A DNA stretch of 64,000 bases from Leptolyngbya sp. NIES-2104. Its GTDB lineage: Bacteria; Cyanobacteriota; Cyanobacteriia; Leptolyngbyales; Leptolyngbyaceae. Position 1 is the stretch's first letter, and each line of letters opens with the position of its first letter. The DNA lies in contig NZ_BBWW01000001.1 in NCBI RefSeq assembly GCF_001485215.1, forward strand, positions 4,030,001 to 4,094,000. The letters are read 5' to 3'. The translations under genes and the position numbers were made by a program. Under the pieces are notes generated by a model. It did no database searches. It was not told the DNA's origin and saw only the letters and a program-made list of their open reading frames with translations. Positions 1 through 64,000 of the stretch are shown in pieces.

Positions 1-47
1 TAATCTGTAGTTGATAGAAGTACTCTGCTTCGTTTCGATCGGCTTAT

Positions 48-78
48 GCCCCCTAAATTCCCCATTCTGGGGGACTTT
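48..78. repeat. Short palindromic intergenic repeat
   Basis: A run of five C's, an AT-rich spacer with CCCC, then five G's followed by ACTTT. It folds into a small hairpin. Sequences of this look are dispersed in many copies in cyanobacterial genomes, usually between genes. It lies just downstream of the minus-strand oxidoreductase gene. No terminator-type T-run follows on either strand. Assignment rests on recognition of the pattern only. Confidence 0.5.
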
Positions 79-91
79 GAGCAAATTGAAT

Positions 92-1018
92 CTAGTTCAG
101 ATGGAGAACCGCTTTACCGATGAATTGTCGATCGCTTAACTGTTGCGCTACAGATGCAATTTCTGTCCAAGATGCGGTTCGATCGATATGCGGTTTGAGG
201 CGTTGATCTGCTAACAATCGCACTAATTTTGCAAGTCCGATCGCAGCAGGTTCGCGCTTGAGTTCGTGGAACAAAATGAAGCCATACAAACTCGCGCCAC
301 CTGCACCATAGAAAGATTTCGCATCAAAGGTTACGGTTCCATCTGCGGTCGTTCCGTAAGTGACACAAATTCCATCTTTGGCGATCGCGCTAATTGCATT
401 CGATAACAGGGTTCCGCCTGTGGAATCTAAGATCACATCATACGGACTGAATTCTCCCAGCGATTCACCGACGATCGTTTGATGTGCGCCTGCTTCTTTG
501 ATGAAATTGATCCAATCAGAGCGGCGGAGTTGTGCGGTGACGATCGCGCCTGCTTGTCGAGCCAGTTGTACCGCGAAATATCCGACTCCTCCGGATGCTC
601 CAGTGATTAACACAGATTTGCCAAGTAACAGTCCGCCTTTTGCGAGTCCGTGCAATGCAGTGAGTCCAGCAACTGGAAGCGTTGCGGCATCTGCGAAAGA
701 GACAGAATCGGGTAAAGATGCGATCGCATCTGTTGGAACCGCGACATATTCCGCCCAAGCTCCCGACGGGACGAATCCGACGACGCGAGTTCCAACAGGG
801 AAGCCTGAACCATCGGCGGCAGGAGTTTCAATGGTTCCTGCTAAATCCCAACCAGGTCGCCATCCCGCCGCAGCCGTTTGAGCGCGTCGGACTTCGCCTC
901 GATTAAGAGAAATGGCGGCAACTTTGATCAATGCTTCTGAGGGAAGAAGCGAAGGTCGATCGACTTCCTGAAGGATCAATCGTCCTGAAACGGATGGATC
1001 AACGGCAACTGCACGCAT
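92..1018 (-). CDS. Zinc-independent MDR oxidoreductase (quinone oxidoreductase-like)
   Basis: Medium-chain dehydrogenase/reductase of 308 aa, cytosolic, expected to reduce quinones or enones with NADPH. The N-terminal GroES-like half (about residues 1-120) carries GWDLAGTIE and the PVAGLTAL segment. The Rossmann half contains ITGASGGVGYFAVQLA, the dinucleotide-binding loop of the QOR/zeta-crystallin branch. The structural and catalytic zinc cysteines of classical alcohol dehydrogenases are not evident. The length is on the short side for QORs (about 320-340 aa) but both domains are present. The start MRAVAVD is the natural one. It is the first complete gene in the window and shows no operon partner here. 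The substrate cannot be inferred. Confidence 0.85.
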   Translation of the reverse strand: MRAVAVDPSVSGRLILQEVDRPSLLPSEALIKVAAISLNRGEVRRAQTAAAGWRPGWDLAGTIETPAADGSGFPVGTRVVGFVPSGAWAEYVAVPTDAIASLPDSVSFADAATLPVAGLTALHGLAKGGLLLGKSVLITGASGGVGYFAVQLARQAGAIVTAQLRRSDWINFIKEAGAHQTIVGESLGEFSPYDVILDSTGGTLLSNAISAIAKDGICVTYGTTADGTVTFDAKSFYGAGGASLYGFILFHELKREPAAIGLAKLVRLLADQRLKPHIDRTASWTEIASVAQQLSDRQFIGKAVLHLN

Positions 1019-1072
1019 ATCAATCTTTTTACTCTGCCCTCAGAATCATACTTAGAATCGTAGATTAAATAA

Positions 1073-1192
1073 ACCCGGCGAATGGAATTCGCGACTACAC
1101 AGACAAAACCTGCCGTTGCAGGTTAAGAAAATAGCTGTCAGTCCGCGTCAGGCGGACTTCGTTTGTATAGCCGCGAATTCTATTCGCCAGGA
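1073..1192. repeat. About 120-bp palindromic repeat element with imperfect terminal inverted repeats
   Basis: The two ends are imperfect inverted copies: the left starts CCGGCGAATGGAATTCGCG and the right ends with the complement of CCTGGCGAATAGAATTCGCG. Between them sit two perfect hairpins, AACCTGC-CGTT-GCAGGTT (1107-1124) and AGTCCGC-GTCA-GGCGGACT (1140-1158). There is no coding capacity. This is the architecture of a non-autonomous MITE-like cyanobacterial repeat. It separates the oxidoreductase from the esterase gene, both on the minus strand. Confidence 0.7.
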
Positions 1193-1219
1193 ATTTCGGT
1201 ATTGATAGACCCGTATTTC

Positions 1220-3001
1220 TCAGAACTGATAGCGCAGTCGAGCTTGAATCGCATGATCGCTCACATCGCGTTTGCCAAGAATCGTTTCGTATCCGATTCC
1301 GATCGACAAATTATTCACAAATTGCGTTTGAACCCCAGCACTGAGTCTGACGAAATCTCGATCGGGTTCATCGGTGCGAGTACGATTCGGGATTCCAGGC
1401 TGACTCACCAACTCTGTAACGATTTCACGGCTTCCATTTGCAAATTCATGCTCATAGTTGGCGGATAGATAAGGTGTGACCGTCGCAGAAGGGAGACGAA
1501 AATCATAAGACACTTGTGCACCAACATTTAGAACTACAGAATCTGCTTCTTGATCAGCAACATTCAGATTTAACAAACTTCCATCGCGTTCTGTGTAGCC
1601 ATCAATCTTCACTTTGGTATAGCGCACACCCACCATCGGACCAAATGCCAGTTGATTTTCTCCTAAGTTGTATCCAGTGTTGAGCCGAACTGAGAACTGA
1701 TTGCCATCAGTGCTTGCGTTTGTCGATCGAAATCCGGTGACCCGAATGTTTCTTTCAATGTCGAAGCTATTCCAACCGTAGTTAATCACGGCATCCGCGT
1801 ATAAGCGATCGCGGTTATAGCTGCCATAAGCAGAGAGCGAATAGCTATCGATCGAGACATTGCCGCGATCGTTGTTCAAATCCGTATTGTTATTAAAATA
1901 ATTGAATGCTAATCCCAAAGCTAGATCATCGGTTACACGATAATCTGCGCCAACCGTGACTCCTTTGGTATCAAAATCGAAGCCAGAAGTGCGATCGCTC
2001 TCATCTCGATTTCCGAAGTTAAAATCTCCATTCACAAACACACCCAATCTTTGATTCGGATTCGGGTTTCGCAATGTGACTAATCGACCATTCAAATCAG
2101 TCGTTGGACGACGCGCCACGCCCAATGCAATTTCGGCTTGAGGCACGATCGTTAGAGGAGCCGTTAAGATATCAAAGGCAAAGTCCGAAATGATTTGATG
2201 TGCTCTAGCAGTCGGGTGAAGTGCATCCCAATATAAGAATTGATCACAGTTCGCACCCGTTCCGATACAAGGGGTCGTCACATTCGTAAAGCCAAATCGC
2301 GCTGGGTCAGTCGTAGCTTCATTCACGAGGGCAGCGACATCGATCGGAATGATTGTGACATTCGGTTGACTTTGCGCCAATGCTTGTAATGAAGCTCTCA
2401 AACCTTGATTGTGTGCGGCTGAGAGCTGGGTCAATCCTGCACTTTGAGCTGGATTACTGATTGTCCCCGGAATTTTGCCTAAATCGGGTAAGTTCACAAC
2501 AATCAGCTTTTCTGCACCTGCGGCAGTTAACCGCTGCAAAATACTAGAGATATTGCCGACCGGAATGGCAGGATTGGTAATACCGCCACCGAGATAGTCG
2601 TTTGCACCCGCCCAGACGACAAAAGCGCGATCGGGACTCAAACGTGGCGAATTTTGTAAAAAGAGATTAGCTTGCGTCGTGACTCCAGGAAATAACGGCG
2701 AGGGAATGGGTAAGGTGTTTGCAGTTCCGCTAGTTGCGCCACCGAAAGCAAAATTAACGGTCGTTGTTGTTAAGTTGAGCCGAGCGGTAAGGTTTTCGAC
2801 CCAGACGGGTCCATTGGTGAAGCGACCATCAACGTAGGGGGGACTGGGCGGAATCAGACCGCCTGTGGTTCTGAAGGCATTGCCGTTATCAGAAAGGCTA
2901 TCTCCGAAAATTGTGAACCCTTCGATCGATTGAGCCGACACAGAAACAGGCAGTAAACTTGCCGCGATCGCAAACAAACCTGTAAAAAATTTGCGTTTCA
3001 T
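1220..3001 (-). CDS. GDSL-family autotransporter esterase/lipase
   Basis: Predicted type V (autotransporter) esterase of 593 aa. Residues 1-23 are a signal peptide ending VSAQS. The passenger has SGNH/GDSL hydrolase blocks: GDSLSD with the nucleophile Ser, WAGANDY (the GxND block), and DALHP supplying the catalytic Asp/His. The C-terminal third (about 320-593) is rich in alternating Gly/aromatic/Asn strands and ends YQF, as expected for a 12-stranded outer-membrane beta barrel whose last residue is Phe. The layout resembles EstA of Pseudomonas. Expected role: display of an esterase at the outer membrane; the substrate is unknown. No operon partner is evident; a repeat element lies immediately downstream. 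The start, with a basic MKRK n-region, is well supported. Confidence 0.88.
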   Translation of the reverse strand: MKRKFFTGLFAIAASLLPVSVSAQSIEGFTIFGDSLSDNGNAFRTTGGLIPPSPPYVDGRFTNGPVWVENLTARLNLTTTTVNFAFGGATSGTANTLPIPSPLFPGVTTQANLFLQNSPRLSPDRAFVVWAGANDYLGGGITNPAIPVGNISSILQRLTAAGAEKLIVVNLPDLGKIPGTISNPAQSAGLTQLSAAHNQGLRASLQALAQSQPNVTIIPIDVAALVNEATTDPARFGFTNVTTPCIGTGANCDQFLYWDALHPTARAHQIISDFAFDILTAPLTIVPQAEIALGVARRPTTDLNGRLVTLRNPNPNQRLGVFVNGDFNFGNRDESDRTSGFDFDTKGVTVGADYRVTDDLALGLAFNYFNNNTDLNNDRGNVSIDSYSLSAYGSYNRDRLYADAVINYGWNSFDIERNIRVTGFRSTNASTDGNQFSVRLNTGYNLGENQLAFGPMVGVRYTKVKIDGYTERDGSLLNLNVADQEADSVVLNVGAQVSYDFRLPSATVTPYLSANYEHEFANGSREIVTELVSQPGIPNRTRTDEPDRDFVRLSAGVQTQFVNNLSIGIGYETILGKRDVSDHAIQARLRYQF

Positions 3002-3096
3002 CGTATTTACTTACATTCCATCACACTTAGCTTTACAGTTTAGAGCAGATAAGGTGTGATGATTCAGTCAGCAATTATTATTTGCAGAGTTAGAAT

Positions 3097-3804
3097 TCAG
3101 AACAATCGCGCTCTAAGAATGGATTCTGCGATCGCTAAATCCATCGGAGTTGTCACTTTCAAATTCGTTTCTTCACCTTCGACAATCTGCACTGCTAACC
3201 CGCATTGTTCAAATAACGCGGCATCATCGGTCACTTCCCATCCGTTGTCGCGTCCTTCAGCATGACATTTCTTCAGCAGCGGAACCGAGAAGCCTTGGGG
3301 AGTTTGGGCTGCCCAGAGTTGCGATCGGTTCGGTGTACTGTCAATCACACCAGTTGCATTCACGACTTTGATCGTATCTTTGACGGGAATTGCAGCAACG
3401 AAACCGTCACAGGATTGAAGCGCCTGAGAACAGCGATCGAACAGTTCCGGAGTGGCTAAACATCGCGCTCCATCGTGAATCAAAACATGTTCCGCTGCGT
3501 CTGGCAGTGCTCGAAGTCCGTTGTAGACCGATTCTTGACGGGTTGCACCGCCCTGGATGAAGTGAACAGGTTTCGTGAGATTGAGCGAGTGAACGATCGC
3601 TTTGAAGTCATCCCAATCGATCGGTTGCCCCATAATGCCGATCCACGCGATCGTTTGTGAAGCTTCTGCGGCGAGAAGTGTCCAGGCAAGCAAAGGTTTT
3701 CCGAGTAAATCAAGCAGAAGTTTGTTCCGGGGAGCTTTGCTCTGGCTTTGCCACGCGCTGCCCATTCGTCGTCCAGAACCCGCCGCAGGAATTAGTAAAT
3801 ACAC
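3097..3804 (-). CDS. ispD: 2-C-methyl-D-erythritol 4-phosphate cytidylyltransferase
   Basis: Third enzyme of the MEP isoprenoid pathway: CTP plus MEP gives CDP-ME and PPi. The 235-aa length matches the family. The N-terminal nucleotide-binding loop is PAAGSGRRMGS, followed by the conserved NKLLLDLLGKPLLAWTL block with the catalytic Lys. HDGARCL, AIPVKDTIK and LWAAQTPQGF are the other family signatures. A short insert, rich in Q/S/K, sits between the glycine loop and NKLL. Soluble, probably a homodimer. It stands 35 bp from the next minus-strand gene, with no clear pathway neighbour. Confidence 0.95.
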   Translation of the reverse strand: MYLLIPAAGSGRRMGSAWQSQSKAPRNKLLLDLLGKPLLAWTLLAAEASQTIAWIGIMGQPIDWDDFKAIVHSLNLTKPVHFIQGGATRQESVYNGLRALPDAAEHVLIHDGARCLATPELFDRCSQALQSCDGFVAAIPVKDTIKVVNATGVIDSTPNRSQLWAAQTPQGFSVPLLKKCHAEGRDNGWEVTDDAALFEQCGLAVQIVEGEETNLKVTTPMDLAIAESILRARLF

Positions 3805-3839
3805 AAGCTATCTCGATATCACTTCGGATTTAAAGTGTA

Positions 3840-4592
3840 TCAGCGACAGCCTAAACTTTGACGAGTTTGCACATTGGTGAGCGTGTTCGTGCCGCTAGCA
3901 ATTTGACAGAGTTGAGGCACGATCGCGGCATCTAGCTGTGCGCCCGTAAAATCAGCATTCGTAATTGTGGTTCTCGTGAAGGTTGCACCTCGTAGATCTG
4001 CACTGTTCAATACCGCGTTGGTTAAATCGGTCGTGTCGAACTGTGTGCCTGCAAGTTGTGCTCGATCGAGGCGGGCATTTCTCAGATAAACACTAATCAA
4101 TCGCTGATTCGCCATGTTCGCACCCGTCAAATCTGCTCCACCAAAGAACGCGGTTCCGAGTGTTGCTCCCTGGAAGTTTGCTCCAAGAAGCCGAGACGAA
4201 CCAAAATCAGTGTTTAACAGATAAGCATTGGTGAAATTTGCGCGATCGAGAATGGCACGACTCAACGAAGCTCGACTGACATCAGCGTTGGTGAAATTGG
4301 CTCCAGTAAAGTTGCTGTTTCGTCGATCGCTCGTTCGTGCATCTAGAACCAGTTCGCCCGCCTGAATTCCGCTGAGATTCGCCCCTGTCAGATTCGCATT
4401 GCTAAAATCACTACCAAACAGCGAAGAATTAATCAGCCTTGCATTGCTCAAATCCGAATTTGCCAAGCTCACATTGGTTAAACCACAGCCACGACATTCT
4501 TTTGTCGATCGGACTTGTTGCAGGGGGTCGGTTTGGGCTTGGACTGAGAGCGCAGAAAGTAGAATTCCAGTGAGAGTCAGCAATATTTTCAT
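3840..4592 (-). CDS. Secreted pentapeptide-repeat protein with C-terminal Cys motif
   Basis: A 250-aa exported protein: the signal peptide (MKILLTLTGILLSALSVQAQ) is followed by a Cys pair (ECRGCG) and then about 30 tandem A(D/N)LxX pentapeptides (for example LTGANLSG, FTGANFTN, LTGANMAN) that would form a right-handed quadrilateral beta helix. The C-terminus has LCQIASGTN and then TRQSLGC; the same ending is found in the protein at 53278-53796, suggesting a shared disulfide-bonded cap. Likely periplasmic or surface. Its function is unknown, because pentapeptide repeats are a scaffold and not an activity. It precedes ispD on the same strand, with no obvious pathway link. Confidence 0.85.
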   Translation of the reverse strand: MKILLTLTGILLSALSVQAQTDPLQQVRSTKECRGCGLTNVSLANSDLSNARLINSSLFGSDFSNANLTGANLSGIQAGELVLDARTSDRRNSNFTGANFTNADVSRASLSRAILDRANFTNAYLLNTDFGSSRLLGANFQGATLGTAFFGGADLTGANMANQRLISVYLRNARLDRAQLAGTQFDTTDLTNAVLNSADLRGATFTRTTITNADFTGAQLDAAIVPQLCQIASGTNTLTNVQTRQSLGCR

Positions 4593-4670
4593 AGCGATCT
4601 TAGGGTAGAGGTGATTTCTCGATCGTACTCCAGTGTTTGCCTTAAAAATTTTCCGCTTCGTTCGATCCCG

Positions 4671-4731
4671 CCCCGGAATGGAATTCGGAGCGGACTAGCA
4701 ACGAGCGCGAAAAGCCTTTAAACACGCCCTA
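4671..4731. repeat. Dispersed repeat with CCGGAAT-GGA-ATTCGG core
   Basis: The core CCCCGGAATGGAATTCGGAG forms a small hairpin (CCGGAAT/ATTCGG around GGA). An almost identical core lies at 46129-46149, and a related GAATGGAATTC core ends the element at 1073-1192. On its right side this copy runs up to or into the stop codon of the SDR gene. The extent of the repeat beyond the core is uncertain. Confidence 0.5.
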
Positions 4732-5454
4732 GGGCCACGAAGACTCTTGCATCGGAATCACCATTACTTCTGGAATCACGGTTTCAGGTGGCTGAGTCAG
4801 AATGTACCGAATCGTATCCGCGACATTCTTCGGATCTTGTAGCTTATCCAATGGCGTGTCAGGAAAGCGCTCAAGAATAAACGGCGTTTGCATTCCACCT
4901 GCGATCACAGCCGTGACTTTCACCCGTTCAGGACGAGCTTCAACGTGCAAAGCATGACTAAATCCGACCAATCCCCATTTACTCGCATGATACGCGGTGG
5001 CATTTGCCCAAGTGCGTTTGGATGCGGTTGAAGCAATGTTGACAATGTGACCCGATCGACGTTGCTTCATGTGAGGTAAAACAGCTTGCGAGAGAATGAA
5101 TGGAGCGCGGAGATTCACCGCCATGATTCGATCCCAGTCTTTGATGTCGAGTTCTTCGATCGACACGGTGACATCAATTCCCGCGTTGTTAATCAGAATG
5201 TCTAAGTGTTCATAGTCTTCGATCACTTTGGTAATGCTGGACTGAATTTGAGCTTCATCGGTGACATCTAATCTAAGTGCGCCCGCTTTTCCACCTTCTG
5301 AGCTAATTTCTGAGGCAACTTTTTCAGCCAGTTCTTCGCGAATGTCTGCCACAATCACGGTCACGCCTGCGCTGGCAAGAACACGACAGATTGCTTCGCC
5401 TAATCCTTGTGCGCCACCTGTAACGAGTGCAACTTTTCCAGTTAAATCGCTCAT
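4729..5454 (-). CDS. SDR-family NAD(P)-dependent oxidoreductase
   Basis: Classical short-chain dehydrogenase of 241 aa. The cofactor motif is TGGAQGLGEA (residues 12-21), the NNAG motif is at 89-92, and the catalytic triad is Ser142, Tyr155, Lys159 (YHASK). No hydrophobic leader. It lies 10 bp downstream of the glycosyltransferase-SIS gene on the same strand, so it is probably the last gene of that operon. This suggests that it reduces or oxidises a sugar or glycoconjugate intermediate, although sequence alone cannot fix the substrate. Its stop codon touches a dispersed repeat. Confidence 0.88.
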   Translation of the reverse strand: MSDLTGKVALVTGGAQGLGEAICRVLASAGVTVIVADIREELAEKVASEISSEGGKAGALRLDVTDEAQIQSSITKVIEDYEHLDILINNAGIDVTVSIEELDIKDWDRIMAVNLRAPFILSQAVLPHMKQRRSGHIVNIASTASKRTWANATAYHASKWGLVGFSHALHVEARPERVKVTAVIAGGMQTPFILERFPDTPLDKLQDPKNVADTIRYILTQPPETVIPEVMVIPMQESSWP

Positions 5455-5464
5455 GGTATTTCTC

Positions 5465-7354
5465 CTAATAATTTACAGTGAGTGGAAGTTCCGAAGCTGT
5501 ATTTCGATTCTGTAATCTCAATCGTTGCCGCTTCGGTTTCTGTTCGTGATTCACGACCCATGCTTCAACTAATTCACACAGCAAATGAATCACGATGATT
5601 TGCACTTCCTGAATATGTTGTGGATCATTCGCAGGAACAACGATCGATAAATCACACAGCGATCGAGCATGTCCCCCATCGCCGCCCAGAATCCCAATAC
5701 TCGGAATTCCCAAGCGTTGCGCCGTTTCAAATGCTTCTAGGATGTTTCTCGATCGACCACTGGTGCTAATCCCAATCACAAGATCATTCGGTTGTGCAAA
5801 TGCCTCAATCTGACGAGAAAAGACGTGATCGTATCCCACATCATTCGCCCAAGCGGTCAGCAAAGCACTATCCGCCGAAAGCGCGATCGCTGGAAGTGCT
5901 CGGCGATTCGGAATTTTGAACCGTCCCACAAATTCCGCTGCACAATGTTGAGCATCCGCTGCACTGCCCCCATTTCCACAAATCAGCACTTTGCCGTTTT
6001 GCAAAAAGCAATTCGTAATCAAGGTTGCAGCTTGGGTGAGTTCAGTTTGTAGACAACGATGTGCAGATTGAATAGCTGTAATGACGGATGTGAAACCGCG
6101 ATCGATAACCGCCATCGAATCTAATGCACCGGATTGATCAATCAGAATCGATTGATATAACGTTGCCATCGAATCAGCAACACTTTGCCAAGTAAAGTGA
6201 TCGTTTGCGCGTCGAATGGCTTGCTTGCTCAGTTTTTCCATCAATGTAGGATGAGCGTACAAATGGGAAAGACGATCCGCGATCGCGTCTGGTTGATTCG
6301 GTGGCACTAAGTAGCCCGTTTCACCATCTGCAACTGAGAATTTAACGCCGCCCACATTCGAGCCGATCACCGGAGTTCCACACGCCATTGATTCGAGCGG
6401 TGTGATTCCGAATGGTTCGTACCAAGGCGCAGTGATAAATACATCGGCTGCACTGTAGTAGTATCGCAATACCTCGCGACCTTTACGACCGACAAAATGA
6501 ACCCGATCAGCCACTCCTAATTCAGTCGCGATCGCATTGAGTCGATCGACTTCTTTCGCAATTCGCGGATCACTATCATTCAACTCACCTCCAACAATGA
6601 TCAGCTTTGCGGGAGTAGATTGGCAGAATTTAGCAAAACCTGCGATCGCAGTATCGACTCCTTTACGCGGAACCATTCGACCAAGTTGGAGCACAATCCG
6701 ATCGTCTGGATGTAACCCGATCGCAACTCTCGCGAGTGCTTTATCTAAACACCAAAACTCAGACGGATCAAAGCCACAAGGAATGATTGTAATCTTATGC
6801 GGATCAGCGTTGTAGAGTTGCACTAAGTCAGTCTCATCTTGGGGACATTCGGCAACAATGCGATCGGCTTCTCGAACTAAGCGATCTTCGATTTCAAAGC
6901 GTTCATCTGGAAATTCATCATTGCCGCCTTGATGAAATCGTCGCACCCGTCCCAACGCATGAAACGTAATCACGAAAGGAATTTGCAGCATTCGCTTTAA
7001 TTCAGCAGCCACCAGTCCAGACATCCAAAAATTTGCATGAACCAGATCATAGTGTGTGTGCTGACAAAACCGCAGCATATAGGCAGTAAATTCCTGCATA
7101 TGAGGAAGTAAATCCTCTTTGCGAATTTCCACCGGATCGCCCGCAGGCACATGAATCAATCGAACCCCTTCGCTCCACTCAGCAACTTCTGGAAGCAAAG
7201 CGCGATCGCGTCGGGTAAAAATATCAACCCGATAGCCCCGTTTTGCTAAATGCTTTGCTAACTGACCTACATAGACATTCTGACCACCACTATCGACACC
7301 ACCGAGGATGCCAAACGGCGAAGCGTGCTCACTAATCAAAGCAATTCGTTTCAT
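5465..7354 (-). CDS. Fused GT4 glycosyltransferase - GmhA-like SIS isomerase
   Basis: A 629-aa bifunctional protein. Residues about 1-420 form a GT-B glycosyltransferase of the sucrose-phosphate-synthase-like GT4 group: GGVDSGGQNVYVGQLA near the N-terminus, LGRMVPRKGVD at the start of the second Rossmann domain, and the E-x7-E segment EPFGITPLESMACGTPVIG. Residues about 430-610 are a SIS domain of the GmhA (sedoheptulose 7-phosphate isomerase) type, with CGNGGSAADAQHCAAEFVGR and ISTSGRSRNI. A basic linker tail ends the protein. GmhA is usually a free ~190-aa protein, so the fusion is notable. It starts with an ATGA overlap (7351-7354) on the preceding glycosyltransferase and is followed by an SDR 10 bp later. 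Inferred role: making and transferring a heptose-like sugar. Confidence 0.88.
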   Translation of the reverse strand: MKRIALISEHASPFGILGGVDSGGQNVYVGQLAKHLAKRGYRVDIFTRRDRALLPEVAEWSEGVRLIHVPAGDPVEIRKEDLLPHMQEFTAYMLRFCQHTHYDLVHANFWMSGLVAAELKRMLQIPFVITFHALGRVRRFHQGGNDEFPDERFEIEDRLVREADRIVAECPQDETDLVQLYNADPHKITIIPCGFDPSEFWCLDKALARVAIGLHPDDRIVLQLGRMVPRKGVDTAIAGFAKFCQSTPAKLIIVGGELNDSDPRIAKEVDRLNAIATELGVADRVHFVGRKGREVLRYYYSAADVFITAPWYEPFGITPLESMACGTPVIGSNVGGVKFSVADGETGYLVPPNQPDAIADRLSHLYAHPTLMEKLSKQAIRRANDHFTWQSVADSMATLYQSILIDQSGALDSMAVIDRGFTSVITAIQSAHRCLQTELTQAATLITNCFLQNGKVLICGNGGSAADAQHCAAEFVGRFKIPNRRALPAIALSADSALLTAWANDVGYDHVFSRQIEAFAQPNDLVIGISTSGRSRNILEAFETAQRLGIPSIGILGGDGGHARSLCDLSIVVPANDPQHIQEVQIIVIHLLCELVEAWVVNHEQKPKRQRLRLQNRNTASELPLTVNY

Positions 7355-8319
7355 ACGACAGAAAGAGTAGGTTTACGATCGACAACTCGTGCAAATGCCT
7401 GATTCCAATCGCGCACAAATCGATGGATATTGAATCGTTCTTCAGCGACTTTTTTTGCACCCTGACTCAACCGCTGTGCTTCCTCCGGGTATTGCTGTAA
7501 ATGCTGCATCACTTCAATTAAGCGATCAATATTCGTATCGACATAGCCTGAAACGCCATTCTCGATCACCGTCGCCATTTCAGTCGTCGCAAGTCCCACG
7601 ATCGGCATTCCGATCATCATCGCTTCACACACAGATAAACCTAAGCTGGTGTAGCGAATCGGATTAAAGAAAAATCGATAATGCGAGGTAAATTCAGCTA
7701 ATTGATCATGCGGAACTTCACCTTTACCACCGAGTTTTTCCGCCTGCATTCCAACTAGCTCTAATGGCACTTGAGCACGAACGCGATCGAACACATCCGC
7801 CCCCAATCGCCGCCCTCTCGACTGCAAACCATTCACTACAACAATGCCTTTCTCTAGCTCACCCTGATATCGAACCTGCTCCGGAACCATTACACCGTGC
7901 TCGATCACACAGGTTGGAGTCTTGCCACTGTTCCACATCAAATCATTGAAATGCGTCACATGAACCAAAAGAACATTCGGATCATTCACCACATGACAGG
8001 TATCAGTCGGTTGTTCACGGGGCGGATCATGCTCAAGATAAAGACGCGGTAATTGGCGCTGTTTATCTGAAAGAATTTCGTATTGATCTTCGAGATAGTT
8101 CTTGCGGGACTGGAACAGAATGCAATCGAATTCTAAATTTCGCACTTCGTCCGCTGAGACATTATGTACATTGTCACCCCAAGGAAAGCCGCCTAACTTG
8201 CCGCCGTATCCTTCTGGAAATCCAGGCTTAACAGGCAGAAAAAATTGATGCGGGGACTGGACTAGATAATATAAATAGCTCCCGTGGACATGCCAAGTGA
8301 GAATCCGAAGAGGTTTCAT
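7351..8319 (-). CDS. Glycosyltransferase (GT-B fold, GT4-like)
   Basis: About 322 aa from the chosen start MKPLRILTWHVHG, which opens directly into the first beta strand of a GT-B fold; the reading frame is open further upstream, but those extra residues look non-coding. The C-terminal nucleotide-sugar domain has YTSLGLSVCEAMMIGMPIVGL, an E-x7-E-like donor-binding segment, then ATTEMATVIENGVSGYVDTN, typical of GT4. No membrane segments. It is translationally coupled to the GT-SIS gene by a 4-bp ATGA overlap, so the two products are probably made together and act on the same glycan. Donor and acceptor are unknown. Confidence 0.82.
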   Translation of the reverse strand: MKPLRILTWHVHGSYLYYLVQSPHQFFLPVKPGFPEGYGGKLGGFPWGDNVHNVSADEVRNLEFDCILFQSRKNYLEDQYEILSDKQRQLPRLYLEHDPPREQPTDTCHVVNDPNVLLVHVTHFNDLMWNSGKTPTCVIEHGVMVPEQVRYQGELEKGIVVVNGLQSRGRRLGADVFDRVRAQVPLELVGMQAEKLGGKGEVPHDQLAEFTSHYRFFFNPIRYTSLGLSVCEAMMIGMPIVGLATTEMATVIENGVSGYVDTNIDRLIEVMQHLQQYPEEAQRLSQGAKKVAEERFNIHRFVRDWNQAFARVVDRKPTLSVV

Positions 8320-8402
8320 AGACAAGATTCCGAATAGTGCGATCGCGAAATGCTCACAGCAAAACAAACATACTTAAGTGATTGAGTACTATCATGCAAA
8401 AC

Positions 8403-9665
8403 TTAACGAGAGAATACATTGGGCATTTGCACAAGATGTACAGGAATTGAACGCTCAGAGATTGTGCAATCGCCCAATTTAGAATCATTCCCTGGATGCG
8501 AATTGACAAGGGAGCGCAACAGTAACGCTAATCGAATCTGAATCGCATCGTCAAATAGACGGGGATTTAGTCCAGTCAACGATGTAATTTTATCAAGGCG
8601 ATAACTTAAAGTATTCCTGTGGATAGATAGACGGCTTGCTGTAGAAGAGGGATAGCAATTTTCAGCAAAGAAAACTTGCAGAGTGTCGATCAATTCCGGC
8701 TCTTGATCTAATGGACTTAATAAATGCTTTGCCAGATCAATTTTTGTGCTTTCGTCTGAAATGCCTACGAACGCAGCGACTCCTAAATCGTCTAAGCAAT
8801 ACACTTGATTGTCACCCGAAAAGTGATGACCGAGCGACAATGCCGCTCTCGCATCTTGATACGATCGCGCTAATCCCTGAATCCCCGGATGATACCGACC
8901 GATTCCAACACTTAGATCCGTTTGAGTTTGCGATCGCAGTTGATTCAACAATGCGGTACTCGCTCGTTTCAATGCGGCTAAGTTCGCCCAAGATGGATTT
9001 CCTGCTGGATCTTTGCGATCTGCCCAAGCTTCTAAATCTTGAGTGCTACTTGCTTTGAGTACTGCAATTTCACTACCGCCAATGTAAGCGCAGATTGTAT
9101 CATTCGGTAAATGAAAGAATTTCACAATGCTTCCAATGATCACCTGAATGCTTCTCTGAGTTTGAGCATCGAGCATTTCAAAAGGTTTAGTCGGGCAAGA
9201 CAACAAATAATGAGCCGCATCAATCAAAATCACCGCACGCGGACGAGTGAAATCTAAGCCGAGAATTTGAGCTTCTCTGAGCACTTCAGACTCATCACGA
9301 TTTGGAGAACGCAACAGATCATGAATGAACTTATTTTTGAGTTCAGGCTGTACAGGTTGCTGTGCGATCGACAATGCCTGATTCACGATCAGTTCCACTA
9401 AAACCTGAGCCAACCGCAACGAGATTTCATCCGATTCCAACTGACTCAGAATCACTTCTCCCCGCTGCTGTCCCACTTGAAACGGAAGCCTCAGATTCGA
9501 GGGCGCATCAAAACATCGATCGATCGCTTGAACCTCAGTACTCGCAACAATCATTTCGCGATCGTCCACGACAAACACTTGTGCATTAAGCACTTCTTGA
9601 ATGCGTTGAACTATCCCTCTAGCCACTCGCTTAAATCGAGTCAGCGCTGTTCCTTCTCGTATCAC
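8403..9665 (-). CDS. PucR/CdaR-type transcriptional regulator
   Basis: A 420-aa regulator. The N-terminal part (VQRIQEVLNAQVFVVDDREMIVAS) resembles the sugar-diacid-recognition domain of CdaR. The middle is a GGDEF-like-fold sensory region, and the C-terminus carries the PucR-type helix-turn-helix (ASRLSIHRNTLSYRLDKI, then LTGLNP). The final roughly 35 residues are a non-conserved extension. Its start overlaps the stop of the half-GT9 gene by 4 bp (9662-9665), which ties a ligand-sensing regulator to a glycosyltransferase cluster. The likely effector is a sugar acid or related metabolite, by family analogy only. It lies 83 bp upstream of the next glycosyltransferase. Confidence 0.82.
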   Translation of the reverse strand: MIREGTALTRFKRVARGIVQRIQEVLNAQVFVVDDREMIVASTEVQAIDRCFDAPSNLRLPFQVGQQRGEVILSQLESDEISLRLAQVLVELIVNQALSIAQQPVQPELKNKFIHDLLRSPNRDESEVLREAQILGLDFTRPRAVILIDAAHYLLSCPTKPFEMLDAQTQRSIQVIIGSIVKFFHLPNDTICAYIGGSEIAVLKASSTQDLEAWADRKDPAGNPSWANLAALKRASTALLNQLRSQTQTDLSVGIGRYHPGIQGLARSYQDARAALSLGHHFSGDNQVYCLDDLGVAAFVGISDESTKIDLAKHLLSPLDQEPELIDTLQVFFAENCYPSSTASRLSIHRNTLSYRLDKITSLTGLNPRLFDDAIQIRLALLLRSLVNSHPGNDSKLGDCTISERSIPVHLVQMPNVFSR

Positions 9666-10096
9666 GCCGCCTCCTGAACTCGATTGAGCACTTCCTCAAC
9701 ACTCGCTCCACACTCCGACAACACTCCGCCCCCGAACTCGCAAGACACCCCAAGCCGCACCGGAATTTCTGCAAGATAGCAAGCATACGCAAACGGATAC
9801 GGCGATCGATTCTCATCCGGTAACACGATCGCACTAGCAAACTGTTCCGCTTTGAGAAGCTCGATCAAATTCAACAATCGCTCTGGAACATCAGACAACC
9901 CTGTTTGCGCGATCGCGCAATGCACCAAAACTTGATTGATATCCTTGAGCGATAAAGCAACCTGACTCAACGACGCTGTACACAACAAATCAATCTGAGC
10001 CATTGGAAAACGCGATCGCACTTGTTTAATTCCCGATCGCAAATTCTCAGCATTGTTCCCCGGTTGAATCACTAAAATCTTTTGGTCATGCCACAT
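9662..10096 (-). CDS. Half-length GT9 (heptosyltransferase N-domain-like) protein
   Basis: About 144 aa from ATG 10096. It reads like only the N-terminal Rossmann domain of glycosyltransferase family 9: KILVIQPGNNAENLRSGIK, then FPMAQIDLLCTAS, and it stops after IPVRLGVSCEFGGGVLS, where a full GT9 would enter its nucleotide-sugar domain. It lacks the C-terminal donor-binding domain present in its upstream neighbour. The start overlaps the end of the full-length GT9 by 11 bp and its stop overlaps the regulator start by 4 bp, so it is embedded in a translationally coupled set and unlikely to be mere debris. It may be an acceptor-binding partner of the full GT9, or a truncated paralogue. Confidence 0.7.
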   Translation of the reverse strand: MWHDQKILVIQPGNNAENLRSGIKQVRSRFPMAQIDLLCTASLSQVALSLKDINQVLVHCAIAQTGLSDVPERLLNLIELLKAEQFASAIVLPDENRSPYPFAYACYLAEIPVRLGVSCEFGGGVLSECGASVEEVLNRVQEAA

Positions 10097-11087
10097 AAAG
10101 CGACTCCTGCTGCAACACGAATTCAACTTGTTCTACAACATCACTCACCGATGCAGGCGGAACAATCGATCGGTGTCGCTGTTTGTCCAAAGGCGACCAT
10201 CGCTGCGGGTCAGAACCACTAAAAATCACAACGCTCGGAACTTTCAGCGCGGCTGCTAAATGCGAAATTCCCGTATCATTGCAAACGAGCAATTTACAGC
10301 CTTCCAACAATGCCGCTAAGGTTCCTAAGCTCGTTCGCCCTGCTAAATTGATGGTCGGAGCTTTGATCAGTCTAGCGATCGATTCAGTCAATCCCCGCTC
10401 TGCACAAGTTCCAGTCAAAACAATCTGCCATCCTCGCTGACTTAGATACTCTGCAATCTGAGCAAATCGATCGCTTGACCAACATCGAGACGGAACACTC
10501 GCGCCTGCATGGATACACGCATATCGCTGTAAGCCGTGGATTTGAGACAGCGTTTGAAATTCTTGTCGATCGGCATCCGCGATCGGAAATTCCATCTCCG
10601 AATCTGAAGCAGGAATCCCGACAAACTCCAACAGTCTGAGATACCGCAATATCTCATGTTCTGTCTCGACGAATGGCAAGAATGAAGCTGGATCAGGACA
10701 AGGCTGACTCGGTTGAAAAAAGCCGATCGTTCGAGCCGCTCCCAATTCCAATGTGAGCGGATTTGTTACGATACCGCTTCCGTGCATCTGAACCGCGAGA
10801 TCAAATTGGCGCGATCGCAGGTGTTCAAAAAATTCTGGCAGTGCTTCCAAGTTCGCGGGCTGCTCTGGTAAACCTGGATAACCCGGCAACGCTACAAATT
10901 CATCAATATATTGTTCAAATCGCGCCCCTAAGCTCTGTGAATTGGGCAGACCGATCAACGTAATCTTCGTTTGAGGAAAAGCCGTTCTCAAGGCGCGTAA
11001 AGCTGGAACAGCGCATAAGAAATCTCCCAAACCCGGTAACGCCCGGACGATCGCAATTTTTTCTAAGTTTGAAATCGCCCCACTCAC
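10086..11087 (-). CDS. Glycosyltransferase family 9 protein (heptosyltransferase-like)
   Basis: Full-length GT9 fold. KIAIVRALPGLGDFLCAVPAL opens the first Rossmann domain, RAFPQTKI-type and LAVQMHGSG segments follow, and the C-terminal donor domain has CIHAGASVPSRCWSSDRFA, VLTGTCAERGL and LVCNDTGISHLAAALKVPSVV, the last being the classic GT9/WaaF donor-site signature. The frame is open to a GTG at 11174, but the first 29 residues have no family match, so GTG 11087 is preferred; the start remains uncertain. It is the first gene of the minus-strand glycosylation cluster. Predicted to transfer a heptose or similar sugar to a lipid or glycan acceptor. Confidence 0.85.
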   Translation of the reverse strand: MSGAISNLEKIAIVRALPGLGDFLCAVPALRALRTAFPQTKITLIGLPNSQSLGARFEQYIDEFVALPGYPGLPEQPANLEALPEFFEHLRSRQFDLAVQMHGSGIVTNPLTLELGAARTIGFFQPSQPCPDPASFLPFVETEHEILRYLRLLEFVGIPASDSEMEFPIADADRQEFQTLSQIHGLQRYACIHAGASVPSRCWSSDRFAQIAEYLSQRGWQIVLTGTCAERGLTESIARLIKAPTINLAGRTSLGTLAALLEGCKLLVCNDTGISHLAAALKVPSVVIFSGSDPQRWSPLDKQRHRSIVPPASVSDVVEQVEFVLQQESLYVA

Positions 11088-11295
11088 GCTTTTTCTACTG
11101 TTGACATCAAGAAGCAGCGTAGAGCTTTCAATCAATGTCGTCGTCCACACAAAGACAGACGTAAAGAAAAGCACGATCGCACTTTCGGTAGATGTTCATA
11201 AAGAAGCGGGTCAGATTCCCGCTCATTCTAAAAGCGGTAAATTCTTTGGATCTCGCTAATGCGGCATCAATCAACGCTGCGATCGACTATCAAAT

Positions 11296-12534
11296 TTAAG
11301 TCAGCTCGATCGCGTCTTGTTCTGATGCACTTTCCCAAACGCTTAAAATCACAGCATTGGCAACATTACTAATAATGTTCATCACCGTTTTGAAGCCATC
11401 AGTTAAACGATCGACTCCTGCCACGATCGCAACGCCTTCCACAGGCAATCCTGAAGCAGTTAGCACCGTTGTCATCATGATAATTCCGGCACCTGGAACA
11501 CCTGGAGTACTAAAGGAAACCAGAAAAGTACTGAGTACGATCGCCAGTAACAGTGAAGGAGTTAACGGAATGCCATACATCTGAGCCACGAACACCGCAT
11601 TAAAGCCTTGCAAAATAGCTGATCCATCTCGTTTCAGCGCTGTTCCTAATGGAATTGCAAAGCTGGCAATATCTTCTCTGAGTCCATACACCTCCTGAAC
11701 ATCCTTGAGCACGATCGGAAGTGCCGCATTAGAACTCGCCGTTCCAAAGGCTAAGGATAAAGCTGGAATCAGGCTTTGAAGTAGTTTAATTGGTTTAGCT
11801 CTCAGTAGTGCAAGAACGAACACATAGAACAGAACCATGATCAATGATGAAACGAATAGCGAAAATACATAAGCAAATAGCTTGACAATTAACTGAAGTC
11901 CTTCAGTTGCAATCACTGAACTGACTAAAGCAAACACTCCGATCGGCGCAACATAAAGCACGATCGATAAAACTTTTTCACTAATCACATAGCAACTTTC
12001 AACAAAGCTGACAAAGCTGGCTGCCTTTTCACCGACTAACTGAATTGCTACTCCAATCAATGCAGACGAGAAAATTACCTGTAATAGATTGCCTGTGCTG
12101 AGTGCTTCGATCGGGTTCGTCGGAATCAAACTCACAAGCCAATCAATTAGCGATTGTTGTTCCGCGATCGTACTCACCTGAACACCGCTAGCACTTGACA
12201 CCCCAACTCCAGGCTGAACGACGACCGCCATGACCAAACCCAACGCAACCGCGATTCCACTCGTGACGCAGTAGCTCAAAATCAACTTCACGGCATACCG
12301 TCCGACCTGTGCCGCATTTTGAATTCGAGTTAACCCCAAAATCAGCGAAGAAAAGACGATCGGCACCACCACAAACTGAATCAGCCGCAAAAACGCCGTT
12401 CCAGCGGGAGTCAATAAATAGCGATCGAGCGGAACAATGACGGTCGGAAAGAAATCATGCAGCACTGATCCAAATCCAATTCCCACCGCCATTGCGACCA
12501 AAACCAGCGTTGATAAGTTCATACCTTGCATCAT
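11296..12534 (-). CDS. Dicarboxylate/amino-acid:cation symporter (DAACS/GltP family)
   Basis: A 412-aa inner-membrane transporter with about eight membrane helices plus two re-entrant loops. Family motifs are present: the serine-rich re-entrant loop AFGTASSNAALP, and TALKRDGSAILQGFNAVFVAQMYG in the seventh-helix region (the family consensus here is NMDGT, so this member has a variant KRDGS). The C-terminal binding segment is STPGVPGAGIIMMTTVL, followed by GVDRLTDGFKTVMNI. Na+ or H+-driven uptake of glutamate, aspartate or C4-dicarboxylates is expected. Several closely spaced ATGs (12534, 12531, 12522) make the exact start ambiguous. Single gene, no obvious partner. Confidence 0.92.
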   Translation of the reverse strand: MMQGMNLSTLVLVAMAVGIGFGSVLHDFFPTVIVPLDRYLLTPAGTAFLRLIQFVVVPIVFSSLILGLTRIQNAAQVGRYAVKLILSYCVTSGIAVALGLVMAVVVQPGVGVSSASGVQVSTIAEQQSLIDWLVSLIPTNPIEALSTGNLLQVIFSSALIGVAIQLVGEKAASFVSFVESCYVISEKVLSIVLYVAPIGVFALVSSVIATEGLQLIVKLFAYVFSLFVSSLIMVLFYVFVLALLRAKPIKLLQSLIPALSLAFGTASSNAALPIVLKDVQEVYGLREDIASFAIPLGTALKRDGSAILQGFNAVFVAQMYGIPLTPSLLLAIVLSTFLVSFSTPGVPGAGIIMMTTVLTASGLPVEGVAIVAGVDRLTDGFKTVMNIISNVANAVILSVWESASEQDAIELT

Positions 12535-12607
12535 TGAGCGTCACGCTTCAATGTAGCATCCTCGATCGCTGGAATCTGTTCAGTGTTTTACGGCAACACT
12601 CCGTTAT

Positions 12608-12892
12608 TTACCAGCCATCCGATTCTTCGCCGCGCCACACTTCTAAATCGAGTTCATCTAAATAGCTCAACGCTGCTTCAATATTGGCGCTACTGCCCTG
12701 GAGATTCAAATCAAACCATCCATCTCCATTCGCATTCGCGCCTAAAATCGCCGCCACAATATTCACCGTTAGATCATAGTGCGAAACCAGATGAGAAATG
12801 ACGGGTTCTTGGTGGTAATGCTTGGGAATGCGGAGTCGAATGCGCTGTTCAGTGGTACGCTCATCGGTCGGTGTCTCGGTTGGCGATCGCAT
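12608..12892 (-). CDS. NIL-domain protein
   Basis: About 94 aa. A short charged N-terminus is followed by one ferredoxin-like NIL domain (IRLRIPKHYHQEPVISHLVSH, then NIVAAILGANANGDGWFDLNLQG and the ISYLDELD-type helix). NIL domains are otherwise found at the C-terminus of MetN-type ABC ATPases, where they bind methionine; stand-alone copies are common in cyanobacteria and may be small-molecule sensors. The frame opens with a TTG at 12907, but ATG 12892 is preferred because a GGGAGA ribosome-binding site lies 7-8 nt in front of it. Monocistronic. Confidence 0.82.
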   Translation of the reverse strand: MRSPTETPTDERTTEQRIRLRIPKHYHQEPVISHLVSHYDLTVNIVAAILGANANGDGWFDLNLQGSSANIEAALSYLDELDLEVWRGEESDGW

Positions 12893-13104
12893 TTCTTTTT
12901 CTCCCAATATTCAATCTACAAAAAACCGATTGGATAACCGTAAATTGATTCTACCCGATCTGACCTCGATCGAGAAGAGTGGTGAAAATACGGATTTTAT
13001 TTGTTTTTTCTGCGAATAGATTAATCTGTGCTCGTAATGTCAAGCGCAGTTATTCTACTTTGATCTAAAGAAGGTAATAGAGATGAGAATGCGGTTTTAA
13101 AGGC

Positions 13105-13135
13105 TTGACAATTTCCTATCGCTGATATTTATACT
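13105..13135 (+). promoter_or_regulatory. Sigma-70-like promoter for the 343-aa gene
   Basis: A perfect -35 box TTGACA (13105-13110) and a -10 box TATACT (13130-13135) separated by 19 bp, with the start codon 28 bp downstream. The spacing is 2 bp longer than optimal, so it may be a moderate or regulated promoter. Confidence 0.5.
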
Positions 13136-13162
13136 GATCGATACTGAAATCGCACTGGCACA

Positions 13163-14194
13163 ATGATGGTTACTCGCTCTACTGTTGAATTTTCTGCACG
13201 ATCGCTATCTCGTAGTTGGGCGAGTCGTTATCTCCCGGATCTTTCTGCTTTGATGTCGGAACAAGCGGATTTGTCGATCGCACATTTATTAGAGTGTTCA
13301 TCAGATTTTGGGCGACGGAGAACCGTAGAGCAAGTTCAGCGACACTTACGAATCTGCTGCGAATTAGCTGGATTAGAAGTGAATCAGCTTTTTTCAGGCT
13401 CCTCGAACTTAGTCAATCTTGCCAAGGTGAGACAATTAGCAAAATCGGTCGAAGCAGTCTATGAAAAGGTTTTACAGTTCTATGAGCAACAATCGAATAT
13501 TAAACAGAACCTTGCAGATAGCTTAAATCCCGTCAGCGGTTGGGTGCCCGAAATCGAAGCGTTATCGATCGAGCTTCAACCCGTTCTCTATCAAATGCAG
13601 CAACAGCATTTAGCCGATGAAGATCCACGAGCGATCGGTTTTGTCACAACTCAGTTTCATTTCAGCACACAGATGATTTTGAAACGGTTGAATCCGATCG
13701 AAAAAGCACTCCTCGGCTCTTATTTTCAGCTTGCAGAAGAACAGGTTTGCACACCGTGGCAAGAAATCTGTGAACTCGCGAACCGCTCCGATCGAGCTTC
13801 ACGAGAAGTTTTACTTATTGAGCAACTGTTATCTGAAGGAAATGCGATCGCACAAGCAGTCTGTGAAAAAGCGCGTCAACAATTCCCACAGTTCAAAAGT
13901 CGGCGCGGGAGTTGGGACAATGTACAAATCACAACATCAATGAAGCGCGATTTGAATATGTTTCAGTGCTATCTCTGGCTCTGTGTGTTGCATCAAGATC
14001 TATCACCCATCACGGTTCGATTGTTACCACTTTGCTTAATGGTCTTTCCGAGCGTGAATATCTCTTGGGAGTTTATTGATCAAACGGTTCGATTATTAGT
14101 AGAAGAAGTGCGATCGCGTCTCACTCAAAATCAATGGTCAATTGTTCAACCTTATGCGGTGGGACTCATTGATACTTTTTCAGTTCAACAATAA
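13163..14194 (+). CDS. Hypothetical protein, 343 aa, helical
   Basis: Not recognised. Starts MMVTRSTVEF (two adjacent ATGs; either could be used) and runs 343 aa with no signal peptide or membrane segment. Mostly amphipathic helix by composition (rich in L, Q, E). A probable TTGACA/TATACT promoter sits directly upstream, and a hairpin shared with the convergent neighbour ends it. Codon use and HIP1 sites look native. No catalytic motif was seen. It could be a cyanobacteria-specific conserved protein; a function cannot be assigned. Confidence 0.75.
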   Translation: MMVTRSTVEFSARSLSRSWASRYLPDLSALMSEQADLSIAHLLECSSDFGRRRTVEQVQRHLRICCELAGLEVNQLFSGSSNLVNLAKVRQLAKSVEAVYEKVLQFYEQQSNIKQNLADSLNPVSGWVPEIEALSIELQPVLYQMQQQHLADEDPRAIGFVTTQFHFSTQMILKRLNPIEKALLGSYFQLAEEQVCTPWQEICELANRSDRASREVLLIEQLLSEGNAIAQAVCEKARQQFPQFKSRRGSWDNVQITTSMKRDLNMFQCYLWLCVLHQDLSPITVRLLPLCLMVFPSVNISWEFIDQTVRLLVEEVRSRLTQNQWSIVQPYAVGLIDTFSVQQ

Positions 14195-14196
14195 AA

Positions 14197-14223
14197 ATCG
14201 GGGCTATCACAGGTAGCCCCGAT
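14197..14223 (-). terminator. Rho-independent terminator between convergent genes
   Basis: Perfect 10-bp stem ATCGGGGCTA/TAGCCCCGAT with a 7-nt loop. On the minus strand it is followed by TTTTTAT, making it a good intrinsic terminator for the DUF4383 gene; on the plus strand the same hairpin ends the 343-aa gene but lacks a U-run. Confidence 0.82.
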
Positions 14224-14244
14224 AAATAAAATTTCAATTAGTTG

Positions 14245-14715
14245 TTACTCAGTGATCGAGTTATCGAGTCCGATCGCATTTTCTGGCGGTTGAACGGCGA
14301 TTTCCAACAGTCCAGGCGGATCAATAAAGCCAAAATAGAACGATACGATCGACATCAATCCATATAAGACTGCATTGCTACCAAACAGCGGCATGAATCC
14401 GAAAAAGGTGTTGGTTGGTTCTAAAGATCCTAGGAATGCCAATACTGCGAAGAACTGGAACAATCCGCGACCGTAGAAGCGACTACCGCCAAGACCGATC
14501 GAGCTAACTAAGCCTAAAATTCCAACAATCGCATAAACGGTGTTCAATACCGGAGTCGTCGGAAATAAACCGAAGACGTAGCCGAGCTTAATCGAAAGAC
14601 CGTTGTGAACCTCGATCGCATTAATTGGATTTTGCAGTTGAGGAATAAAGCCTAGAATTGACAGTGTTAAAAAGAAAATACCTGTAACAAAGGCGTAAAG
14701 TTGTCCGCGTTTCAT
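14245..14715 (-). CDS. DUF4383 family membrane protein
   Basis: About 156 aa from MKRGQLYAFVTG; the frame is open 30 codons further upstream, but this ATG has an AGGTAG ribosome-binding site and begins the first membrane helix. Four membrane helices are visible (residues about 5-25, 45-75, 83-103, 118-138), with the typical GRGLFQFFAVLAFLG middle. Function unknown; the family is frequent in cyanobacteria and actinobacteria and has been linked to stress only loosely. It faces the glutamate synthase operon divergently and is ended by a strong hairpin terminator. Confidence 0.82.
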   Translation of the reverse strand: MKRGQLYAFVTGIFFLTLSILGFIPQLQNPINAIEVHNGLSIKLGYVFGLFPTTPVLNTVYAIVGILGLVSSIGLGGSRFYGRGLFQFFAVLAFLGSLEPTNTFFGFMPLFGSNAVLYGLMSIVSFYFGFIDPPGLLEIAVQPPENAIGLDNSITE

Positions 14716-14967
14716 GACGTTTCTACCTACTAAACAATCACAAGATTTGTGAACTAAATATTGAATTTGATTAACAGTAAACACAGAAGATCGAACTTCC
14801 CTCACGATTAAGAAAGAGTCTTGAAAATTTTTTCAATCAGATCTGACGATTTCCTTAAGACCTTAGGGGTATTTCGCAAGTCTGTAAGAGAATTTCAAGA
14901 GAACTAGAGATATCTTCACCGAAGCTCTAGCTGATACTCTCTTTTGCCACTGAATAGGGTAATGATA

Positions 14968-19557
<4,590 letters not shown>

Positions 19558-19584
19558 TTCCCCCTCTCAAATCCTGCTCTTGCT

Positions 19585-19609
19585 CCCCTCTCCTAGCTTG
19601 GGAGAGGGG
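19585..19609. repeat. REP-like hairpin repeat between gltB and gltD
   Basis: Perfect 9-bp arms CCCCTCTCC and GGAGAGGGG around TAGCTTG, followed by GTTGGAGGTGAGGGCATC. This is a very common dispersed cyanobacterial intergenic repeat. It occupies the 106-bp gap between gltB and gltD and might act as an attenuator or RNA-stability element, but it has no U-run. Confidence 0.72.
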
Positions 19610-19663
19610 TTGGAGGTGAGGGCATCTCAATCCAAAGCAATTCACTCAATCACTATTAATCTC

Positions 19664-21142
19664 ATGGGAAAACCAACCGGATTCATCGAATTTCTCCGCG
19701 AACTACCATCTGAACTAACCCCGCTCGATCGCATTCACAACTGGGACGAATTCCACCTCCCGATGCCCGAAGAAAATCTCCGCACTCAGGGCGCTCGCTG
19801 TATGGATTGCGGCATCCCGTTCTGTCATACTGGAACTCTCATCAGCGGTATGGCAAGCGGTTGCCCGATTAACAATCTGATTCCTGAATGGAACGATTTG
19901 ATCTATCGCGGACTGTGGAAAGAAGCCCTCGATCGCTTACACAAAACCAACAATTTCCCCGAATTTACCGGGCGAGTCTGTCCCGCTCCCTGTGAAGGCT
20001 CTTGTGTTCTCGGAATGCACAATCCGCCTGTGACGATCAAAAACATTGAATACTCGATCGTGGATAAAGGCTGGCAAGAAGGCTGGATCACCCCAGAACC
20101 ACCAGAGAAACGAACTGGGAAAAGAGTCGCGATCGTGGGTTCAGGTCCTGCTGGACTCTGTGCAGCGGCTCAATTGAACAAAGCGGGACATTGGGTAACA
20201 GTCTACGAACGTGCCGATCGTCCCGGTGGATTGCTGATGTATGGCATTCCAAACATGAAGCTCGACAAAGAAAAAGTTGTGATGCGGCGCTTGAATGTTC
20301 TCGAAACTGAGGGTGTAAAGTTTGTTTGCAACACTGAGATTGGCAAAGATATCTCCGCTGAGGACTTATTGAAAAACCATGATGCGGTCGTGCTTTGTAC
20401 CGGAGCAACCAAGCCGCGTGATTTGTCGATCGAAGGTCGTCAACTCAAAGGCATCCACTTTGCAATGGATTTTCTCACTGCAAATACTCAATCAGTATTA
20501 GACCAAACAAATCCCGAACTTTCCGCTGAAGGAAAAGACATCGTGATTATTGGCGGTGGTGATACTGGAACTGACTGTGTTGGAACTTCAATTCGACATG
20601 GCTGTAATAGTGTTGTGCAATTGGAAATTCTGCCTCAACCGCCCGCAGAACGCGCTCCGAACAATCCTTGGCCCGAGTATCCCAAAGTCTACAAAATGGA
20701 CTACGGACAAGAAGAAGCTGCCGCCAAATTTGGTGCTGACCCACGAGCTTATCTACAAACAGCAACGAAATTTGAAGGGGACGAAAACGGGAATGTGAAA
20801 GCGATTCACACCGTCGAGGTTCATTGGGAACGCAACGAGCAGGGACAATTCATTCCGAAGCACGTTCCAGGCACAGAGAAAATCATTCCCGCACAATTGG
20901 TTCTGTTGGCAATGGGCTTTTTAGGTCCTGAGCAACCGTTACTCGACGCAATGGGACTCGATCGAGATGCCCGCAGCAACATCAAATCCGAATACGGCAA
21001 GTACACAACCAGCATTCCAGGTGTGTTTGCAGCGGGGGATTGCCGACGCGGACAAAGCTTAGTTGTCTGGGCATTCAATGAAGGTCGAGGCGCTGCGCGA
21101 GAATGCGATCGCTATCTCATGGGCGAAACCGATTTGCCTTAA
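19664..21142 (+). CDS. gltD: Glutamate synthase small subunit, NAD(P)H-dependent
   Basis: About 492 aa from [10 protein letters not shown]; the frame is open upstream through the repeat, but this ATG is where the family begins. It supplies electrons from NAD(P)H to GltB. The N-terminal 4Fe-4S region has [25 protein letters not shown] and [15 protein letters not shown] binds at [17 protein letters not shown] and NADPH at [16 protein letters not shown]. The final segment, [16 protein letters not shown], closes the FAD site. Co-transcribed with gltB across a 106-bp gap that holds a REP-like hairpin; ends near a hairpin shared with a convergent gene. Confidence 0.96.
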
Positions 21143-21177
21143 ACAAAAAAGCCAGGAGCATATTCTGCTTCTGGCTT
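21143..21177 (-). terminator. Intrinsic terminator (minus strand)
   Basis: Stem AAGCCAGGAGCA/TGCTTCTGGCTT (one GU pair) with loop TATTC. Read on the minus strand it is followed by TTTTTTGTTT, so it terminates the small secreted-protein gene; it also closes gltD from the other side. Confidence 0.8.
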
Positions 21178-21212
21178 CACTGTGGGGTAGTCATCTTGAC
21201 TGCCCCAGATTT

Positions 21213-21629
21213 CTATTGAGGTGCGATCGACAAGGTGTAAGGCGCTCTTGTTCTTCCTCGATCTCCCACAAACACCGAATAAGTCCCTTTTGTCCAGCGT
21301 CCCGGAATTTCGACTTGCCCATTTGATAATCGATCGGCTTGAACACAAAAAGTTTGTCCACTGCCAGTAATCAACAGCGTCGGTTCTCCGCTGCCTTGTA
21401 GCGCAAACTTTAAGTTACTATCAGCGGTCACTTGCACCGTATGATTCGGGCGATCGGCAATAAAGCCTGCACAACTCGTATCTTTTTTCTCGCCGCCCGA
21501 TGTACCGTTTAGCGTAATCGGTTGGGTATTCGGTGCGATCGATACCACTTGACTTAATGCCATACTCGACATCGCGACCACTGCTGCGATCGCAGTCGGT
21601 AAAACTGACCAATGTAGAGAAGCCTGCAT
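21213..21629 (-). CDS. Small secreted protein, possibly PPC-like beta sandwich
   Basis: About 138 aa. A signal peptide (hydrophobic stretch TAIAAVVAMSSMALS) is followed by a mature domain of about 105 aa with two cysteines (DTSCAG and TFCVQ) that could form a disulfide. The end, GTYSVFVGDRGRTRAPYTLSI, resembles the last strands of bacterial pre-peptidase C-terminal (PPC) domains. ATG 21629 is preferred over GTG 21638 because AGGAG lies 8 nt upstream of it. Expected location: periplasm or outside. No enzymatic motif seen; function unknown. Confidence 0.72.
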   Translation of the reverse strand: MQASLHWSVLPTAIAAVVAMSSMALSQVVSIAPNTQPITLNGTSGGEKKDTSCAGFIADRPNHTVQVTADSNLKFALQGSGEPTLLITGSGQTFCVQADRLSNGQVEIPGRWTKGTYSVFVGDRGRTRAPYTLSIAPQ

Positions 21630-21770
21630 AATGTTCACTCCTGGGGACTCGTAGCTATCTTCAGTATGAACAGTAGCGATTGAACAATCCGTGAGATTGT
21701 TCCTGTTCTGTAAGTGGCACGGACGCGATCAGAGATTACAATCTTTCTCGTTGAGTTTGAGATCAAATCG

Positions 21771-22124
21771 ATGCCCCTGATCAAAGTACAAACCTCGATC
21801 GAGAATCCCGATTCCACCCAAGTGAACAACCTCCTTCAGCAACTTTCTGCTACTCTCGCAAAACATACTAGCAAACCCGAATCCTATGTAATGACTGCCT
21901 TGGAATCTGGAGTCCCGATGACCTTTGGTGGCACAACTGACCCGACTTGTTACATCGAGGTCAAAAGCGTTGGCTCAATGACTCCAGACCAAACGAAATC
22001 AATGAGCCAGGATTTTTGTCAACAGATCGAGCAGTCTTTGAAAATTCCAGTCGATCGTATCTATATCGAGTTTACAGACGCAAAGGGGTATCTGTGGGGT
22101 TGGAATGGTACAACCTTCGGTTAG
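21771..22124 (+). CDS. Tautomerase/MIF-family protein
   Basis: About 117 aa. The start MPLIKVQTS places a proline directly after the initiator Met, the catalytic Pro1 of the tautomerase/MIF superfamily; the open frame upstream is ignored for that reason. Other MIF features: SYVMTALESGVPMTFGGTTDP, YIEVKSVG, and the C-terminal RIYIEFTDAKGYLWGWNGTTF. A trimeric phenylpyruvate/dopachrome tautomerase-like enzyme is expected, though the physiological substrate in bacteria is unclear. It ends in a 4-bp stop-codon overlap with the convergent DUF2808 gene. Confidence 0.9.
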   Translation: MPLIKVQTSIENPDSTQVNNLLQQLSATLAKHTSKPESYVMTALESGVPMTFGGTTDPTCYIEVKSVGSMTPDQTKSMSQDFCQQIEQSLKIPVDRIYIEFTDAKGYLWGWNGTTFG

Positions 22125-22684
22125 CGGAGAAACGGTCCGAAAAAGACCGAACCTCGATCGTAGATGGAAATCCGTCCGAACCCAAGAAACTGCCCATAAG
22201 CTGGCTCACCTTGCGGAAACGCGGTCACGCCAAAAAGATAAACACCACCAATACTTGGATTTTGATAGGGTGACAATGCGATCGTGACTCGTTTTCCCGG
22301 TGGAACGGGTGGATTGAAGTTCACCTTAATTGCTTTCGTTTTGTCATCTTGAGTGACATCGCCCAGACCGATCCGGGTATTAGAGCGACTACCGCCATCA
22401 AACGCTTCAGTTTCTTTGAGATTGAAGCGAACCCGATCGGCTCCTTCATTTTGAGCGATCGTCACTCGCTGTAAGGGCACTCCCGCATTCTCTAGAACAT
22501 CTAACGTAAAGTAATACGTTGCACTCCAAGCATAAACATAGTTCTGAGTGCTGGAAGCCTCAACCAGTCGAGGTGGAGACACAAAGTAAGTCGTCCCGCG
22601 AACTTGAACGGCTTCGGCTGGAAGAACAAACGAACCTGAAGTTAAAGCGATCGACACCACCGAATTACGAAGAAAGCGTTTCAT
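22121..22684 (-). CDS. DUF2808 domain protein, exported
   Basis: 187 aa. Signal peptide to about residue 25 (MKRFLRNSVVSIALTSGSFV, then PAEA), then one DUF2808 domain: YYFTLDVLENAGVPLQRVTIAQ, RVRFNLKETEAF and KVNFNPPVPPGKRVTIAL, followed by GVYLFGVTAFPQGE. DUF2808 proteins are essentially cyanobacterial and of unknown role. The beta-rich profile and export signal suggest a periplasmic or surface protein. It shares TTAG as a joint stop with the convergent tautomerase gene. Confidence 0.87.
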   Translation of the reverse strand: MKRFLRNSVVSIALTSGSFVLPAEAVQVRGTTYFVSPPRLVEASSTQNYVYAWSATYYFTLDVLENAGVPLQRVTIAQNEGADRVRFNLKETEAFDGGSRSNTRIGLGDVTQDDKTKAIKVNFNPPVPPGKRVTIALSPYQNPSIGGVYLFGVTAFPQGEPAYGQFLGFGRISIYDRGSVFFGPFLR

Positions 22685-22800
22685 AAAAGGGTTTTAGAGC
22701 AATATCTTCAGTGTAGTCGATTCTTCTTAGAGCCAAATTCTTCATCAGATTAAGAGAAGATTAACTTGTATTAACTTCGGTCTTTAACTATTAAAAGGGC

Positions 22801-23083
22801 TTCCACGCTCAGTGAGGAATGCTAAGTTAATAACAGACGCAGCAGAGACATCTCCTCAGTCTCCACACCACCGCTTTGAGATCTGTGTCTTCTATCTCAG
22901 AGCACCTGCAACTCAAATTAGTTCCACGATTTCGATACGTTGCTGATTAATTTCGTACTGTTTGATTTCAGGGAGGAATTTCTATCTCTTCAATTCCAGA
23001 GTTGCAGAATTTCAGTCCACCTCGATTCACATTACTTTCGTTTCAATAAAGGGTCTAGTTTACTTTGCTAGACCCTTTGTTTT
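22801..23083 (+). ncRNA. Putative small RNA transcript (no gene in front of its terminator)
   Basis: The 495-bp gap between two divergently oriented genes contains a strong plus-strand terminator at its end but no recognisable plus-strand gene before it. A weak promoter-like pair (TTGTAT, 17 bp, TATTAA) would start transcription near 22800. A strong ribosome-binding-like AGGGAGG lies at about 22970, with no ATG/GTG/TTG at proper spacing; the frame after it runs to TAA at 23047-23049 without a standard start codon. It could be a regulatory RNA or carry a tiny peptide; no known RNA family (SRP, 6S, tmRNA, Yfr1) was recognised. The 5' boundary is a guess. Confidence 0.4.
23048..23083 (+). terminator. 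Strong Rho-independent terminator
   Basis: Perfect 11-bp stem AAAGGGTCTAG/CTAGACCCTTT, 9-nt loop, then GTTTTG on the plus strand. The nearest upstream protein gene reads the other way, so it most likely ends an unannotated RNA. Confidence 0.85.
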
Positions 23084-23179
23084 GATTGAACCATTTGCTA
23101 AGTTTTTTATCTCAACTCAACTGCTCTAAGAGAGATTTGTTAGTCTGAATTTAGAACACTTCAAGCATGGGTCTAGAGA

Positions 23180-23650
23180 ATGGCTATCGCTTCAAGAGCC
23201 AACTTCAAATCAGTTAATTGGCACAAGACTTTAATCCTCGTTTTGGCATTCTGGATCAGCAGTAGTGTATTGCTTGATTTCGTAGTAATGCCCAGTCTTT
23301 TTGCGGCTGGAATGATGACACAACCGGGGTTTGCATCGGCAGGCTATGGAATTTTCTGGATTTTTAATCGCCTGGAATTGCTGTGTGCGGCTTCTGTTTT
23401 AACGGCGATTTTAGTGCGTCAATCGATCGAGAAAACGCCAATTTCGCTGAGTCTTGCAGGAATCCTTTTCGCAATTACGATCGCACTTACTTATTTCCTT
23501 TCTCCCCAAATGAGCGCGATCGGCTTAAATCTCAATTTATTTGAACCTGCACAAATTCCTACTGGCATGGATCAACTCCACATTACCTACTGGGTTCTCG
23601 AAGCGGCGAAACTCCTTGCAGGTGGATGGCTGATCAAACGCGAATTTTAA
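23180..23650 (+). CDS. Four-helix membrane protein, DUF4149-like
   Basis: 156 aa with four membrane helices (about residues 18-40, 58-80, 88-108 and a terminal one). Pattern FVVMPSLFAAGMM near the first helix and the C-terminal LHITYWVLEAAKLLAGGWL resemble DUF4149/TMEM205-type proteins, in which a conserved Pro and His face the membrane. Function unknown. Preceded by the putative small RNA and followed by a 13-bp terminator hairpin shared with a convergent gene. Confidence 0.75.
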   Translation: MAIASRANFKSVNWHKTLILVLAFWISSSVLLDFVVMPSLFAAGMMTQPGFASAGYGIFWIFNRLELLCAASVLTAILVRQSIEKTPISLSLAGILFAITIALTYFLSPQMSAIGLNLNLFEPAQIPTGMDQLHITYWVLEAAKLLAGGWLIKREF

Positions 23651-23677
23651 CAAAGTTTGGATGCGGTGAACTCCATT

Positions 23678-23708
23678 AAAAAAGCCTCCATTATCTGGAG
23701 GCTTTTTT
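23678..23708 (+). terminator. Bidirectional intrinsic terminator
   Basis: 13-bp perfect stem AAAAAAGCCTCCA/TGGAGGCTTTTTT with loop TTATC; the U-run is present on both strands. It ends the membrane-protein gene on the plus strand and the GDT1 pair on the minus strand, and abuts the stop codon of the latter. Confidence 0.9.
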
Positions 23709-24002
23709 CTATTCCGTGATTTCTTCTTTCTCGCCAAACAAAAGTAATCGAACGGCAAGAATCGCAAAGCCGATCGCGGCAACAATCTTTGTCCATTTCG
23801 TCGGTAACAATTGCGCCGTTCCTTCTCCCAACACAACCCCGATCAAACTTGCGAGAATTAGAGCCGCAACGGTTCCCAGAAAAATTGCTTTCGTCGGCTT
23901 CCGACAATCACTGCTAAGTGCGATCGCGGCAAGCTGACTTTTATCTCCCAACTCCGCCAAAAACACCGTCACAAAGCTGATTCCTAAAAGTCGCCAGTCC
24001 AT
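23709..24002 (-). CDS. GDT1/TMEM165-family cation exporter, half-size subunit B
   Basis: 97 aa with three membrane helices and one copy of the hallmark motif ELGDK (Glu17, Gly19-Asp20-Lys21) in the first helix. Full GDT1/UPF0016 proteins have two such three-helix units; this gene holds one and the gene 3 bp upstream holds the other, so the pair should assemble as a heteromer. In cyanobacteria such half-size pairs are known as hemi manganese exchangers that export Mn2+ from the cytosol (to periplasm or thylakoid lumen). The metal is inferred from the family, not visible in the sequence. Confidence 0.88.
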   Translation of the reverse strand: MDWRLLGISFVTVFLAELGDKSQLAAIALSSDCRKPTKAIFLGTVAALILASLIGVVLGEGTAQLLPTKWTKIVAAIGFAILAVRLLLFGEKEEITE

Positions 24003-24005
24003 CGT

Positions 24006-24365
24006 CTACATCCCCACCACGTCTAGAACTAACAAGACCGACACCAGAAGCAAAATTCCGCCCGTCGCTTTCTCTAAAGTCTTCGGTGAAACGTTCTGAC
24101 ACAACCAGCGTCCAACCAGCACACCGACCAAGCTCGTCGCCACCAGCGCAGAAGCCGCACCCGCAAACACAGTCCAGGGTGCATGAGACTGAGCACTCAT
24201 TAATAAAGTCGCGATCTGGGTTTTGTCTCCGAGTTCTGCGAGAAAAATGGTGATAAACGTCGAGCCGAACACACTCAGGAAACTTGATTTCGCTTTTGCG
24301 GGTTGGGTCTGTTCGAGAATCAGCAATTCCTGGGTTTCAGTAACGGGTAGGTTGGTGGAAGACAT
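24006..24365 (-). CDS. GDT1/TMEM165-family cation exporter, half-size subunit A
   Basis: 119 aa. An N-terminal hydrophilic stretch of about 27 residues is followed by three membrane helices with the ELGDKTQ motif (Glu44, Gly46-Asp47-Lys48). Partner of the next gene, from which it is separated by only 3 bp. Together they equal one classical two-repeat GDT1 protein. The longer N-terminus distinguishes this subunit and might determine orientation. Upstream lies the YkgJ-type cysteine-cluster gene on the same strand, 59 bp away. Confidence 0.88.
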   Translation of the reverse strand: MSSTNLPVTETQELLILEQTQPAKAKSSFLSVFGSTFITIFLAELGDKTQIATLLMSAQSHAPWTVFAGAASALVATSLVGVLVGRWLCQNVSPKTLEKATGGILLLVSVLLVLDVVGM

Positions 24366-24424
24366 GAACTTGTTTTCATTTTCTTTTCATTATCTAGCAC
24401 TATAACCGGAATTTGGGATTTTTG

Positions 24425-24775
24425 CTAGACACCGATTTCCCGCTCGAATTTCAACAGTTCTAAACTGCGATCGCCATATACGGCTTCAATTTGTTCCCGG
24501 CAACAGTCGATCGCGAAATCATTCAATTCTTCCGGCCCCACGCCAAACATGTCCTCAAACGTCTCAGGAGTCACGCGACAGAACCGAGGTCGATTGTCAT
24601 AAACCGTGCATTCCCGCGTCATTTGATTGAAATTGACGCACCAGCCATCTTCGCCCACCATGCTCAGGTAAAGGTGAAGCTCTTCGGGGTTGAGATACTC
24701 TTCCAGGTCAGGTCGATCGCTTGGATCGAGATTGCAGCAAGCCCCACAATATTTCACACAGCGCCAAGTCGCCAT
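24425..24775 (-). CDS. YkgJ-family cysteine-cluster protein
   Basis: 116 aa, soluble. The cysteine arrangement C-x3-C-x2-CC (WRCVKYCGACC, residues 6-14), then WCVNF, ECTVYDNRPRFC and IDCC, fits the YkgJ/CxxCxxCC family, which is thought to bind zinc or an iron-sulfur cluster. The YDNRPRFCR segment is the most conserved part of the family. Function unknown. Transcribed away from tRNA-fMet and towards the GDT1 pair. Confidence 0.88.
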   Translation of the reverse strand: MATWRCVKYCGACCNLDPSDRPDLEEYLNPEELHLYLSMVGEDGWCVNFNQMTRECTVYDNRPRFCRVTPETFEDMFGVGPEELNDFAIDCCREQIEAVYGDRSLELLKFEREIGV

Positions 24776-24874
24776 AATTGCCGCTCAAAAAGAACCTCTC
24801 TATCTTCTCGCTTTAAATTAGGTATTGCAACTTTTGGGAACTTATGGTTATACTAGATGAGTTGGGAAAAGCAA

Positions 24875-25193
<319 letters not shown>

Positions 25194-25198
25194 AACGG

Positions 25199-25229
25199 AA
25201 AGCTCTAGAGTAAAATCTAGAGCTTTTTT
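25199..25229 (+). terminator. Intrinsic terminator of tRNA-fMet
   Basis: 11-bp stem AAAGCTCTAGA/TCTAGAGCTTT around GTAAAA followed by TTT, 6 nt after the encoded CCA end. Confidence 0.88.
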
Positions 25230-25277
25230 GCATTTCGGGCATTCTAGAGCCAGTCAATTATTTCGTGGGGCGTTGAC

Positions 25278-25616
25278 ATGGCGGGTTCTAGGAATGAAGC
25301 AAAACGAAATTTACTGAATGCTCTAAAATCCCTGGCACTTGAAGGCAATTTCCAAGATTGGATTATCGTGTTGCTTGTTCTGACAGTTCCACTCGTAGCA
25401 GCGTTCAGCATTGCCAACTTAATAAGCTCGGTCATCGCGAACTTTGTCGCACCTGTCATCTTTACACCGATTCTAAGAAGTATCGGTATTGATAGTATGC
25501 AAAGTCTCGTTATCGGAGGTTTGCGGATCGGTGCATTTGTCTACGATCTTGTTGATTTTATCTTTGTAGTACTCATTCTATTTGTGATGACTCGATTTTT
25601 ACGAAGAATGATTTAG
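25278..25616 (+). CDS. Divergent MscL-like channel protein
   Basis: 112 aa with two membrane helices (about residues 28-58 and 82-108). The pattern ISSVIANFVAPVIFTPIL matches the end of MscL helix 1 (family pattern ...SLVxDIIMPxL) and AFVYDLVDFIFVVLILFVM matches helix 2 (FIxxVxDFLIVAFxIF). The glycine-rich pore stripe of MscL helix 1 is absent, the periplasmic loop is short, and the C-terminal helical bundle is missing (ends RFLRRMI). Could be a small mechanosensitive-type channel or a non-gating relative. Confidence 0.65.
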   Translation: MAGSRNEAKRNLLNALKSLALEGNFQDWIIVLLVLTVPLVAAFSIANLISSVIANFVAPVIFTPILRSIGIDSMQSLVIGGLRIGAFVYDLVDFIFVVLILFVMTRFLRRMI

Positions 25617-25636
25617 AGAAGATTCGTCACAGCGAG

Positions 25637-25669
25637 AAGCCCCAGTTCTTAACTCAGGAATTGGGGCTT
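25637..25669. terminator. Hairpin between convergent genes
   Basis: 12-bp stem AAGCCCCAGTTC/GAATTGGGGCTT (one GU pair), 9-nt loop, lying between the MscL-like gene and the convergent protease gene. No strong U-run on either side, so a weak terminator at best. Confidence 0.5.
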
Positions 25670-25677
25670 ACCAGCTT

Positions 25678-26262
25678 TTAAGGTCGATCGCTAAATTTCC
25701 AAATCGCCCCAGACACAAGATTCGTCAGAACATGAGCCACGATCGGCACAAGTAAATTCCCTGTCCATACCGCACTCATTCCAAGCGCAATTCCGACGAT
25801 CGATGCCCAGACCACATAAGACCATTGTTTTAGATTGCTCATGTGCAGCACCCCGAAACAGAGACTAGAAATCAAGACCCCGATAAAATCTAGTCCAACT
25901 TCCGGCAGCATCACCCCTCGAAACAGCAATTCCTCGCTCATTCCGGGTAACAATCCAAGCCAGAGAATATCAGGGAGCAACAACGGTTTAAGCACCATTG
26001 CGAGATACTGATCAGCACTTCTGCGGTACTCGCCCCAAACGCGGTAAACGATCGCACTTGCAACCGAAATTCCAATACCCAGACCGACCCCTTGAAGCAG
26101 CGCAGGAACCGAGAACCGCACCGCCAGCAGCGGAACAGAACTGAAATGTAACCAGACTTTGGAAATCACTAACAAGACAATCGCAGTCACACCCATCGCG
26201 ATCAGAACTTGGACACGGGTGAGTGGCTGCATCTCCGGAGTATCAGGAATTTGTTCTGCCAC
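25678..26262 (-). CDS. CPBP-family intramembrane glutamic endopeptidase
   Basis: 194 aa, about six membrane helices. The three CPBP (Abi/CAAX-protease) motifs are intact: EELLFRG (Glu110, Glu111, Arg115), FGVLH (His140) and HVLTN (His177 and Asn181). The family includes Rce1-like prenyl proteases and bacteriocin-immunity proteins; in cyanobacteria the substrate is generally unknown. The frame begins with GTG at 26262; ATG 26232 would remove ten residues. Divergent from the DUF3326 operon direction only by position; no coupled neighbour. Confidence 0.9.
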   Translation of the reverse strand: MAEQIPDTPEMQPLTRVQVLIAMGVTAIVLLVISKVWLHFSSVPLLAVRFSVPALLQGVGLGIGISVASAIVYRVWGEYRRSADQYLAMVLKPLLLPDILWLGLLPGMSEELLFRGVMLPEVGLDFIGVLISSLCFGVLHMSNLKQWSYVVWASIVGIALGMSAVWTGNLLVPIVAHVLTNLVSGAIWKFSDRP

Positions 26263-26337
26263 AGGAATCTATCCGACCTAGCTCTCGTGAACAAGAGGCT
26301 ACAGTATAACTCAAGACTCAGAAAGGAAACTAGGGCA

Positions 26338-27393
26338 TCAAGTTCCTAAAAATTGGGACTGAATCGAGGTAATTTCCGGACTTAAAGCCGCAGCATTGAT
26401 CCCCGCACGATCGCAAATCAAAACGCCGATCGCTTCGAGATAAGACTTTACGATCGTCGATCGCATTCCCAATGCTTCCGGTGGAACTTGTATCTTCGTA
26501 TGATTCTCTTCAACAGCAATAATTCGTGTCTTCGTTTGGCTCAAACTTAAGGTCGCACTTCCCCCACAAGCCGAAGCGGGAATGATTAAAGCATCAACCT
26601 CATCTGCCCAAATCGCATGAGGATTTGGAAACTCAGTAAATCGAGGAGCGCGACTTAAACCGACTAAGACACAAGGTAGAAAGGTATACCCTAGTTCCTC
26701 GGCAGCCGATCGAGGAGATAGATTTGGATCAAGCGGTAACGGTGACAAAGCGGGAGCATGAGCGCAAGGAACCCGAAACGTTCGGACAATTAAATGACTA
26801 ATCACAGCTTCGGCACCCGCTAAATGATCCACACCTTGTCCATGTCTATAGTTTTGTAGCGCTTCGCTGTCTGGATCGTCAGGAAATCGGGCAACGACTG
26901 CGATCACATCGGCTCCCCCGATTTGGATTAATTTCTCAGCCGCTCTGAGTAAACTATCTGGATGTTCGATCGTGCCCCAAGTCGCTCCGGATTTTGCCGT
27001 TTTTAACGTCACATTCAACGGCTGATCTGTCACGATGTAATCGGTTAGATTCAGTCCTAAAGTGGCTCTAGCAGCATCCGCGACTTGTAAATGTCTCAGT
27101 TGCAAATCTGGCTCAATGCCACGATCGAGAATCAATCCAATTCGATTCGATCGTTCCGGCAACAATCCCCAATGTCCTGCCGCGAATTGATCTAATCCGT
27201 AGCCTTCAACATAGAGCGCATTCGGAATATTCCAATAAAGTTGTGCGCCATTGAGCACATTTGGATGCGTGATTAATCGATCGGCAACTTGAGCGATCGC
27301 GCGAGCAACCGGAAGCGCATCGCCCGCATAACCTCCGATCGCCGCTCCGATTCCCGTTGGAATAATTAATCCAACTGTGTAGGGTCTAGTCAC
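26338..27393 (-). CDS. DUF3326 domain protein
   Basis: 351 aa starting at GTG 27393 (MTRPYTVGLIIPTGIGAAIGG). A soluble alpha/beta protein whose glycine-rich N-terminus looks nucleotide-binding, with later segments NALYVEGYGLDQFAAG and ASACGGSATLSLS. The family is conserved in cyanobacteria and plants' relatives and has no firm function. Its start overlaps the stop of the 55-aa gene by 8 bp, and that gene in turn overlaps the ferredoxin gene, so the three products are made as a unit. A redox or cofactor-linked role is an inference from this arrangement. Confidence 0.85.
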   Translation of the reverse strand: MTRPYTVGLIIPTGIGAAIGGYAGDALPVARAIAQVADRLITHPNVLNGAQLYWNIPNALYVEGYGLDQFAAGHWGLLPERSNRIGLILDRGIEPDLQLRHLQVADAARATLGLNLTDYIVTDQPLNVTLKTAKSGATWGTIEHPDSLLRAAEKLIQIGGADVIAVVARFPDDPDSEALQNYRHGQGVDHLAGAEAVISHLIVRTFRVPCAHAPALSPLPLDPNLSPRSAAEELGYTFLPCVLVGLSRAPRFTEFPNPHAIWADEVDALIIPASACGGSATLSLSQTKTRIIAVEENHTKIQVPPEALGMRSTIVKSYLEAIGVLICDRAGINAAALSPEITSIQSQFLGT

Positions 27394-27553
27394 GAGTCAC
27401 CACCGCTTCAATCTCAACGGTTTCTGAAGTCACCCGCGTAATTGCCCAGCGTAACGGCTCTCCAAATGCGCGTAATTCTTGCTCGATCGCTTGATGCAAT
27501 TCTCGAACTGAAGTTTGGAGTGGAAGCGCGATCGTAATAAAATCCGTCGTCAT
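27386..27553 (-). CDS. Small protein, 55 aa, between ferredoxin and DUF3326
   Basis: A short gene: ATG at 27553, TAG at 27386-27388. The product begins MTTDFITIALPL and ends VEIEAVVTRD; it contains an amphipathic helix (LHQAIEQELRAFGE) and a WAITRV strand, giving a compact alpha/beta pattern. The start overlaps the ferredoxin stop by 4 bp (ATGA) and the stop overlaps the DUF3326 start by 8 bp (GTGACTAG). Such tight two-sided overlap is a strong sign of a real gene. Not recognised; probably a small partner protein of either neighbour. Confidence 0.78.
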   Translation of the reverse strand: MTTDFITIALPLQTSVRELHQAIEQELRAFGEPLRWAITRVTSETVEIEAVVTRD

Positions 27554-27873
27554 CCCTGCTTTCCGAATTGTTGCTTGTACACTTCTTCTTCTTTTTCAGT
27601 CACAAGTTTAATGTTTGATCGCGGATAAGCCACACAGAGAAGTGCATATCCTTGAGCCTGAAGCTCTGTGCTGACACCCATTCCGTCAGCTTGATCGACT
27701 GTACCTTCTGTAATTAATGCAGCGCAGGTTGTACAAACACCCGCAGTACAAGAAACGGGTAAATCTAAACCTTGCTCCTCGTTTGCAACTTCGAGAATTG
27801 TTTGGTTTTCAGGAACCTCGATCGTGTGAGTTTGTCCTTGATGCAGGATTTCAACCGTGTATGTATTCGCCAT
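27550..27873 (-). CDS. Plant-type [2Fe-2S] ferredoxin
   Basis: 107 aa. Cluster ligands Cys42, Cys47, Cys50 (SCTAGVCTTC) and Cys80 (LLCVAYP), the C-x4-C-x2-C...C pattern of photosynthetic-type ferredoxins, although PetF has SCRAGACSTC; the differences and the C-terminal extension (EEEVYKQQFGKQG) mark it as a paralogue rather than the main photosynthetic ferredoxin. Cytosolic electron carrier. First gene of a translationally coupled trio with a 55-aa protein and DUF3326, so it may deliver electrons to that system. Confidence 0.92.
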   Translation of the reverse strand: MANTYTVEILHQGQTHTIEVPENQTILEVANEEQGLDLPVSCTAGVCTTCAALITEGTVDQADGMGVSTELQAQGYALLCVAYPRSNIKLVTEKEEEVYKQQFGKQG

Positions 27874-27972
27874 ATCAATGTGCGGGGTCTAGTCAAAGAT
27901 CCCCATTATACGGTCTTCGGTTAACGCTTCGATCAATCCGGGCATCCTATCGAAGTGTGAAATGGACGGAAG

Positions 27973-28983
27973 ATGATGCGTGATTCGATAGCTCTAACTC
28001 GGTTGACTGTACCGCTCAATGTGATTCACCAGTTTGAACAAGATCCTAATGCAGTTCGCATTCAAAAGTTACTGCTTTATGTGTGTAGAAATCGTTGGGA
28101 AAGTGATATTCCACGATTTGATGCTGCTAGTTGGCGATCGCTAATCGAAGAAATCCAGGCGCACTATCCCACGATCGAACAATTGCGATCGCGGTTAACT
28201 CATCAAATTGGGACGTTGAATAAATCGGCGGAATATGCCCTTATCGGGCAAGTCATTCTGTCAGTTCTAGAGCGGGTTTATGCTCAGGGTGCAACCACGA
28301 TCGTCACCGCTCCAAAACTCGATCAAGATGTTAATTTAAGCCGAATTAAAAAGCTTCTTATTTACACCTGTCGGAAATATTGGGAAGCAAACTCTTATGT
28401 CATCGAGCAGATCTCAACTTCAGAATTGCTCGACGAATTGATGGAGAAATACACAACGCTAGAAGAACTGCGATCGGGCTTAACTAGAATTGTTAAAACG
28501 CTCAATAAACCTGCTGAGTACTCGTTAGTTGCTGAAATTATTTTGCGGGAAGTCGAATCGCTTTACGGCAAAGAAAGTTCCAATTCAGTTGTTGAATCCA
28601 TCCAGCACATTGATCTCTTTGATATTCGTCAAGAAATCTGCAAGTACACGAATCCATTGAAAGCAAAAATCTTACTATTTTCATCGGTTTATTACCAATT
28701 CGATTTTTGCTCACAAGACTGGTCAAACTTGAAACTTTATAGCTTAGATGGGTTGCTCCGAACTGTTTTGACTCAAGTAGAAACAATCGAACAATTCGAG
28801 CAGCTTCTTAATGAGAAAGCAAGCTGTTTAAAAGAGCCAGAATTGTACTTAGAGATTGTGCCAATTTTAGTACGATCGCTTAAATCAAATTACAACACTC
28901 TTCGCCAGAATCTTTTAACTTCTCTAAGAACCAGTAGCGCCGCCGATCGCACTTTAGCAAGCTCCACGAAACCCGCTTTATAA
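27973..28983 (+). CDS. Hypothetical protein with three degenerate ~100-aa repeats
   Basis: 336 aa (ATG at 27973 or 27976). Three tandem copies of one module are visible: KLLLYVCRNRWES ... LNKSAEYALIGQVILSVLERVY, KLLIYTCRKYWEA ... LNKPAEYSLVAEIILREVESLY, and KILLFSSVYYQFD ... LKEPELYLEIVPILVRSLKSNY. Each module contains a TIEQLRSRL-like helix in the middle. The first two are close relatives and the third is divergent. Helical, no export signal. Only 13 bp separate it from the pentapeptide gene, so they are likely co-transcribed. Function not recognised. Confidence 0.72.
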   Translation: MMRDSIALTRLTVPLNVIHQFEQDPNAVRIQKLLLYVCRNRWESDIPRFDAASWRSLIEEIQAHYPTIEQLRSRLTHQIGTLNKSAEYALIGQVILSVLERVYAQGATTIVTAPKLDQDVNLSRIKKLLIYTCRKYWEANSYVIEQISTSELLDELMEKYTTLEELRSGLTRIVKTLNKPAEYSLVAEIILREVESLYGKESSNSVVESIQHIDLFDIRQEICKYTNPLKAKILLFSSVYYQFDFCSQDWSNLKLYSLDGLLRTVLTQVETIEQFEQLLNEKASCLKEPELYLEIVPILVRSLKSNYNTLRQNLLTSLRTSSAADRTLASSTKPAL

Positions 28984-28996
28984 ATTAGAAAATTCC

Positions 28997-29992
28997 ATGA
29001 ACGCTCAAGAATTGCTACAACGATACAACTCAGGTCACCTAGATTTTGTCGGCAAAAACTTGGGAGGAATTGATCTAACCCATGCAGATTTGATCGGCTT
29101 AAATTTGTCTCAAGCTGATTTGAATCATGCAACTCTAATCTTTGCTTATCTCAATCGGGCAAATCTAACTCAAGTGAATTTTGCCTATGCAAATTTGAGT
29201 GGTGCAAACCTGAGCCAATCGAATTTATTCAACGCAAATTTACGCGATGCCGATCTGCATGGAGCAATTCTTTGTGGTGCGGATTTACGAGGAGCCGATC
29301 TTTCCCTGGCACTGATTCTAGATGCGAATTTAAGCGGGGCAGACCTGCGAAACGCGAATTTTAGTGGTGCGGATTTGCGGGGAGCCAATCTGAGAGGGGC
29401 GAATTTCCGCGAAGAGAAACGCAGCTATGAAGGCGCAAATTTACGCGGAGCAGATTTACGTGGAGCCGATTTACGCGGTGCAAATTTAACAGGGGCGGAT
29501 TTAACACGATCGAATCTCGCCGGAGCCAATTTGAGTGAGGCAAATCTTCGAGAAACCACACTCACCCAGGCAAATCTCAGTGAAGCCATTCTGACCGGAA
29601 CGTTTTTCACCGATGCCAATCTCACAGAAGCAAACTTGAGTCACGCGAATTTGAAAGATGCGAAATTAAATCGAACCACTCTCGCTCATGCCAATCTCCA
29701 ATCCGCAAATCTGACCGAAGCCACTCTAAATCACGCAAAATTGCACAAAGCAGATCTCTCATCTGCTACCTTGATTCGCGCCAAATTAAACCACGCTGAT
29801 TTGAGCCGCACGAATCTTCAAGCCGCGCTCTTGATCGATGCAGTCTTAGTCGAAGCTTATCTTGGACGTGCCGATCTCCGAGAGGCAAATCTCACTCACG
29901 CCAATTTTACGCGGGCAGAGATGAGTAGTGCGCTCGTGAGAAATGCGATCGTCCAAGGCATGATTCGACCCGATGGCACCGTTGAAAATTAA
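28997..29992 (+). CDS. Cytosolic pentapeptide-repeat protein
   Basis: 331 aa, almost entirely A(D/N)LxX repeats (about 55 of them: for example LRGADLRGADLRGANLTGA) after a 20-residue cap (MNAQELLQRYNSGHLDFVG). This cap is typical of cyanobacterial cytosolic pentapeptide proteins. A stretch REEKRSYEG at about residue 137 breaks the helix as a loop. No signal peptide. Probably co-transcribed with the three-repeat protein 13 bp upstream. Shares a TTAA joint stop with the convergent peptidase gene. Specific function unknown. Confidence 0.87.
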   Translation: MNAQELLQRYNSGHLDFVGKNLGGIDLTHADLIGLNLSQADLNHATLIFAYLNRANLTQVNFAYANLSGANLSQSNLFNANLRDADLHGAILCGADLRGADLSLALILDANLSGADLRNANFSGADLRGANLRGANFREEKRSYEGANLRGADLRGADLRGANLTGADLTRSNLAGANLSEANLRETTLTQANLSEAILTGTFFTDANLTEANLSHANLKDAKLNRTTLAHANLQSANLTEATLNHAKLHKADLSSATLIRAKLNHADLSRTNLQAALLIDAVLVEAYLGRADLREANLTHANFTRAEMSSALVRNAIVQGMIRPDGTVEN

Positions 29993-30888
29993 CGAGTCTT
30001 GGGAACTTGCGCCACCTGCATCGATTTGACCAATTCCGCCATTGCCGTTTCGAGGACAACCCCTGCATCCATCGCGACCCAACCATCTGTGGTCTGCTGC
30101 CGGACTTCAAAGTGCAGATGCGGACCCGTCGAATTTCCAGTACTTCCGACCCGTCCAATCACAGAACCCTGCTTCACAATGTCCCCAGGCTTGACAAAAA
30201 TCTCAGACAAGTGAGCGTATAAAGTTTGCTGTGCGCCTGCGTTATGTTCTAGCCCGATCGCTAATCCATACCCACCAAAGAAATCTGCCATGATCACCCG
30301 ACCTGTCAAAGCGGCTAATACGGGCGTTCCGAGTGGTGCACCGATATCCGTTCCAGTATGCAGTCGAGCATCGCCTGTAATCGGATGCAGTCGCCAACCG
30401 AAAATCGACGTGATCGGAGCCGGAATCGATAACGGAAAGATCAGTTTCAGATCGCCGTTGCCAATTCGACCGATCGGGCGAACGGTGCGATTGTAATAAT
30501 TCTGAACGGTGCCATAAGCAGACCCGACTGGATTCGGAGGGGTCACAGTGCTCCAATCAATGCCTTTGACCGACAGCTTAAAGCCACCGACTTCGACCGG
30601 AGCCACACTCACAGAATCTGTCGCTGCATATTGTTTGGGTGCAATTGGTTTCGCGATCGTCGTTTCCGGTGCAATTCGTTCGGTCGCGCCCAAACCGTAA
30701 TCGGTACGATCAATAAACGCATCGCTGCCCGCTGGAGTCGTTGGAGTTTGGGCAGTGGAAGGGTTAGGAGCAGGCATCGCATCGATCGCACTCTGAGTTT
30801 GAGCCTGACTGATTCCGCTAAACCCAATTAAACTGCCACATCCTGACAGCATAAGGATAAAGGTGGCTCTGAAGAAAGGTTGAGTCAT
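29989..30888 (-). CDS. M23-family metallopeptidase (LytM-like), exported
   Basis: 299 aa. Signal sequence with a lipobox-like LSGC (Cys17), so possibly a lipoprotein. A 120-aa linker precedes the C-terminal peptidase: LHTGTDIGAPLGTPVLAA supplies the H-x3-D zinc ligands and GPHLHFEVR the HxH motif, with GYGLAIGLEH between them. All M23 zinc ligands are present, so catalytic activity against peptidoglycan cross-links is expected. Location: periplasmic side of the envelope. Ends in a TTAA joint stop with the pentapeptide gene; TolC lies 72 bp upstream in the opposite coding order, same strand. Confidence 0.88.
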   Translation of the reverse strand: MTQPFFRATFILMLSGCGSLIGFSGISQAQTQSAIDAMPAPNPSTAQTPTTPAGSDAFIDRTDYGLGATERIAPETTIAKPIAPKQYAATDSVSVAPVEVGGFKLSVKGIDWSTVTPPNPVGSAYGTVQNYYNRTVRPIGRIGNGDLKLIFPLSIPAPITSIFGWRLHPITGDARLHTGTDIGAPLGTPVLAALTGRVIMADFFGGYGLAIGLEHNAGAQQTLYAHLSEIFVKPGDIVKQGSVIGRVGSTGNSTGPHLHFEVRQQTTDGWVAMDAGVVLETAMAELVKSMQVAQVPKTR

Positions 30889-30960
30889 AAGACGATTTTA
30901 GAGAACAACAGCGAATCGAGAGGCTCAAGTTTCATTTTGCCGGGAATTGCCAAAAATGGA

Positions 30961-32745
30961 TCAGGGACTGAGATTACTCACAGCGCGTCGGAGTTGTGCG
31001 AGTGCCAGATTGTAATTGATAATCGCACTGACTCGGTTACCTTGTGCCTGAGTGAGAGCGGCTTCAGCGCTAATGCGATCGGTCTGGGTTCCGACACCCG
31101 CCTGGAATCGGAGAATTGCCAGTCGTAGGGCTTCTTCTGCCTGTGCCACCGATTGCTGAGTGGTATTGATATTCGCCAGGTTCGCTTGCAAGTTGGAAAA
31201 CGCTTGCTCGACTTGGAAGCGGATCAAATTGCGGTTTTGGGCAAATCGGGCTTCGGCGATTTCGCGATCGCGCTCTCGCTGGCTGATCACGGCATTCGTC
31301 GCGCCGCCATCGAACAAATTCCAGCGGGCTTGCAGTGCCAAGTTGTAGCTGTCTGCGTTGTTTGTGCTGGTGTTGGTGGTTCCCGATCTCTGAAAATTGT
31401 AATTGCCTACCAGATTCAGCGTCACTCCGTTTTCTGCTCGTGCGGCTTGGATTTGCGCTTGGCTCACTTCTCGCTGCACCAGTTGTTGCTCTAGCTCTGA
31501 ACGGTTTTTATAAGCCAGCACAATGCTGTCTTCGAGTGGAATCGTCCAACTGCCCGCAGGTTGTACTGGGTCGGCAGTGGTGAGGGTGGCGGTTTCTGAG
31601 ATACTCAGAACCTGCGCGAGTTGCCGACGACTGACTTCCTGAGTGGCTTGAGCGTTGCGTAAGAGTTGTTGAGCGTTTGCCAGGTTCACTTCTGCCCGCA
31701 GCGTATCGAATCGGGTTCCTAAGCCAGCAGTTTCTTGCGCTCTAGAGTCTCTCAAGTTGGCTTCTGCGTTTCGGACTGCGGCTTCGTTGATCGCGACTTG
31801 AGCATCTGCGTTCTGTAAGTTGTAGTAATTCGTCGAAACCGTAAGGCGGACTTGTTCGCGGGTTTCTTCAAGCTGTAATTCGAGCGATCGCGATTGTCGT
31901 TCAGTGGCACGAATCTGCGCCTGAATCAAGCCAGACGTGAACAGACTGTAGTTGAGTTGAACACCCGTATTAAAAGCGGTACTGGTCGAATTGGGATCGA
32001 TCCCAGCAAGTTGCTGTGAGAAAGATGGCGTTTGTGAAATGAAGACGTTGCCCGATCGAGACAGGTTGGCGGTGAGTGCCAAGGTCGGAAAATTTGCGGC
32101 GCGGGCTTGACGAATGGCAGCGCGACTTTGCTCGACCTGTAGGCGTGAGACTTCTAAATCGCGGTTGTTGCGTTCTGCGAGTTCTAGCGCTTGCTGGAGG
32201 GTAATCGGTTGGACGTTGCGAACCTGGACTTCTCCGGGTCGGGTGGGAAATTGGAGGCGATTCGCAGCGGGATCGAGTCCAGGGGGAGTCGGAACGATTT
32301 GGTTCGCGCCGCCAGTTCCGGGGGTTTGGGGGGCGGGGGTGCTACCGGATGGAGGCTGTGGAGTGGGATTGCTGGGGGCGGGGGTGCTGGGGGATGGCGG
32401 TGATCCGGTTGTGGGAAGCGGGGCAGAAGGACGGGGTGACGGGGTGCCCTGAGCCGTTTTTGAAGTGGGTTTAGCGGGGGTAGGCTTAGCCACAGGGGGC
32501 GTTTGGGCGACGGTTCTTGGGGTGAGCGCAATGGCAAACGGTGGCGTTGGGTCGCCGTCGCGATCGTGGTTGGCTCCAAGCGTCAAGGGAGGCGCCACGG
32601 GAGCAGGGGGTTTGGAGGAAATGGATGAGGTGGAGGATTCCGGTTCGTCTTGAGTCGGGACAGGATTGGCAGATGCCGCTCCGATCGTTCCGACAGTCAT
32701 GCAAACTCCCACACCTAAAGCTAGTAATTCAAGAGACGGTTTCAT
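30961..32745 (-). CDS. TolC-family outer-membrane efflux protein
   Basis: About 594 aa from MKPSLELLALG. Signal peptide to about residue 30 (IGAASANP). An unusual region of roughly 130 residues follows, dominated by Pro/Thr/Ser/Gln. Two OEP repeats then make up the TolC barrel and helical tunnel: TLQQALELAERNNRDLEVSRLQVEQSRAAI for the first, and SIVLAYKNRSELEQQLVQRE for the second. Serves type I secretion or RND/ABC efflux. The proline-rich leader is longer than usual and may span peptidoglycan. No pump gene is adjacent. Confidence 0.9.
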   Translation of the reverse strand: MKPSLELLALGVGVCMTVGTIGAASANPVPTQDEPESSTSSISSKPPAPVAPPLTLGANHDRDGDPTPPFAIALTPRTVAQTPPVAKPTPAKPTSKTAQGTPSPRPSAPLPTTGSPPSPSTPAPSNPTPQPPSGSTPAPQTPGTGGANQIVPTPPGLDPAANRLQFPTRPGEVQVRNVQPITLQQALELAERNNRDLEVSRLQVEQSRAAIRQARAANFPTLALTANLSRSGNVFISQTPSFSQQLAGIDPNSTSTAFNTGVQLNYSLFTSGLIQAQIRATERQSRSLELQLEETREQVRLTVSTNYYNLQNADAQVAINEAAVRNAEANLRDSRAQETAGLGTRFDTLRAEVNLANAQQLLRNAQATQEVSRRQLAQVLSISETATLTTADPVQPAGSWTIPLEDSIVLAYKNRSELEQQLVQREVSQAQIQAARAENGVTLNLVGNYNFQRSGTTNTSTNNADSYNLALQARWNLFDGGATNAVISQRERDREIAEARFAQNRNLIRFQVEQAFSNLQANLANINTTQQSVAQAEEALRLAILRFQAGVGTQTDRISAEAALTQAQGNRVSAIINYNLALAQLRRAVSNLSP

Positions 32746-32894
32746 ACGATTTCGGTTCGCCCACGGTATCACGATCGATTAGAACTGTGTTGTAGCACAC
32801 TCGTTCTGAATTCTTTAGTTTTAAGCAGGATACCGCTTCTGGATGTCGATCGGCAAAGTTCCGGAGTTTCTTCAGACGAAATCCGCCAAAAAAT

Positions 32895-33644
32895 CTAGAG
32901 ATTTGGCAGATCGTCGATCGATAAAACTCGTCCGGATCGATACCGTTTTACTTCGTCTCCGAATCGAATTAGTAGCTGTCCTTCGTCGTCGATTCCGGCT
33001 CCTTTTCCGGTGCACTGCTTTCCCCCAGACTCGAAGACAATTGAGCGATCGAGGAGCAAATCTCGCGATCGAATTTCTGGCAGCAATGTTGAGAAAGCGC
33101 GATCGCAAAAGTTCATTAAATTAGTCCGAAGTTGCGCTAATAATTTTTCGCGATCGGGAACGTCGGCGGAAATGTCCTGTAGGCTAATCGCGTTCTGAAC
33201 GAATTCAGGTACCGTTTCGCAGTTCAGACCGATTCCAACCACAACTTGGGCTTGATCGGCTCGAATTCGAGATTCACACAAAATTCCCGAAAGTTTTCGA
33301 CCCGCTGCAAAAACGTCGTTTGTCCACTTGAGGCGAAGTGCGCCCTGCTGATCGGGGAGTAAAGTTTCGATCGCATGAATCACGGCAAGACCAGCAATTA
33401 GACTAAAACCGGGCAACTGAGAGATTGATAGTTCTAGGACAAAACTGGCAGTCAGAACACCGGAAGAAGAGATCCAACTGCGATCGAACTGTCCGCGTCC
33501 TGCGGTTTGATTGTGAGTAAAAATCGTGTCTCCGTGATGTAACTCAGAAAGGTGCTCTAATGCCCAAGTATTTGTGCTTTCGCAGCTTTCTAAATTGATC
33601 AGCCAGGGTTGCATTGTTTGTTCAAGTAAACGCGAATTGATCAT
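32895..33644 (-). CDS. birA: Biotin--[acetyl-CoA-carboxylase] ligase
   Basis: About 249 aa, without the N-terminal DNA-binding domain (a class I ligase). Core motifs: ESTNTWALEHL, TAGRGQFDRSWIS (the GRGRxGR-type biotinyl-AMP loop), LRLKWTNDVFAAGRKLSGIL with the catalytic KWPND-like KWTND, and VVGIGLNC. Attaches biotin to the acetyl-CoA carboxylase carrier protein. ATG 33644 is chosen because it overlaps the upstream stop as ATGA; ATG 33614 is the alternative. It is therefore coupled to the cyanoexosortase operon, an odd partner for a housekeeping gene. Confidence 0.93.
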   Translation of the reverse strand: MINSRLLEQTMQPWLINLESCESTNTWALEHLSELHHGDTIFTHNQTAGRGQFDRSWISSSGVLTASFVLELSISQLPGFSLIAGLAVIHAIETLLPDQQGALRLKWTNDVFAAGRKLSGILCESRIRADQAQVVVGIGLNCETVPEFVQNAISLQDISADVPDREKLLAQLRTNLMNFCDRAFSTLLPEIRSRDLLLDRSIVFESGGKQCTGKGAGIDDEGQLLIRFGDEVKRYRSGRVLSIDDLPNL

Positions 33645-34258
33645 ACTCTGAAGCGATCGCGTAATTTTGGGTAGAGCGTGAACCAGGTTTTTTCTAACAA
33701 TTCTCGATCGCGATTGGTTGTTGACAACTGCACCCACAAGCAGCGTTCATCTCTCAAATTGGTAGAGCTAAATAACCATAAAGCAATGCGATCGGGTCGA
33801 ATATCGTACAGATTCCGATTGCGAGCAAACTGAACTCCAGTAAACGTACTTTCGCCTTTTGGATTGATACAGGTACTAAGATAAGTGCGATTCTGATGGG
33901 TAAACAATCCGTAGAAGCCGTTTTTTTGCTGAATAATCGGCTGTGTTGGCACGATCGACTGATAAACCTGGAAATAATCCCGCACATCGCCATCGGTATT
34001 GATGATATGACGAATTTCGATATCGATCGTCGTTTGCTTCTGTTGATATTGATAAGTTCTACCACTTTGAAACGTCCTTTGATTGTCGTTGATCGGGCTG
34101 CTAGATTTTAATGACCAGTCCGGTAGATCCAGAGTTTGCGGGACTTCAAAGGTGGCTTGAATCGGCTTGTTTGGGTAGAAATGCGCTTTGATTAACACTG
34201 CGATCGTTCCCGCAGTCAGCACACAGATGTAGATGAACTTAAAGCGATCGTGCTTCAT
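33641..34258 (-). CDS. Cyanoexosortase A system-associated protein
   Basis: 205 aa with one N-terminal membrane anchor (FIYICVLTAGTIAVLIKA) and an extracytoplasmic domain starting at LDLPDWSLKSSSPI. The family is found next to cyanoexosortase A in cyanobacteria, and its counterpart EpsI/exosortase-C-associated proteins belong to the same type of locus. Later segments such as YLSTCINPKGESTFTGVQF and RCLWVQLSTT fit. Its start overlaps the exosortase gene by 20 bp and its stop overlaps birA by 4 bp. Presumed accessory factor for processing or exopolysaccharide. Confidence 0.88.
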   Translation of the reverse strand: MKHDRFKFIYICVLTAGTIAVLIKAHFYPNKPIQATFEVPQTLDLPDWSLKSSSPINDNQRTFQSGRTYQYQQKQTTIDIEIRHIINTDGDVRDYFQVYQSIVPTQPIIQQKNGFYGLFTHQNRTYLSTCINPKGESTFTGVQFARNRNLYDIRPDRIALWLFSSTNLRDERCLWVQLSTTNRDRELLEKTWFTLYPKLRDRFRV

Positions 34259-35036
34259 GAGGAAGTAAAACCTGTGAGGATAAACAGAAGATCACAACTG
34301 CGATCGTTGAAAACACAAGAGAACCATTGCCCACATGCCAATACTCGAAAGCAGCTTGATCGCCGAGTGCAACGAGCACTGCCATCAGAGCAACTCGAAA
34401 GGCATTCACTAAAAATGCGATTAATAACGCAAATCCGGGAATGAGAAATTTCTGATAGTGCTTTGTAGGCTGAAGGAAGAGATACATCAGCGCAACCCCG
34501 AAAAGCTGTAGCATTGTGGCAACTCCAGCACAAGCGGAATAAACCTCGATCGAGCCTTTTGGTAAGCTGACTAACACACCCTGAATTGAAACCTGAAACC
34601 CCAAAGCAGATAAGATACAACCTGAAACTTTTGCAGTGATTGATGAAGGATCTAAGAACAACAAAATTAAACCTGGCGGAATCGCGAAAATGCACAGAAT
34701 GAATAGTTCTTGCCAATGTTGTTTTAAGCCGCTAAAGCCTGACCCGATGAGGACTAGAGCCGCGATCGACAAAATCGGAAACACTCTGAGAAAAATATCA
34801 TTTCCAGAAATCGAAGCGCTTTTACTTAACACAGAAATGAGCATTAAACTACCAATACTCATCGAAGCTAAGTTGTTTGAGCATTTAAGCTGAATCTGTT
34901 TTTGACGCAATACGAGAATTGCCGCCGACCAGTATAGAAGACTAGAACCGATTAAGTCTGTGTTTTCGCTTCTCAGGACAAGGCTGAAATGTAACGTAAT
35001 CAAAGCAGAAAGCAAGCTGAGCAGTCCGTATTGCAT
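34239..35036 (-). CDS. crtA: Cyanoexosortase A
   Basis: 265 aa, about eight membrane helices. The transpeptidase-like triad of exosortases is intact: Cys169 in VYSACAGV, Arg214 in VNAFRVALM and His234 in YWHVGNGSLVF. Cleaves the PEP-CTERM sorting signal of surface proteins during transit through the membrane. The gene lies 93 bp downstream of the kinase-VIT-VWA gene, whose product ends with exactly such a signal, and overlaps its own associated-protein gene by 20 bp. Gene symbol follows the name of the family; note that crtA has other meanings in carotenoid literature. Confidence 0.9.
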   Translation of the reverse strand: MQYGLLSLLSALITLHFSLVLRSENTDLIGSSLLYWSAAILVLRQKQIQLKCSNNLASMSIGSLMLISVLSKSASISGNDIFLRVFPILSIAALVLIGSGFSGLKQHWQELFILCIFAIPPGLILLFLDPSSITAKVSGCILSALGFQVSIQGVLVSLPKGSIEVYSACAGVATMLQLFGVALMYLFLQPTKHYQKFLIPGFALLIAFLVNAFRVALMAVLVALGDQAAFEYWHVGNGSLVFSTIAVVIFCLSSQVLLPHEARSL

Positions 35037-35129
35037 TGATTTTGATCACGGATGGAATAAGAAAAGGGCACTTTGAATAGGCAGCTATCAAACACACTCA
35101 ACCCTACTGCAACAGTACCCTAGCAAAAT

Positions 35130-38093
35130 TTAAGGTTTTACCACCTTTGCCCGTCGCCGTCCAAATCGCCACCACAGAAGCGCGATCGCAACCAGACTTC
35201 CCGCAATTTCCGCAGGCTCAGGAACTTCCTCGGTTTGAGTTCCATTGTTCGGCTGCATATTTGGGGGAAGCTCAACCGGAACATTAACTTTCTGACCTGA
35301 ATTTGGTTCGACCCGCTGATTTTGGCTGATGGCAACAAAGGAGGTATACTTCGACATCAAGCGATAATCAAGTGCAGTTTCAGTAATCGCTTTCACACCT
35401 GCATCCGTTTCTTTCGCAAACATTTGATTGGATAGTTCTTTGATGCGCGATCGACCCCATAATTGAGCAATCCCACCCGATAATGAGTTCGTAGAGTTCT
35501 GAGCAAAATCGACGGGAACCCGTTTCTCGAATCGTGCGCCGCCTGCCGCTGTTCCGGTAATTTTGAGAGTGCCATCTATACGATCGCGCTTTTTACCAAA
35601 CAATACGATCGGCTGATTTGCGAACAAGTCAGGAATCTTTTGCGGATACATTTCTGGAGCTTCCCCGGTTCCTTCCCAGGTCACTTCAATGTTTGTTAAT
35701 ACCGGATTGTTGATTTGCTGGAAGAATTGTTCGACCACTTTATCAGAGGGTTTTCCTGGAATCACAATCTGAGAATTTCCGCGACCGAGTTCAGCCACTC
35801 GATCGATTAAAAATCGATTCACCGAGAAACCCACTCCGAAACTATACAAGCGATTTCCAGGCTTGAGATTTTTCTGCACTTCAGCAATGACGCGCTCATC
35901 ATCCCCGACTAATCCATCGGTTAGCAAAACAACACTGCGTAATCGCCCTTCTGGAGTCGGGGGAAACTTCAGGACTTCTTGAATGCCGTTAAATAGTTCA
36001 GAGCCGCCGTTTGCATCGATGTTGTTGATATAGTCGATCGCTCGTTTTCGATTCTCTGGAGTGTTCGCCAGAGGCTTAGCTGAAAGCTTCTGAGTGGTGC
36101 TTGCAAAATCGATAATTGTGAAGGTGTCATCTGGGTTTAGCCCCTTGATAAACCGTCGCATTAACTCTTTAGAAGCTTGGATCGGTTCACCGGATTGTGA
36201 GCCAGAAGTATCAATCAGGAAAACAATATCTTTCGGAACAATCTCGCTCTGCTGATAGTTCACCGCAGGAATTAGATACGTTGCAAAATGCCCGCCCCGC
36301 TGATCAACATCGGTTAGAGTTGTAGACTGTGCTTTGGTATCTGAAACCTGATACTGCAACACGAAATCTTTGTTCGGAATAGTATCCTCGTTCTTCAGTT
36401 GAATTCTTGTCGATCGACCTTCTTGCTGTGATTGAATTTGATGCGTTGTGGATTGGAGTCCTTTGATTGGCACACCTGCATCGATCTCGATCGTCATTCC
36501 GATATTTTGTCCGGGTCGCGCTGCTGGAGCGGATTTTGCCGGATTTTTCACCCCATTCATTGGATTGTATCGAGGCGCGACTACCATCGGAAACGCAAAC
36601 TCATAGCTACCTTTTTCAAACTTCAGATTTTCGGTATAGCGAATTTTAACATCAATTTTTTCGCCAGGTTTGATGTTAGCAAGTGATTGAGTAAACACAT
36701 TGTCGCGCTCTTGTTCTAACAGTCCTGCGGTTTTCCCTTCCTGCTTTGCGGCTTCAAATAGCTGCTTTGCTTCTTGACGCTTCTTGATCAAGCCGCGAAT
36801 AATGCGATCGCCCACTCGAATTTCCATATCATCGACTGCGGCTTCATCGGGCAGTGGGAACATATACACCGCTTCTAACGGGGTCTTAAAGGGATTCGTA
36901 AATGTTTGCGTAACTTCCACACGCGACACGTTACCCGTAACTCGCGCCATGACTTCCGTATGTTGCAATGGAAAGGATTGCTTCTCTCCGCTTTTGGTGC
37001 TGTATAACCCTGCGATCGTTGATTCTGATGCTGTTGGTGTGATGATATCCGGCGAAACTCTCTGAACGACCGGGGCGACGAATGTTCTTAAACCTCCGAA
37101 AGCTGCGATCGCAATCACTCCGGTAATACCAGCAACCACATAGCGTTTTTTGAATCGTCGGGGCTTCGATTTCAGGTCTTTTAGAACACTCTCAGCATTG
37201 GTGTATCGTTTGGTTGTTCCACTTTCTAGCAACTTATCGAGAATTGTTGCAAGCCAGGAACTAACAACGGTTTTGCGCTTCGGTTTGATGAATCCATCGC
37301 GAGTGGTTTCTTTGTTTAGATAGTGTCGCCACACCCACTTATTCTCACCGCTATCGAACAATTCAAAGGGCGGCATCTGAGTGAGTAAATGAATGCAAGT
37401 TACACCTAAGCTATAGAGATCACTTGCATAAATCGCTTTTCCTCGAACTTGTTCGGGTGCAGTGTACGCCGCAGAACCGATCATTGTTCCAGTTTTGCCT
37501 AAAGTTGTCTCAGTCGTGTACTTTGCTGCACCAAAATCAACGAGAACGAATCTGCGATCGCTCATTCTCCGCACAATGTTCTCAGGCTTGATATCCCGAT
37601 GAATCACTTGATGATCATGGACAAACTTGAGAATCGGTAAAATGTCCTGCAACAACTGTCGAATCTGAGTTTCGTTGAATGCTCCGACTTCTGCGAGTTC
37701 TTGCGCTAAGTTGCGACCATCTACAAATTCTTGAACTAAATACTGATTGCCTTCAACCTCGAAATAGTCCAGTAACTTTGGAATTTGTGAATGCTGTCCC
37801 AATGTTTCCAATCGCTGCGCTTCGAGTCGAAAGAGTTCAGCCGCTTTTTCAGAATTTCCCTGGGACTGTGGAAAGAACTGCTTAATCACACAGCGAGAAT
37901 TTTCCGCTTCATCGGTTACAAGCAGTGTTCGCCCAAATCCGCCTTGACCGATTAAGCGAATGGCGCGATATCGATCGAGTAACAATAACGGTGTTCCACA
38001 ATTCTTGCATTGAGTTGCATTGAGTGGATTTTCAGGCTGCTGACAGGTGGGATTAAAACAATGTGCGGTGTAGGTTGAACGGGTGGCTTGCAT
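35130..38093 (-). CDS. Ser/Thr kinase - VIT - VWA protein with PEP-CTERM tail
   Basis: About 987 aa. Domains in order: zinc ribbon near the N-terminus (HCFNPTCQQ ... CKNCGT); Hanks-type kinase with glycine loop GQGGFGRT, catalytic HRDIKPEN and DFGAAKY; one membrane helix (VVAGITGVIAIAAFGG, about residue 330); VIT domain (VEVTQTFTNPFKTPLEAVYMFPLP); VWA domain with the MIDAS motif DTSGS and LTDGLVGDDE; and finally VPEPAEIAGSLVAIALLWW followed by GRRRAK, a PEP-CTERM sorting signal. Kinase activity is predicted. The kinase would face the cytosol and the VIT-VWA half the outside, with the tail removed by the adjacent cyanoexosortase. ATG 38093 is preferred to 38129. Role: probable surface sensor; ligand unknown. 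Confidence 0.9.
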   Translation of the reverse strand: MQATRSTYTAHCFNPTCQQPENPLNATQCKNCGTPLLLLDRYRAIRLIGQGGFGRTLLVTDEAENSRCVIKQFFPQSQGNSEKAAELFRLEAQRLETLGQHSQIPKLLDYFEVEGNQYLVQEFVDGRNLAQELAEVGAFNETQIRQLLQDILPILKFVHDHQVIHRDIKPENIVRRMSDRRFVLVDFGAAKYTTETTLGKTGTMIGSAAYTAPEQVRGKAIYASDLYSLGVTCIHLLTQMPPFELFDSGENKWVWRHYLNKETTRDGFIKPKRKTVVSSWLATILDKLLESGTTKRYTNAESVLKDLKSKPRRFKKRYVVAGITGVIAIAAFGGLRTFVAPVVQRVSPDIITPTASESTIAGLYSTKSGEKQSFPLQHTEVMARVTGNVSRVEVTQTFTNPFKTPLEAVYMFPLPDEAAVDDMEIRVGDRIIRGLIKKRQEAKQLFEAAKQEGKTAGLLEQERDNVFTQSLANIKPGEKIDVKIRYTENLKFEKGSYEFAFPMVVAPRYNPMNGVKNPAKSAPAARPGQNIGMTIEIDAGVPIKGLQSTTHQIQSQQEGRSTRIQLKNEDTIPNKDFVLQYQVSDTKAQSTTLTDVDQRGGHFATYLIPAVNYQQSEIVPKDIVFLIDTSGSQSGEPIQASKELMRRFIKGLNPDDTFTIIDFASTTQKLSAKPLANTPENRKRAIDYINNIDANGGSELFNGIQEVLKFPPTPEGRLRSVVLLTDGLVGDDERVIAEVQKNLKPGNRLYSFGVGFSVNRFLIDRVAELGRGNSQIVIPGKPSDKVVEQFFQQINNPVLTNIEVTWEGTGEAPEMYPQKIPDLFANQPIVLFGKKRDRIDGTLKITGTAAGGARFEKRVPVDFAQNSTNSLSGGIAQLWGRSRIKELSNQMFAKETDAGVKAITETALDYRLMSKYTSFVAISQNQRVEPNSGQKVNVPVELPPNMQPNNGTQTEEVPEPAEIAGSLVAIALLWWRFGRRRAKVVKP

Positions 38094-38176
38094 AGTCGAG
38101 GAGAGAAACGACAATTGCGGACTACACACACCTTATTCAATGTCCAATGGTCGCGCAATACAGCGATTTCAAGAAT

Positions 38177-38215
38177 AGTTCAGCCTGATTTTTGTCAGAG
38201 TTCAGGAAAGTTCAG
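38177..38215 (+). promoter_or_regulatory. Three AGTTCAG direct repeats in divergent promoter region
   Basis: AGTTCAG occurs at 38177-38183, 38199-38205 and 38209-38215, spaced 22 and 10 bp, i.e. about two and one helical turns. They lie in the 187-bp gap between the divergent kinase-VWA and HTH-AAA genes, so they could be an operator for one or both. Unknown regulator. Confidence 0.35.
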
Positions 38216-38280
38216 CGTTGATCGATTGCCGCTCTGGAAAAAGTGAGTTTTAATGGGAGCGATCGTCTTGCGGGTGTTCG

Positions 38281-39531
38281 ATGATGGATGTGGAGAGTGC
38301 GATCGCGCTTGCGGATGAGTTGATTCTCAAATCGAGTGGAAAATCGATGAATGACCTTCAGCGTATCGTGTTTCGGGGGGCGTGGCAGGGAAAAAGTTTT
38401 ACTGAGATTCATCAAGATTGCCGCGATCGCTGTGGACTCGATCATTTGATGCGAAATGTGGGTCCTGAATTGTGGAAATTGCTCTCAGAAGCGACAGGAA
38501 AGAAAGTAACGAAGAATCACCTTCAAGGGGCATTCTCGAAGCTCAGAAGCGAATCTGTAAGCGATCAAGTTTATATCGATCGATTTCCGGTTGAACAAGA
38601 TTGTTACGCTGAAATTCTCAGACCTGGAGCATTGATCCGAATCCGAGCCGCCCAAGACATGGGAAAAACTTGGCTGATGGAACAAGTTTTAAGCCATGCT
38701 CGGCAGAATAGCTATCGCACTCAAGTCTTTAACTTTGAACTTTGCGATAGTACAGTTCTGACCGATTTGAATAAATTTTCTCAATGGTTTTGTGCAAGTA
38801 TTGCTCACGCTGTTGGTTTACCGAACCGTTTAGCTGATTATTGGGTAGACATCTTCGGATGTAACTATAACAGCACCTTGTATTTTGAGAATTATCTACT
38901 TCAGCAAATCGAAACTCCGTTTGTTCTGGCACTGGATAAAGTTGATATTGTGTTTGAACATAGTGCGATCGCGACTGATTTCTGTGCTCTACTCAGAGGC
39001 TGGAATCAACGCGCAATGCAGGGAGACGAGACTGGCGCAATTTGGAAAAAACTGCGATTAATCATTGTTCATTCCACCGAAGTTTATGGCAATTTAGATA
39101 TCAATCATTCACCGATCGGGGGGGTTGGCTTGATTGTGAAATTACCAGAATTTAACCGCGACCAAGTTCAGGAATTGTTGAACCGCTATCAACTCGATTG
39201 GAATGTCGATCGCTTAATGAATCTGGTCGGTGGTCATCCTTACTTAATCCAACAGGCAATCAAACAAAAGCTACCCTTTGATGAATTGCTACAGTCTGCT
39301 CCTACCGAATCGGGAATTTATAGTGATCATCTGCGGAGACATTGGACACAATTACAGCAGAGGATGGATATTGCGATCGCGTTCAAGCAAGTGATTTGCT
39401 CTAGTAAGCCTGTTGCGCTCGATCCGTTCCAAGCCTTTAAGCTCGAAAGTATGGGATTAGTTCATTTACAGGGAAATGCAGCGATTCCGCGATGTGAATT
39501 GTATCGGTTGTATTTTGTCGATCGACTTTAA
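38281..39531 (+). CDS. HTH-VMAP / AAA-like domain ATPase (AAA_35)
   Basis: 416 aa (two adjacent ATGs). The N-terminal about 85 residues match the HTH domain of vWA-MoxR-associated proteins: MNDLQRIVFRGAWQGKSF, then LWKLLSEATGKKVTKN. The rest is an AAA-like (AAA_35) P-loop ATPase with a degenerate Walker A, RIRAAQDMGKTW, Walker B-like FVLALDKVD, and LVGGHPYLIQ near the end. Such HTH-AAA_35 proteins abound in cyanobacteria and belong to signalling/conflict-type NTPase systems. Divergent from the kinase-VWA gene; ends in a TTAA joint stop with the oxygenase gene. Confidence 0.83.
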   Translation: MMDVESAIALADELILKSSGKSMNDLQRIVFRGAWQGKSFTEIHQDCRDRCGLDHLMRNVGPELWKLLSEATGKKVTKNHLQGAFSKLRSESVSDQVYIDRFPVEQDCYAEILRPGALIRIRAAQDMGKTWLMEQVLSHARQNSYRTQVFNFELCDSTVLTDLNKFSQWFCASIAHAVGLPNRLADYWVDIFGCNYNSTLYFENYLLQQIETPFVLALDKVDIVFEHSAIATDFCALLRGWNQRAMQGDETGAIWKKLRLIIVHSTEVYGNLDINHSPIGGVGLIVKLPEFNRDQVQELLNRYQLDWNVDRLMNLVGGHPYLIQQAIKQKLPFDELLQSAPTESGIYSDHLRRHWTQLQQRMDIAIAFKQVICSSKPVALDPFQAFKLESMGLVHLQGNAAIPRCELYRLYFVDRL

Positions 39532-40226
39532 CCAAATCGTTTCCACTGGCTCGGAGGAGGTGTCAAAAACTCATATGTTCCCGCTGATGTTTCGATCGCT
39601 GTGATCACAATGTCAAACGATAACGACACTCGCAGTTCCTCAGTTTCATTCATCGTAACGGCATGACGCTGCTTTGCTGGAAAAATTACTAATCGACCCT
39701 CAATCGGTGGATAAGCGGCATAAAGCTGATTGAGATAGTTATCAGCATCAACAATATCTGTATTCTCGCTTCCCAACCCCGGACAGACCTCATTCACCCG
39801 CGCATCATTAAAAAACACTAAAGTTCCTGGATCGCCCATCTCATCGGTTGGAACTTGAATGTAATAAACTGCGCTGATATGAGCCGTATTGTGAGAATGA
39901 GCGCCAACCTCTTCTTCGGTGCGAGAAAGAATTGACCAAGCCCGTTGAATGTACAAATCAACTTTGCTCAAATCAACGCCAATGTCTTGTAAATAAATTA
40001 AAACATGCCGCTCCACTTGTTCTACAATCCAAGCGAAATCTGGATGAGTATGAATCTGATTCACCCCGTGAATATCGCCCGTCCAAGCCATTCCAGGATG
40101 GTTTCGAGATTCAGTCACTTCGCTCTCTAGCTTCAGAACTGCTTCTGTCAAACTTTGTCGATGTTTCTCGGCATCTGGCAAGTCTTCATAGTAAATCGCT
40201 AAGGGAAACCAAGTCTCGATCGGCAT
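39528..40226 (-). CDS. 2OG-Fe(II) oxygenase family protein
   Basis: 232 aa, soluble. The putative 2OG-Fe(II) oxygenase domain (PF13759 type) has a jelly-roll with iron-binding His in HSHNTAHISAVYYIQ and a distal His in GRLVIFPAKQRHAVT, followed by Arg-containing ELRVSLSFDI that would bind 2-oxoglutarate. The substrate is unknown; relatives hydroxylate peptides or small molecules. Convergent with the HTH-AAA gene, 4-bp overlap; 79 bp from the divergent WD40 gene. Confidence 0.85.
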   Translation of the reverse strand: MPIETWFPLAIYYEDLPDAEKHRQSLTEAVLKLESEVTESRNHPGMAWTGDIHGVNQIHTHPDFAWIVEQVERHVLIYLQDIGVDLSKVDLYIQRAWSILSRTEEEVGAHSHNTAHISAVYYIQVPTDEMGDPGTLVFFNDARVNEVCPGLGSENTDIVDADNYLNQLYAAYPPIEGRLVIFPAKQRHAVTMNETEELRVSLSFDIVITAIETSAGTYEFLTPPPSQWKRFG

Positions 40227-40305
40227 TTCTCTATCTCTTAATCTGTGCGATCGAGTTTATCAGTTCGCCAAGCGAGTAAGATAAGAAATCATCTTTTGCG
40301 GCAGC

Positions 40306-43300
40306 ATGAGCCACCTTTATCAAGTCGGCGGCAATTTACCGATCGATGCTCCCACTTATGTCAAAAGAAACGCCGATCGTACGCTTTACGAGCATCTCAG
40401 AAACGGCGATTTCTGCTATGTACTCAATTCCCGCCAAATGGGAAAATCGAGCTTGCGAGTTCAAACGATGCACAGGTTACAGAGCGAAAATATTGCTTGT
40501 GCAGTGATTGATTTGACAACGATCGGCATCGAGCAAATTAGCTCAGAACAATGGTATGCCAGTTTGATCGGCAGTTTAGCGAATCGATTCAAACTAGAAT
40601 TTAATTTAGTGAACTGGTGGAAAGATCGACAAATTCTAACTCCTGTTCAACGCTGGAGCAGCTTTCTAGAAGAGATTTTGCTAAAGCAAATCAATCAGCA
40701 AATTGTTATTTTCATTGATGAAATTGATAGTGTTCTCAGTCTTCCTTTTCCGGTTGAAGATTTTTTTGCCTCGATTCGCGCTTGTTACAACCAACGAGTT
40801 GAGAATGCAGATTACGATCGATTAACCTTCGCGCTGTTAGGAGTCGCCTCGCCTTCTCATTTAATGCAGGATAAACAGCGAACTCCGTTTAACATTGGTT
40901 ATGCGATCGAGCTTTCCGGCTTTCAATTACACGAAGTTGATGTTCTCGCTCAAGGTTTACCCGTTGCTAATCCAGCGATAGTGATCAAAGAAATCTTGTA
41001 TTGGACGGGCGGACAGCCTTTTTTGACTCAGAAGCTTTGTCGATTGGTTGAGCAAACAGGTGATGATATTGAAAGAATTGTGCGATCGCGCATCCTAGAG
41101 CAATGGGAATTTCAAGATGAACCAACGCATTTAAAAACGATTCGCGATCGCCTACTCAATAAACGCACTGGAAGACTACTCGGACTTTACCAAAAGGCAC
41201 TCACACATACACTCAAAATAGACGGTAGCCTTGATCAAATTGAACTGAGACTATCTGGATTAGTCGTGGAACGTCAGGGCTATCTCGCCGTTTATAATTC
41301 GATTTATGCGGCAGTATTCAACCTTGAATGGACTGAGCAAATTTTAGCGAGTATTTGCCCCTATTCTGATGCGCTGAATGCTTGGATGGCATCAGGGCAA
41401 GACGAATCTTGGTTGTTGAGAAAACAGGCATTACAAGAGGCTCTGGCTTGGGCAACTGGGAAAAGTTTAAGCGATCGAGATTATTGGTTCCTTGATGCCA
41501 GCCGCGAACTTGAAACCCGCGAAGTTCAAAGCGCTCTGGAAGCTGAACAAAAAGCCAATCAAATTCTGACTGAGGCACGACAAGAAGCGGAAGCCGAAGA
41601 GCGAAAAGCCAATCAGCGACTGGCAAAAACTCAATGGAAAGCGCGTTGGGTATCGCGAATCGGGTTTGGCATGTTAGCGCTGATATCGATCGCTGCGATT
41701 ACCGTTAGCCTCGAAGCTCGAAATATTCTCCGCAATGCTGAAATTGCTCGAAGGTCGGTTGAAATTGAGAGTTTTAATGCTGCGGCACAACTGCGATCGC
41801 TCAAAAACGATCAGCTAAATGGACTTCTCGAAAGTGTTAAAGCTGTTCAAAGCTTTTCAAACCTACCACCCGATGCACAGTCTAAATTACTTTTGGAAAC
41901 TAGCAATACATTACAGCAATCGATCTATAGCATTCACGAATGGAATCGCTTACAAGAACATCAAGATAAAGTGAATGGCGTTGCTTTTAGTCGAGATGGA
42001 AAACGAATTGCAACTGCAAGCGATGATACCACTGTGAAGCTTTGGACGGTTGAAGGGGAATTGCTCAAAACACTGTCATGTGAGCAGGATAAGCGCTGTA
42101 GTGCATTTACTAGCGTTGCGTTCACGGAAGACGATCGCTTATTAGCCACAAGCCAAAACGGTAAGATTTACGTCTGGAATCAAGCAGGCGAACTGATTAA
42201 AACACTATCAGGACATACTCAGGGAATTGAAAACGTCACAGTTGGGAAGAGTGCAATTGCATCCGCAAGCTGGGATAATACGATTCGACTTTGGAACTTG
42301 AACGGCGATCCAATTAAAACTCCTTCTCTCAGGCATAAAGGAGCCGTTTACACGGTTAGCTTTAGCCCGAATGGACAATCATTTGCTTCGGCAGGTGAAC
42401 ATGGAGATATCAAGCTTTGGACAGTCCAAGGTAAATTACTGAAACAATGGAAAGCCCATGATACTCAAATTAATAGCTTAAGCTTCTCCGGTGAACTATT
42501 AGCTTCAGCAAGTGGTGATGGTTCTGTAAAGCTTTGGAAAGATGGAACTTTAATTAGAACCTTGAGTAGTCGAAATGGACAGGTTTACAGTGTGAGTTTC
42601 AGCCCGGATGGACAAACGATCGCATCTGCACACCAAGACGGAACGATTAAACAATGGCGTGTATCTGATGGGCGCGAAATCAATGTTTTTACAGGTCATA
42701 AAGGTGCGGTTTACAGTGTGAGTTTTAGCCCGGATGGTAAAGTTTTAGCATCATCGAGCTATGACAATACTGTAAAGCTTTGGAAATTGGAGAATCCACT
42801 GCGCCGAGTCTTGCGGGGACATACTGCTGAGGTGAACAGTATTCGGTTTAGTCCGAATGGTCAACGGCTTGTAAGTGCAAGTCAGGATGGAAGTATTAAA
42901 CTTTGGGATGTGAACGGACGATTTTTAAGCACGATCGCTTCTCATCCCAACTGGTTTCAAAGCGCAGTCTTTAGCCCAAATGGTTCGATGATTGCAACAG
43001 CCAGCCGCGATCGCACAATCAAACTTTGGAAACCTGACGGAACTTTGCTAAAAACGCTGTCAGGTCACACCGGGCGCGTCTACAATATTGCCTTTAGCCC
43101 CGATGGTCAAACTGTATTATCCGCAAGCTATGATTCTTCAATTCGACTTTGGAACCTTCAAGGAACAGTGTTAACAACACTTCGGGGACATAGCGGCAGG
43201 ATCTACAGTGCAGAATTTAGCCCGGATGGAAATACGATCGTGTCCGCAGGCGGCGATGAAACGGTGCGATTGTGGGATCGACAAGGTAAGCACCTCCAGC

Positions 43301-43788
43301 AAATGAATGCTCATAGTGGCAGAGTGTATAATGCGGAAATTAGTCCAGATAGTCAGGTCATTGTTTCCGGTGGAAATGATGGAGTGCTGAGGTTTTGGAA
43401 TTTTCAGGGAAAAGAAGCGATCGCAGCAAAAAGCGATGGTGGATCAATCTACAGCATTGCGATTAGCTCGGATAGTCAAACGATCGCATCCGGGCATCAA
43501 GATGGAACGATTCGACTCTGGGATCGAAAAGGTAATTTACTTAGAACTTTAAGAGGACATACCGGAATTGTTGAAGGACTAAGCTTTAGTCCGAATTCTG
43601 ATCAATTCTTAGCTTCTGCAAGTCGAGATAAGACGATTATTTTATGGCAATGGCGATCGAGTCTTGATCAACTTCTCACCCAAAGCTGTGATTGGCTTCA
43701 GAACTATTTGAAAAACAATTCGACTGTGAAAGAGCGCGATCGAACAGTCTGCCAAAACTCCGGAGAACCATTACCTCGATCGTACTAA
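40306..43788 (+). CDS. AAA-like ATPase - coiled coil - TM - 14x WD40 protein
   Basis: 1160 aa. Residues about 1-330 are an AAA_35-type ATPase (GDFCYVLNSRQMGKSSL as Walker A; IVIFIDEIDSV as Walker B), starting with YQVGGNLPIDAPTYVKR typical of the cyanobacterial family. A charged helix around 410-440 precedes one membrane helix (IGFGMLALISIAAITVSL). From about 545 to 1125 come 14 WD40 repeats (each ending in xxIKLW/RLW), which equals two seven-bladed propellers. Likely a membrane-anchored signalling or assembly platform. Overlaps the convergent TPR gene by 18 bp. Confidence 0.9.
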   Translation: MSHLYQVGGNLPIDAPTYVKRNADRTLYEHLRNGDFCYVLNSRQMGKSSLRVQTMHRLQSENIACAVIDLTTIGIEQISSEQWYASLIGSLANRFKLEFNLVNWWKDRQILTPVQRWSSFLEEILLKQINQQIVIFIDEIDSVLSLPFPVEDFFASIRACYNQRVENADYDRLTFALLGVASPSHLMQDKQRTPFNIGYAIELSGFQLHEVDVLAQGLPVANPAIVIKEILYWTGGQPFLTQKLCRLVEQTGDDIERIVRSRILEQWEFQDEPTHLKTIRDRLLNKRTGRLLGLYQKALTHTLKIDGSLDQIELRLSGLVVERQGYLAVYNSIYAAVFNLEWTEQILASICPYSDALNAWMASGQDESWLLRKQALQEALAWATGKSLSDRDYWFLDASRELETREVQSALEAEQKANQILTEARQEAEAEERKANQRLAKTQWKARWVSRIGFGMLALISIAAITVSLEARNILRNAEIARRSVEIESFNAAAQLRSLKNDQLNGLLESVKAVQSFSNLPPDAQSKLLLETSNTLQQSIYSIHEWNRLQEHQDKVNGVAFSRDGKRIATASDDTTVKLWTVEGELLKTLSCEQDKRCSAFTSVAFTEDDRLLATSQNGKIYVWNQAGELIKTLSGHTQGIENVTVGKSAIASASWDNTIRLWNLNGDPIKTPSLRHKGAVYTVSFSPNGQSFASAGEHGDIKLWTVQGKLLKQWKAHDTQINSLSFSGELLASASGDGSVKLWKDGTLIRTLSSRNGQVYSVSFSPDGQTIASAHQDGTIKQWRVSDGREINVFTGHKGAVYSVSFSPDGKVLASSSYDNTVKLWKLENPLRRVLRGHTAEVNSIRFSPNGQRLVSASQDGSIKLWDVNGRFLSTIASHPNWFQSAVFSPNGSMIATASRDRTIKLWKPDGTLLKTLSGHTGRVYNIAFSPDGQTVLSASYDSSIRLWNLQGTVLTTLRGHSGRIYSAEFSPDGNTIVSAGGDETVRLWDRQGKHLQQMNAHSGRVYNAEISPDSQVIVSGGNDGVLRFWNFQGKEAIAAKSDGGSIYSIAISSDSQTIASGHQDGTIRLWDRKGNLLRTLRGHTGIVEGLSFSPNSDQFLASASRDKTIILWQWRSSLDQLLTQSCDWLQNYLKNNSTVKERDRTVCQNSGEPLPRSY

Positions 43789-44709
43789 AATCGGCAGTAA
43801 AAACATGAGCACGATCGCCAACACGATACCCACAACCACACGACTTCTGTTGATCTCTTTGGAAGTTAGAACCATCTTCCCATAAGCATCGAATGATAAT
43901 AGCACCGTGAAAAAAGGTCGAACGACAACAACAATCAATAACAATAACCAATACAACGCCCGAAACTGTGGAATCAGCAACAACGCCATCCAAGGACCTC
44001 TTACCATTCCAACCCGAAATCGATCGACACTCAGCACAAATCGATAGATACCATTCTGAGCTTTTAGAGCTTCGACCAGTCCTTGTCTTGCCCATTCTAA
44101 GTCTGGCTTCAGTCTCAATGCCGTTTGAAAACTCTCCAAAGCAATAGACATCCGATGCTGACGAAACGCAATCCATCCCCGAACTGCATGAGCAAAATGA
44201 TTTTCTGGAGCAATTCCCAGAGATGCGGTAACCTCTTCTTCTGCTTGAGATAGCTGTCCCAATTCCGTCAAAGACAATACTCTCAAATTCATGCAGCCGA
44301 TGTTTTCTGGATCAATCTGTAAGCCTTTCTCAGCCGTGATCAATGCTTCTTTTGGCTTCTTCTGATCGAATTGAATTGCAGCAAGCCGAGCATAACTATC
44401 GGTATCTTCTGGATCTAATCGCAAAGCTTCTAAAACTGAACTTTTCGCCGCTTTCAAATTCCCCTGATCCCGCAGAATACCCGCCTTGATATAGTGAGCA
44501 CCGCCATGATTCGGCTCAAGCGCGATCGCTCGATCAATTTGTGCGATCGCGTCCTTCTCTTGATTCAATTGAGCAAAACAGAGCGCTAACAGTCTATGAC
44601 ACGAAGCATCATCTGGATCGATCGCTAATCCTTGATGCAATTCCTTTACAGCTAAATCAAACCGTCGCTGTTCAAACAACAATCGCGCTCTTTCAAACTG
44701 ATTGCTCAT
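43771..44709 (-). CDS. TPR-repeat protein with C-terminal membrane segments
   Basis: 312 aa. About six TPRs from residue 3 (RARLLFEQRRFDLAVKELHQGL; LALCFAQLNQEKDAIAQIDRA; AGILRDQGNLKAAKSSVLEA; and so on to about 215), then two or three membrane helices (FRALYWLLLLIVVVVRPFF and RVVVGIVLAIVLMFLLPIL). The TPR domain faces one side of the membrane and would bind partner proteins. Its start overlaps the stop of the AAA ATPase gene by 4 bp (ATGA, 44706-44709), so the two are made as a pair. Confidence 0.83.
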   Translation of the reverse strand: MSNQFERARLLFEQRRFDLAVKELHQGLAIDPDDASCHRLLALCFAQLNQEKDAIAQIDRAIALEPNHGGAHYIKAGILRDQGNLKAAKSSVLEALRLDPEDTDSYARLAAIQFDQKKPKEALITAEKGLQIDPENIGCMNLRVLSLTELGQLSQAEEEVTASLGIAPENHFAHAVRGWIAFRQHRMSIALESFQTALRLKPDLEWARQGLVEALKAQNGIYRFVLSVDRFRVGMVRGPWMALLLIPQFRALYWLLLLIVVVVRPFFTVLLSFDAYGKMVLTSKEINRSRVVVGIVLAIVLMFLLPILVRSR

Positions 44710-46004
44710 TTCAGATAGTCCAAAATGTCATTATATGTACCGTCCTGATTCGCATGAACCGCATAGTTTCGAGCCGAGCTAAACCATTCTCGCGTCGAAG
44801 GCTTAACCGCTTGAACTGCATTGATCAAATCCTTTGTGGTCAAAGGTTGCGGTCTTCCGGTCTTCATCGCTTCTTGCAGCTTTCTTTCAACGGCAACATC
44901 GACGATCGCTTTCAAATCTGCTCCAGAAAAATCCTTTGCTTTTTTAGCGATCGGGTCAAAATCAATGTCCGAAACGGGCTTCCCTTTGCATAACAATCTT
45001 AGAATTGCCGATCGCGCAATTTGATCAGGCGGCGGAACAAACAAAATGCGATCGAACCTTCCCGGACGACGAAACGCACTATCCAAATGCCACGGTGTAT
45101 TCGTCGCTGCTAGAATTAACACCCCTTCATTCGAGTACTCAACGCCATCTAGCTCCATCAAAAACTGATTGATGATCATTCTAGAATTAGACTGCCGAAA
45201 GTCCGATCGACTTGCAGCCAACGCATCCGCCTCATCAAAAAACAACACACAGGGCGAATTTCGTCTTGCTCGATCGAACAATTCATGTAAGTTCCGCTCA
45301 CTATTGCCAAGCCACATATCCAAAACATCATTCAGCCCCACTGAAATAAAGTTGGCTTGAATTTCCCCCGCTGTCGCTCGTGCAATGTGAGTTTTACCGC
45401 AACCCGGAGGACCATACATGAGAATTCCGCCCCCGATCGCTTTTCCATAAGCTTTGAACAATTCAGCATTCGCTAACGGATAGATAATCTTGAGCCGAAT
45501 CTGTTCTTTCAACTCTTCCATCCCGCCCACATCTGCAAAGGTGAGTTTCGGACGTTCGATCGATTGATCCTCTGCTTGCTGTCCAACTGAACCAAACACA
45601 GGAACCGCCGCTAATTGATCCGCTAAATCTGAGGAGTTCAAACTTTCATCTTGCTCTGCTGCCCGTCGAAACTGTTGGGCTGCCCGTGTCATGTCTTCAG
45701 TCTGTAACAACACTCGTGCGTGCAATGAGAGCCATGCCGCTTCGGGATTCGGTTGTGCTGTCAGCCTGTCCAGGAGTTCTAATGTGGTGGAAAACTCTCC
45801 AAGCTGAAACAGCGATCGAGCAAGTCCAAACTGTGCTGCTGTATTTCTTGGATCAAGCTTCAGTGCTCCTTCGTACTCAGTTTCAGCCGCTTCAGCCTCA
45901 CCGCGATTCAATAACGTCTCTGCCAAATGTAATCGAAGTGGCACATTATCGGGTGAAAATTTCAGTGCATCCCGGAGCGCAGGAACCGGATCAGAAAAAG
46001 TCAT
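44706..46004 (-). CDS. TPR-AAA ATPase
   Basis: 432 aa. An N-terminal TPR region (about 1-125: PLRLHLAETLLNRGEAEAAE) is followed by a AAA domain of the Cdc48/Msp1-like group: Walker A GPPGCGKTHIA, Walker B VLFFDEADAL, sensor-1 LILAATNTPWHLD and the arginine pair RRPGRFDR. The second region of homology is intact, so an active ring ATPase is expected. It is coupled by ATGA to a TPR protein with membrane helices, suggesting a ring that works on a membrane client (for example extraction or quality control). Inference only. Confidence 0.88.
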   Translation of the reverse strand: MTFSDPVPALRDALKFSPDNVPLRLHLAETLLNRGEAEAAETEYEGALKLDPRNTAAQFGLARSLFQLGEFSTTLELLDRLTAQPNPEAAWLSLHARVLLQTEDMTRAAQQFRRAAEQDESLNSSDLADQLAAVPVFGSVGQQAEDQSIERPKLTFADVGGMEELKEQIRLKIIYPLANAELFKAYGKAIGGGILMYGPPGCGKTHIARATAGEIQANFISVGLNDVLDMWLGNSERNLHELFDRARRNSPCVLFFDEADALAASRSDFRQSNSRMIINQFLMELDGVEYSNEGVLILAATNTPWHLDSAFRRPGRFDRILFVPPPDQIARSAILRLLCKGKPVSDIDFDPIAKKAKDFSGADLKAIVDVAVERKLQEAMKTGRPQPLTTKDLINAVQAVKPSTREWFSSARNYAVHANQDGTYNDILDYLK

Positions 46005-46128
46005 GGCTTAATTTCTCCACTGTGAGACGGCACATGGTTACTTCTCTTTTATACGGTTTCCCGCTGGTTAATTCCGAAGAATTTTGGCGATCGTCTTTAG
46101 CCCCCTTCAGTTGGCTTCGCACGGTTAG

Positions 46129-46149
46129 CCCCGGAATGGAATTCCGGAG
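46129..46149. repeat. Dispersed repeat with CCGGAAT-GGA-ATTCCGG core
   Basis: Perfect 7-bp arms CCGGAAT/ATTCCGG around GGA (46131-46147). The core is shared with 4671-4690, where it likewise lies just behind a minus-strand gene (here plsC). Flanking similarity is uncertain. Confidence 0.6.
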
Positions 46150-46183
46150 CGGGTCAACATCGAAGCGAAGAAACTCACCACAC

Positions 46184-46858
46184 TCAACGCCCTAAGTCAT
46201 GTAGCGCATGAATCGCGATCGCACACCGCTGCGTAATCGCTTCGAGTTCTGCTCGATCGCTACTTTTCGGTGCTTCAATCACTTCCCCGATCCGAATCGT
46301 AATCGGCACAGGTCGCGGAATCGAACTTCCCGGCTTAAAAATCTCATGCGTTCCCCACAAGCTGACGGGAATCAAGGGCGAATTCGTTTTCGCAGCAATC
46401 CAAGCCGCTCCTAATTTCGGATCAGCGATTCGTCCATCAGCGGTACGAGTGCCATCGAGAAAGACACCCGTTGCCCAGCCCGATTCGACCGATGCCATCG
46501 CTGCTTTCATCGCGGCTCGATCGCCTGTTCCCCGCTTTACCGGATACGCCCCGTAAGCTGTAATCGCTTGCTTGAGTACTGGAACTTTGAACAATTCTTC
46601 TTTTGCCATGTATGCCACGGGTCGCCCGATCGCACAAGACAGCAACGGCGGATCAAAATCGCTTGCGTGATTGCTCACTACTAAAAGCCGTCCTTGTTTC
46701 GGAACATTCTCAGCCCCGTAGATGCGACCCCGGAAATAGGTATGTAGCACCGGAGACACGATCGACCATTTGAACAGGTGATAAAGCACCAAACTGATCA
46801 ACGGTTCTCGATCGCGCACAATTTCAGCATCTACAGGACGGGACGGCGTTTCTCTCAT
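46184..46858 (-). CDS. plsC: 1-acyl-sn-glycerol-3-phosphate acyltransferase
   Basis: About 224 aa from ATG 46858, chosen because it overlaps the fabD stop as ATGA. Second acylation step of phospholipid synthesis (lysophosphatidate to phosphatidate). Motif I is NHASDFD (the H-x4-D catalytic pair), motif III is VFLDGTRTADG (family usually EGTRS, here DGTRT), and motif IV is LIPVSLWG. One N-terminal membrane helix. Last gene of a plsX-fabH-fabD-plsC operon. Other PlsC-like acyltransferases exist in the family, so substrate preference is not certain. Confidence 0.88.
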   Translation of the reverse strand: MRETPSRPVDAEIVRDREPLISLVLYHLFKWSIVSPVLHTYFRGRIYGAENVPKQGRLLVVSNHASDFDPPLLSCAIGRPVAYMAKEELFKVPVLKQAITAYGAYPVKRGTGDRAAMKAAMASVESGWATGVFLDGTRTADGRIADPKLGAAWIAAKTNSPLIPVSLWGTHEIFKPGSSIPRPVPITIRIGEVIEAPKSSDRAELEAITQRCAIAIHALHDLGR

Positions 46859-47736
46859 GTCGAAATGTCCGCAAGACTGCTCACATTTTCTAACACGAGA
46901 TCGGGACACGTGCGCTTAATAATTCCGGTCAGCACTTTTCCAGGTCCGACTTCGATCACTCGATCAATGTATTCATCTGCAAACTTGAGCGAAATTTCCC
47001 GCCAGCGAACTGCTCCAGTCATCTGCCGACTGAGCCGAGTTTTCAACTCTCCCGCATTGCGACTCGGAATCGGATCAACGTTCGATAGTACAGGTACGTC
47101 CGCCGCTTTGAAGTCCACTGCATCCAGAACGGTTTGAAATTGCGCTGCCGCATCCGCCATCAATGGAGAGTGAAACGCACCGCTTACATTGAGTTTTACG
47201 GCTCTCTTCGATTTCACTTGAGCCATCACCGCTTCCACCGCTTCCGGAGCTCCAGAAATGACAACTTGACCTGCATTGTTATCATTTGCCAGCACAGCAC
47301 CCGATGTTTCAGCTAGCACCGATTCAAGCTGATCGCGATCGAATCCCAATAACGCCGCCATCATGCCATCCGATGCACTATCCATCAACTGAGCGCGTTT
47401 CTGCATTAGTCGCAATCCCGCCTCAAAGTCGAACACACCCGCCGTATACAGCGCTGAATATTCTCCTAAACTATGTCCTGCTACATAGTCGGGATATTGC
47501 CCTTTCTCTTTGAGCAAATCCGCCAAAATCGTCTCAATCACATACAGACAAGGCTGAGTGTAAAGTGTTTGAGAAACTTTATCCTCTGGGTTTTGACAAA
47601 TCTCAACGACTGACCACCCTAGAATCTTTTCTGCCTGGTCAAATCTCGTTTTCGCCGTTAGAGTCTCTAGCAAATCCGAACCCATCCCGATCGCCTGAGA
47701 ACCTTGCCCAGGAAACACCCATGCCGTTGTTACCAT
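46855..47736 (-). CDS. fabD: Malonyl-CoA:ACP transacylase
   Basis: 293 aa. Loads malonate from CoA to ACP for fatty acid elongation. GQGSQ motif near the N-terminus (VFPGQGSQAIGMG), nucleophile Ser89 in GHSLGEYSAL, and the catalytic His in SGAFHSPLM. Length equals the family's. Cytosolic. 21 bp behind fabH and translationally coupled to plsC by a 4-bp overlap, so lipid precursor supply and phospholipid acylation are produced together. Confidence 0.96.
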   Translation of the reverse strand: MVTTAWVFPGQGSQAIGMGSDLLETLTAKTRFDQAEKILGWSVVEICQNPEDKVSQTLYTQPCLYVIETILADLLKEKGQYPDYVAGHSLGEYSALYTAGVFDFEAGLRLMQKRAQLMDSASDGMMAALLGFDRDQLESVLAETSGAVLANDNNAGQVVISGAPEAVEAVMAQVKSKRAVKLNVSGAFHSPLMADAAAQFQTVLDAVDFKAADVPVLSNVDPIPSRNAGELKTRLSRQMTGAVRWREISLKFADEYIDRVIEVGPGKVLTGIIKRTCPDLVLENVSSLADIST

Positions 47737-47757
47737 TGTCTTAGTGATGTAATGAAA

Positions 47758-48768
47758 CTACCGTCCCCATTGGAAAATCGCCGCACCCCAAGTTAAGCCC
47801 GCTCCAAACCCAGAAGCCGCGATCGTATCTCCAACTTTTACCGATCCACCCCGCACCGCTTCATCGAGTGCAAGCGGAATCGATGCGGCTGAAGTATTGC
47901 CGTATTTTGCCAGATTACTGATTACTTTCTCGGAAGGAATCTTTAATCGATCGGCAACTGCATCTAAAATTCTCTGATTCGCCTGATGTAGCAACAGCCA
48001 ATCGACTTGATCGACACTGACATTCGCCCGAAACAATGCTTTTTCAACAATCTCCGGCACTCGTTTCACGGCAAATCGGTAGACTTCCTGACCGTTCATG
48101 GTTAACGGTGCAAATTGTCCTTCACTGATATCACAGTCATTGAGTAACGCTTTTGGAGAACCGGAATACGCCAAGTTCAAACAATGATTCTGAGTGCCAT
48201 CGCTTCTAAGTTCAAAACCGAGTAAGCGATCGACTTCATTTGCCTGAATCACCACCGCACCCGCGCCATCTCCAAACAAGACACAAGTTCTACGATCGCT
48301 CCAATCCACCCACCGCGACAAGATATCTGCCCCAATCAGCAACACATTCCGGTAAGTCCCTGTGCGAATATACTGCGCTGCGGTCACCATTCCGAACACA
48401 AAGCCTGAACAAGCCGCCGTTAGATCAAACGCTACCGCTTGAGAAGCTCCTAATGCGGCTTGAACTTTACATGCACTGCCGAACATATCATCGGGGGTCG
48501 AAGTCGCCAGCAGGATTAAATCAATCTCGATCGCATCGAGTCCCGACATCTCGATCGCTTTCTTTGCCGCCTCAGTCGCAAGCTGTACCAGCGAACCATC
48601 TGGATCACTTAATCGCCGCTGTCGAATACCTGTTCGAGACGCAATCCACTCATCGGAAGTGTCCATCACCTCACTAAGTCGATCATTGTCGATCGCTTTT
48701 TGCGGTGCGGCTGATCCGCATCCAGTGACAGCGATTCCGATCCCTGAGTAATCCACCAAAATCTTCAA
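47758..48768 (-). CDS. fabH: 3-oxoacyl-ACP synthase III
   Basis: 336 aa. Initiates fatty acid synthesis by condensing acetyl-CoA with malonyl-ACP. Catalytic Cys120 in LTAACSGF, His in LLHQANQRI, Asn in KYGNTSAAS; ends FGAGLTWGAAIFQWGR as usual. The frame opens with TTG 48768 directly behind GGAG, leaving little spacing; TTG 48759 or GTG 48756 would give better spacing, so the first few residues are uncertain. Second gene of the lipid operon, 15 bp behind plsX. Confidence 0.95.
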   Translation of the reverse strand: MKILVDYSGIGIAVTGCGSAAPQKAIDNDRLSEVMDTSDEWIASRTGIRQRRLSDPDGSLVQLATEAAKKAIEMSGLDAIEIDLILLATSTPDDMFGSACKVQAALGASQAVAFDLTAACSGFVFGMVTAAQYIRTGTYRNVLLIGADILSRWVDWSDRRTCVLFGDGAGAVVIQANEVDRLLGFELRSDGTQNHCLNLAYSGSPKALLNDCDISEGQFAPLTMNGQEVYRFAVKRVPEIVEKALFRANVSVDQVDWLLLHQANQRILDAVADRLKIPSEKVISNLAKYGNTSAASIPLALDEAVRGGSVKVGDTIAASGFGAGLTWGAAIFQWGR

Positions 48769-48783
48769 CTCCGTGGTATTGGG

Positions 48784-49815
48784 TTAGCTATTCGATCGAA
48801 CTGCCACTGTTGGATCGTAGCTAGAGCGAATCCGGTCTAAAACGTTGTTGTCGATCGCGTCTTTTGCCAATCGAGCCGCATTAAAGATCGTCGGAGCCTG
48901 AGAACTTCCATGACTGATGATGCACACACCATCCACCCCAAGCAGCAATCCGCCACCATGTTCCGCGTGATCCATCCGCTGCTTGATCCGCTTCAGATTC
49001 GGTTTGAGTAAAGTCACACCTGCTTTACCATGCAATCCACGCGGTAATTCTTCGCGCAAGATTTGGAGCGCCACTTCTCCGACCGCTTCCGCAAATTTCA
49101 GCAAGACATTCCCCGAAAATCCATCGCAAACAATCACATCAAAGTCACCCGACAGCACATCGCGCCCTTCTGCATTGCCAATGAATGGAATTAATGAATT
49201 CTCAGTCAGCAATTGATGCGTCTGAATCGCTAATTCATTGCCCTTATTCGGCTCTTCTCCGATGTTGAGCAAGCCGACTTTCGGTTCAGAATTGCCCAAA
49301 ACATACTGAGAATAGATTGTTCCCATCAAAGCAAATTGCTCCAGGAACTTCGGGCGACAATCTACGTTTGCGCCAACATCTAGGATTAACACAGGCTTGC
49401 CCGCGATCATCGTCGGAAGAACAGCCCCGATCGCAGGTCGATCGATTCCCTTCAACCGTCCTAATCGCAACAACGCCGCCGCCATCGCAGCCCCAGAGTG
49501 ACCCGCCGAGACGACCGCATCCGCCTCTTTTTTCTTCACCAAATCCATCGCCACATTAATCGAGGCTTTCGGCTTGCGGCGCAGTCCCACCAGCGGTTCT
49601 TCTTCCATTTCGACCGTGCCTTCCGACGGCACAATCTCGATATCTGCCGATTGCGAATGCTGTTTTAGGGCAGTTTCCACCTGTTGCGGATCACCCACCA
49701 AGACGACATCGACATCGAGTTCAGCCTGTGCCCGTACTGCACCCGCGACGATTTCATCGGGAGCATTGTCTCCACCCATTGCATCAATAGCAATTCGTAC
49801 CCGCGTTGATCCCAT
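48784..49815 (-). CDS. plsX: Phosphate acyltransferase
   Basis: 343 aa. Converts acyl-ACP to acyl phosphate, the acyl donor for glycerol-3-phosphate acylation. Family signatures: RIAIDAMGGDNAPDEIV at the N-terminus, SAGHSGAAMAAALLRLGR, GLLNIGEEPNKGNE, and FIGNAEGRDVLSGDFDVIVCDGF. Soluble or peripheral. First gene of the plsX-fabH-fabD-plsC operon, the common bacterial order; promoter region is the 668-bp gap upstream. Confidence 0.96.
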   Translation of the reverse strand: MGSTRVRIAIDAMGGDNAPDEIVAGAVRAQAELDVDVVLVGDPQQVETALKQHSQSADIEIVPSEGTVEMEEEPLVGLRRKPKASINVAMDLVKKKEADAVVSAGHSGAAMAAALLRLGRLKGIDRPAIGAVLPTMIAGKPVLILDVGANVDCRPKFLEQFALMGTIYSQYVLGNSEPKVGLLNIGEEPNKGNELAIQTHQLLTENSLIPFIGNAEGRDVLSGDFDVIVCDGFSGNVLLKFAEAVGEVALQILREELPRGLHGKAGVTLLKPNLKRIKQRMDHAEHGGGLLLGVDGVCIISHGSSQAPTIFNAARLAKDAIDNNVLDRIRSSYDPTVAVRSNS

Positions 49816-50483
49816 TGGCTCTTAAAGTTGAAAAACCTTCCAAATTTTATCAGAAGCGGATGATGCCCTCACCCCGTCTTTTGATTGCTCTATTCTGCCT
49901 TAGAAGGGGGACATCTTGAGAAGTCTAGAACAATACCTTTGCGGGAAACATCGCTTCGTATTGTTAGATTCACTGGGATTGTGCAAGTTTCTGAACCGCT
50001 GAAAATTTTGTTGATGTGTTTTCCTAGAACATTTATACTCTATCGCTCGGTAGAGATTGACCCACAATTTCAAAAACCGTCCTGATCCGCTCTGATGCTC
50101 GGTGTAGAGGAAGGCAGTGTTCCCAGATTGTATCGTTATATCCGTAAATACCGAAACATCGATATCAATACTGGATGCGAAATGATGCTGAGAGTTCACA
50201 AAAGTTTAAAGAACCCTTTCCGTAGCCGAATCCGTATAAAGGTTGTAAGAAGAGCGATCCCAAACCATTGCACCTGGTGGAAATGTAGTGTTTATTCTAC
50301 GTAGTTCCGTGCATCTCACCCCTAGGGGTGATTGTTTATTTCCAAACTTCTGAATTCACCCGCACTGGCGAATTGCAGTTAATTTGCGACCCGTTGTGGC
50401 TGAGTCGGAGTTTCGAGAAGCGTCAAATCGTCACAGATAATTTCCACATCCTTCAACGGTTTATTGCTCGGACACCAGTGACT
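49816..50483. other. Long intergenic region upstream of plsX and FHA gene
   Basis: About 668 bp without a convincing gene (short frames are present but lack start sites and family match). It holds a GATGCCCTCACCCC remnant related to the repeat at 19585-19618 and a 16-bp perfect palindrome at 50316-50331. It should contain the promoters of plsX (minus) and of the FHA gene (plus). Confidence 0.5.
50316..50331. promoter_or_regulatory. 16-bp perfect palindrome
   Basis: TCACCCCTAGGGGTGA reads the same on both strands. It lies 153 bp before the preferred start of the FHA gene and overlaps the alternative GTG start (50328). Such a symmetric site may be an operator for a dimeric regulator, but no family was identified. 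Confidence 0.4.
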
Positions 50484-51029
50484 ATGCTAAATTTTCCGCC
50501 ATCAAATAACAGTGGCGATCGTGCACTCCAATTTTTGAAAAGCTATCCTGCGATTTCTCGATCGCTGCTGCTCGATTGCGGTCACGACATAGACAAAATT
50601 TCTACCCTCGTTGAGCCGATTCTGGATGCTCCGAAGCGTTGTGCTGCGTCCTACTATATTCAAGCGGTGACAACCGGACGAACTGCCTTTCTCACCACGA
50701 ATCTACCGAACCCAAATCAGTCACAATTAACCGCGATCGCGTCTACTTGGTTAATCGGCAGAAGTCGAAATTGCGCGATCGAGTTTCCCCATCCTTCTGT
50801 GTCGCGCTGTCATGCGGTGATCGGTCACAGTCCGGCTGAAGGCTTCTATTTGATGGATGTGGGCAGTAGTAATGGAACTTTCTTAAACGGTGAGCAGTTG
50901 CCTGTTTTGGAACGTCGATCGCTCTGTGATGGAGACTCGATCGCGCTGAGCCATCTGCCTGTCGAATTTTTCGTAGTCAGCATGAAAGATGGCTTTACCG
51001 ATTGGGGTGAGCCGACTTGTGCGGGTTAA
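50484..51029 (+). CDS. FHA-domain protein
   Basis: About 181 aa from ATG 50484 (MLNFPPSNNSGDRALQFL); a GTG at 50328 would add 52 residues, but that start overlaps a perfect palindrome and the additional part has no recognisable domain. The N-terminal half is a helical region of unknown type; the C-terminal half is a forkhead-associated phosphothreonine-binding domain: LIGRSRNCAI, HPSVSRCHAVI and DVGSSNGTFLNG. Role in phospho-dependent signalling is expected; the partner kinase is not evident here. Shares a TTAA joint stop with the Uma2 gene. Confidence 0.85.
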   Translation: MLNFPPSNNSGDRALQFLKSYPAISRSLLLDCGHDIDKISTLVEPILDAPKRCAASYYIQAVTTGRTAFLTTNLPNPNQSQLTAIASTWLIGRSRNCAIEFPHPSVSRCHAVIGHSPAEGFYLMDVGSSNGTFLNGEQLPVLERRSLCDGDSIALSHLPVEFFVVSMKDGFTDWGEPTCAG

Positions 51030-51682
51030 TCCGGGAGTTCACCGAAGCGCTCTCGGTATCGTGCCAGTTCTGCTGCAAGTTCTTCAGCCCGTTGGCGTTC
51101 GGTTTCTAGCGCAACCACTAACTCATCGGGAATGAGAAGTTTTTCGCCCGTGTCTAAACGGTAGAACGCAATGAGTTTTTCTTCTACGGTCAGTCGCAGC
51201 TTTAAGGGTTCGCTTTGACAGTCCATAATTGGCTCATAGATTTCACCTTGCAGTCTGTATCCGCGTAGTTTCTCTGGTATCCATTCGCCTCTAGGGTCGA
51301 ACTGCCAGTATTCTTGGACTCCTAACTGTTCGTACAGCGTTTTCTTAAAGCCTTCATCCTGGCTTCTGGTTCCGGGTGAAGTCATTTCAAAAATCACCGC
51401 TGGAACTTGTCCTTCTTCCCAGATTTTGTAGTTGTCGCGTCCGCCCGGTTCGACATCGAAAATCACCATGACATCTGGGGCAGTTCTCAGTTTTGGAAAG
51501 CCCTGAGCGTAGTAGAGAAATTGATTGCCTAAAACGGTTGCTTGCTGACCGGATAGATATTGTCGTAAGACTTCGATCGCGATCAAAATCGCATAAAAAT
51601 GATCAAACGTTTCCGCCACGGGTTCACCGTCACCAGTCGGGTAGAAGATTTCTGCGGTTTGCGAAGGAGAACAGGTAGTCAC
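51026..51682 (-). CDS. Uma2-family endonuclease-like protein (DUF820)
   Basis: 218 aa, soluble, PD-(D/E)xK fold. Features: DVMVIFDVEPGGRDNYKIWEEGQVPAVIFEMTSPGTRSQDEG, with the Asp in the first beta strand and the E-x-T/S pattern in the second, typical of cyanobacterial Uma2 paralogues, followed by a C-terminal coiled coil (ALETERQRAEELAAELARY). The family is greatly expanded in cyanobacteria; despite the endonuclease name its role is unproven. A second member starts at 63446. Confidence 0.87.
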   Translation of the reverse strand: MTTCSPSQTAEIFYPTGDGEPVAETFDHFYAILIAIEVLRQYLSGQQATVLGNQFLYYAQGFPKLRTAPDVMVIFDVEPGGRDNYKIWEEGQVPAVIFEMTSPGTRSQDEGFKKTLYEQLGVQEYWQFDPRGEWIPEKLRGYRLQGEIYEPIMDCQSEPLKLRLTVEEKLIAFYRLDTGEKLLIPDELVVALETERQRAEELAAELARYRERFGELPD

Positions 51683-51748
51683 GATCGTTACTCCAGTGCA
51701 TCTGTTCTGAAATTATCGCAGTCAGAGCAGAAATCTTCAAGTCTGGGA

Positions 51749-52711
51749 TTATCTCAGGGCGATTCTTTGACTGGATTTTTGAGCGAGTTGTTTTGCCCGC
51801 TGTAAATTTCTCTGAGCGGCTTCATAGTTGAGGTCAGCATCTACGGCTTTCTCAAATTGAGCGATCGCTTCTTTCATTTTCCCCTGACGTTGCAAGACTG
51901 CTCCCAATCCGTTGAGCGCGATCGCATGACTATTTCCTAGGTTGCTTCTCCGTTCACTCGGCTGGCTCAAAACTTGTCGATAGGCTGCGATCGCGTCTTC
52001 TAACTGATTCTGATTCGCCAACGCATGACCGAGAAAAATCTGCGCCCACGTATTTTCTGGTGCGACTTCGGTGGCTTTACGGAAAAGCTGAAGAGCTTCG
52101 TCATCGCGTCCCTGAGTCTGAAGTGCTCGACCTAATCCGACGTAAGCGATCGCTTGTGCGGTTTCGGTCTGTTCTGGAGCATTCAAGGCTTTTTGATAAG
52201 ATTCGATCGCTTCAGGAGTTTTCCTTTGCTGTGCCAAGACGTTCCCTAATCCAGCATAGGCGTTCATCTGTTGAGGATTGATTCGGATTGAACGGCGGTA
52301 GGCAGCGATCGCTTCTTCGAGTCGTCTGCGATCGGCAAGTGCGTTTCCGAGTCCGGTATAGGCTTTGGCGTTTTGAGGATTGATTTCGATCGAGCGGCGA
52401 TAGGATGCGATCGCTTCTTCGGTGCGGCGTTGGGCGGCGAGAACTTCACCCATTCCGGTATACGCATCGGAATTTTCTAAATCGAGCACGATCGCTTTTC
52501 GGTAAACGGCGATCGCTTCGTCATATTTGCGACTCTGTTGCAGTTCGTTCCCTAGATTTACGTAAAAGGCTGGATCGCCCAGTGCAAGATCAGTTTTAAT
52601 TTCAGGTGTTGAAGCGCGAACGGCATCGTAACCATCATCACATCCCGTGGTGAGTGCCGCAGCAGCTAGAGTCAGAAGAATTGGAAGAACTGAGTGCTTG
52701 GATACTTGCAT
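51749..52711 (-). CDS. TPR-repeat lipoprotein
   Basis: 320 aa. The signal peptide ends in the lipobox LTTGC (Cys24), so a lipid-anchored periplasmic protein is expected. Seven or eight TPRs follow in regular 34-residue steps (for example YVNLGNELQQSRKYDEAIAVYRKAI, YTGMGEVLAAQRRTEEAIASYRRSI, YTGLGNALADRRRLEEAIAAYRRSI); three of the repeats are nearly identical, pointing to recent internal duplication. A protein-protein scaffold; partner unknown. Monocistronic. Confidence 0.88.
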   Translation of the reverse strand: MQVSKHSVLPILLTLAAAALTTGCDDGYDAVRASTPEIKTDLALGDPAFYVNLGNELQQSRKYDEAIAVYRKAIVLDLENSDAYTGMGEVLAAQRRTEEAIASYRRSIEINPQNAKAYTGLGNALADRRRLEEAIAAYRRSIRINPQQMNAYAGLGNVLAQQRKTPEAIESYQKALNAPEQTETAQAIAYVGLGRALQTQGRDDEALQLFRKATEVAPENTWAQIFLGHALANQNQLEDAIAAYRQVLSQPSERRSNLGNSHAIALNGLGAVLQRQGKMKEAIAQFEKAVDADLNYEAAQRNLQRAKQLAQKSSQRIALR

Positions 52712-52877
52712 ACTTGGGTGCCTTAATACGTGGATGACAAGTCGTAATTCGGTATCTACCGCACCCTGATCTGTTTCATTCTGTACTAACTGAGTGCCAG
52801 TACGGAAGAGTATTCTCTAAATTGCTGATTAACTCCTAAGTTTTATCATGTTTTTGTAAAGAGTTCATTTTTGATCA

Positions 52878-53318
52878 GTGCAATTACTTTGGGTAGGCAT
52901 TGGATGTCGTCGTGGAACTTCAAGAGAACTGATCGAAAGTGCGATCGCTCAAGTTCTCAATCAATACGGACTTTGTGAAAATCAAATCGTTGGAGTCGCT
53001 ACGGTCGATCGTAAGTCTGACGAAACCGGACTATTAGAATACTGTGAAGCGCATCAGTTCCCGTTATCGCTGTTTTCCGTAGAAGAACTTTCTGCGATCG
53101 TGGTTCCAAATCCTTCTATCGATCGCATCGGAACACCGAGTGTGGCGGAAGCAGCGGCGATTTTGGCAACCGGATCAAATCGATTAATCGTTCCAAAACT
53201 GGTGATTGAGAATCGAGTAACGATTGCGATCGCTCCAATTCTCGATAAGCTGAAAAGTATTGATTTGGCGGCAGAGCATGAAGCGAATTGCGATCGGTTT
53301 ACTGACTTTAATCTGTAG
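52878..53318 (+). CDS. Cobalamin biosynthesis protein, CobE/CbiG C-terminal type
   Basis: 146 aa beginning at GTG 52878. The fold corresponds to the C-terminal domain of CbiG or the free-standing CobE: WVGIGCRRGTSRELIESAI, ATVDRKSDETGLLEYC, and TPSVAEAAAILATGSNRLIVPK. Takes part in corrin-ring synthesis (anaerobic route, cleavage of the lactone in CbiG). Length is the usual for the stand-alone form. No other cob/cbi gene is adjacent. Its 3' end overlaps the pentapeptide gene by 41 bp. Confidence 0.85.
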   Translation: MQLLWVGIGCRRGTSRELIESAIAQVLNQYGLCENQIVGVATVDRKSDETGLLEYCEAHQFPLSLFSVEELSAIVVPNPSIDRIGTPSVAEAAAILATGSNRLIVPKLVIENRVTIAIAPILDKLKSIDLAAEHEANCDRFTDFNL

Positions 53319-53796
53319 CGTTTGGATGATGTCGAGTGCGATGGCTGATCCGATCACCGGAAAACGCTACGACCAGCAGTATCGTCCACCACTGTCTTAC
53401 AGTAATGCAGATGTGCGTGGACAAGATTTTTCGGGTCAACCGTTGAGATTTGCCGAATTTACAAACGCGAATCTGACCGATGCGAATTTCTCGAATGCAG
53501 ATTTGTCCGGGGCGGCGATGAGTGCCTCGAATATGACCGAGACGAATCTACACGGTGCGAACTTACAGCAGGCGATGGTCGATCAAGTTCCGATGGTGCG
53601 CGTGGATTTGAGCGATGCCAATCTCACCGATGCGATGCTGCTAAGAAGTGCGTTTTTGGATGTTAATATCACGGGGGCAGATTTTACTGGGGCGATTCTC
53701 GATCGCGCTCAGATCCGCGAATTGTGTCAGGTGGCGCAAGGCACAAATTCCAAAACGGGAGCAGACACGCGGAAATCGCTCGGATGTCCTTCTTAG
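53278..53796 (+). CDS. Secreted pentapeptide-repeat protein (paralogue of 3840-4592)
   Basis: About 172 aa from MKRIAIGLLTLIC; the start lies 41 bp inside the preceding gene. Signal peptide ends SSAMA. About 17 pentapeptides (LTDANFSNADLSGAAM and so on), then the cap LCQVAQGTN ... TRKSLGC, which matches the cap of the other exported pentapeptide protein almost residue by residue. Two cap cysteines may form a disulfide. Periplasmic or surface, function unknown. 9 bp in front of purK, possibly co-transcribed. Confidence 0.85.
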   Translation: MKRIAIGLLTLICSVWMMSSAMADPITGKRYDQQYRPPLSYSNADVRGQDFSGQPLRFAEFTNANLTDANFSNADLSGAAMSASNMTETNLHGANLQQAMVDQVPMVRVDLSDANLTDAMLLRSAFLDVNITGADFTGAILDRAQIRELCQVAQGTNSKTGADTRKSLGCPS

Positions 53797-53805
53797 GAGA
53801 AAGGT

Positions 53806-54906
53806 ATGCGGGTTGGGGTCATTGGGGGCGGACAATTAGCCTGGATGATGGTCGATGCGGCGAAAAAATTGGGGATTGAGTTGGTGATTCAAACGCCGAA
53901 TTCAGATGATCCAGCAGTGTCGATCGCGAAAGAAACCCTCTTTGCTCCGGTCAATGATGCGAATGCTACTCAGGAATTGAGCGATCGCGTCGATGTGATC
54001 ACGTTTGAAAACGAATTCGTTGATCTTGATGCGCTGTCAAAAATTCAAGCTTGCTTTCGTCCAAGTCTGTCCGCGCTCAAACCGCTTTTAGATAAATACG
54101 ATCAGCGATCGTTTCTCAAAGCGAACCATCTCCCCACTCCGAATTTTTGGCTTCCCGGAGAGCAACCTGTTTCATTTCCGATCGTCGTTAAAACTCGTCG
54201 CTTAGGTTATGACGGTCAGGGAACTTTGATTATTCGAGATCAAGCGAGTTGGAATGAGGCGATCGCAAAACTCGAATCAGTTCCGATCGTGATTGAAGAA
54301 TTCGTTCCGTTCGATCGCGAATTAGCAGTTATGGTAGCCCGATCAACGAAGGGCGAAATCGTCGTTTATCCGGTAGTCGAAACTCAGCAAGAAAATCAGG
54401 TTTGTCGTCGAGTGATTGCGCCTGCTGAAGTTTCAGAATCGGTTGAGCGAGAAATTTCTGCGATCGCTCATACGCTTCTCGATCGTTTAGAAGTGGTTGG
54501 AATCTACGGCATTGAGTTCTTTTTAACGAAAGACGATCGCGTTTTAGTCAATGAGATTGCACCTCGGACTCATAATTCGGGACATTACACGATCGAAGCT
54601 TGCGAAACTTCTCAATTTGAACAACAGCTTCGAGCCGTGAGCGGTTTGCTGTTAGGAAGTTCAGCATTGCTCAGTCATGGAGCGTTGATGGTGAATCTGT
54701 TGGGATTTGAGCGGGCGGAGAGTGATTATTTGGAGAAGCGGGAAGCGATCGCGAAACTACCCAATTCTTTCGTTCACTGGTACGGCAAATCAGAATCGCG
54801 TCCGGGTCGCAAGTTAGGGCACGTTACGGCTTTACTAGATTCGGGCGATTCGGCTTTGGAATTAGCGAATACGATAGAATCCATCTGGTATCCAGAAAAC
54901 ATTTAA
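53806..54906 (+). CDS. purK: 5-(carboxyamino)imidazole ribonucleotide synthase
   Basis: 366 aa. ATP-dependent carboxylation of AIR in purine synthesis. ATP-grasp fold: VIGGGQLAWMMVDAA (residue 5 on), PIVVKTRRLGYDGQGTLII, IEEFVPFDRELAVMVARS and EIAPRTHNSGHYTIEAC. Good AGGAGAAAGG ribosome-binding site. The C-terminal 50 residues are encoded a second time, in decayed form, at 55524-55651, directly behind the toxin gene (see pseudogene entry), so the present 3' end may be the incoming copy or the resident one. Confidence 0.95.
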   Translation: MRVGVIGGGQLAWMMVDAAKKLGIELVIQTPNSDDPAVSIAKETLFAPVNDANATQELSDRVDVITFENEFVDLDALSKIQACFRPSLSALKPLLDKYDQRSFLKANHLPTPNFWLPGEQPVSFPIVVKTRRLGYDGQGTLIIRDQASWNEAIAKLESVPIVIEEFVPFDRELAVMVARSTKGEIVVYPVVETQQENQVCRRVIAPAEVSESVEREISAIAHTLLDRLEVVGIYGIEFFLTKDDRVLVNEIAPRTHNSGHYTIEACETSQFEQQLRAVSGLLLGSSALLSHGALMVNLLGFERAESDYLEKREAIAKLPNSFVHWYGKSESRPGRKLGHVTALLDSGDSALELANTIESIWYPENI

Positions 54907-54919
54907 CTCTAATAAATTT

Positions 54920-55183
54920 ATGCTTAAAACGATCGAAGGCATTTATCAAAATGGTCGGATTGAAATCACTGACCTGCCGCAAGACGTTAGCGATCGCACT
55001 CAAGTTCTGATTACTTTTCTAGATCCTGATAAGGTTGACCCAGTTAAACTTCGCCAATTAATTGATCAATTAGAAACCATTGCAGGGATTCAGCAAGGTT
55101 TTGAAGAAGTGAATGCTGGACAAACGCGCCCAATTGAGGATTTTGTCCAAGAGATGCAGCAAAAGTATGACATTTCAGGTTGA
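54920..55183 (+). CDS. Antitoxin (AF2212/DUF104-like)
   Basis: 87 aa. N-terminus MLKTIEGIYQNGRIEITDLPQDV matches the DUF104/AF2212-like antitoxins (AbrB-like beta hairpin: xGIYxxGxIxLxxLPxxV), followed by a helical tail likely to bind the toxin. Starts 13 bp after purK and overlaps the RelE/ParE-type gene by 17 bp, a normal toxin-antitoxin arrangement. The proteins probably autoregulate the pair. Inserted between purK and a decayed copy of the purK tail. Confidence 0.82.
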   Translation: MLKTIEGIYQNGRIEITDLPQDVSDRTQVLITFLDPDKVDPVKLRQLIDQLETIAGIQQGFEEVNAGQTRPIEDFVQEMQQKYDISG

Positions 55184-55523
55184 AATTACGTCGATCGCGG
55201 AAGCTCAAATCGAGCAAGCTTATCAGTGGTATCGCGATCGTAATTCTGAGTTTGCCGATCGCTGGTTTCGGGGGTTAATGAATGCGATCGCAACGCTACA
55301 AGAGAAACCTCAACGCTGTAGTTTAGCCGTCGAACATGAAATTTTCTCAAAGGAAGTACGGCAGCTTCTTTACGGGAAAACAAAAAACATACACCGAGTG
55401 CTTTTCACAGTTCGCGGTACAACTGTTTACGTGCTGTATGTTCGCCATAGTGCCCAAGCACCACTGACAGTGGATGATTTGGAGAGCCAGACGGTCGAGA
55501 GTAAGTTAAAAAATTCAACTTGA
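55167..55523 (+). CDS. RelE/ParE-family toxin
   Basis: 118 aa from ATG 55167 (MTFQVEITSIAEAQIEQAYQWY); an earlier ATG would put 18 non-family residues on the front. Typical ParE/RelE layout: helical hairpin with YRDRNSEFADRWFRGLMNAI, then strands RQLLYGKTKNIHRVLFTV and YVLYVRHSAQ ending in a basic/His pair. mRNA interferase or gyrase-targeting activity cannot be told apart here. Toxin stop codon TGA (55521-55523) is immediately followed by the duplicated purK tail. Confidence 0.88.
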   Translation: MTFQVEITSIAEAQIEQAYQWYRDRNSEFADRWFRGLMNAIATLQEKPQRCSLAVEHEIFSKEVRQLLYGKTKNIHRVLFTVRGTTVYVLYVRHSAQAPLTVDDLESQTVESKLKNST

Positions 55524-55651
55524 GGAGCAATTGCGAAATTACCCAATTCGTTTGTTCGCTGGTAGGGCAAATCGAATCGTGAGTTTTACTGAATTCGGGC
55601 GACTCGGCTTTGGAAGTGGGAAATGCGATCGGATCTATTTGGTATCCGTAA
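55524..55651 (+). pseudogene. purK': Decayed duplicate of the purK 3' end
   Basis: A second copy of the last part of purK (54742-54898). In frame it reads AIAKLPNSFVRW, an in-frame TAG where purK has Tyr, then GKSNRE; after a deletion of about 27-30 bp and a frame change it continues LLNSGDSALEVGNAIGSIWYP and stops at TAA 55649-55651. The matching purK segments are AIAKLPNSFVHWYGKS and LLDSGDSALELANTIESIW. Many third-position differences show long separation. It starts directly after the toxin stop, so the toxin-antitoxin cassette lies exactly between the two copies. Confidence 0.9.
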
Positions 55652-55707
55652 ATCGGCTGCATTAACTCTCTGGTAAAGACATGAAGAATGTCTGTCAGTC
55701 TAATAGA

Positions 55708-56344
55708 TTGTTAGCTGGCTTCGGTTACGGGTTGTGGCAGTAGTTTGAAACTTACTCGTTGGTGTTCAAGATACTGTTGTAATATTGTGTCTTTTACACG
55801 TAGGGAGTTCACAATGATCCGACCAATCACGCCAGACGACACAGTTGATCTGATTAACTTAGCTAAGTCGATCGGGTTTTTCTCGCCTGATGAACTAGAA
55901 GGGTTGCGTCAGATGTTGGTTGATTCGTTGGGTGAAAAGGGCGATACTTACCCGTTTTGGATTACAGACGACGATGATGATGGGCTTGTGGGATTAGCGT
56001 ATTGCGAACCGGAACGCATGACCAGTGGAACCTGGAACCTGCAACTGATCGCAGTTCATCCAACTCATCAAAAGCAAGGACGTGGTAGGAAGCTGCTACA
56101 TTTTGTAGAGGAGACTTTGGCGGATCGGGGCGCACGGGTCTTGTTAGTTGAGACGATGGGTACGTCAGATTTTGAGTATGTGCGGGCATTCTACCGAAAA
56201 AATGGGTATGACGAGGAAGCACGGATACGTGAGTTCTATGCAGAAGGAGCAGACAAGGTTGTTTTTCGCAAGGCGCTATCTAAGCAAAAGTAATTGAGTT
56301 TCACAGTTGTTCAATTGAATTCGCTACTGCCAGCCAGCTAACAA
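55708..56344. repeat. 13-bp perfect inverted repeats bracketing the GNAT gene
   Basis: TTGTTAGCTGGCT at 55708-55720 and its exact complement AGCCAGCTAACAA at 56332-56344 flank the acetyltransferase gene. The right copy is followed by CTGCGCTGCACCGGAACG, which resembles one side of attC-type sites seen in integron gene cassettes, though the matching opposite arm was not found. Could be an excised or remnant cassette. Confidence 0.55.
55814..56293 (+). CDS. GNAT-family N-acetyltransferase
   Basis: 159 aa from ATG 55814, preceded by AGGGAG; 23 extra upstream codons look non-coding. Acetyl-CoA-binding motif A: LQLIAVHPTHQKQGRGRKLLHFVEE, with Q-x-x-G-x-G/R; a further motif is FEYVRAFYRKNGYDEEARIREFY. 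An acetyltransferase acting on a small molecule or protein N-terminus; substrate unknown. Bracketed by 13-bp inverted repeats and not native to an operon. Confidence 0.87.
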   Translation: MIRPITPDDTVDLINLAKSIGFFSPDELEGLRQMLVDSLGEKGDTYPFWITDDDDDGLVGLAYCEPERMTSGTWNLQLIAVHPTHQKQGRGRKLLHFVEETLADRGARVLLVETMGTSDFEYVRAFYRKNGYDEEARIREFYAEGADKVVFRKALSKQK

Positions 56345-56529
56345 CTGCGCTGCACCGGAACGTATCAATGTGGTTAGTTGATTTGAACACCTAGCGATCG
56401 CTGCATAACAATCCGTTTGTAACCCGACTGTAAGCGCTTTAAAGCAGGTGAAGCGAGTCGCCATACCGCAAAATTTAACTCTTCTAAAATTAAATCGATC
56501 GCGCAGGACGTACAATTCTACTATTTCTC

Positions 56530-57300
56530 ATGTACGACGATACCTGCCGCTTCCTCGCTGAACACTTCTCCTCAGACTTTGCCAGTTGGCTCCTAGGAGA
56601 ACCTATCGAACTGACAGAACTTAAACCCTCGGAACTCTCCCTTGACCCGATTCGCACCGATGCCCTGATTCTGCTGCAATCGGCTGCCTCTTTTCTGCAT
56701 CTAGAATTCCAAACCCTACCCAAGGATAACGTTCCATTCCGGATGCTGGATTATCGCGTTCGTGCGTATCGTAAAGACTCAACTAAACCGATGCGGCAAG
56801 TGGTGATCTACCTGAAGCAAACGGCATCGGAGCGCGTCCATCAGACCTATTTTGAGATGGAACACACGCGCCACGAGTTTGAAGTGGTCAGAGTTTGGGA
56901 GCAACCTGCCTCACGATTTCTGCAATATCCAGGATTGATTCCCTTTGCAACATTGGGTCAAAGCGCGGATGCAGAGGAAATATTGCGGCAAGCGGCGCAA
57001 CGAATCGATCAAATTGCAGACCCTGGAGCACAAGCGAATCTGGTTGCAGCGTCAGGCATTTTAGCTGGGCTAAGATTAGAAGATGAAGTCGTATATCGCA
57101 TTCTACGGAGAGACATTATGCAAGAGTCTACAGTTTATCGTTCAATTCAAAGAGAAACTCAAGCAGAAAATTCGCGTACGATCGCATTAAATCTGTTGCG
57201 TCGAGGAGTCGCGATGAATATCATTGCCCCTTCCACGGGCTTATCGATCGAAGAAGTTCAACAACTCCAACAGCAACTGAACGAATCCGCACAAGGCTAA
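56530..57300 (+). CDS. Rpn-family recombination-promoting nuclease / putative transposase
   Basis: 256 aa. PD-(D/E)xK nuclease domain in the N-terminal half: IRTDALILLQ (Asp), FLHLEFQTLPKDNVPFRML (E-x-Q) and the YRVRAYRKDSTKPMRQVVIYL strand. The C-terminal DUF4351-like tail is helical and ends with SIEEVQQLQQQL. This family (transposase-31/Rpn) is expanded in cyanobacteria; some members increase recombination, but biological role is unknown. No inverted repeats of a transposable element are evident around it. Ends at the terminator of ndhB. Confidence 0.9.
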   Translation: MYDDTCRFLAEHFSSDFASWLLGEPIELTELKPSELSLDPIRTDALILLQSAASFLHLEFQTLPKDNVPFRMLDYRVRAYRKDSTKPMRQVVIYLKQTASERVHQTYFEMEHTRHEFEVVRVWEQPASRFLQYPGLIPFATLGQSADAEEILRQAAQRIDQIADPGAQANLVAASGILAGLRLEDEVVYRILRRDIMQESTVYRSIQRETQAENSRTIALNLLRRGVAMNIIAPSTGLSIEEVQQLQQQLNESAQG

Positions 57301-57330
57301 AAAAAACCGACCAATCAAACGATCAGTCGG
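57299..57330 (-). terminator. Terminator of ndhB
   Basis: Stem CCGAC TGATC / GATTG GTCGG on the minus strand, with two GU pairs and a GTTT loop, followed by eight U's. Lies in the 53-bp gap to ndhB; also near the stop of the convergent nuclease gene. Confidence 0.75.
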
Positions 57331-57353
57331 CTCTTCAAAAATTTCAATCAGTC

Positions 57354-58940
57354 TTAGCCGCGAATTTCGATTCGAGGAGCGATCGCAGTTTCTTGACTCG
57401 GTTTTTTCGCAATCGGTTGTGGTTTGACGATCGCTTGCTGTAACACTGGCGATTTCATTACTGAATCATTCGCTAGCGTAAACAGCGGATTCGAGAGAAT
57501 TCCAGCGATCGAGGTTGCAATCAAGGTCAGAATTAAGCCCACCTGCAACGGACGCAAACCGGGAAGATTCCACACGATCGGCGGATAGTTTTTCACCACA
57601 TCCGACATTTCTTGTGGCTCTTTCACGACCATCATCTTCACTACTCGGATGTAGTAGTAAATCGAAATCACGCTCGTCACCAAGCCGAGAATGACCAGAA
57701 CGTAGGCACCCGATTGCCAAGCTGCCCAGAATAGATACAGTTTTCCGAAGAAGCCTGCTAGGGGCGGAATACCACCGAGTGACAACAAACAAATGCTCAA
57801 AGCTAAAGTTAAGAGCGGGTCTTTCTGATACAAGCCAGAGTATTCGCTGATTTGATCGGTTCCGGTTCTGAGTGAGAACAGAATAATGCAGGTAAACGCA
57901 CCCAAGTTCATGAATAGGTAAATCATCAGGTAGAACAGCATACTGGCATATCCAGCATCCGAGCCGATGACCAACCCGATCATCACAAAGCCTGCTTGAC
58001 CGATCGACGAATACGCTAGAAGTCGCTTCATGCTGGTTTGTGCCAGTGCAACCACGTTACCCAGCACCATGCTCAGAATCGCCAGCGTCGTCATCACGAG
58101 ATGCCACTGATCCGTGACTTGGGGGAACGCCGTGACCAAAAGACGAATTGCTAAACCAAATCCAGCCGCTTTTGAACCGACTGAAAGGAAAGCGACAACC
58201 GGAGTCGGAGAACCTTCGTATACGTCGGGTGTCCACTGGTGGAAGGGAACCGCTGCGATTTTGAAGGCAATTCCGGCAATCACAAACACGAGCGCAATCA
58301 CAAGACCGATCGATTGATCCAAACCAGCGATCGAGATTTTTTGAGCGATCGTGCTCAGTTGCGTTTCACCACCAGACAATCCGTACAGCAGCGACGCGCC
58401 GTAGAGGAAAATTGCCGAACTCGATGCGCCGATTAATAGATATTTCAGAGCGGCTTCATTCGATCGAGGATCGCGCTTCGTGTAGCCCGTCAATAAATAA
58501 GACGAGATACTGAGGGTTTCTAGCGAAACATAGACCGCGACGAACTCATCTGAGCCACAGAGAAACATCCCGCCCAACGTCGCCGTGAGTAGAATCGTGA
58601 GAAACTCAGCGAGTGCGGTTCCTGACTGCTCGACGTAGCGCACCGACATTAGAATCGTCACGGCTGCGGAGAGCGCGACGATCCCCCGAAGCACGATACT
58701 CAAATCATCGCTATTGAACTCACCCAAAAACCCGATCGGGCTTGAGCTATCCCATAGCGTCACCAGGGCACCCACCGCCGTGAGCAACCCCCCGATCGCG
58801 AAATAAGGAGTCCATTTCGCAGAATTTTGTCGCCCCACAATCAAATCGCCTACCATGACGACGAGTAGGGTGGTGATGACGATCACCTCTGGCAGAATCG
58901 TCCCAGCATTCAACTGAGTTACGAGAGAAGCAAAATCCAT
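57354..58940 (-). CDS. ndhB: NAD(P)H-quinone oxidoreductase subunit 2
   Basis: 528 aa; membrane subunit of the NDH-1 complex used for cyclic electron flow, respiration and CO2 uptake in the thylakoid membrane. About 14 helices, with the proton-translocation Lys/Glu residues of the Nqo14-type subunit: [58 protein letters not shown] and [14 protein letters not shown]. The long C-terminal basic tail ([18 protein letters not shown]) is normal for cyanobacteria. Single gene, ended by its own terminator. Confidence 0.96.
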
Positions 58941-59429
58941 AGCGCGAAGTCCGTAGGAGCAGGATTAACAAAAATTTATGCTAGGCGCACGTTTATTGGA
59001 GGCGATCGTATACTTCGCCTTTTAGGGATTCTAACGCGGGATGCAGACCTGTTCTCGTCAAATCTGCCTTCTTAGGGTGAAACCTCCGATTGGGATCGTT
59101 ATGATTCATTCATCAAGTCTGATCTATATTGATCAAACAACGCTTGGAAGACGGAAGTTAAAACGAAAAGATAGACGATTGTGATTTGATCGTCTACAGT
59201 CTAAAACTTAGACTGATTTGCCTGACTTCTGGATTTGGATCATTTCCTTGTGAATCAACTTGGACAGTTGGGTATGGTTATAAGTTAGAAGCGGGTGACA
59301 TAACGATGACCACGCGCCTCAGATTGGTTTTCCGTACTCGCCAGATCAAACCACGATCGAACGAATTGAGTGATATTGATAGTCAGTACTTCCCGTTTCC
59401 TTGTTGAATAGCGATTTCTAGACAGACTC
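58941..59429. other. 489-bp intergenic region with two hairpins
   Basis: Between divergent ndhB and topA. No convincing gene. Two adjacent hairpins, TAGACGAT/ATCGTCTA (59172-59196) and CAGTCTAA/TTAGACTG (59197-59215), stand about 215 bp before topA. Both divergent promoters must lie here; no clear -35/-10 pair was seen. Confidence 0.5.
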
Positions 59430-62150
59430 ATGCCAACTCTTGTCATTGTCGAATCTCCGACGAAAGCCCGTACCATTCGTAACTACCTGCCCCGCAATTT
59501 CCGCGTTGAGGCATCAATGGGTCATGTGCGCGATTTGCCGCAGTCCACCAGCGATGTGCCCGATTCGGTAAAGGATAAACGGGTGCGCGAATTAGGCGTG
59601 GATGTGGAAGCGGGCTTTGAACCGATCTATTTGATCCCCAAAGATAAGTCGAAAATCGTTAAGACTTTAAAAGATGCTTTGAAAGAAGCGGATGAGTTGG
59701 TACTGGCGACTGACGAAGACCGCGAAGGGGAAAGTATTAGTTGGCATTTACTTCAGCTTCTGAAGCCGAAAGTGCCCGTGAAACGAATGGTGTTTCACGA
59801 AATTACGGAAGATGCGATTCGAGAAGCGATCGACAATTGCCGCGATATTGATGTGCGACTGGTTCGCGCTCAGGAAACCAGACGGATTCTCGATCGCTTA
59901 GTCGGTTACACGCTTTCACCGCTACTTTGGAAAAAGATCGCCTATGGTCTGTCTGCGGGGCGGGTTCAATCCGTTGCAGTGCGGCTTTTAGTGAATCGAG
60001 AGCGAGAACGTCGCGCCTTCAAAAAAGGGACGTACTGGGATTTGAAAGCGCTCTTAGCGGTCGATGCGGCTCCCAAACAAGAATTTGAAGCGAAACTGAC
60101 CACGTTGGCAGGTCGGAAAGTCGCGACAGGTGCGGATTTTGATGAATCGACTGGACGAATTACCGCAGGTCGAAACGTCGTTCTGTTGAGCGAAGAAGAA
60201 GCGCGATCGCTTCAAGCTCGATTAGATGGTAAAACCTGGACTGTGACCGACCTCGAAGAACGTCCGGTGACTCGCAAACCTTCACCTCCGTTCACGACTT
60301 CGACCCTGCAACAGGAGTCGAACCGGAAATTGGGCTTATCGGCGCGGGATACGATGCGAACGGCTCAGAGTTTGTACGAGCAAGGGTACATCACCTATAT
60401 GCGGACGGACTCGGTGCATTTGTCGCAGCAAGCGATCACTGCGACTCGGAGCTGTGTTGAGGCGATGTATGGGACGGAATACCTCAGCCCTCAGCCGCGC
60501 CAATACAACACGAAGAGTAAAGGCGCACAGGAAGCACACGAGGCGATTCGTCCCGCAGGTAGTACGTTCCGAACTCCAAGAGAAACTGGACTGCGCGATC
60601 GTGAATTGAAACTCTACGACTTGATCTGGAAGCGCACCGTTGCGACTCAGATGGCAGAAGCGCGTCAAACTCAAGTCACAGTGCAAATTCAGGTTGAAGA
60701 TGCAGGCTTTAGAGCAAGTGGCAAGCGGATTGATTTTCCGGGATTCTTCCGGGCGTATGTGGAAGGATCAGACGATCCGAACGCAGCGATCGAGAATCAA
60801 GAAGTGATTTTGCCGCCGATGCGAAGCGGGGATCATCCAAAGTGCAATCATCTTGAAGCGATCGGGCACGAAACCCAGCCCCCCGCCCGTTTCACCGAAG
60901 CTTCTCTGGTCAAAACGTTGGAAAGCGAAGGAATCGGGCGACCATCTACCTATGCCAGCATCATCGGCACGATCACCGACGAGCGGAAGGGATACGCTCA
61001 ACTCGTTGGCAATACTCTGGTTCCGACCTTTACCGCGTTTGCGGTCGTGGACTTGCTAGAGAAGCATTTCCCCGACATTGTGGATTTGAGCTTCACCTCA
61101 AAGATGGAGCAAACTTTAGACGACATTGCTACAGGTGAAGTCGATTGGTTGCCGTATCTGAAAGCGTTTTATCTAGGGGATCAAGGGCTAGAAACTCAAG
61201 TTAAAGAGCGAGACAGCAACATTGATCCGAAGGAAGCTCGAACGATTCATCTTGAGGATCTGGGTACCAAGATTCGCATCAGTCGCACTGGAGCTTACAT
61301 CGAATCGGAAAACGGCAATATCAACTTACCGAAAGATATGCCGCCTGCGGATCTCAATCCTGAACAGGTGGAAGTCCTGCTCCAAGGACCTAAACAGCTT
61401 GGAACGCATCCTGAAACTGGAGAACCGATTTACGTCAAATTAGGACCTTATGGGCATTATCTCCAGCTTGGAGACAAGACCGACGAAAACCCGAAGCCCA
61501 AAAATGTCTCGATCCCGCCAAAGGTCAAGCCTGAACAGGTGACGCTTGATATGGCAGTTGGCTTATTAGCGCTGCCAAGAACGTTAGGCGTTCATCCAGA
61601 AACGGGGCGGAAGATTCAAGCCGCGATCGGTCGATTTGGTCCTTATATCGTCCACGACTTGGGTAAAGGCGAAGACGGAAAAGCGGCGAAAGATTATCGA
61701 TCGCTTAAAGCGGGTGATGATGTTACGACGATTACGCTCGATCGCGCTTTGGAACTCTTTGCTGAACCGAAAGCCGCCCGTGGCAAACGAGGGACTGCTA
61801 CCCCGATTCGAGAATTGGGCGCACATCCGAGTGACGGCGAACCCGTGAATATTTACAACGGACCTTACGGCGCTTATATCAAGCATGGCAAAGTCAACGC
61901 CTCACTACCCGAAGGTCAAACCGTTGAAGAGATTACGATGGATGTTGCAGTTCAAGCGTTAGAAGCGAAAGCAGGCACGAAGAAAGCGACCAAATCGAAG
62001 AAGGCGACCACAACCGCGAAGAAAACGACTGCGAAGAAGACCAGCACGAAGACTGCGACTAAAACGACTGCTAAGCGATCGACAACCACGAAAGCTGCCG
62101 CCGCCAAAAAATCGACAGGTACGAGCAAGCGGGTCAAAACTAACGATTAA
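59430..62150 (+). CDS. topA: DNA topoisomerase I
   Basis: 906 aa, type IA topoisomerase that relaxes negative supercoils. Toprim domain at 1-115 (LVIVESPTKARTIRNYL; acidic DEDREGESISWHL). Active-site Tyr at about residue 323 in GYITYMRTDS. The C-terminus has four glycine-rich Topo_C repeats (KLGPYGHYLQLG, AIGRFGPYIVHD, NGPYGAYIKHG and the preceding ISRTGAYIES), then a Lys/Thr/Ala-rich tail (KKTTAKKTSTKTATKTTAKR). No C4 zinc fingers, as usual in cyanobacteria. Followed 15 bp later by an antitoxin gene. Confidence 0.97.
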   Translation: MPTLVIVESPTKARTIRNYLPRNFRVEASMGHVRDLPQSTSDVPDSVKDKRVRELGVDVEAGFEPIYLIPKDKSKIVKTLKDALKEADELVLATDEDREGESISWHLLQLLKPKVPVKRMVFHEITEDAIREAIDNCRDIDVRLVRAQETRRILDRLVGYTLSPLLWKKIAYGLSAGRVQSVAVRLLVNRERERRAFKKGTYWDLKALLAVDAAPKQEFEAKLTTLAGRKVATGADFDESTGRITAGRNVVLLSEEEARSLQARLDGKTWTVTDLEERPVTRKPSPPFTTSTLQQESNRKLGLSARDTMRTAQSLYEQGYITYMRTDSVHLSQQAITATRSCVEAMYGTEYLSPQPRQYNTKSKGAQEAHEAIRPAGSTFRTPRETGLRDRELKLYDLIWKRTVATQMAEARQTQVTVQIQVEDAGFRASGKRIDFPGFFRAYVEGSDDPNAAIENQEVILPPMRSGDHPKCNHLEAIGHETQPPARFTEASLVKTLESEGIGRPSTYASIIGTITDERKGYAQLVGNTLVPTFTAFAVVDLLEKHFPDIVDLSFTSKMEQTLDDIATGEVDWLPYLKAFYLGDQGLETQVKERDSNIDPKEARTIHLEDLGTKIRISRTGAYIESENGNINLPKDMPPADLNPEQVEVLLQGPKQLGTHPETGEPIYVKLGPYGHYLQLGDKTDENPKPKNVSIPPKVKPEQVTLDMAVGLLALPRTLGVHPETGRKIQAAIGRFGPYIVHDLGKGEDGKAAKDYRSLKAGDDVTTITLDRALELFAEPKAARGKRGTATPIRELGAHPSDGEPVNIYNGPYGAYIKHGKVNASLPEGQTVEEITMDVAVQALEAKAGTKKATKSKKATTTAKKTTAKKTSTKTATKTTAKRSTTTKAAAAKKSTGTSKRVKTND

Positions 62151-62165
62151 CTCCGGAGAAAATGG

Positions 62166-62396
62166 ATGAAATCGATCGAGCAACTGACCGAGGAAGTTCT
62201 ATCTCTACCGAGTACTTCACGGGCACTGCTGGCTGAAAAGCTAGTAGAGAGCTTGGAATTTGACACTGACTCAGCGATTCAAGCGACTTGGACAACTGAG
62301 GCGAAACGGCGACGAGATGAAGTACGAACGGGTGAGATTCAGCCTAGTCCAGGCGAAGAGGCTCTCGCTCAGGTGCGCCAACTTCTTAATCCATGA
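62166..62396 (+). CDS. Addiction-module antitoxin (RelB/StbD-like), orphan
   Basis: 76 aa. Matches the short addiction-module component family (TIGR02574 type): MKSIEQLTEEVLSLPSTSRALLAEKLVESLE, then WTTEAKRRRDEVRTGEIQ and ALAQVRQLL. Such proteins normally pair with a RelE toxin encoded directly behind; here the following frame is a truncated remnant (62393-62494). May be free to regulate or simply left over. Confidence 0.85.
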   Translation: MKSIEQLTEEVLSLPSTSRALLAEKLVESLEFDTDSAIQATWTTEAKRRRDEVRTGEIQPSPGEEALAQVRQLLNP

Positions 62397-62494
62397 AGTT
62401 CGTATTTCATTCTCGATCGATTTTCTTCTGCATTGCTTCTCCAACAACAGAATTGAACAATCCACCTAAGAGCATCGAAAAGGCACTGAAATAG
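62393..62494 (+). pseudogene. Beheaded RelE-type toxin remnant
   Basis: ATG at 62393 overlaps the antitoxin stop as ATGA, exactly as in an intact toxin-antitoxin pair. It reads MKFVFHSRS, and MKFxFHP is how toxins of this family start, but after about seven codons the sequence runs into the 3' end of the YihY gene (on the other strand) and stops at 62492-62494. The body of the toxin is gone; a deletion to about 62410 is implied. Confidence 0.65.
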
Positions 62495-63318
62495 AGCCAT
62501 AGCAGCAACACGATTACAGCCCCGATCGCGCCATACACTTGATTGAAATTGCTAACTCGTGCTACATAAAACCGCAGCAGTCCAGAGAGAATCGCCCAGA
62601 GTATTGCCGCCAAAATCGCACCGGGCATAATCGGTCTACCGTGTTTCCAGTGGCTTGTGCCGTGTCGGTAGATGAAGCCGAGCGCCAATGCCACGATCGA
62701 TAATGCGATCGGTAAACTCAAATGATGCCAAAGCTGGAATAGAACATGAGCAAAACTTCCACTCTGAAACGCCACAATCTGAACGGTGATATCGCTGAGA
62801 ACTACGATTAGTAGAGCAGCAACGAGTAGAAGAACGGTTCCTAATGCAAGCGCGATCGCGATTAATTTCATTTGCCAAAACGGTCGAACGCGATCGCGTG
62901 GAATTCGATAAATCTGATCCAAAGCTGCCATTGTTGCACCCGTCACGCTCGAAGACACCCAGATTGCAGCAACGAAACTCAGCGAAAATAAGCTCTGACT
63001 GCTCCTCGATCGCAAGTATTGAAGGGCATCGCTAGTCAGAATCAGAGCCTGTTCTGGAATCACTTGGCTGACTTGATTGGTGAGTGTTCTGAAGTTGTTT
63101 TCTGAAAGCTCGAAAAGCCCGATCGCGCTTAAAACTGCCAACGCTGCCGGGAATAGCGCAAATATTGCATTGAAAGCAATCTCAGCCGAAAGTCCAGGAA
63201 GCCGATGATATGCTGCTCGTCGAACAATCTTGATTAGTGTTTTGAAGTTGAGATATTTGAAGACTTGAAAGAAACGGATGAGCAGATCAAACCCTGAGTG
63301 GCTGAGGCGTTTCAGCAT
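62407..63318 (-). CDS. YihY/BrkB-family membrane protein
   Basis: About 303 aa from MLKRLSHSGFDL. Six membrane helices, with family motifs ALFPAALAVLSAIGLFEL, FSLSFVAAIWVSSSVTGATMAALDQIYRI and NQVYGAIGAVIVLLLWLYFSAFSMLLGG. Formerly annotated as ribonuclease BN; now regarded as a membrane protein of unclear function. Its 3' end overlaps the antitoxin/toxin-remnant boundary, so its last residues (EAMQKKIDRE) may be altered by the deletion. Confidence 0.88.
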   Translation of the reverse strand: MLKRLSHSGFDLLIRFFQVFKYLNFKTLIKIVRRAAYHRLPGLSAEIAFNAIFALFPAALAVLSAIGLFELSENNFRTLTNQVSQVIPEQALILTSDALQYLRSRSSQSLFSLSFVAAIWVSSSVTGATMAALDQIYRIPRDRVRPFWQMKLIAIALALGTVLLLVAALLIVVLSDITVQIVAFQSGSFAHVLFQLWHHLSLPIALSIVALALGFIYRHGTSHWKHGRPIMPGAILAAILWAILSGLLRFYVARVSNFNQVYGAIGAVIVLLLWLYFSAFSMLLGGLFNSVVGEAMQKKIDRE

Positions 63319-63445
63319 TGTGAACAAGTATGAAGACTATCTGAATTTTAGAACAATCCTGCTGAAATTCATGCCCCTGAAGAGCGATCGAGGGCTATCC
63401 GCAGAGGAACTGTTACACTAAACCCATACTATTTCTTGAGCGGTT

Positions 63446-64000
63446 ATGGTTGCGATTCAGCTTCGGCAACTCATCGTTTATCCTGGTCAGCGGATTCAGC
63501 TTCAAGAGGTAGATTGGCAAAAATTTGAAGCTATTCTAGATGAGCTTGGAGAAAAGCGTGCTTGTCGGATCGCTTACAGTGGTGGCGTGTTAGAAATTCG
63601 GATGCCGCTACCAGAACATGAAAAAGCGAAAGGTTTGATCGGGGATATGGTCAAAATTTTGCTAGAGGAGCTTGATATTGAGAATGAATGTTTTGGCTCT
63701 ACCACATTCAAGCGACAAGAGATGGCAAAAGGAATTGAACCAGATCAATGCTTTTACATCGAAAACGCTGCGGTGATGATTGGTAAGAGGCGGGTTGATT
63801 TAACCATCGACCCACCTCCGGATCTCGCGATCGAAGTCGATGTGACTTCCAAAACTGGACTCGATGCGTATCAGGGTTTAGGAGTTCCAGAACTGTGGCG
63901 ATTTGAAGAAGGGCGTTTGCGGATTAGCGTTTTAGACGATGGGCAATATCGCGATTCAAACGTTAGTCCGCACTTTCCAAACTTAGCGATCATGGATCTC
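63446..64000 (+). CDS. Uma2-family endonuclease-like protein (partial, runs off window)
   Basis: 185 codons present, C-terminus cut by the window edge. Starts MVAIQLRQLIVYPGQRIQLQ; core RIAYSGGVLEIRMPLPEHEKAKG, GIEPDQCFYI, and PDLAIEVDVTSKTGLD, with Asp and ExD/ExDxT residues of the PD-(D/E)xK fold. It is a more canonical member of the family than the copy at 51026. Upstream gap is 127 bp to the divergent YihY gene. Confidence 0.88.
   Translation, partial: MVAIQLRQLIVYPGQRIQLQEVDWQKFEAILDELGEKRACRIAYSGGVLEIRMPLPEHEKAKGLIGDMVKILLEELDIENECFGSTTFKRQEMAKGIEPDQCFYIENAAVMIGKRRVDLTIDPPPDLAIEVDVTSKTGLDAYQGLGVPELWRFEEGRLRISVLDDGQYRDSNVSPHFPNLAIMDL

What the first reader, a model, noticed from the sequence alone, without database searches (positions are those of the whole stretch)
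35130..38093. Kinase-VIT-VWA protein ends in a PEP-CTERM signal, next to cyanoexosortase A
Seen: a single product with zinc ribbon, Hanks kinase, one membrane helix, VIT, VWA with MIDAS, and a terminal VPEP + hydrophobic helix + GRRR tail. 93 bp downstream comes cyanoexosortase A with intact Cys169/Arg214/His234. Known: VIT-VWA proteins with a sorting signal next to a dedicated sortase exist in proteobacteria (class GN sortase targets). Inferred: this is the exosortase counterpart with a cytosolic kinase fused to it, i.e. a transmembrane sensor that is cut or anchored after export and may signal inwards. Two topogenic helices make topology itself interesting.
Basis: partly seen in the sequence, partly recalled or inferred. 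Interest (0 to 1): 0.82.

Follow-up and report, generated by a model that had tools for sequence, protein, structure and literature searches.

The report
Receptor kinase with its own exosortase
A cyanobacterial gene encodes a membrane kinase whose outer half resembles a human matrix protein and ends in an exosortase cutting signal; it sits beside, and seems to travel with, its own branch of exosortase, a one-enzyme, one-target pair in which the unsettled job of exosortases could be tested.

Summary
Window 35130-38093 (-) encodes 987 aa: 4-Cys ribbon, Hanks kinase with its catalytic residues, one internal anchor helix, an ITIH-like VIT-VWA part and a VPEP-helix-GRRR tail (TIGR02595 16.4 bits, cut-off 16; Pfam silent). 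Cyanoexosortase A (CrtA, 207 bits, cut-off 150, triad intact) follows after 93 bp, then its associated protein. The fusion (here KVV) is widespread: 36 full-length copies in 33 genomes plus one broken copy, 22 genera; 33 of 36 keep PEP, against 0 of 17 kinase-less VIT-VWA relatives. CrtA adjoins 16 of 37 loci and its partner alone a 17th, in two gene orders; 20 lack both in the stretch read. In a tree of 110 CrtAs one clade of 22 holds all 16 KVV-adjacent CrtAs and six others, all from KVV genomes; none of 62 CrtAs from KVV-less genomes falls in it. So this looks like a dedicated exosortase-receptor kinase pair, though 12 of 34 KVV genomes lack that clade. VIT-type exosortase targets were already modelled, so this is a new variant of a known kind; the kinase fusion and the dedicated branch are what is new. 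Cutting, joining to polysaccharide and inward signalling are inferred.

The parts
35130..38093 (-). kinase-VIT-VWA-PEP-CTERM protein (KVV), 987 aa from ATG
37986..38063 (-). 4-Cys prefix (zinc ribbon), NF045510
   Evidence: four Cys in 36 of 36 homologues
37182..37970 (-). Hanks-type Ser/Thr kinase domain; K71, HRD 165-167, DFG 186-188
   Evidence: Pfam PF00069 149 bits; residues
37071..37142 (-). internal signal-anchor helix (TM1), residues 318-341, after RRFKKR
   Evidence: hydropathy
36636..36968 (-). VIT domain
   Evidence: Pfam PF08487 129-134 bits; only VIT match at E<=0.001 in the genome
35769..36230 (-). VWA domain with MIDAS (D628, S630, S632)
   Evidence: Pfam PF13768; MIDAS; ITIH1-like fold
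35133..35225 (-). PEP-CTERM signal: VPEP (957-960), helix, GRRR tail
   Evidence: TIGR02595 16.3-16.4 bits over 16; conserved
34239..35036 (-). cyanoexosortase A (CrtA), member of the KVV-specific clade
   Evidence: TIGR03763 207 bits; trees; triad
33641..34258 (-). cyanoexosortase A system-associated protein
   Evidence: TIGR04153 139 bits over 100

Best explanation
KVV is an inner-membrane receptor kinase and the dedicated substrate of a KVV-specific branch of cyanoexosortase A. Inferred order of events: TM1 acts as a signal anchor, leaving zinc ribbon and kinase in the cytosol and threading the ITIH-like VIT-VWA part into the periplasm; the PEP-CTERM helix then enters the membrane as a second anchor with its basic tail inside. 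CrtA, by Cys169, cuts at the PEP on the periplasmic face, with the CrtA-associated protein helping. Because TM1 is not a cleaved signal peptide, the product cannot leave: a kinase stays in the membrane with an ectodomain whose C-terminus is now free or handed to an acceptor such as an envelope polysaccharide. The kinase then reports the state of that ectodomain (ligand, load or successful attachment). Shown by computation: domains, residues, conservation, adjacency in two gene orders, a CrtA clade found only in KVV genomes. Inferred: topology, cutting, acceptor, signalling.
For: Fusion and PEP signal are conserved: 33 of 36 full-length fusions have PEP, one has PEG, two have neither, whereas 0 of 17 kinase-less VIT-VWA relatives show PEP and 16 of 17 of those match the after-VIT domain. 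CrtA adjacency: 6 of 6 own-family loci, downstream and codirectional (window, five others); ten further loci with CrtA, all convergent, and one with the partner alone at a contig end. CrtA and its partner are the most recurrent neighbours of KVV (9 and 8 of 23 locus groups). Controls: 0 of 76 loci of related kinases without the VIT-VWA part carry CrtA, nor does any of 11 kinase-less VIT-VWA loci with at least 4 kb of flank on one side. CrtA tree: 22 of 22 members of one clade (100/89; 93 and 89 with outgroups, which attach among the other CrtAs) come from KVV genomes; 0 of 62 CrtAs from 59 KVV-less genomes are in it, among them the CrtAs over cut-off of the three KVV-less species of the genus. 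All 28 KVV genomes have an exosortase (background 338 of 388; Fisher p 0.036); CrtA over cut-off 22 of 28 against 176 of 360, p 0.003, not corrected for kinship. K/R near TM1 are more numerous on the kinase side in 31 of 36 (4 ties, 1 reverse) and 4-7 follow the last helix in the 34 with PEP or PEG. The two fusions without the PEP tail are also the two that lost both HRD Asp and DFG Gly.
Against: 20 of 37 KVV loci show neither CrtA nor partner in the stretch read, and 12 of 34 KVV genomes lack the dedicated clade; three of these have only exosortases below the CrtA cut-off (G559, G591, G605). Agreement of KVV and clade-CrtA distances is hardly better than with other CrtAs of KVV genomes (r 0.71 against 0.62, one per genus). 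The PEP score of the window copy is only just over the cut-off, and 23 of 36 tails match TIGR02595 at E<=1. [quoted passage not shown] TM1 and the stretch up to VIT are modelled with low confidence (pLDDT 25-42). Some KVV-less genomes in the tree are incomplete drafts. No cut at a PEP has been shown in the passages that I read.
Confidence: 0.62

Rival explanations
1. KVV is a regulator of the exosortase, not its substrate: the PEP tail docks on CrtA uncut and the kinase phosphorylates CrtA, its partner or the polysaccharide machinery in response to envelope load.
For: The pair is linked and co-inherited, and TM1 would keep a cut product in the membrane anyway (inference).
Against: The motif-helix-basic tail of a cut signal is kept in 33 of 36 and CrtA keeps its triad in 110 of 110.
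Confidence: 0.15
2. Two cuts: CrtA at the PEP and another protease after TM1 free the VIT-VWA part to the surface like an ordinary PEP-CTERM protein, leaving a kinase stump whose activity reports the release.
For: Ordinary PEP-CTERM proteins are found in the exoproteome (PMC12188702, passages); the linker between TM1 and VIT varies in length and sequence (seven sequences).
Against: No conserved cleavage motif was seen in that linker by eye; no cleavage predictor was run.
Confidence: 0.15
3. The PEP helix is a plain second anchor; linkage with CrtA reflects a shared role in envelope building.
For: 20 of 37 loci without CrtA or partner in reach; low PEP score of the window copy.
Against: Pro-Glu kept in 34 of 36, the PEP being the only nearly invariant stretch of the tail alignment; dedicated CrtA clade.
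Confidence: 0.08

Closest known systems
PEP-CTERM/exosortase system with cyanoexosortase A (TIGR02595, TIGR03763, TIGR04153)
   Same: C-terminal PEP-helix-basic signal, CrtA with Cys/Arg/His, CrtA-associated protein
   Different: target has no N-terminal signal peptide; a cytosolic kinase and internal anchor precede the exported part; one CrtA branch appears dedicated to one target
TIGR03788 marine proteobacterial sortase target (its sortase class GN: recalled)
   Same: VIT-VWA core, residues 391-966 of the 999-aa frame, 480 bits
   Different: below cut-off 552; the matched stretch stops before the PEP-CTERM tail; kinase fused
VIT-type exosortase targets: TIGR04477 (XrtN system VIT protein), TIGR02921 (PEP_integral), TIGR04286 (MSEP-CTERM)
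   Same: exosortase-type tail, and VIT in name (TIGR04477) or by weak match; a TIGR02921 gene lies beside KVV in two genera
   Different: integral multi-helix proteins without a kinase (recalled for TIGR04477 and TIGR04286); the window protein matches none of the three at E<=1
Kinase-less cyanobacterial VIT-VWA proteins with after-VIT domain (NF033769)
   Same: 51-61% identity over the VIT-VWA part in 16 of 17, one at 30%
   Different: no kinase in the frame, no PEP-CTERM, no CrtA seen nearby; many begin with a signal-peptide-like stretch (by eye)
Inter-alpha-inhibitor heavy chain 1 (ITIH1, 6FPY)
   Same: best fold match, whole VIT-hybrid-VWA unit (E 2.6e-33, TM 0.67 by target); also a C-terminally processed, polysaccharide-linked protein (linkage recalled)
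   Different: secreted animal protein without kinase; different attachment chemistry (recalled)

Membership tests
PEP-CTERM proteins | PEP motif, helix, basic tail at the very C-terminus | tested here: met
   TIGR02595 16.4 over 16 for the tail alone; PEP in 33 of 36 homologues; Pfam PF07589 not reported
PEP-CTERM proteins | N-terminal signal peptide and no helix between it and the PEP region (PMC1569441, passages) | tested here: not met
   N-terminus is zinc ribbon and kinase; single internal helix at 318-341
PEP-CTERM proteins | exosortase in the same genome | tested here: met
   28 of 28 KVV genomes; own genome has five
PEP-CTERM proteins | cut at the PEP by the exosortase | not testable with these tools
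   needs a processing assay
cyanoexosortase A | TIGR03763 over cut-off and Cys/Arg/His triad | tested here: met
   207 bits over 150; triad in 110 of 110 CrtAs
Hanks-type Ser/Thr kinases | catalytic Lys, HRD, DFG | tested here: met
   all present in the window copy; Lys and DFG Asp in 36 of 36, HRD Asp in 33 of 36
TIGR03788 sortase targets | model cut-off 551.65 | tested here: not met
   479.8 bits
TIGR04477 / TIGR02921 / TIGR04286 | model match | tested here: not met
   none listed at E<=1 for the window protein

The most novel reading that the evidence does not exclude
An exosortase branch that serves one client, a receptor kinase: CrtA covalently joins the ITIH-like ectodomain to envelope polysaccharide while TM1 keeps the kinase in the membrane, making a direct mechanical or chemical wire from the extracellular matrix to cytosolic phosphorylation.
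Probability: 0.27. Interest if true: 0.88.

Novelty: new variant of a known kind. Interest (0 to 1): 0.68.

Why it matters
What exosortases do to their targets (cut only, or cut and join, and to what) is open, partly because one enzyme usually serves many targets. Here one exosortase branch tracks one target that has a built-in reporter (kinase activity) and a built-in tether that would retain the product. That makes cutting, the acceptor and its consequence directly testable, and it would be a case of a sorting enzyme maturing a signalling receptor.

Tried and rejected
Assembly or start-site artefact: rejected, full-length fusions exist in 33 genomes. Genus-only curiosity: rejected. 'Always beside CrtA': rejected, 16 of 37 with CrtA, 17 with CrtA or partner. 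Co-evolution of distances as proof of pairing: not discriminating. Membership of TIGR03788, TIGR02921, TIGR04477: not met. The first scan of named genomes, with CrtA, found no relative; the second, with a KVV alignment, gave 80 loci of which four carry the VIT-VWA part. A structural library, pdb_via, was not on the machine.

Literature: no paper on this fusion was found by the searches for cyanoexosortase (5 papers), PEP-CTERM + VIT domain (0), exosortase + von Willebrand + cyanobacteria (0), class GN sortase (1), XrtN (3, unrelated by title), exosortase / Hanks-type / kinase (122 hold two of the three; the ten listed hold no 'exosortase'), six exosortase and VIT terms (18 hold three; the 15 listed hold no VIT term), cyanobacteria + kinase + VIT terms (0), PEP-CTERM + protein kinase + cyanobacteria (0), ITIH and MIDAS terms (3). 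I saw passages only of PMC12188702, PMC1569441, PMC8205485 (nothing on exosortases in them) and PMC10539598; the rest as listings. The library holds open papers only, so absence there is weak.

Full report
What is there. The frame at 35130-38129 (-) starts most plausibly at ATG 38093 and encodes 987 residues. Domain scans give a 4-Cys prefix, a Hanks kinase, VIT and VWA. There is one internal helix at residues 318-341, preceded by RRFKKR, and a C-terminal VPEP, helix and GRRR tail. The tail passes TIGR02595 by a hair when scanned alone (16.3-16.4 bits, cut-off 16) and is not reported by Pfam PEP-CTERM. Downstream, after 93 bp, lies cyanoexosortase A (TIGR03763, 207 bits over 150), and overlapping its end a CrtA-associated protein (TIGR04153, 139 bits over 100). 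The genome (6.39 Mb) has five exosortase genes and one VIT match. I call the fused protein KVV.

How widespread. Full-length fusions occur in five of eight genomes of the genus and, broken over three frames, in G014 of the same family. The searches of the own family and of the own order each gave 42 genomes. An even draw over the phylum showed fusions in three of 386 genomes. A draw of 388 genomes from the order of G274 gave 35 genomes with a strong match, of which 28 hold a fusion and seven only the VIT-VWA part. I read 36 full-length fusions, from 33 genomes; with G014 that is 34 genomes and 37 loci, in 22 genera and 11 family groups.

The signal is real. PEP is present in 33 of 36 tails, one has PEG, two have neither. 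TIGR02595 finds 23 of 36 tails at E<=1 (best 1.8e-5). Of 17 kinase-less VIT-VWA proteins, 16 are 51-61% identical in that part and one 30%; none shows PEP, and 16 of 17 match the after-VIT domain. Kinase Lys, DFG Asp, the four cysteines and the MIDAS DxSxS are kept in 36 of 36, HRD Asp in 33 of 36. The three exceptions are second copies in one genus; the two of them that also lost DFG Gly and a VWA Asp are the two without a PEP tail, a small hint, from one lineage, that kinase and tail are kept together.

The partner. CrtA follows KVV in 6 of 6 own-family loci, on the same strand (window; five others). In ten further loci, in five other family groups, CrtA lies beyond KVV's 3' end on the opposite strand, within about 1.1 kb except one at 4.8 kb; in one more only the partner is seen, at a contig end. 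So 16 of 37 loci have CrtA in reach and a 17th its partner; 20 have neither, some of them cut short by contig ends. By my rough estimate (five exosortases, 14 kb, 6.4 Mb) chance would give about 0.4 of 37. Grouping the frames around KVV, CrtA recurs in 9 and its partner in 8 of 23 locus groups; the groups that come next are reverse-strand frames of KVV (8 and 7) and a pentapeptide-repeat protein (6; by eye). None of 76 loci of related kinases without the VIT-VWA part, with up to 8 kb of flank, shows CrtA, nor does any of 11 kinase-less VIT-VWA loci with at least 4 kb of flank on one side.

A dedicated branch. In a first tree of 79 CrtAs the 16 KVV-adjacent ones are one side of a branch (100/98). 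I then added further CrtAs of KVV genomes and of KVV-less ones: 110 rows, 16 adjacent, 32 non-adjacent from KVV genomes, 62 from 59 KVV-less genomes. One branch (100/89) sets apart 22 rows: the 16 adjacent and six non-adjacent (G615, G582, G508, G485, G256, G532), all from KVV genomes; 0 of 62 from KVV-less genomes. The G582 one lies at a contig start, as does its KVV-side partner gene, so it may be adjacent too. With other exosortases as outgroup the 22 stay one clade (93; 89 with three more own-genus CrtAs) and the outgroup attaches among the other CrtAs. The own genome's two other CrtA copies, and those of the three KVV-less species of the genus, lie elsewhere. Twelve of 34 KVV genomes lack the branch. 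Against over-reading: pairwise distances of KVV and this CrtA agree (r 0.87; one per genus 0.71), but so do those of KVV and other CrtAs (0.85; 0.62), so that test shows little beyond common descent. Not all CrtAs of the 198 genomes with one over cut-off were placed, and some KVV-less genomes are incomplete.

Exosortase in the genome. All 28 KVV genomes have an exosortase match, 22 a CrtA over cut-off, against 338 and 198 of all 388; Fisher p 0.036 and 0.003, not corrected for kinship.

Fold. The model (mean pLDDT 72, pTM 0.51) has ITIH1 as its best match over about 600 columns (E 2.6e-33), then a trypanosome flagellar chain, then PknB-type kinases. By sequence the ectodomain finds PARP4, ITIH4 and ITIH1. 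ITIH1 associates with chondroitin sulfate and hyaluronate (PMC10539598, passages); that heavy chains are joined through their C-terminus is recalled. This is a lead for the acceptor idea, not evidence.

How it most likely works is set out under best explanation. The main departure from described PEP-CTERM targets is the lack of a cleaved signal peptide: Haft and colleagues estimated a signal peptide in 97% after re-analysis and found helices between the two ends only in one three-member family (PMC1569441, passages). The CrtB work in Nostoc punctiforme (PMC12188702, passages) reports CrtB-dependent amounts of PEP-CTERM proteins outside the cell but detected no peptide covering the PEP-CTERM domain in either strain, so the chemistry is open.

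Novelty. A VIT exosortase target is already named in NCBIfam, so the VIT-exosortase link is known. A kinase-bearing target and a CrtA branch confined, in this sample, to its carriers are, as far as the searches listed under Tried and rejected show, not described.

Noticed in passing
window 38281-39531 (+) and 40306-43788 (+): Divergent AAA_35 protein kept beside KVV in the own genus and, in pieces, in G014; a longer AAA/WD40-repeat protein further on (by eye, not scanned) has a relative 3.5 kb from KVV in G274 (L097:663-4424), in another family.
   Followed up: partly
L145:15070-16716, L157:10713-12347, L159:10632-12413, L168:10693-12423, L169:5092-6780: A membrane protein resembling a GT39-type glycosyltransferase (by eye, not scanned) lies near KVV in four locus groups without adjacent CrtA; in L157, L159, L168 and L169 it is close and convergent.
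   Followed up: no
L097:4637-7864 and L158:5877-8765: TIGR02921 PEP-CTERM integral membrane protein beside KVV in two genera (model match tested for L097; L158 by similarity).
   Followed up: partly
L168, L169, L170: Second KVV copies in one genus have lost the HRD Asp; two of them also lost DFG Gly and the PEP tail, one with a TAG near its end: likely pseudokinase paralogues.
   Followed up: partly
G000 whole genome: Five exosortases but only two tails over the Pfam PEP-CTERM cut-off, so targets here are few or escape that model, as KVV does.
   Followed up: no
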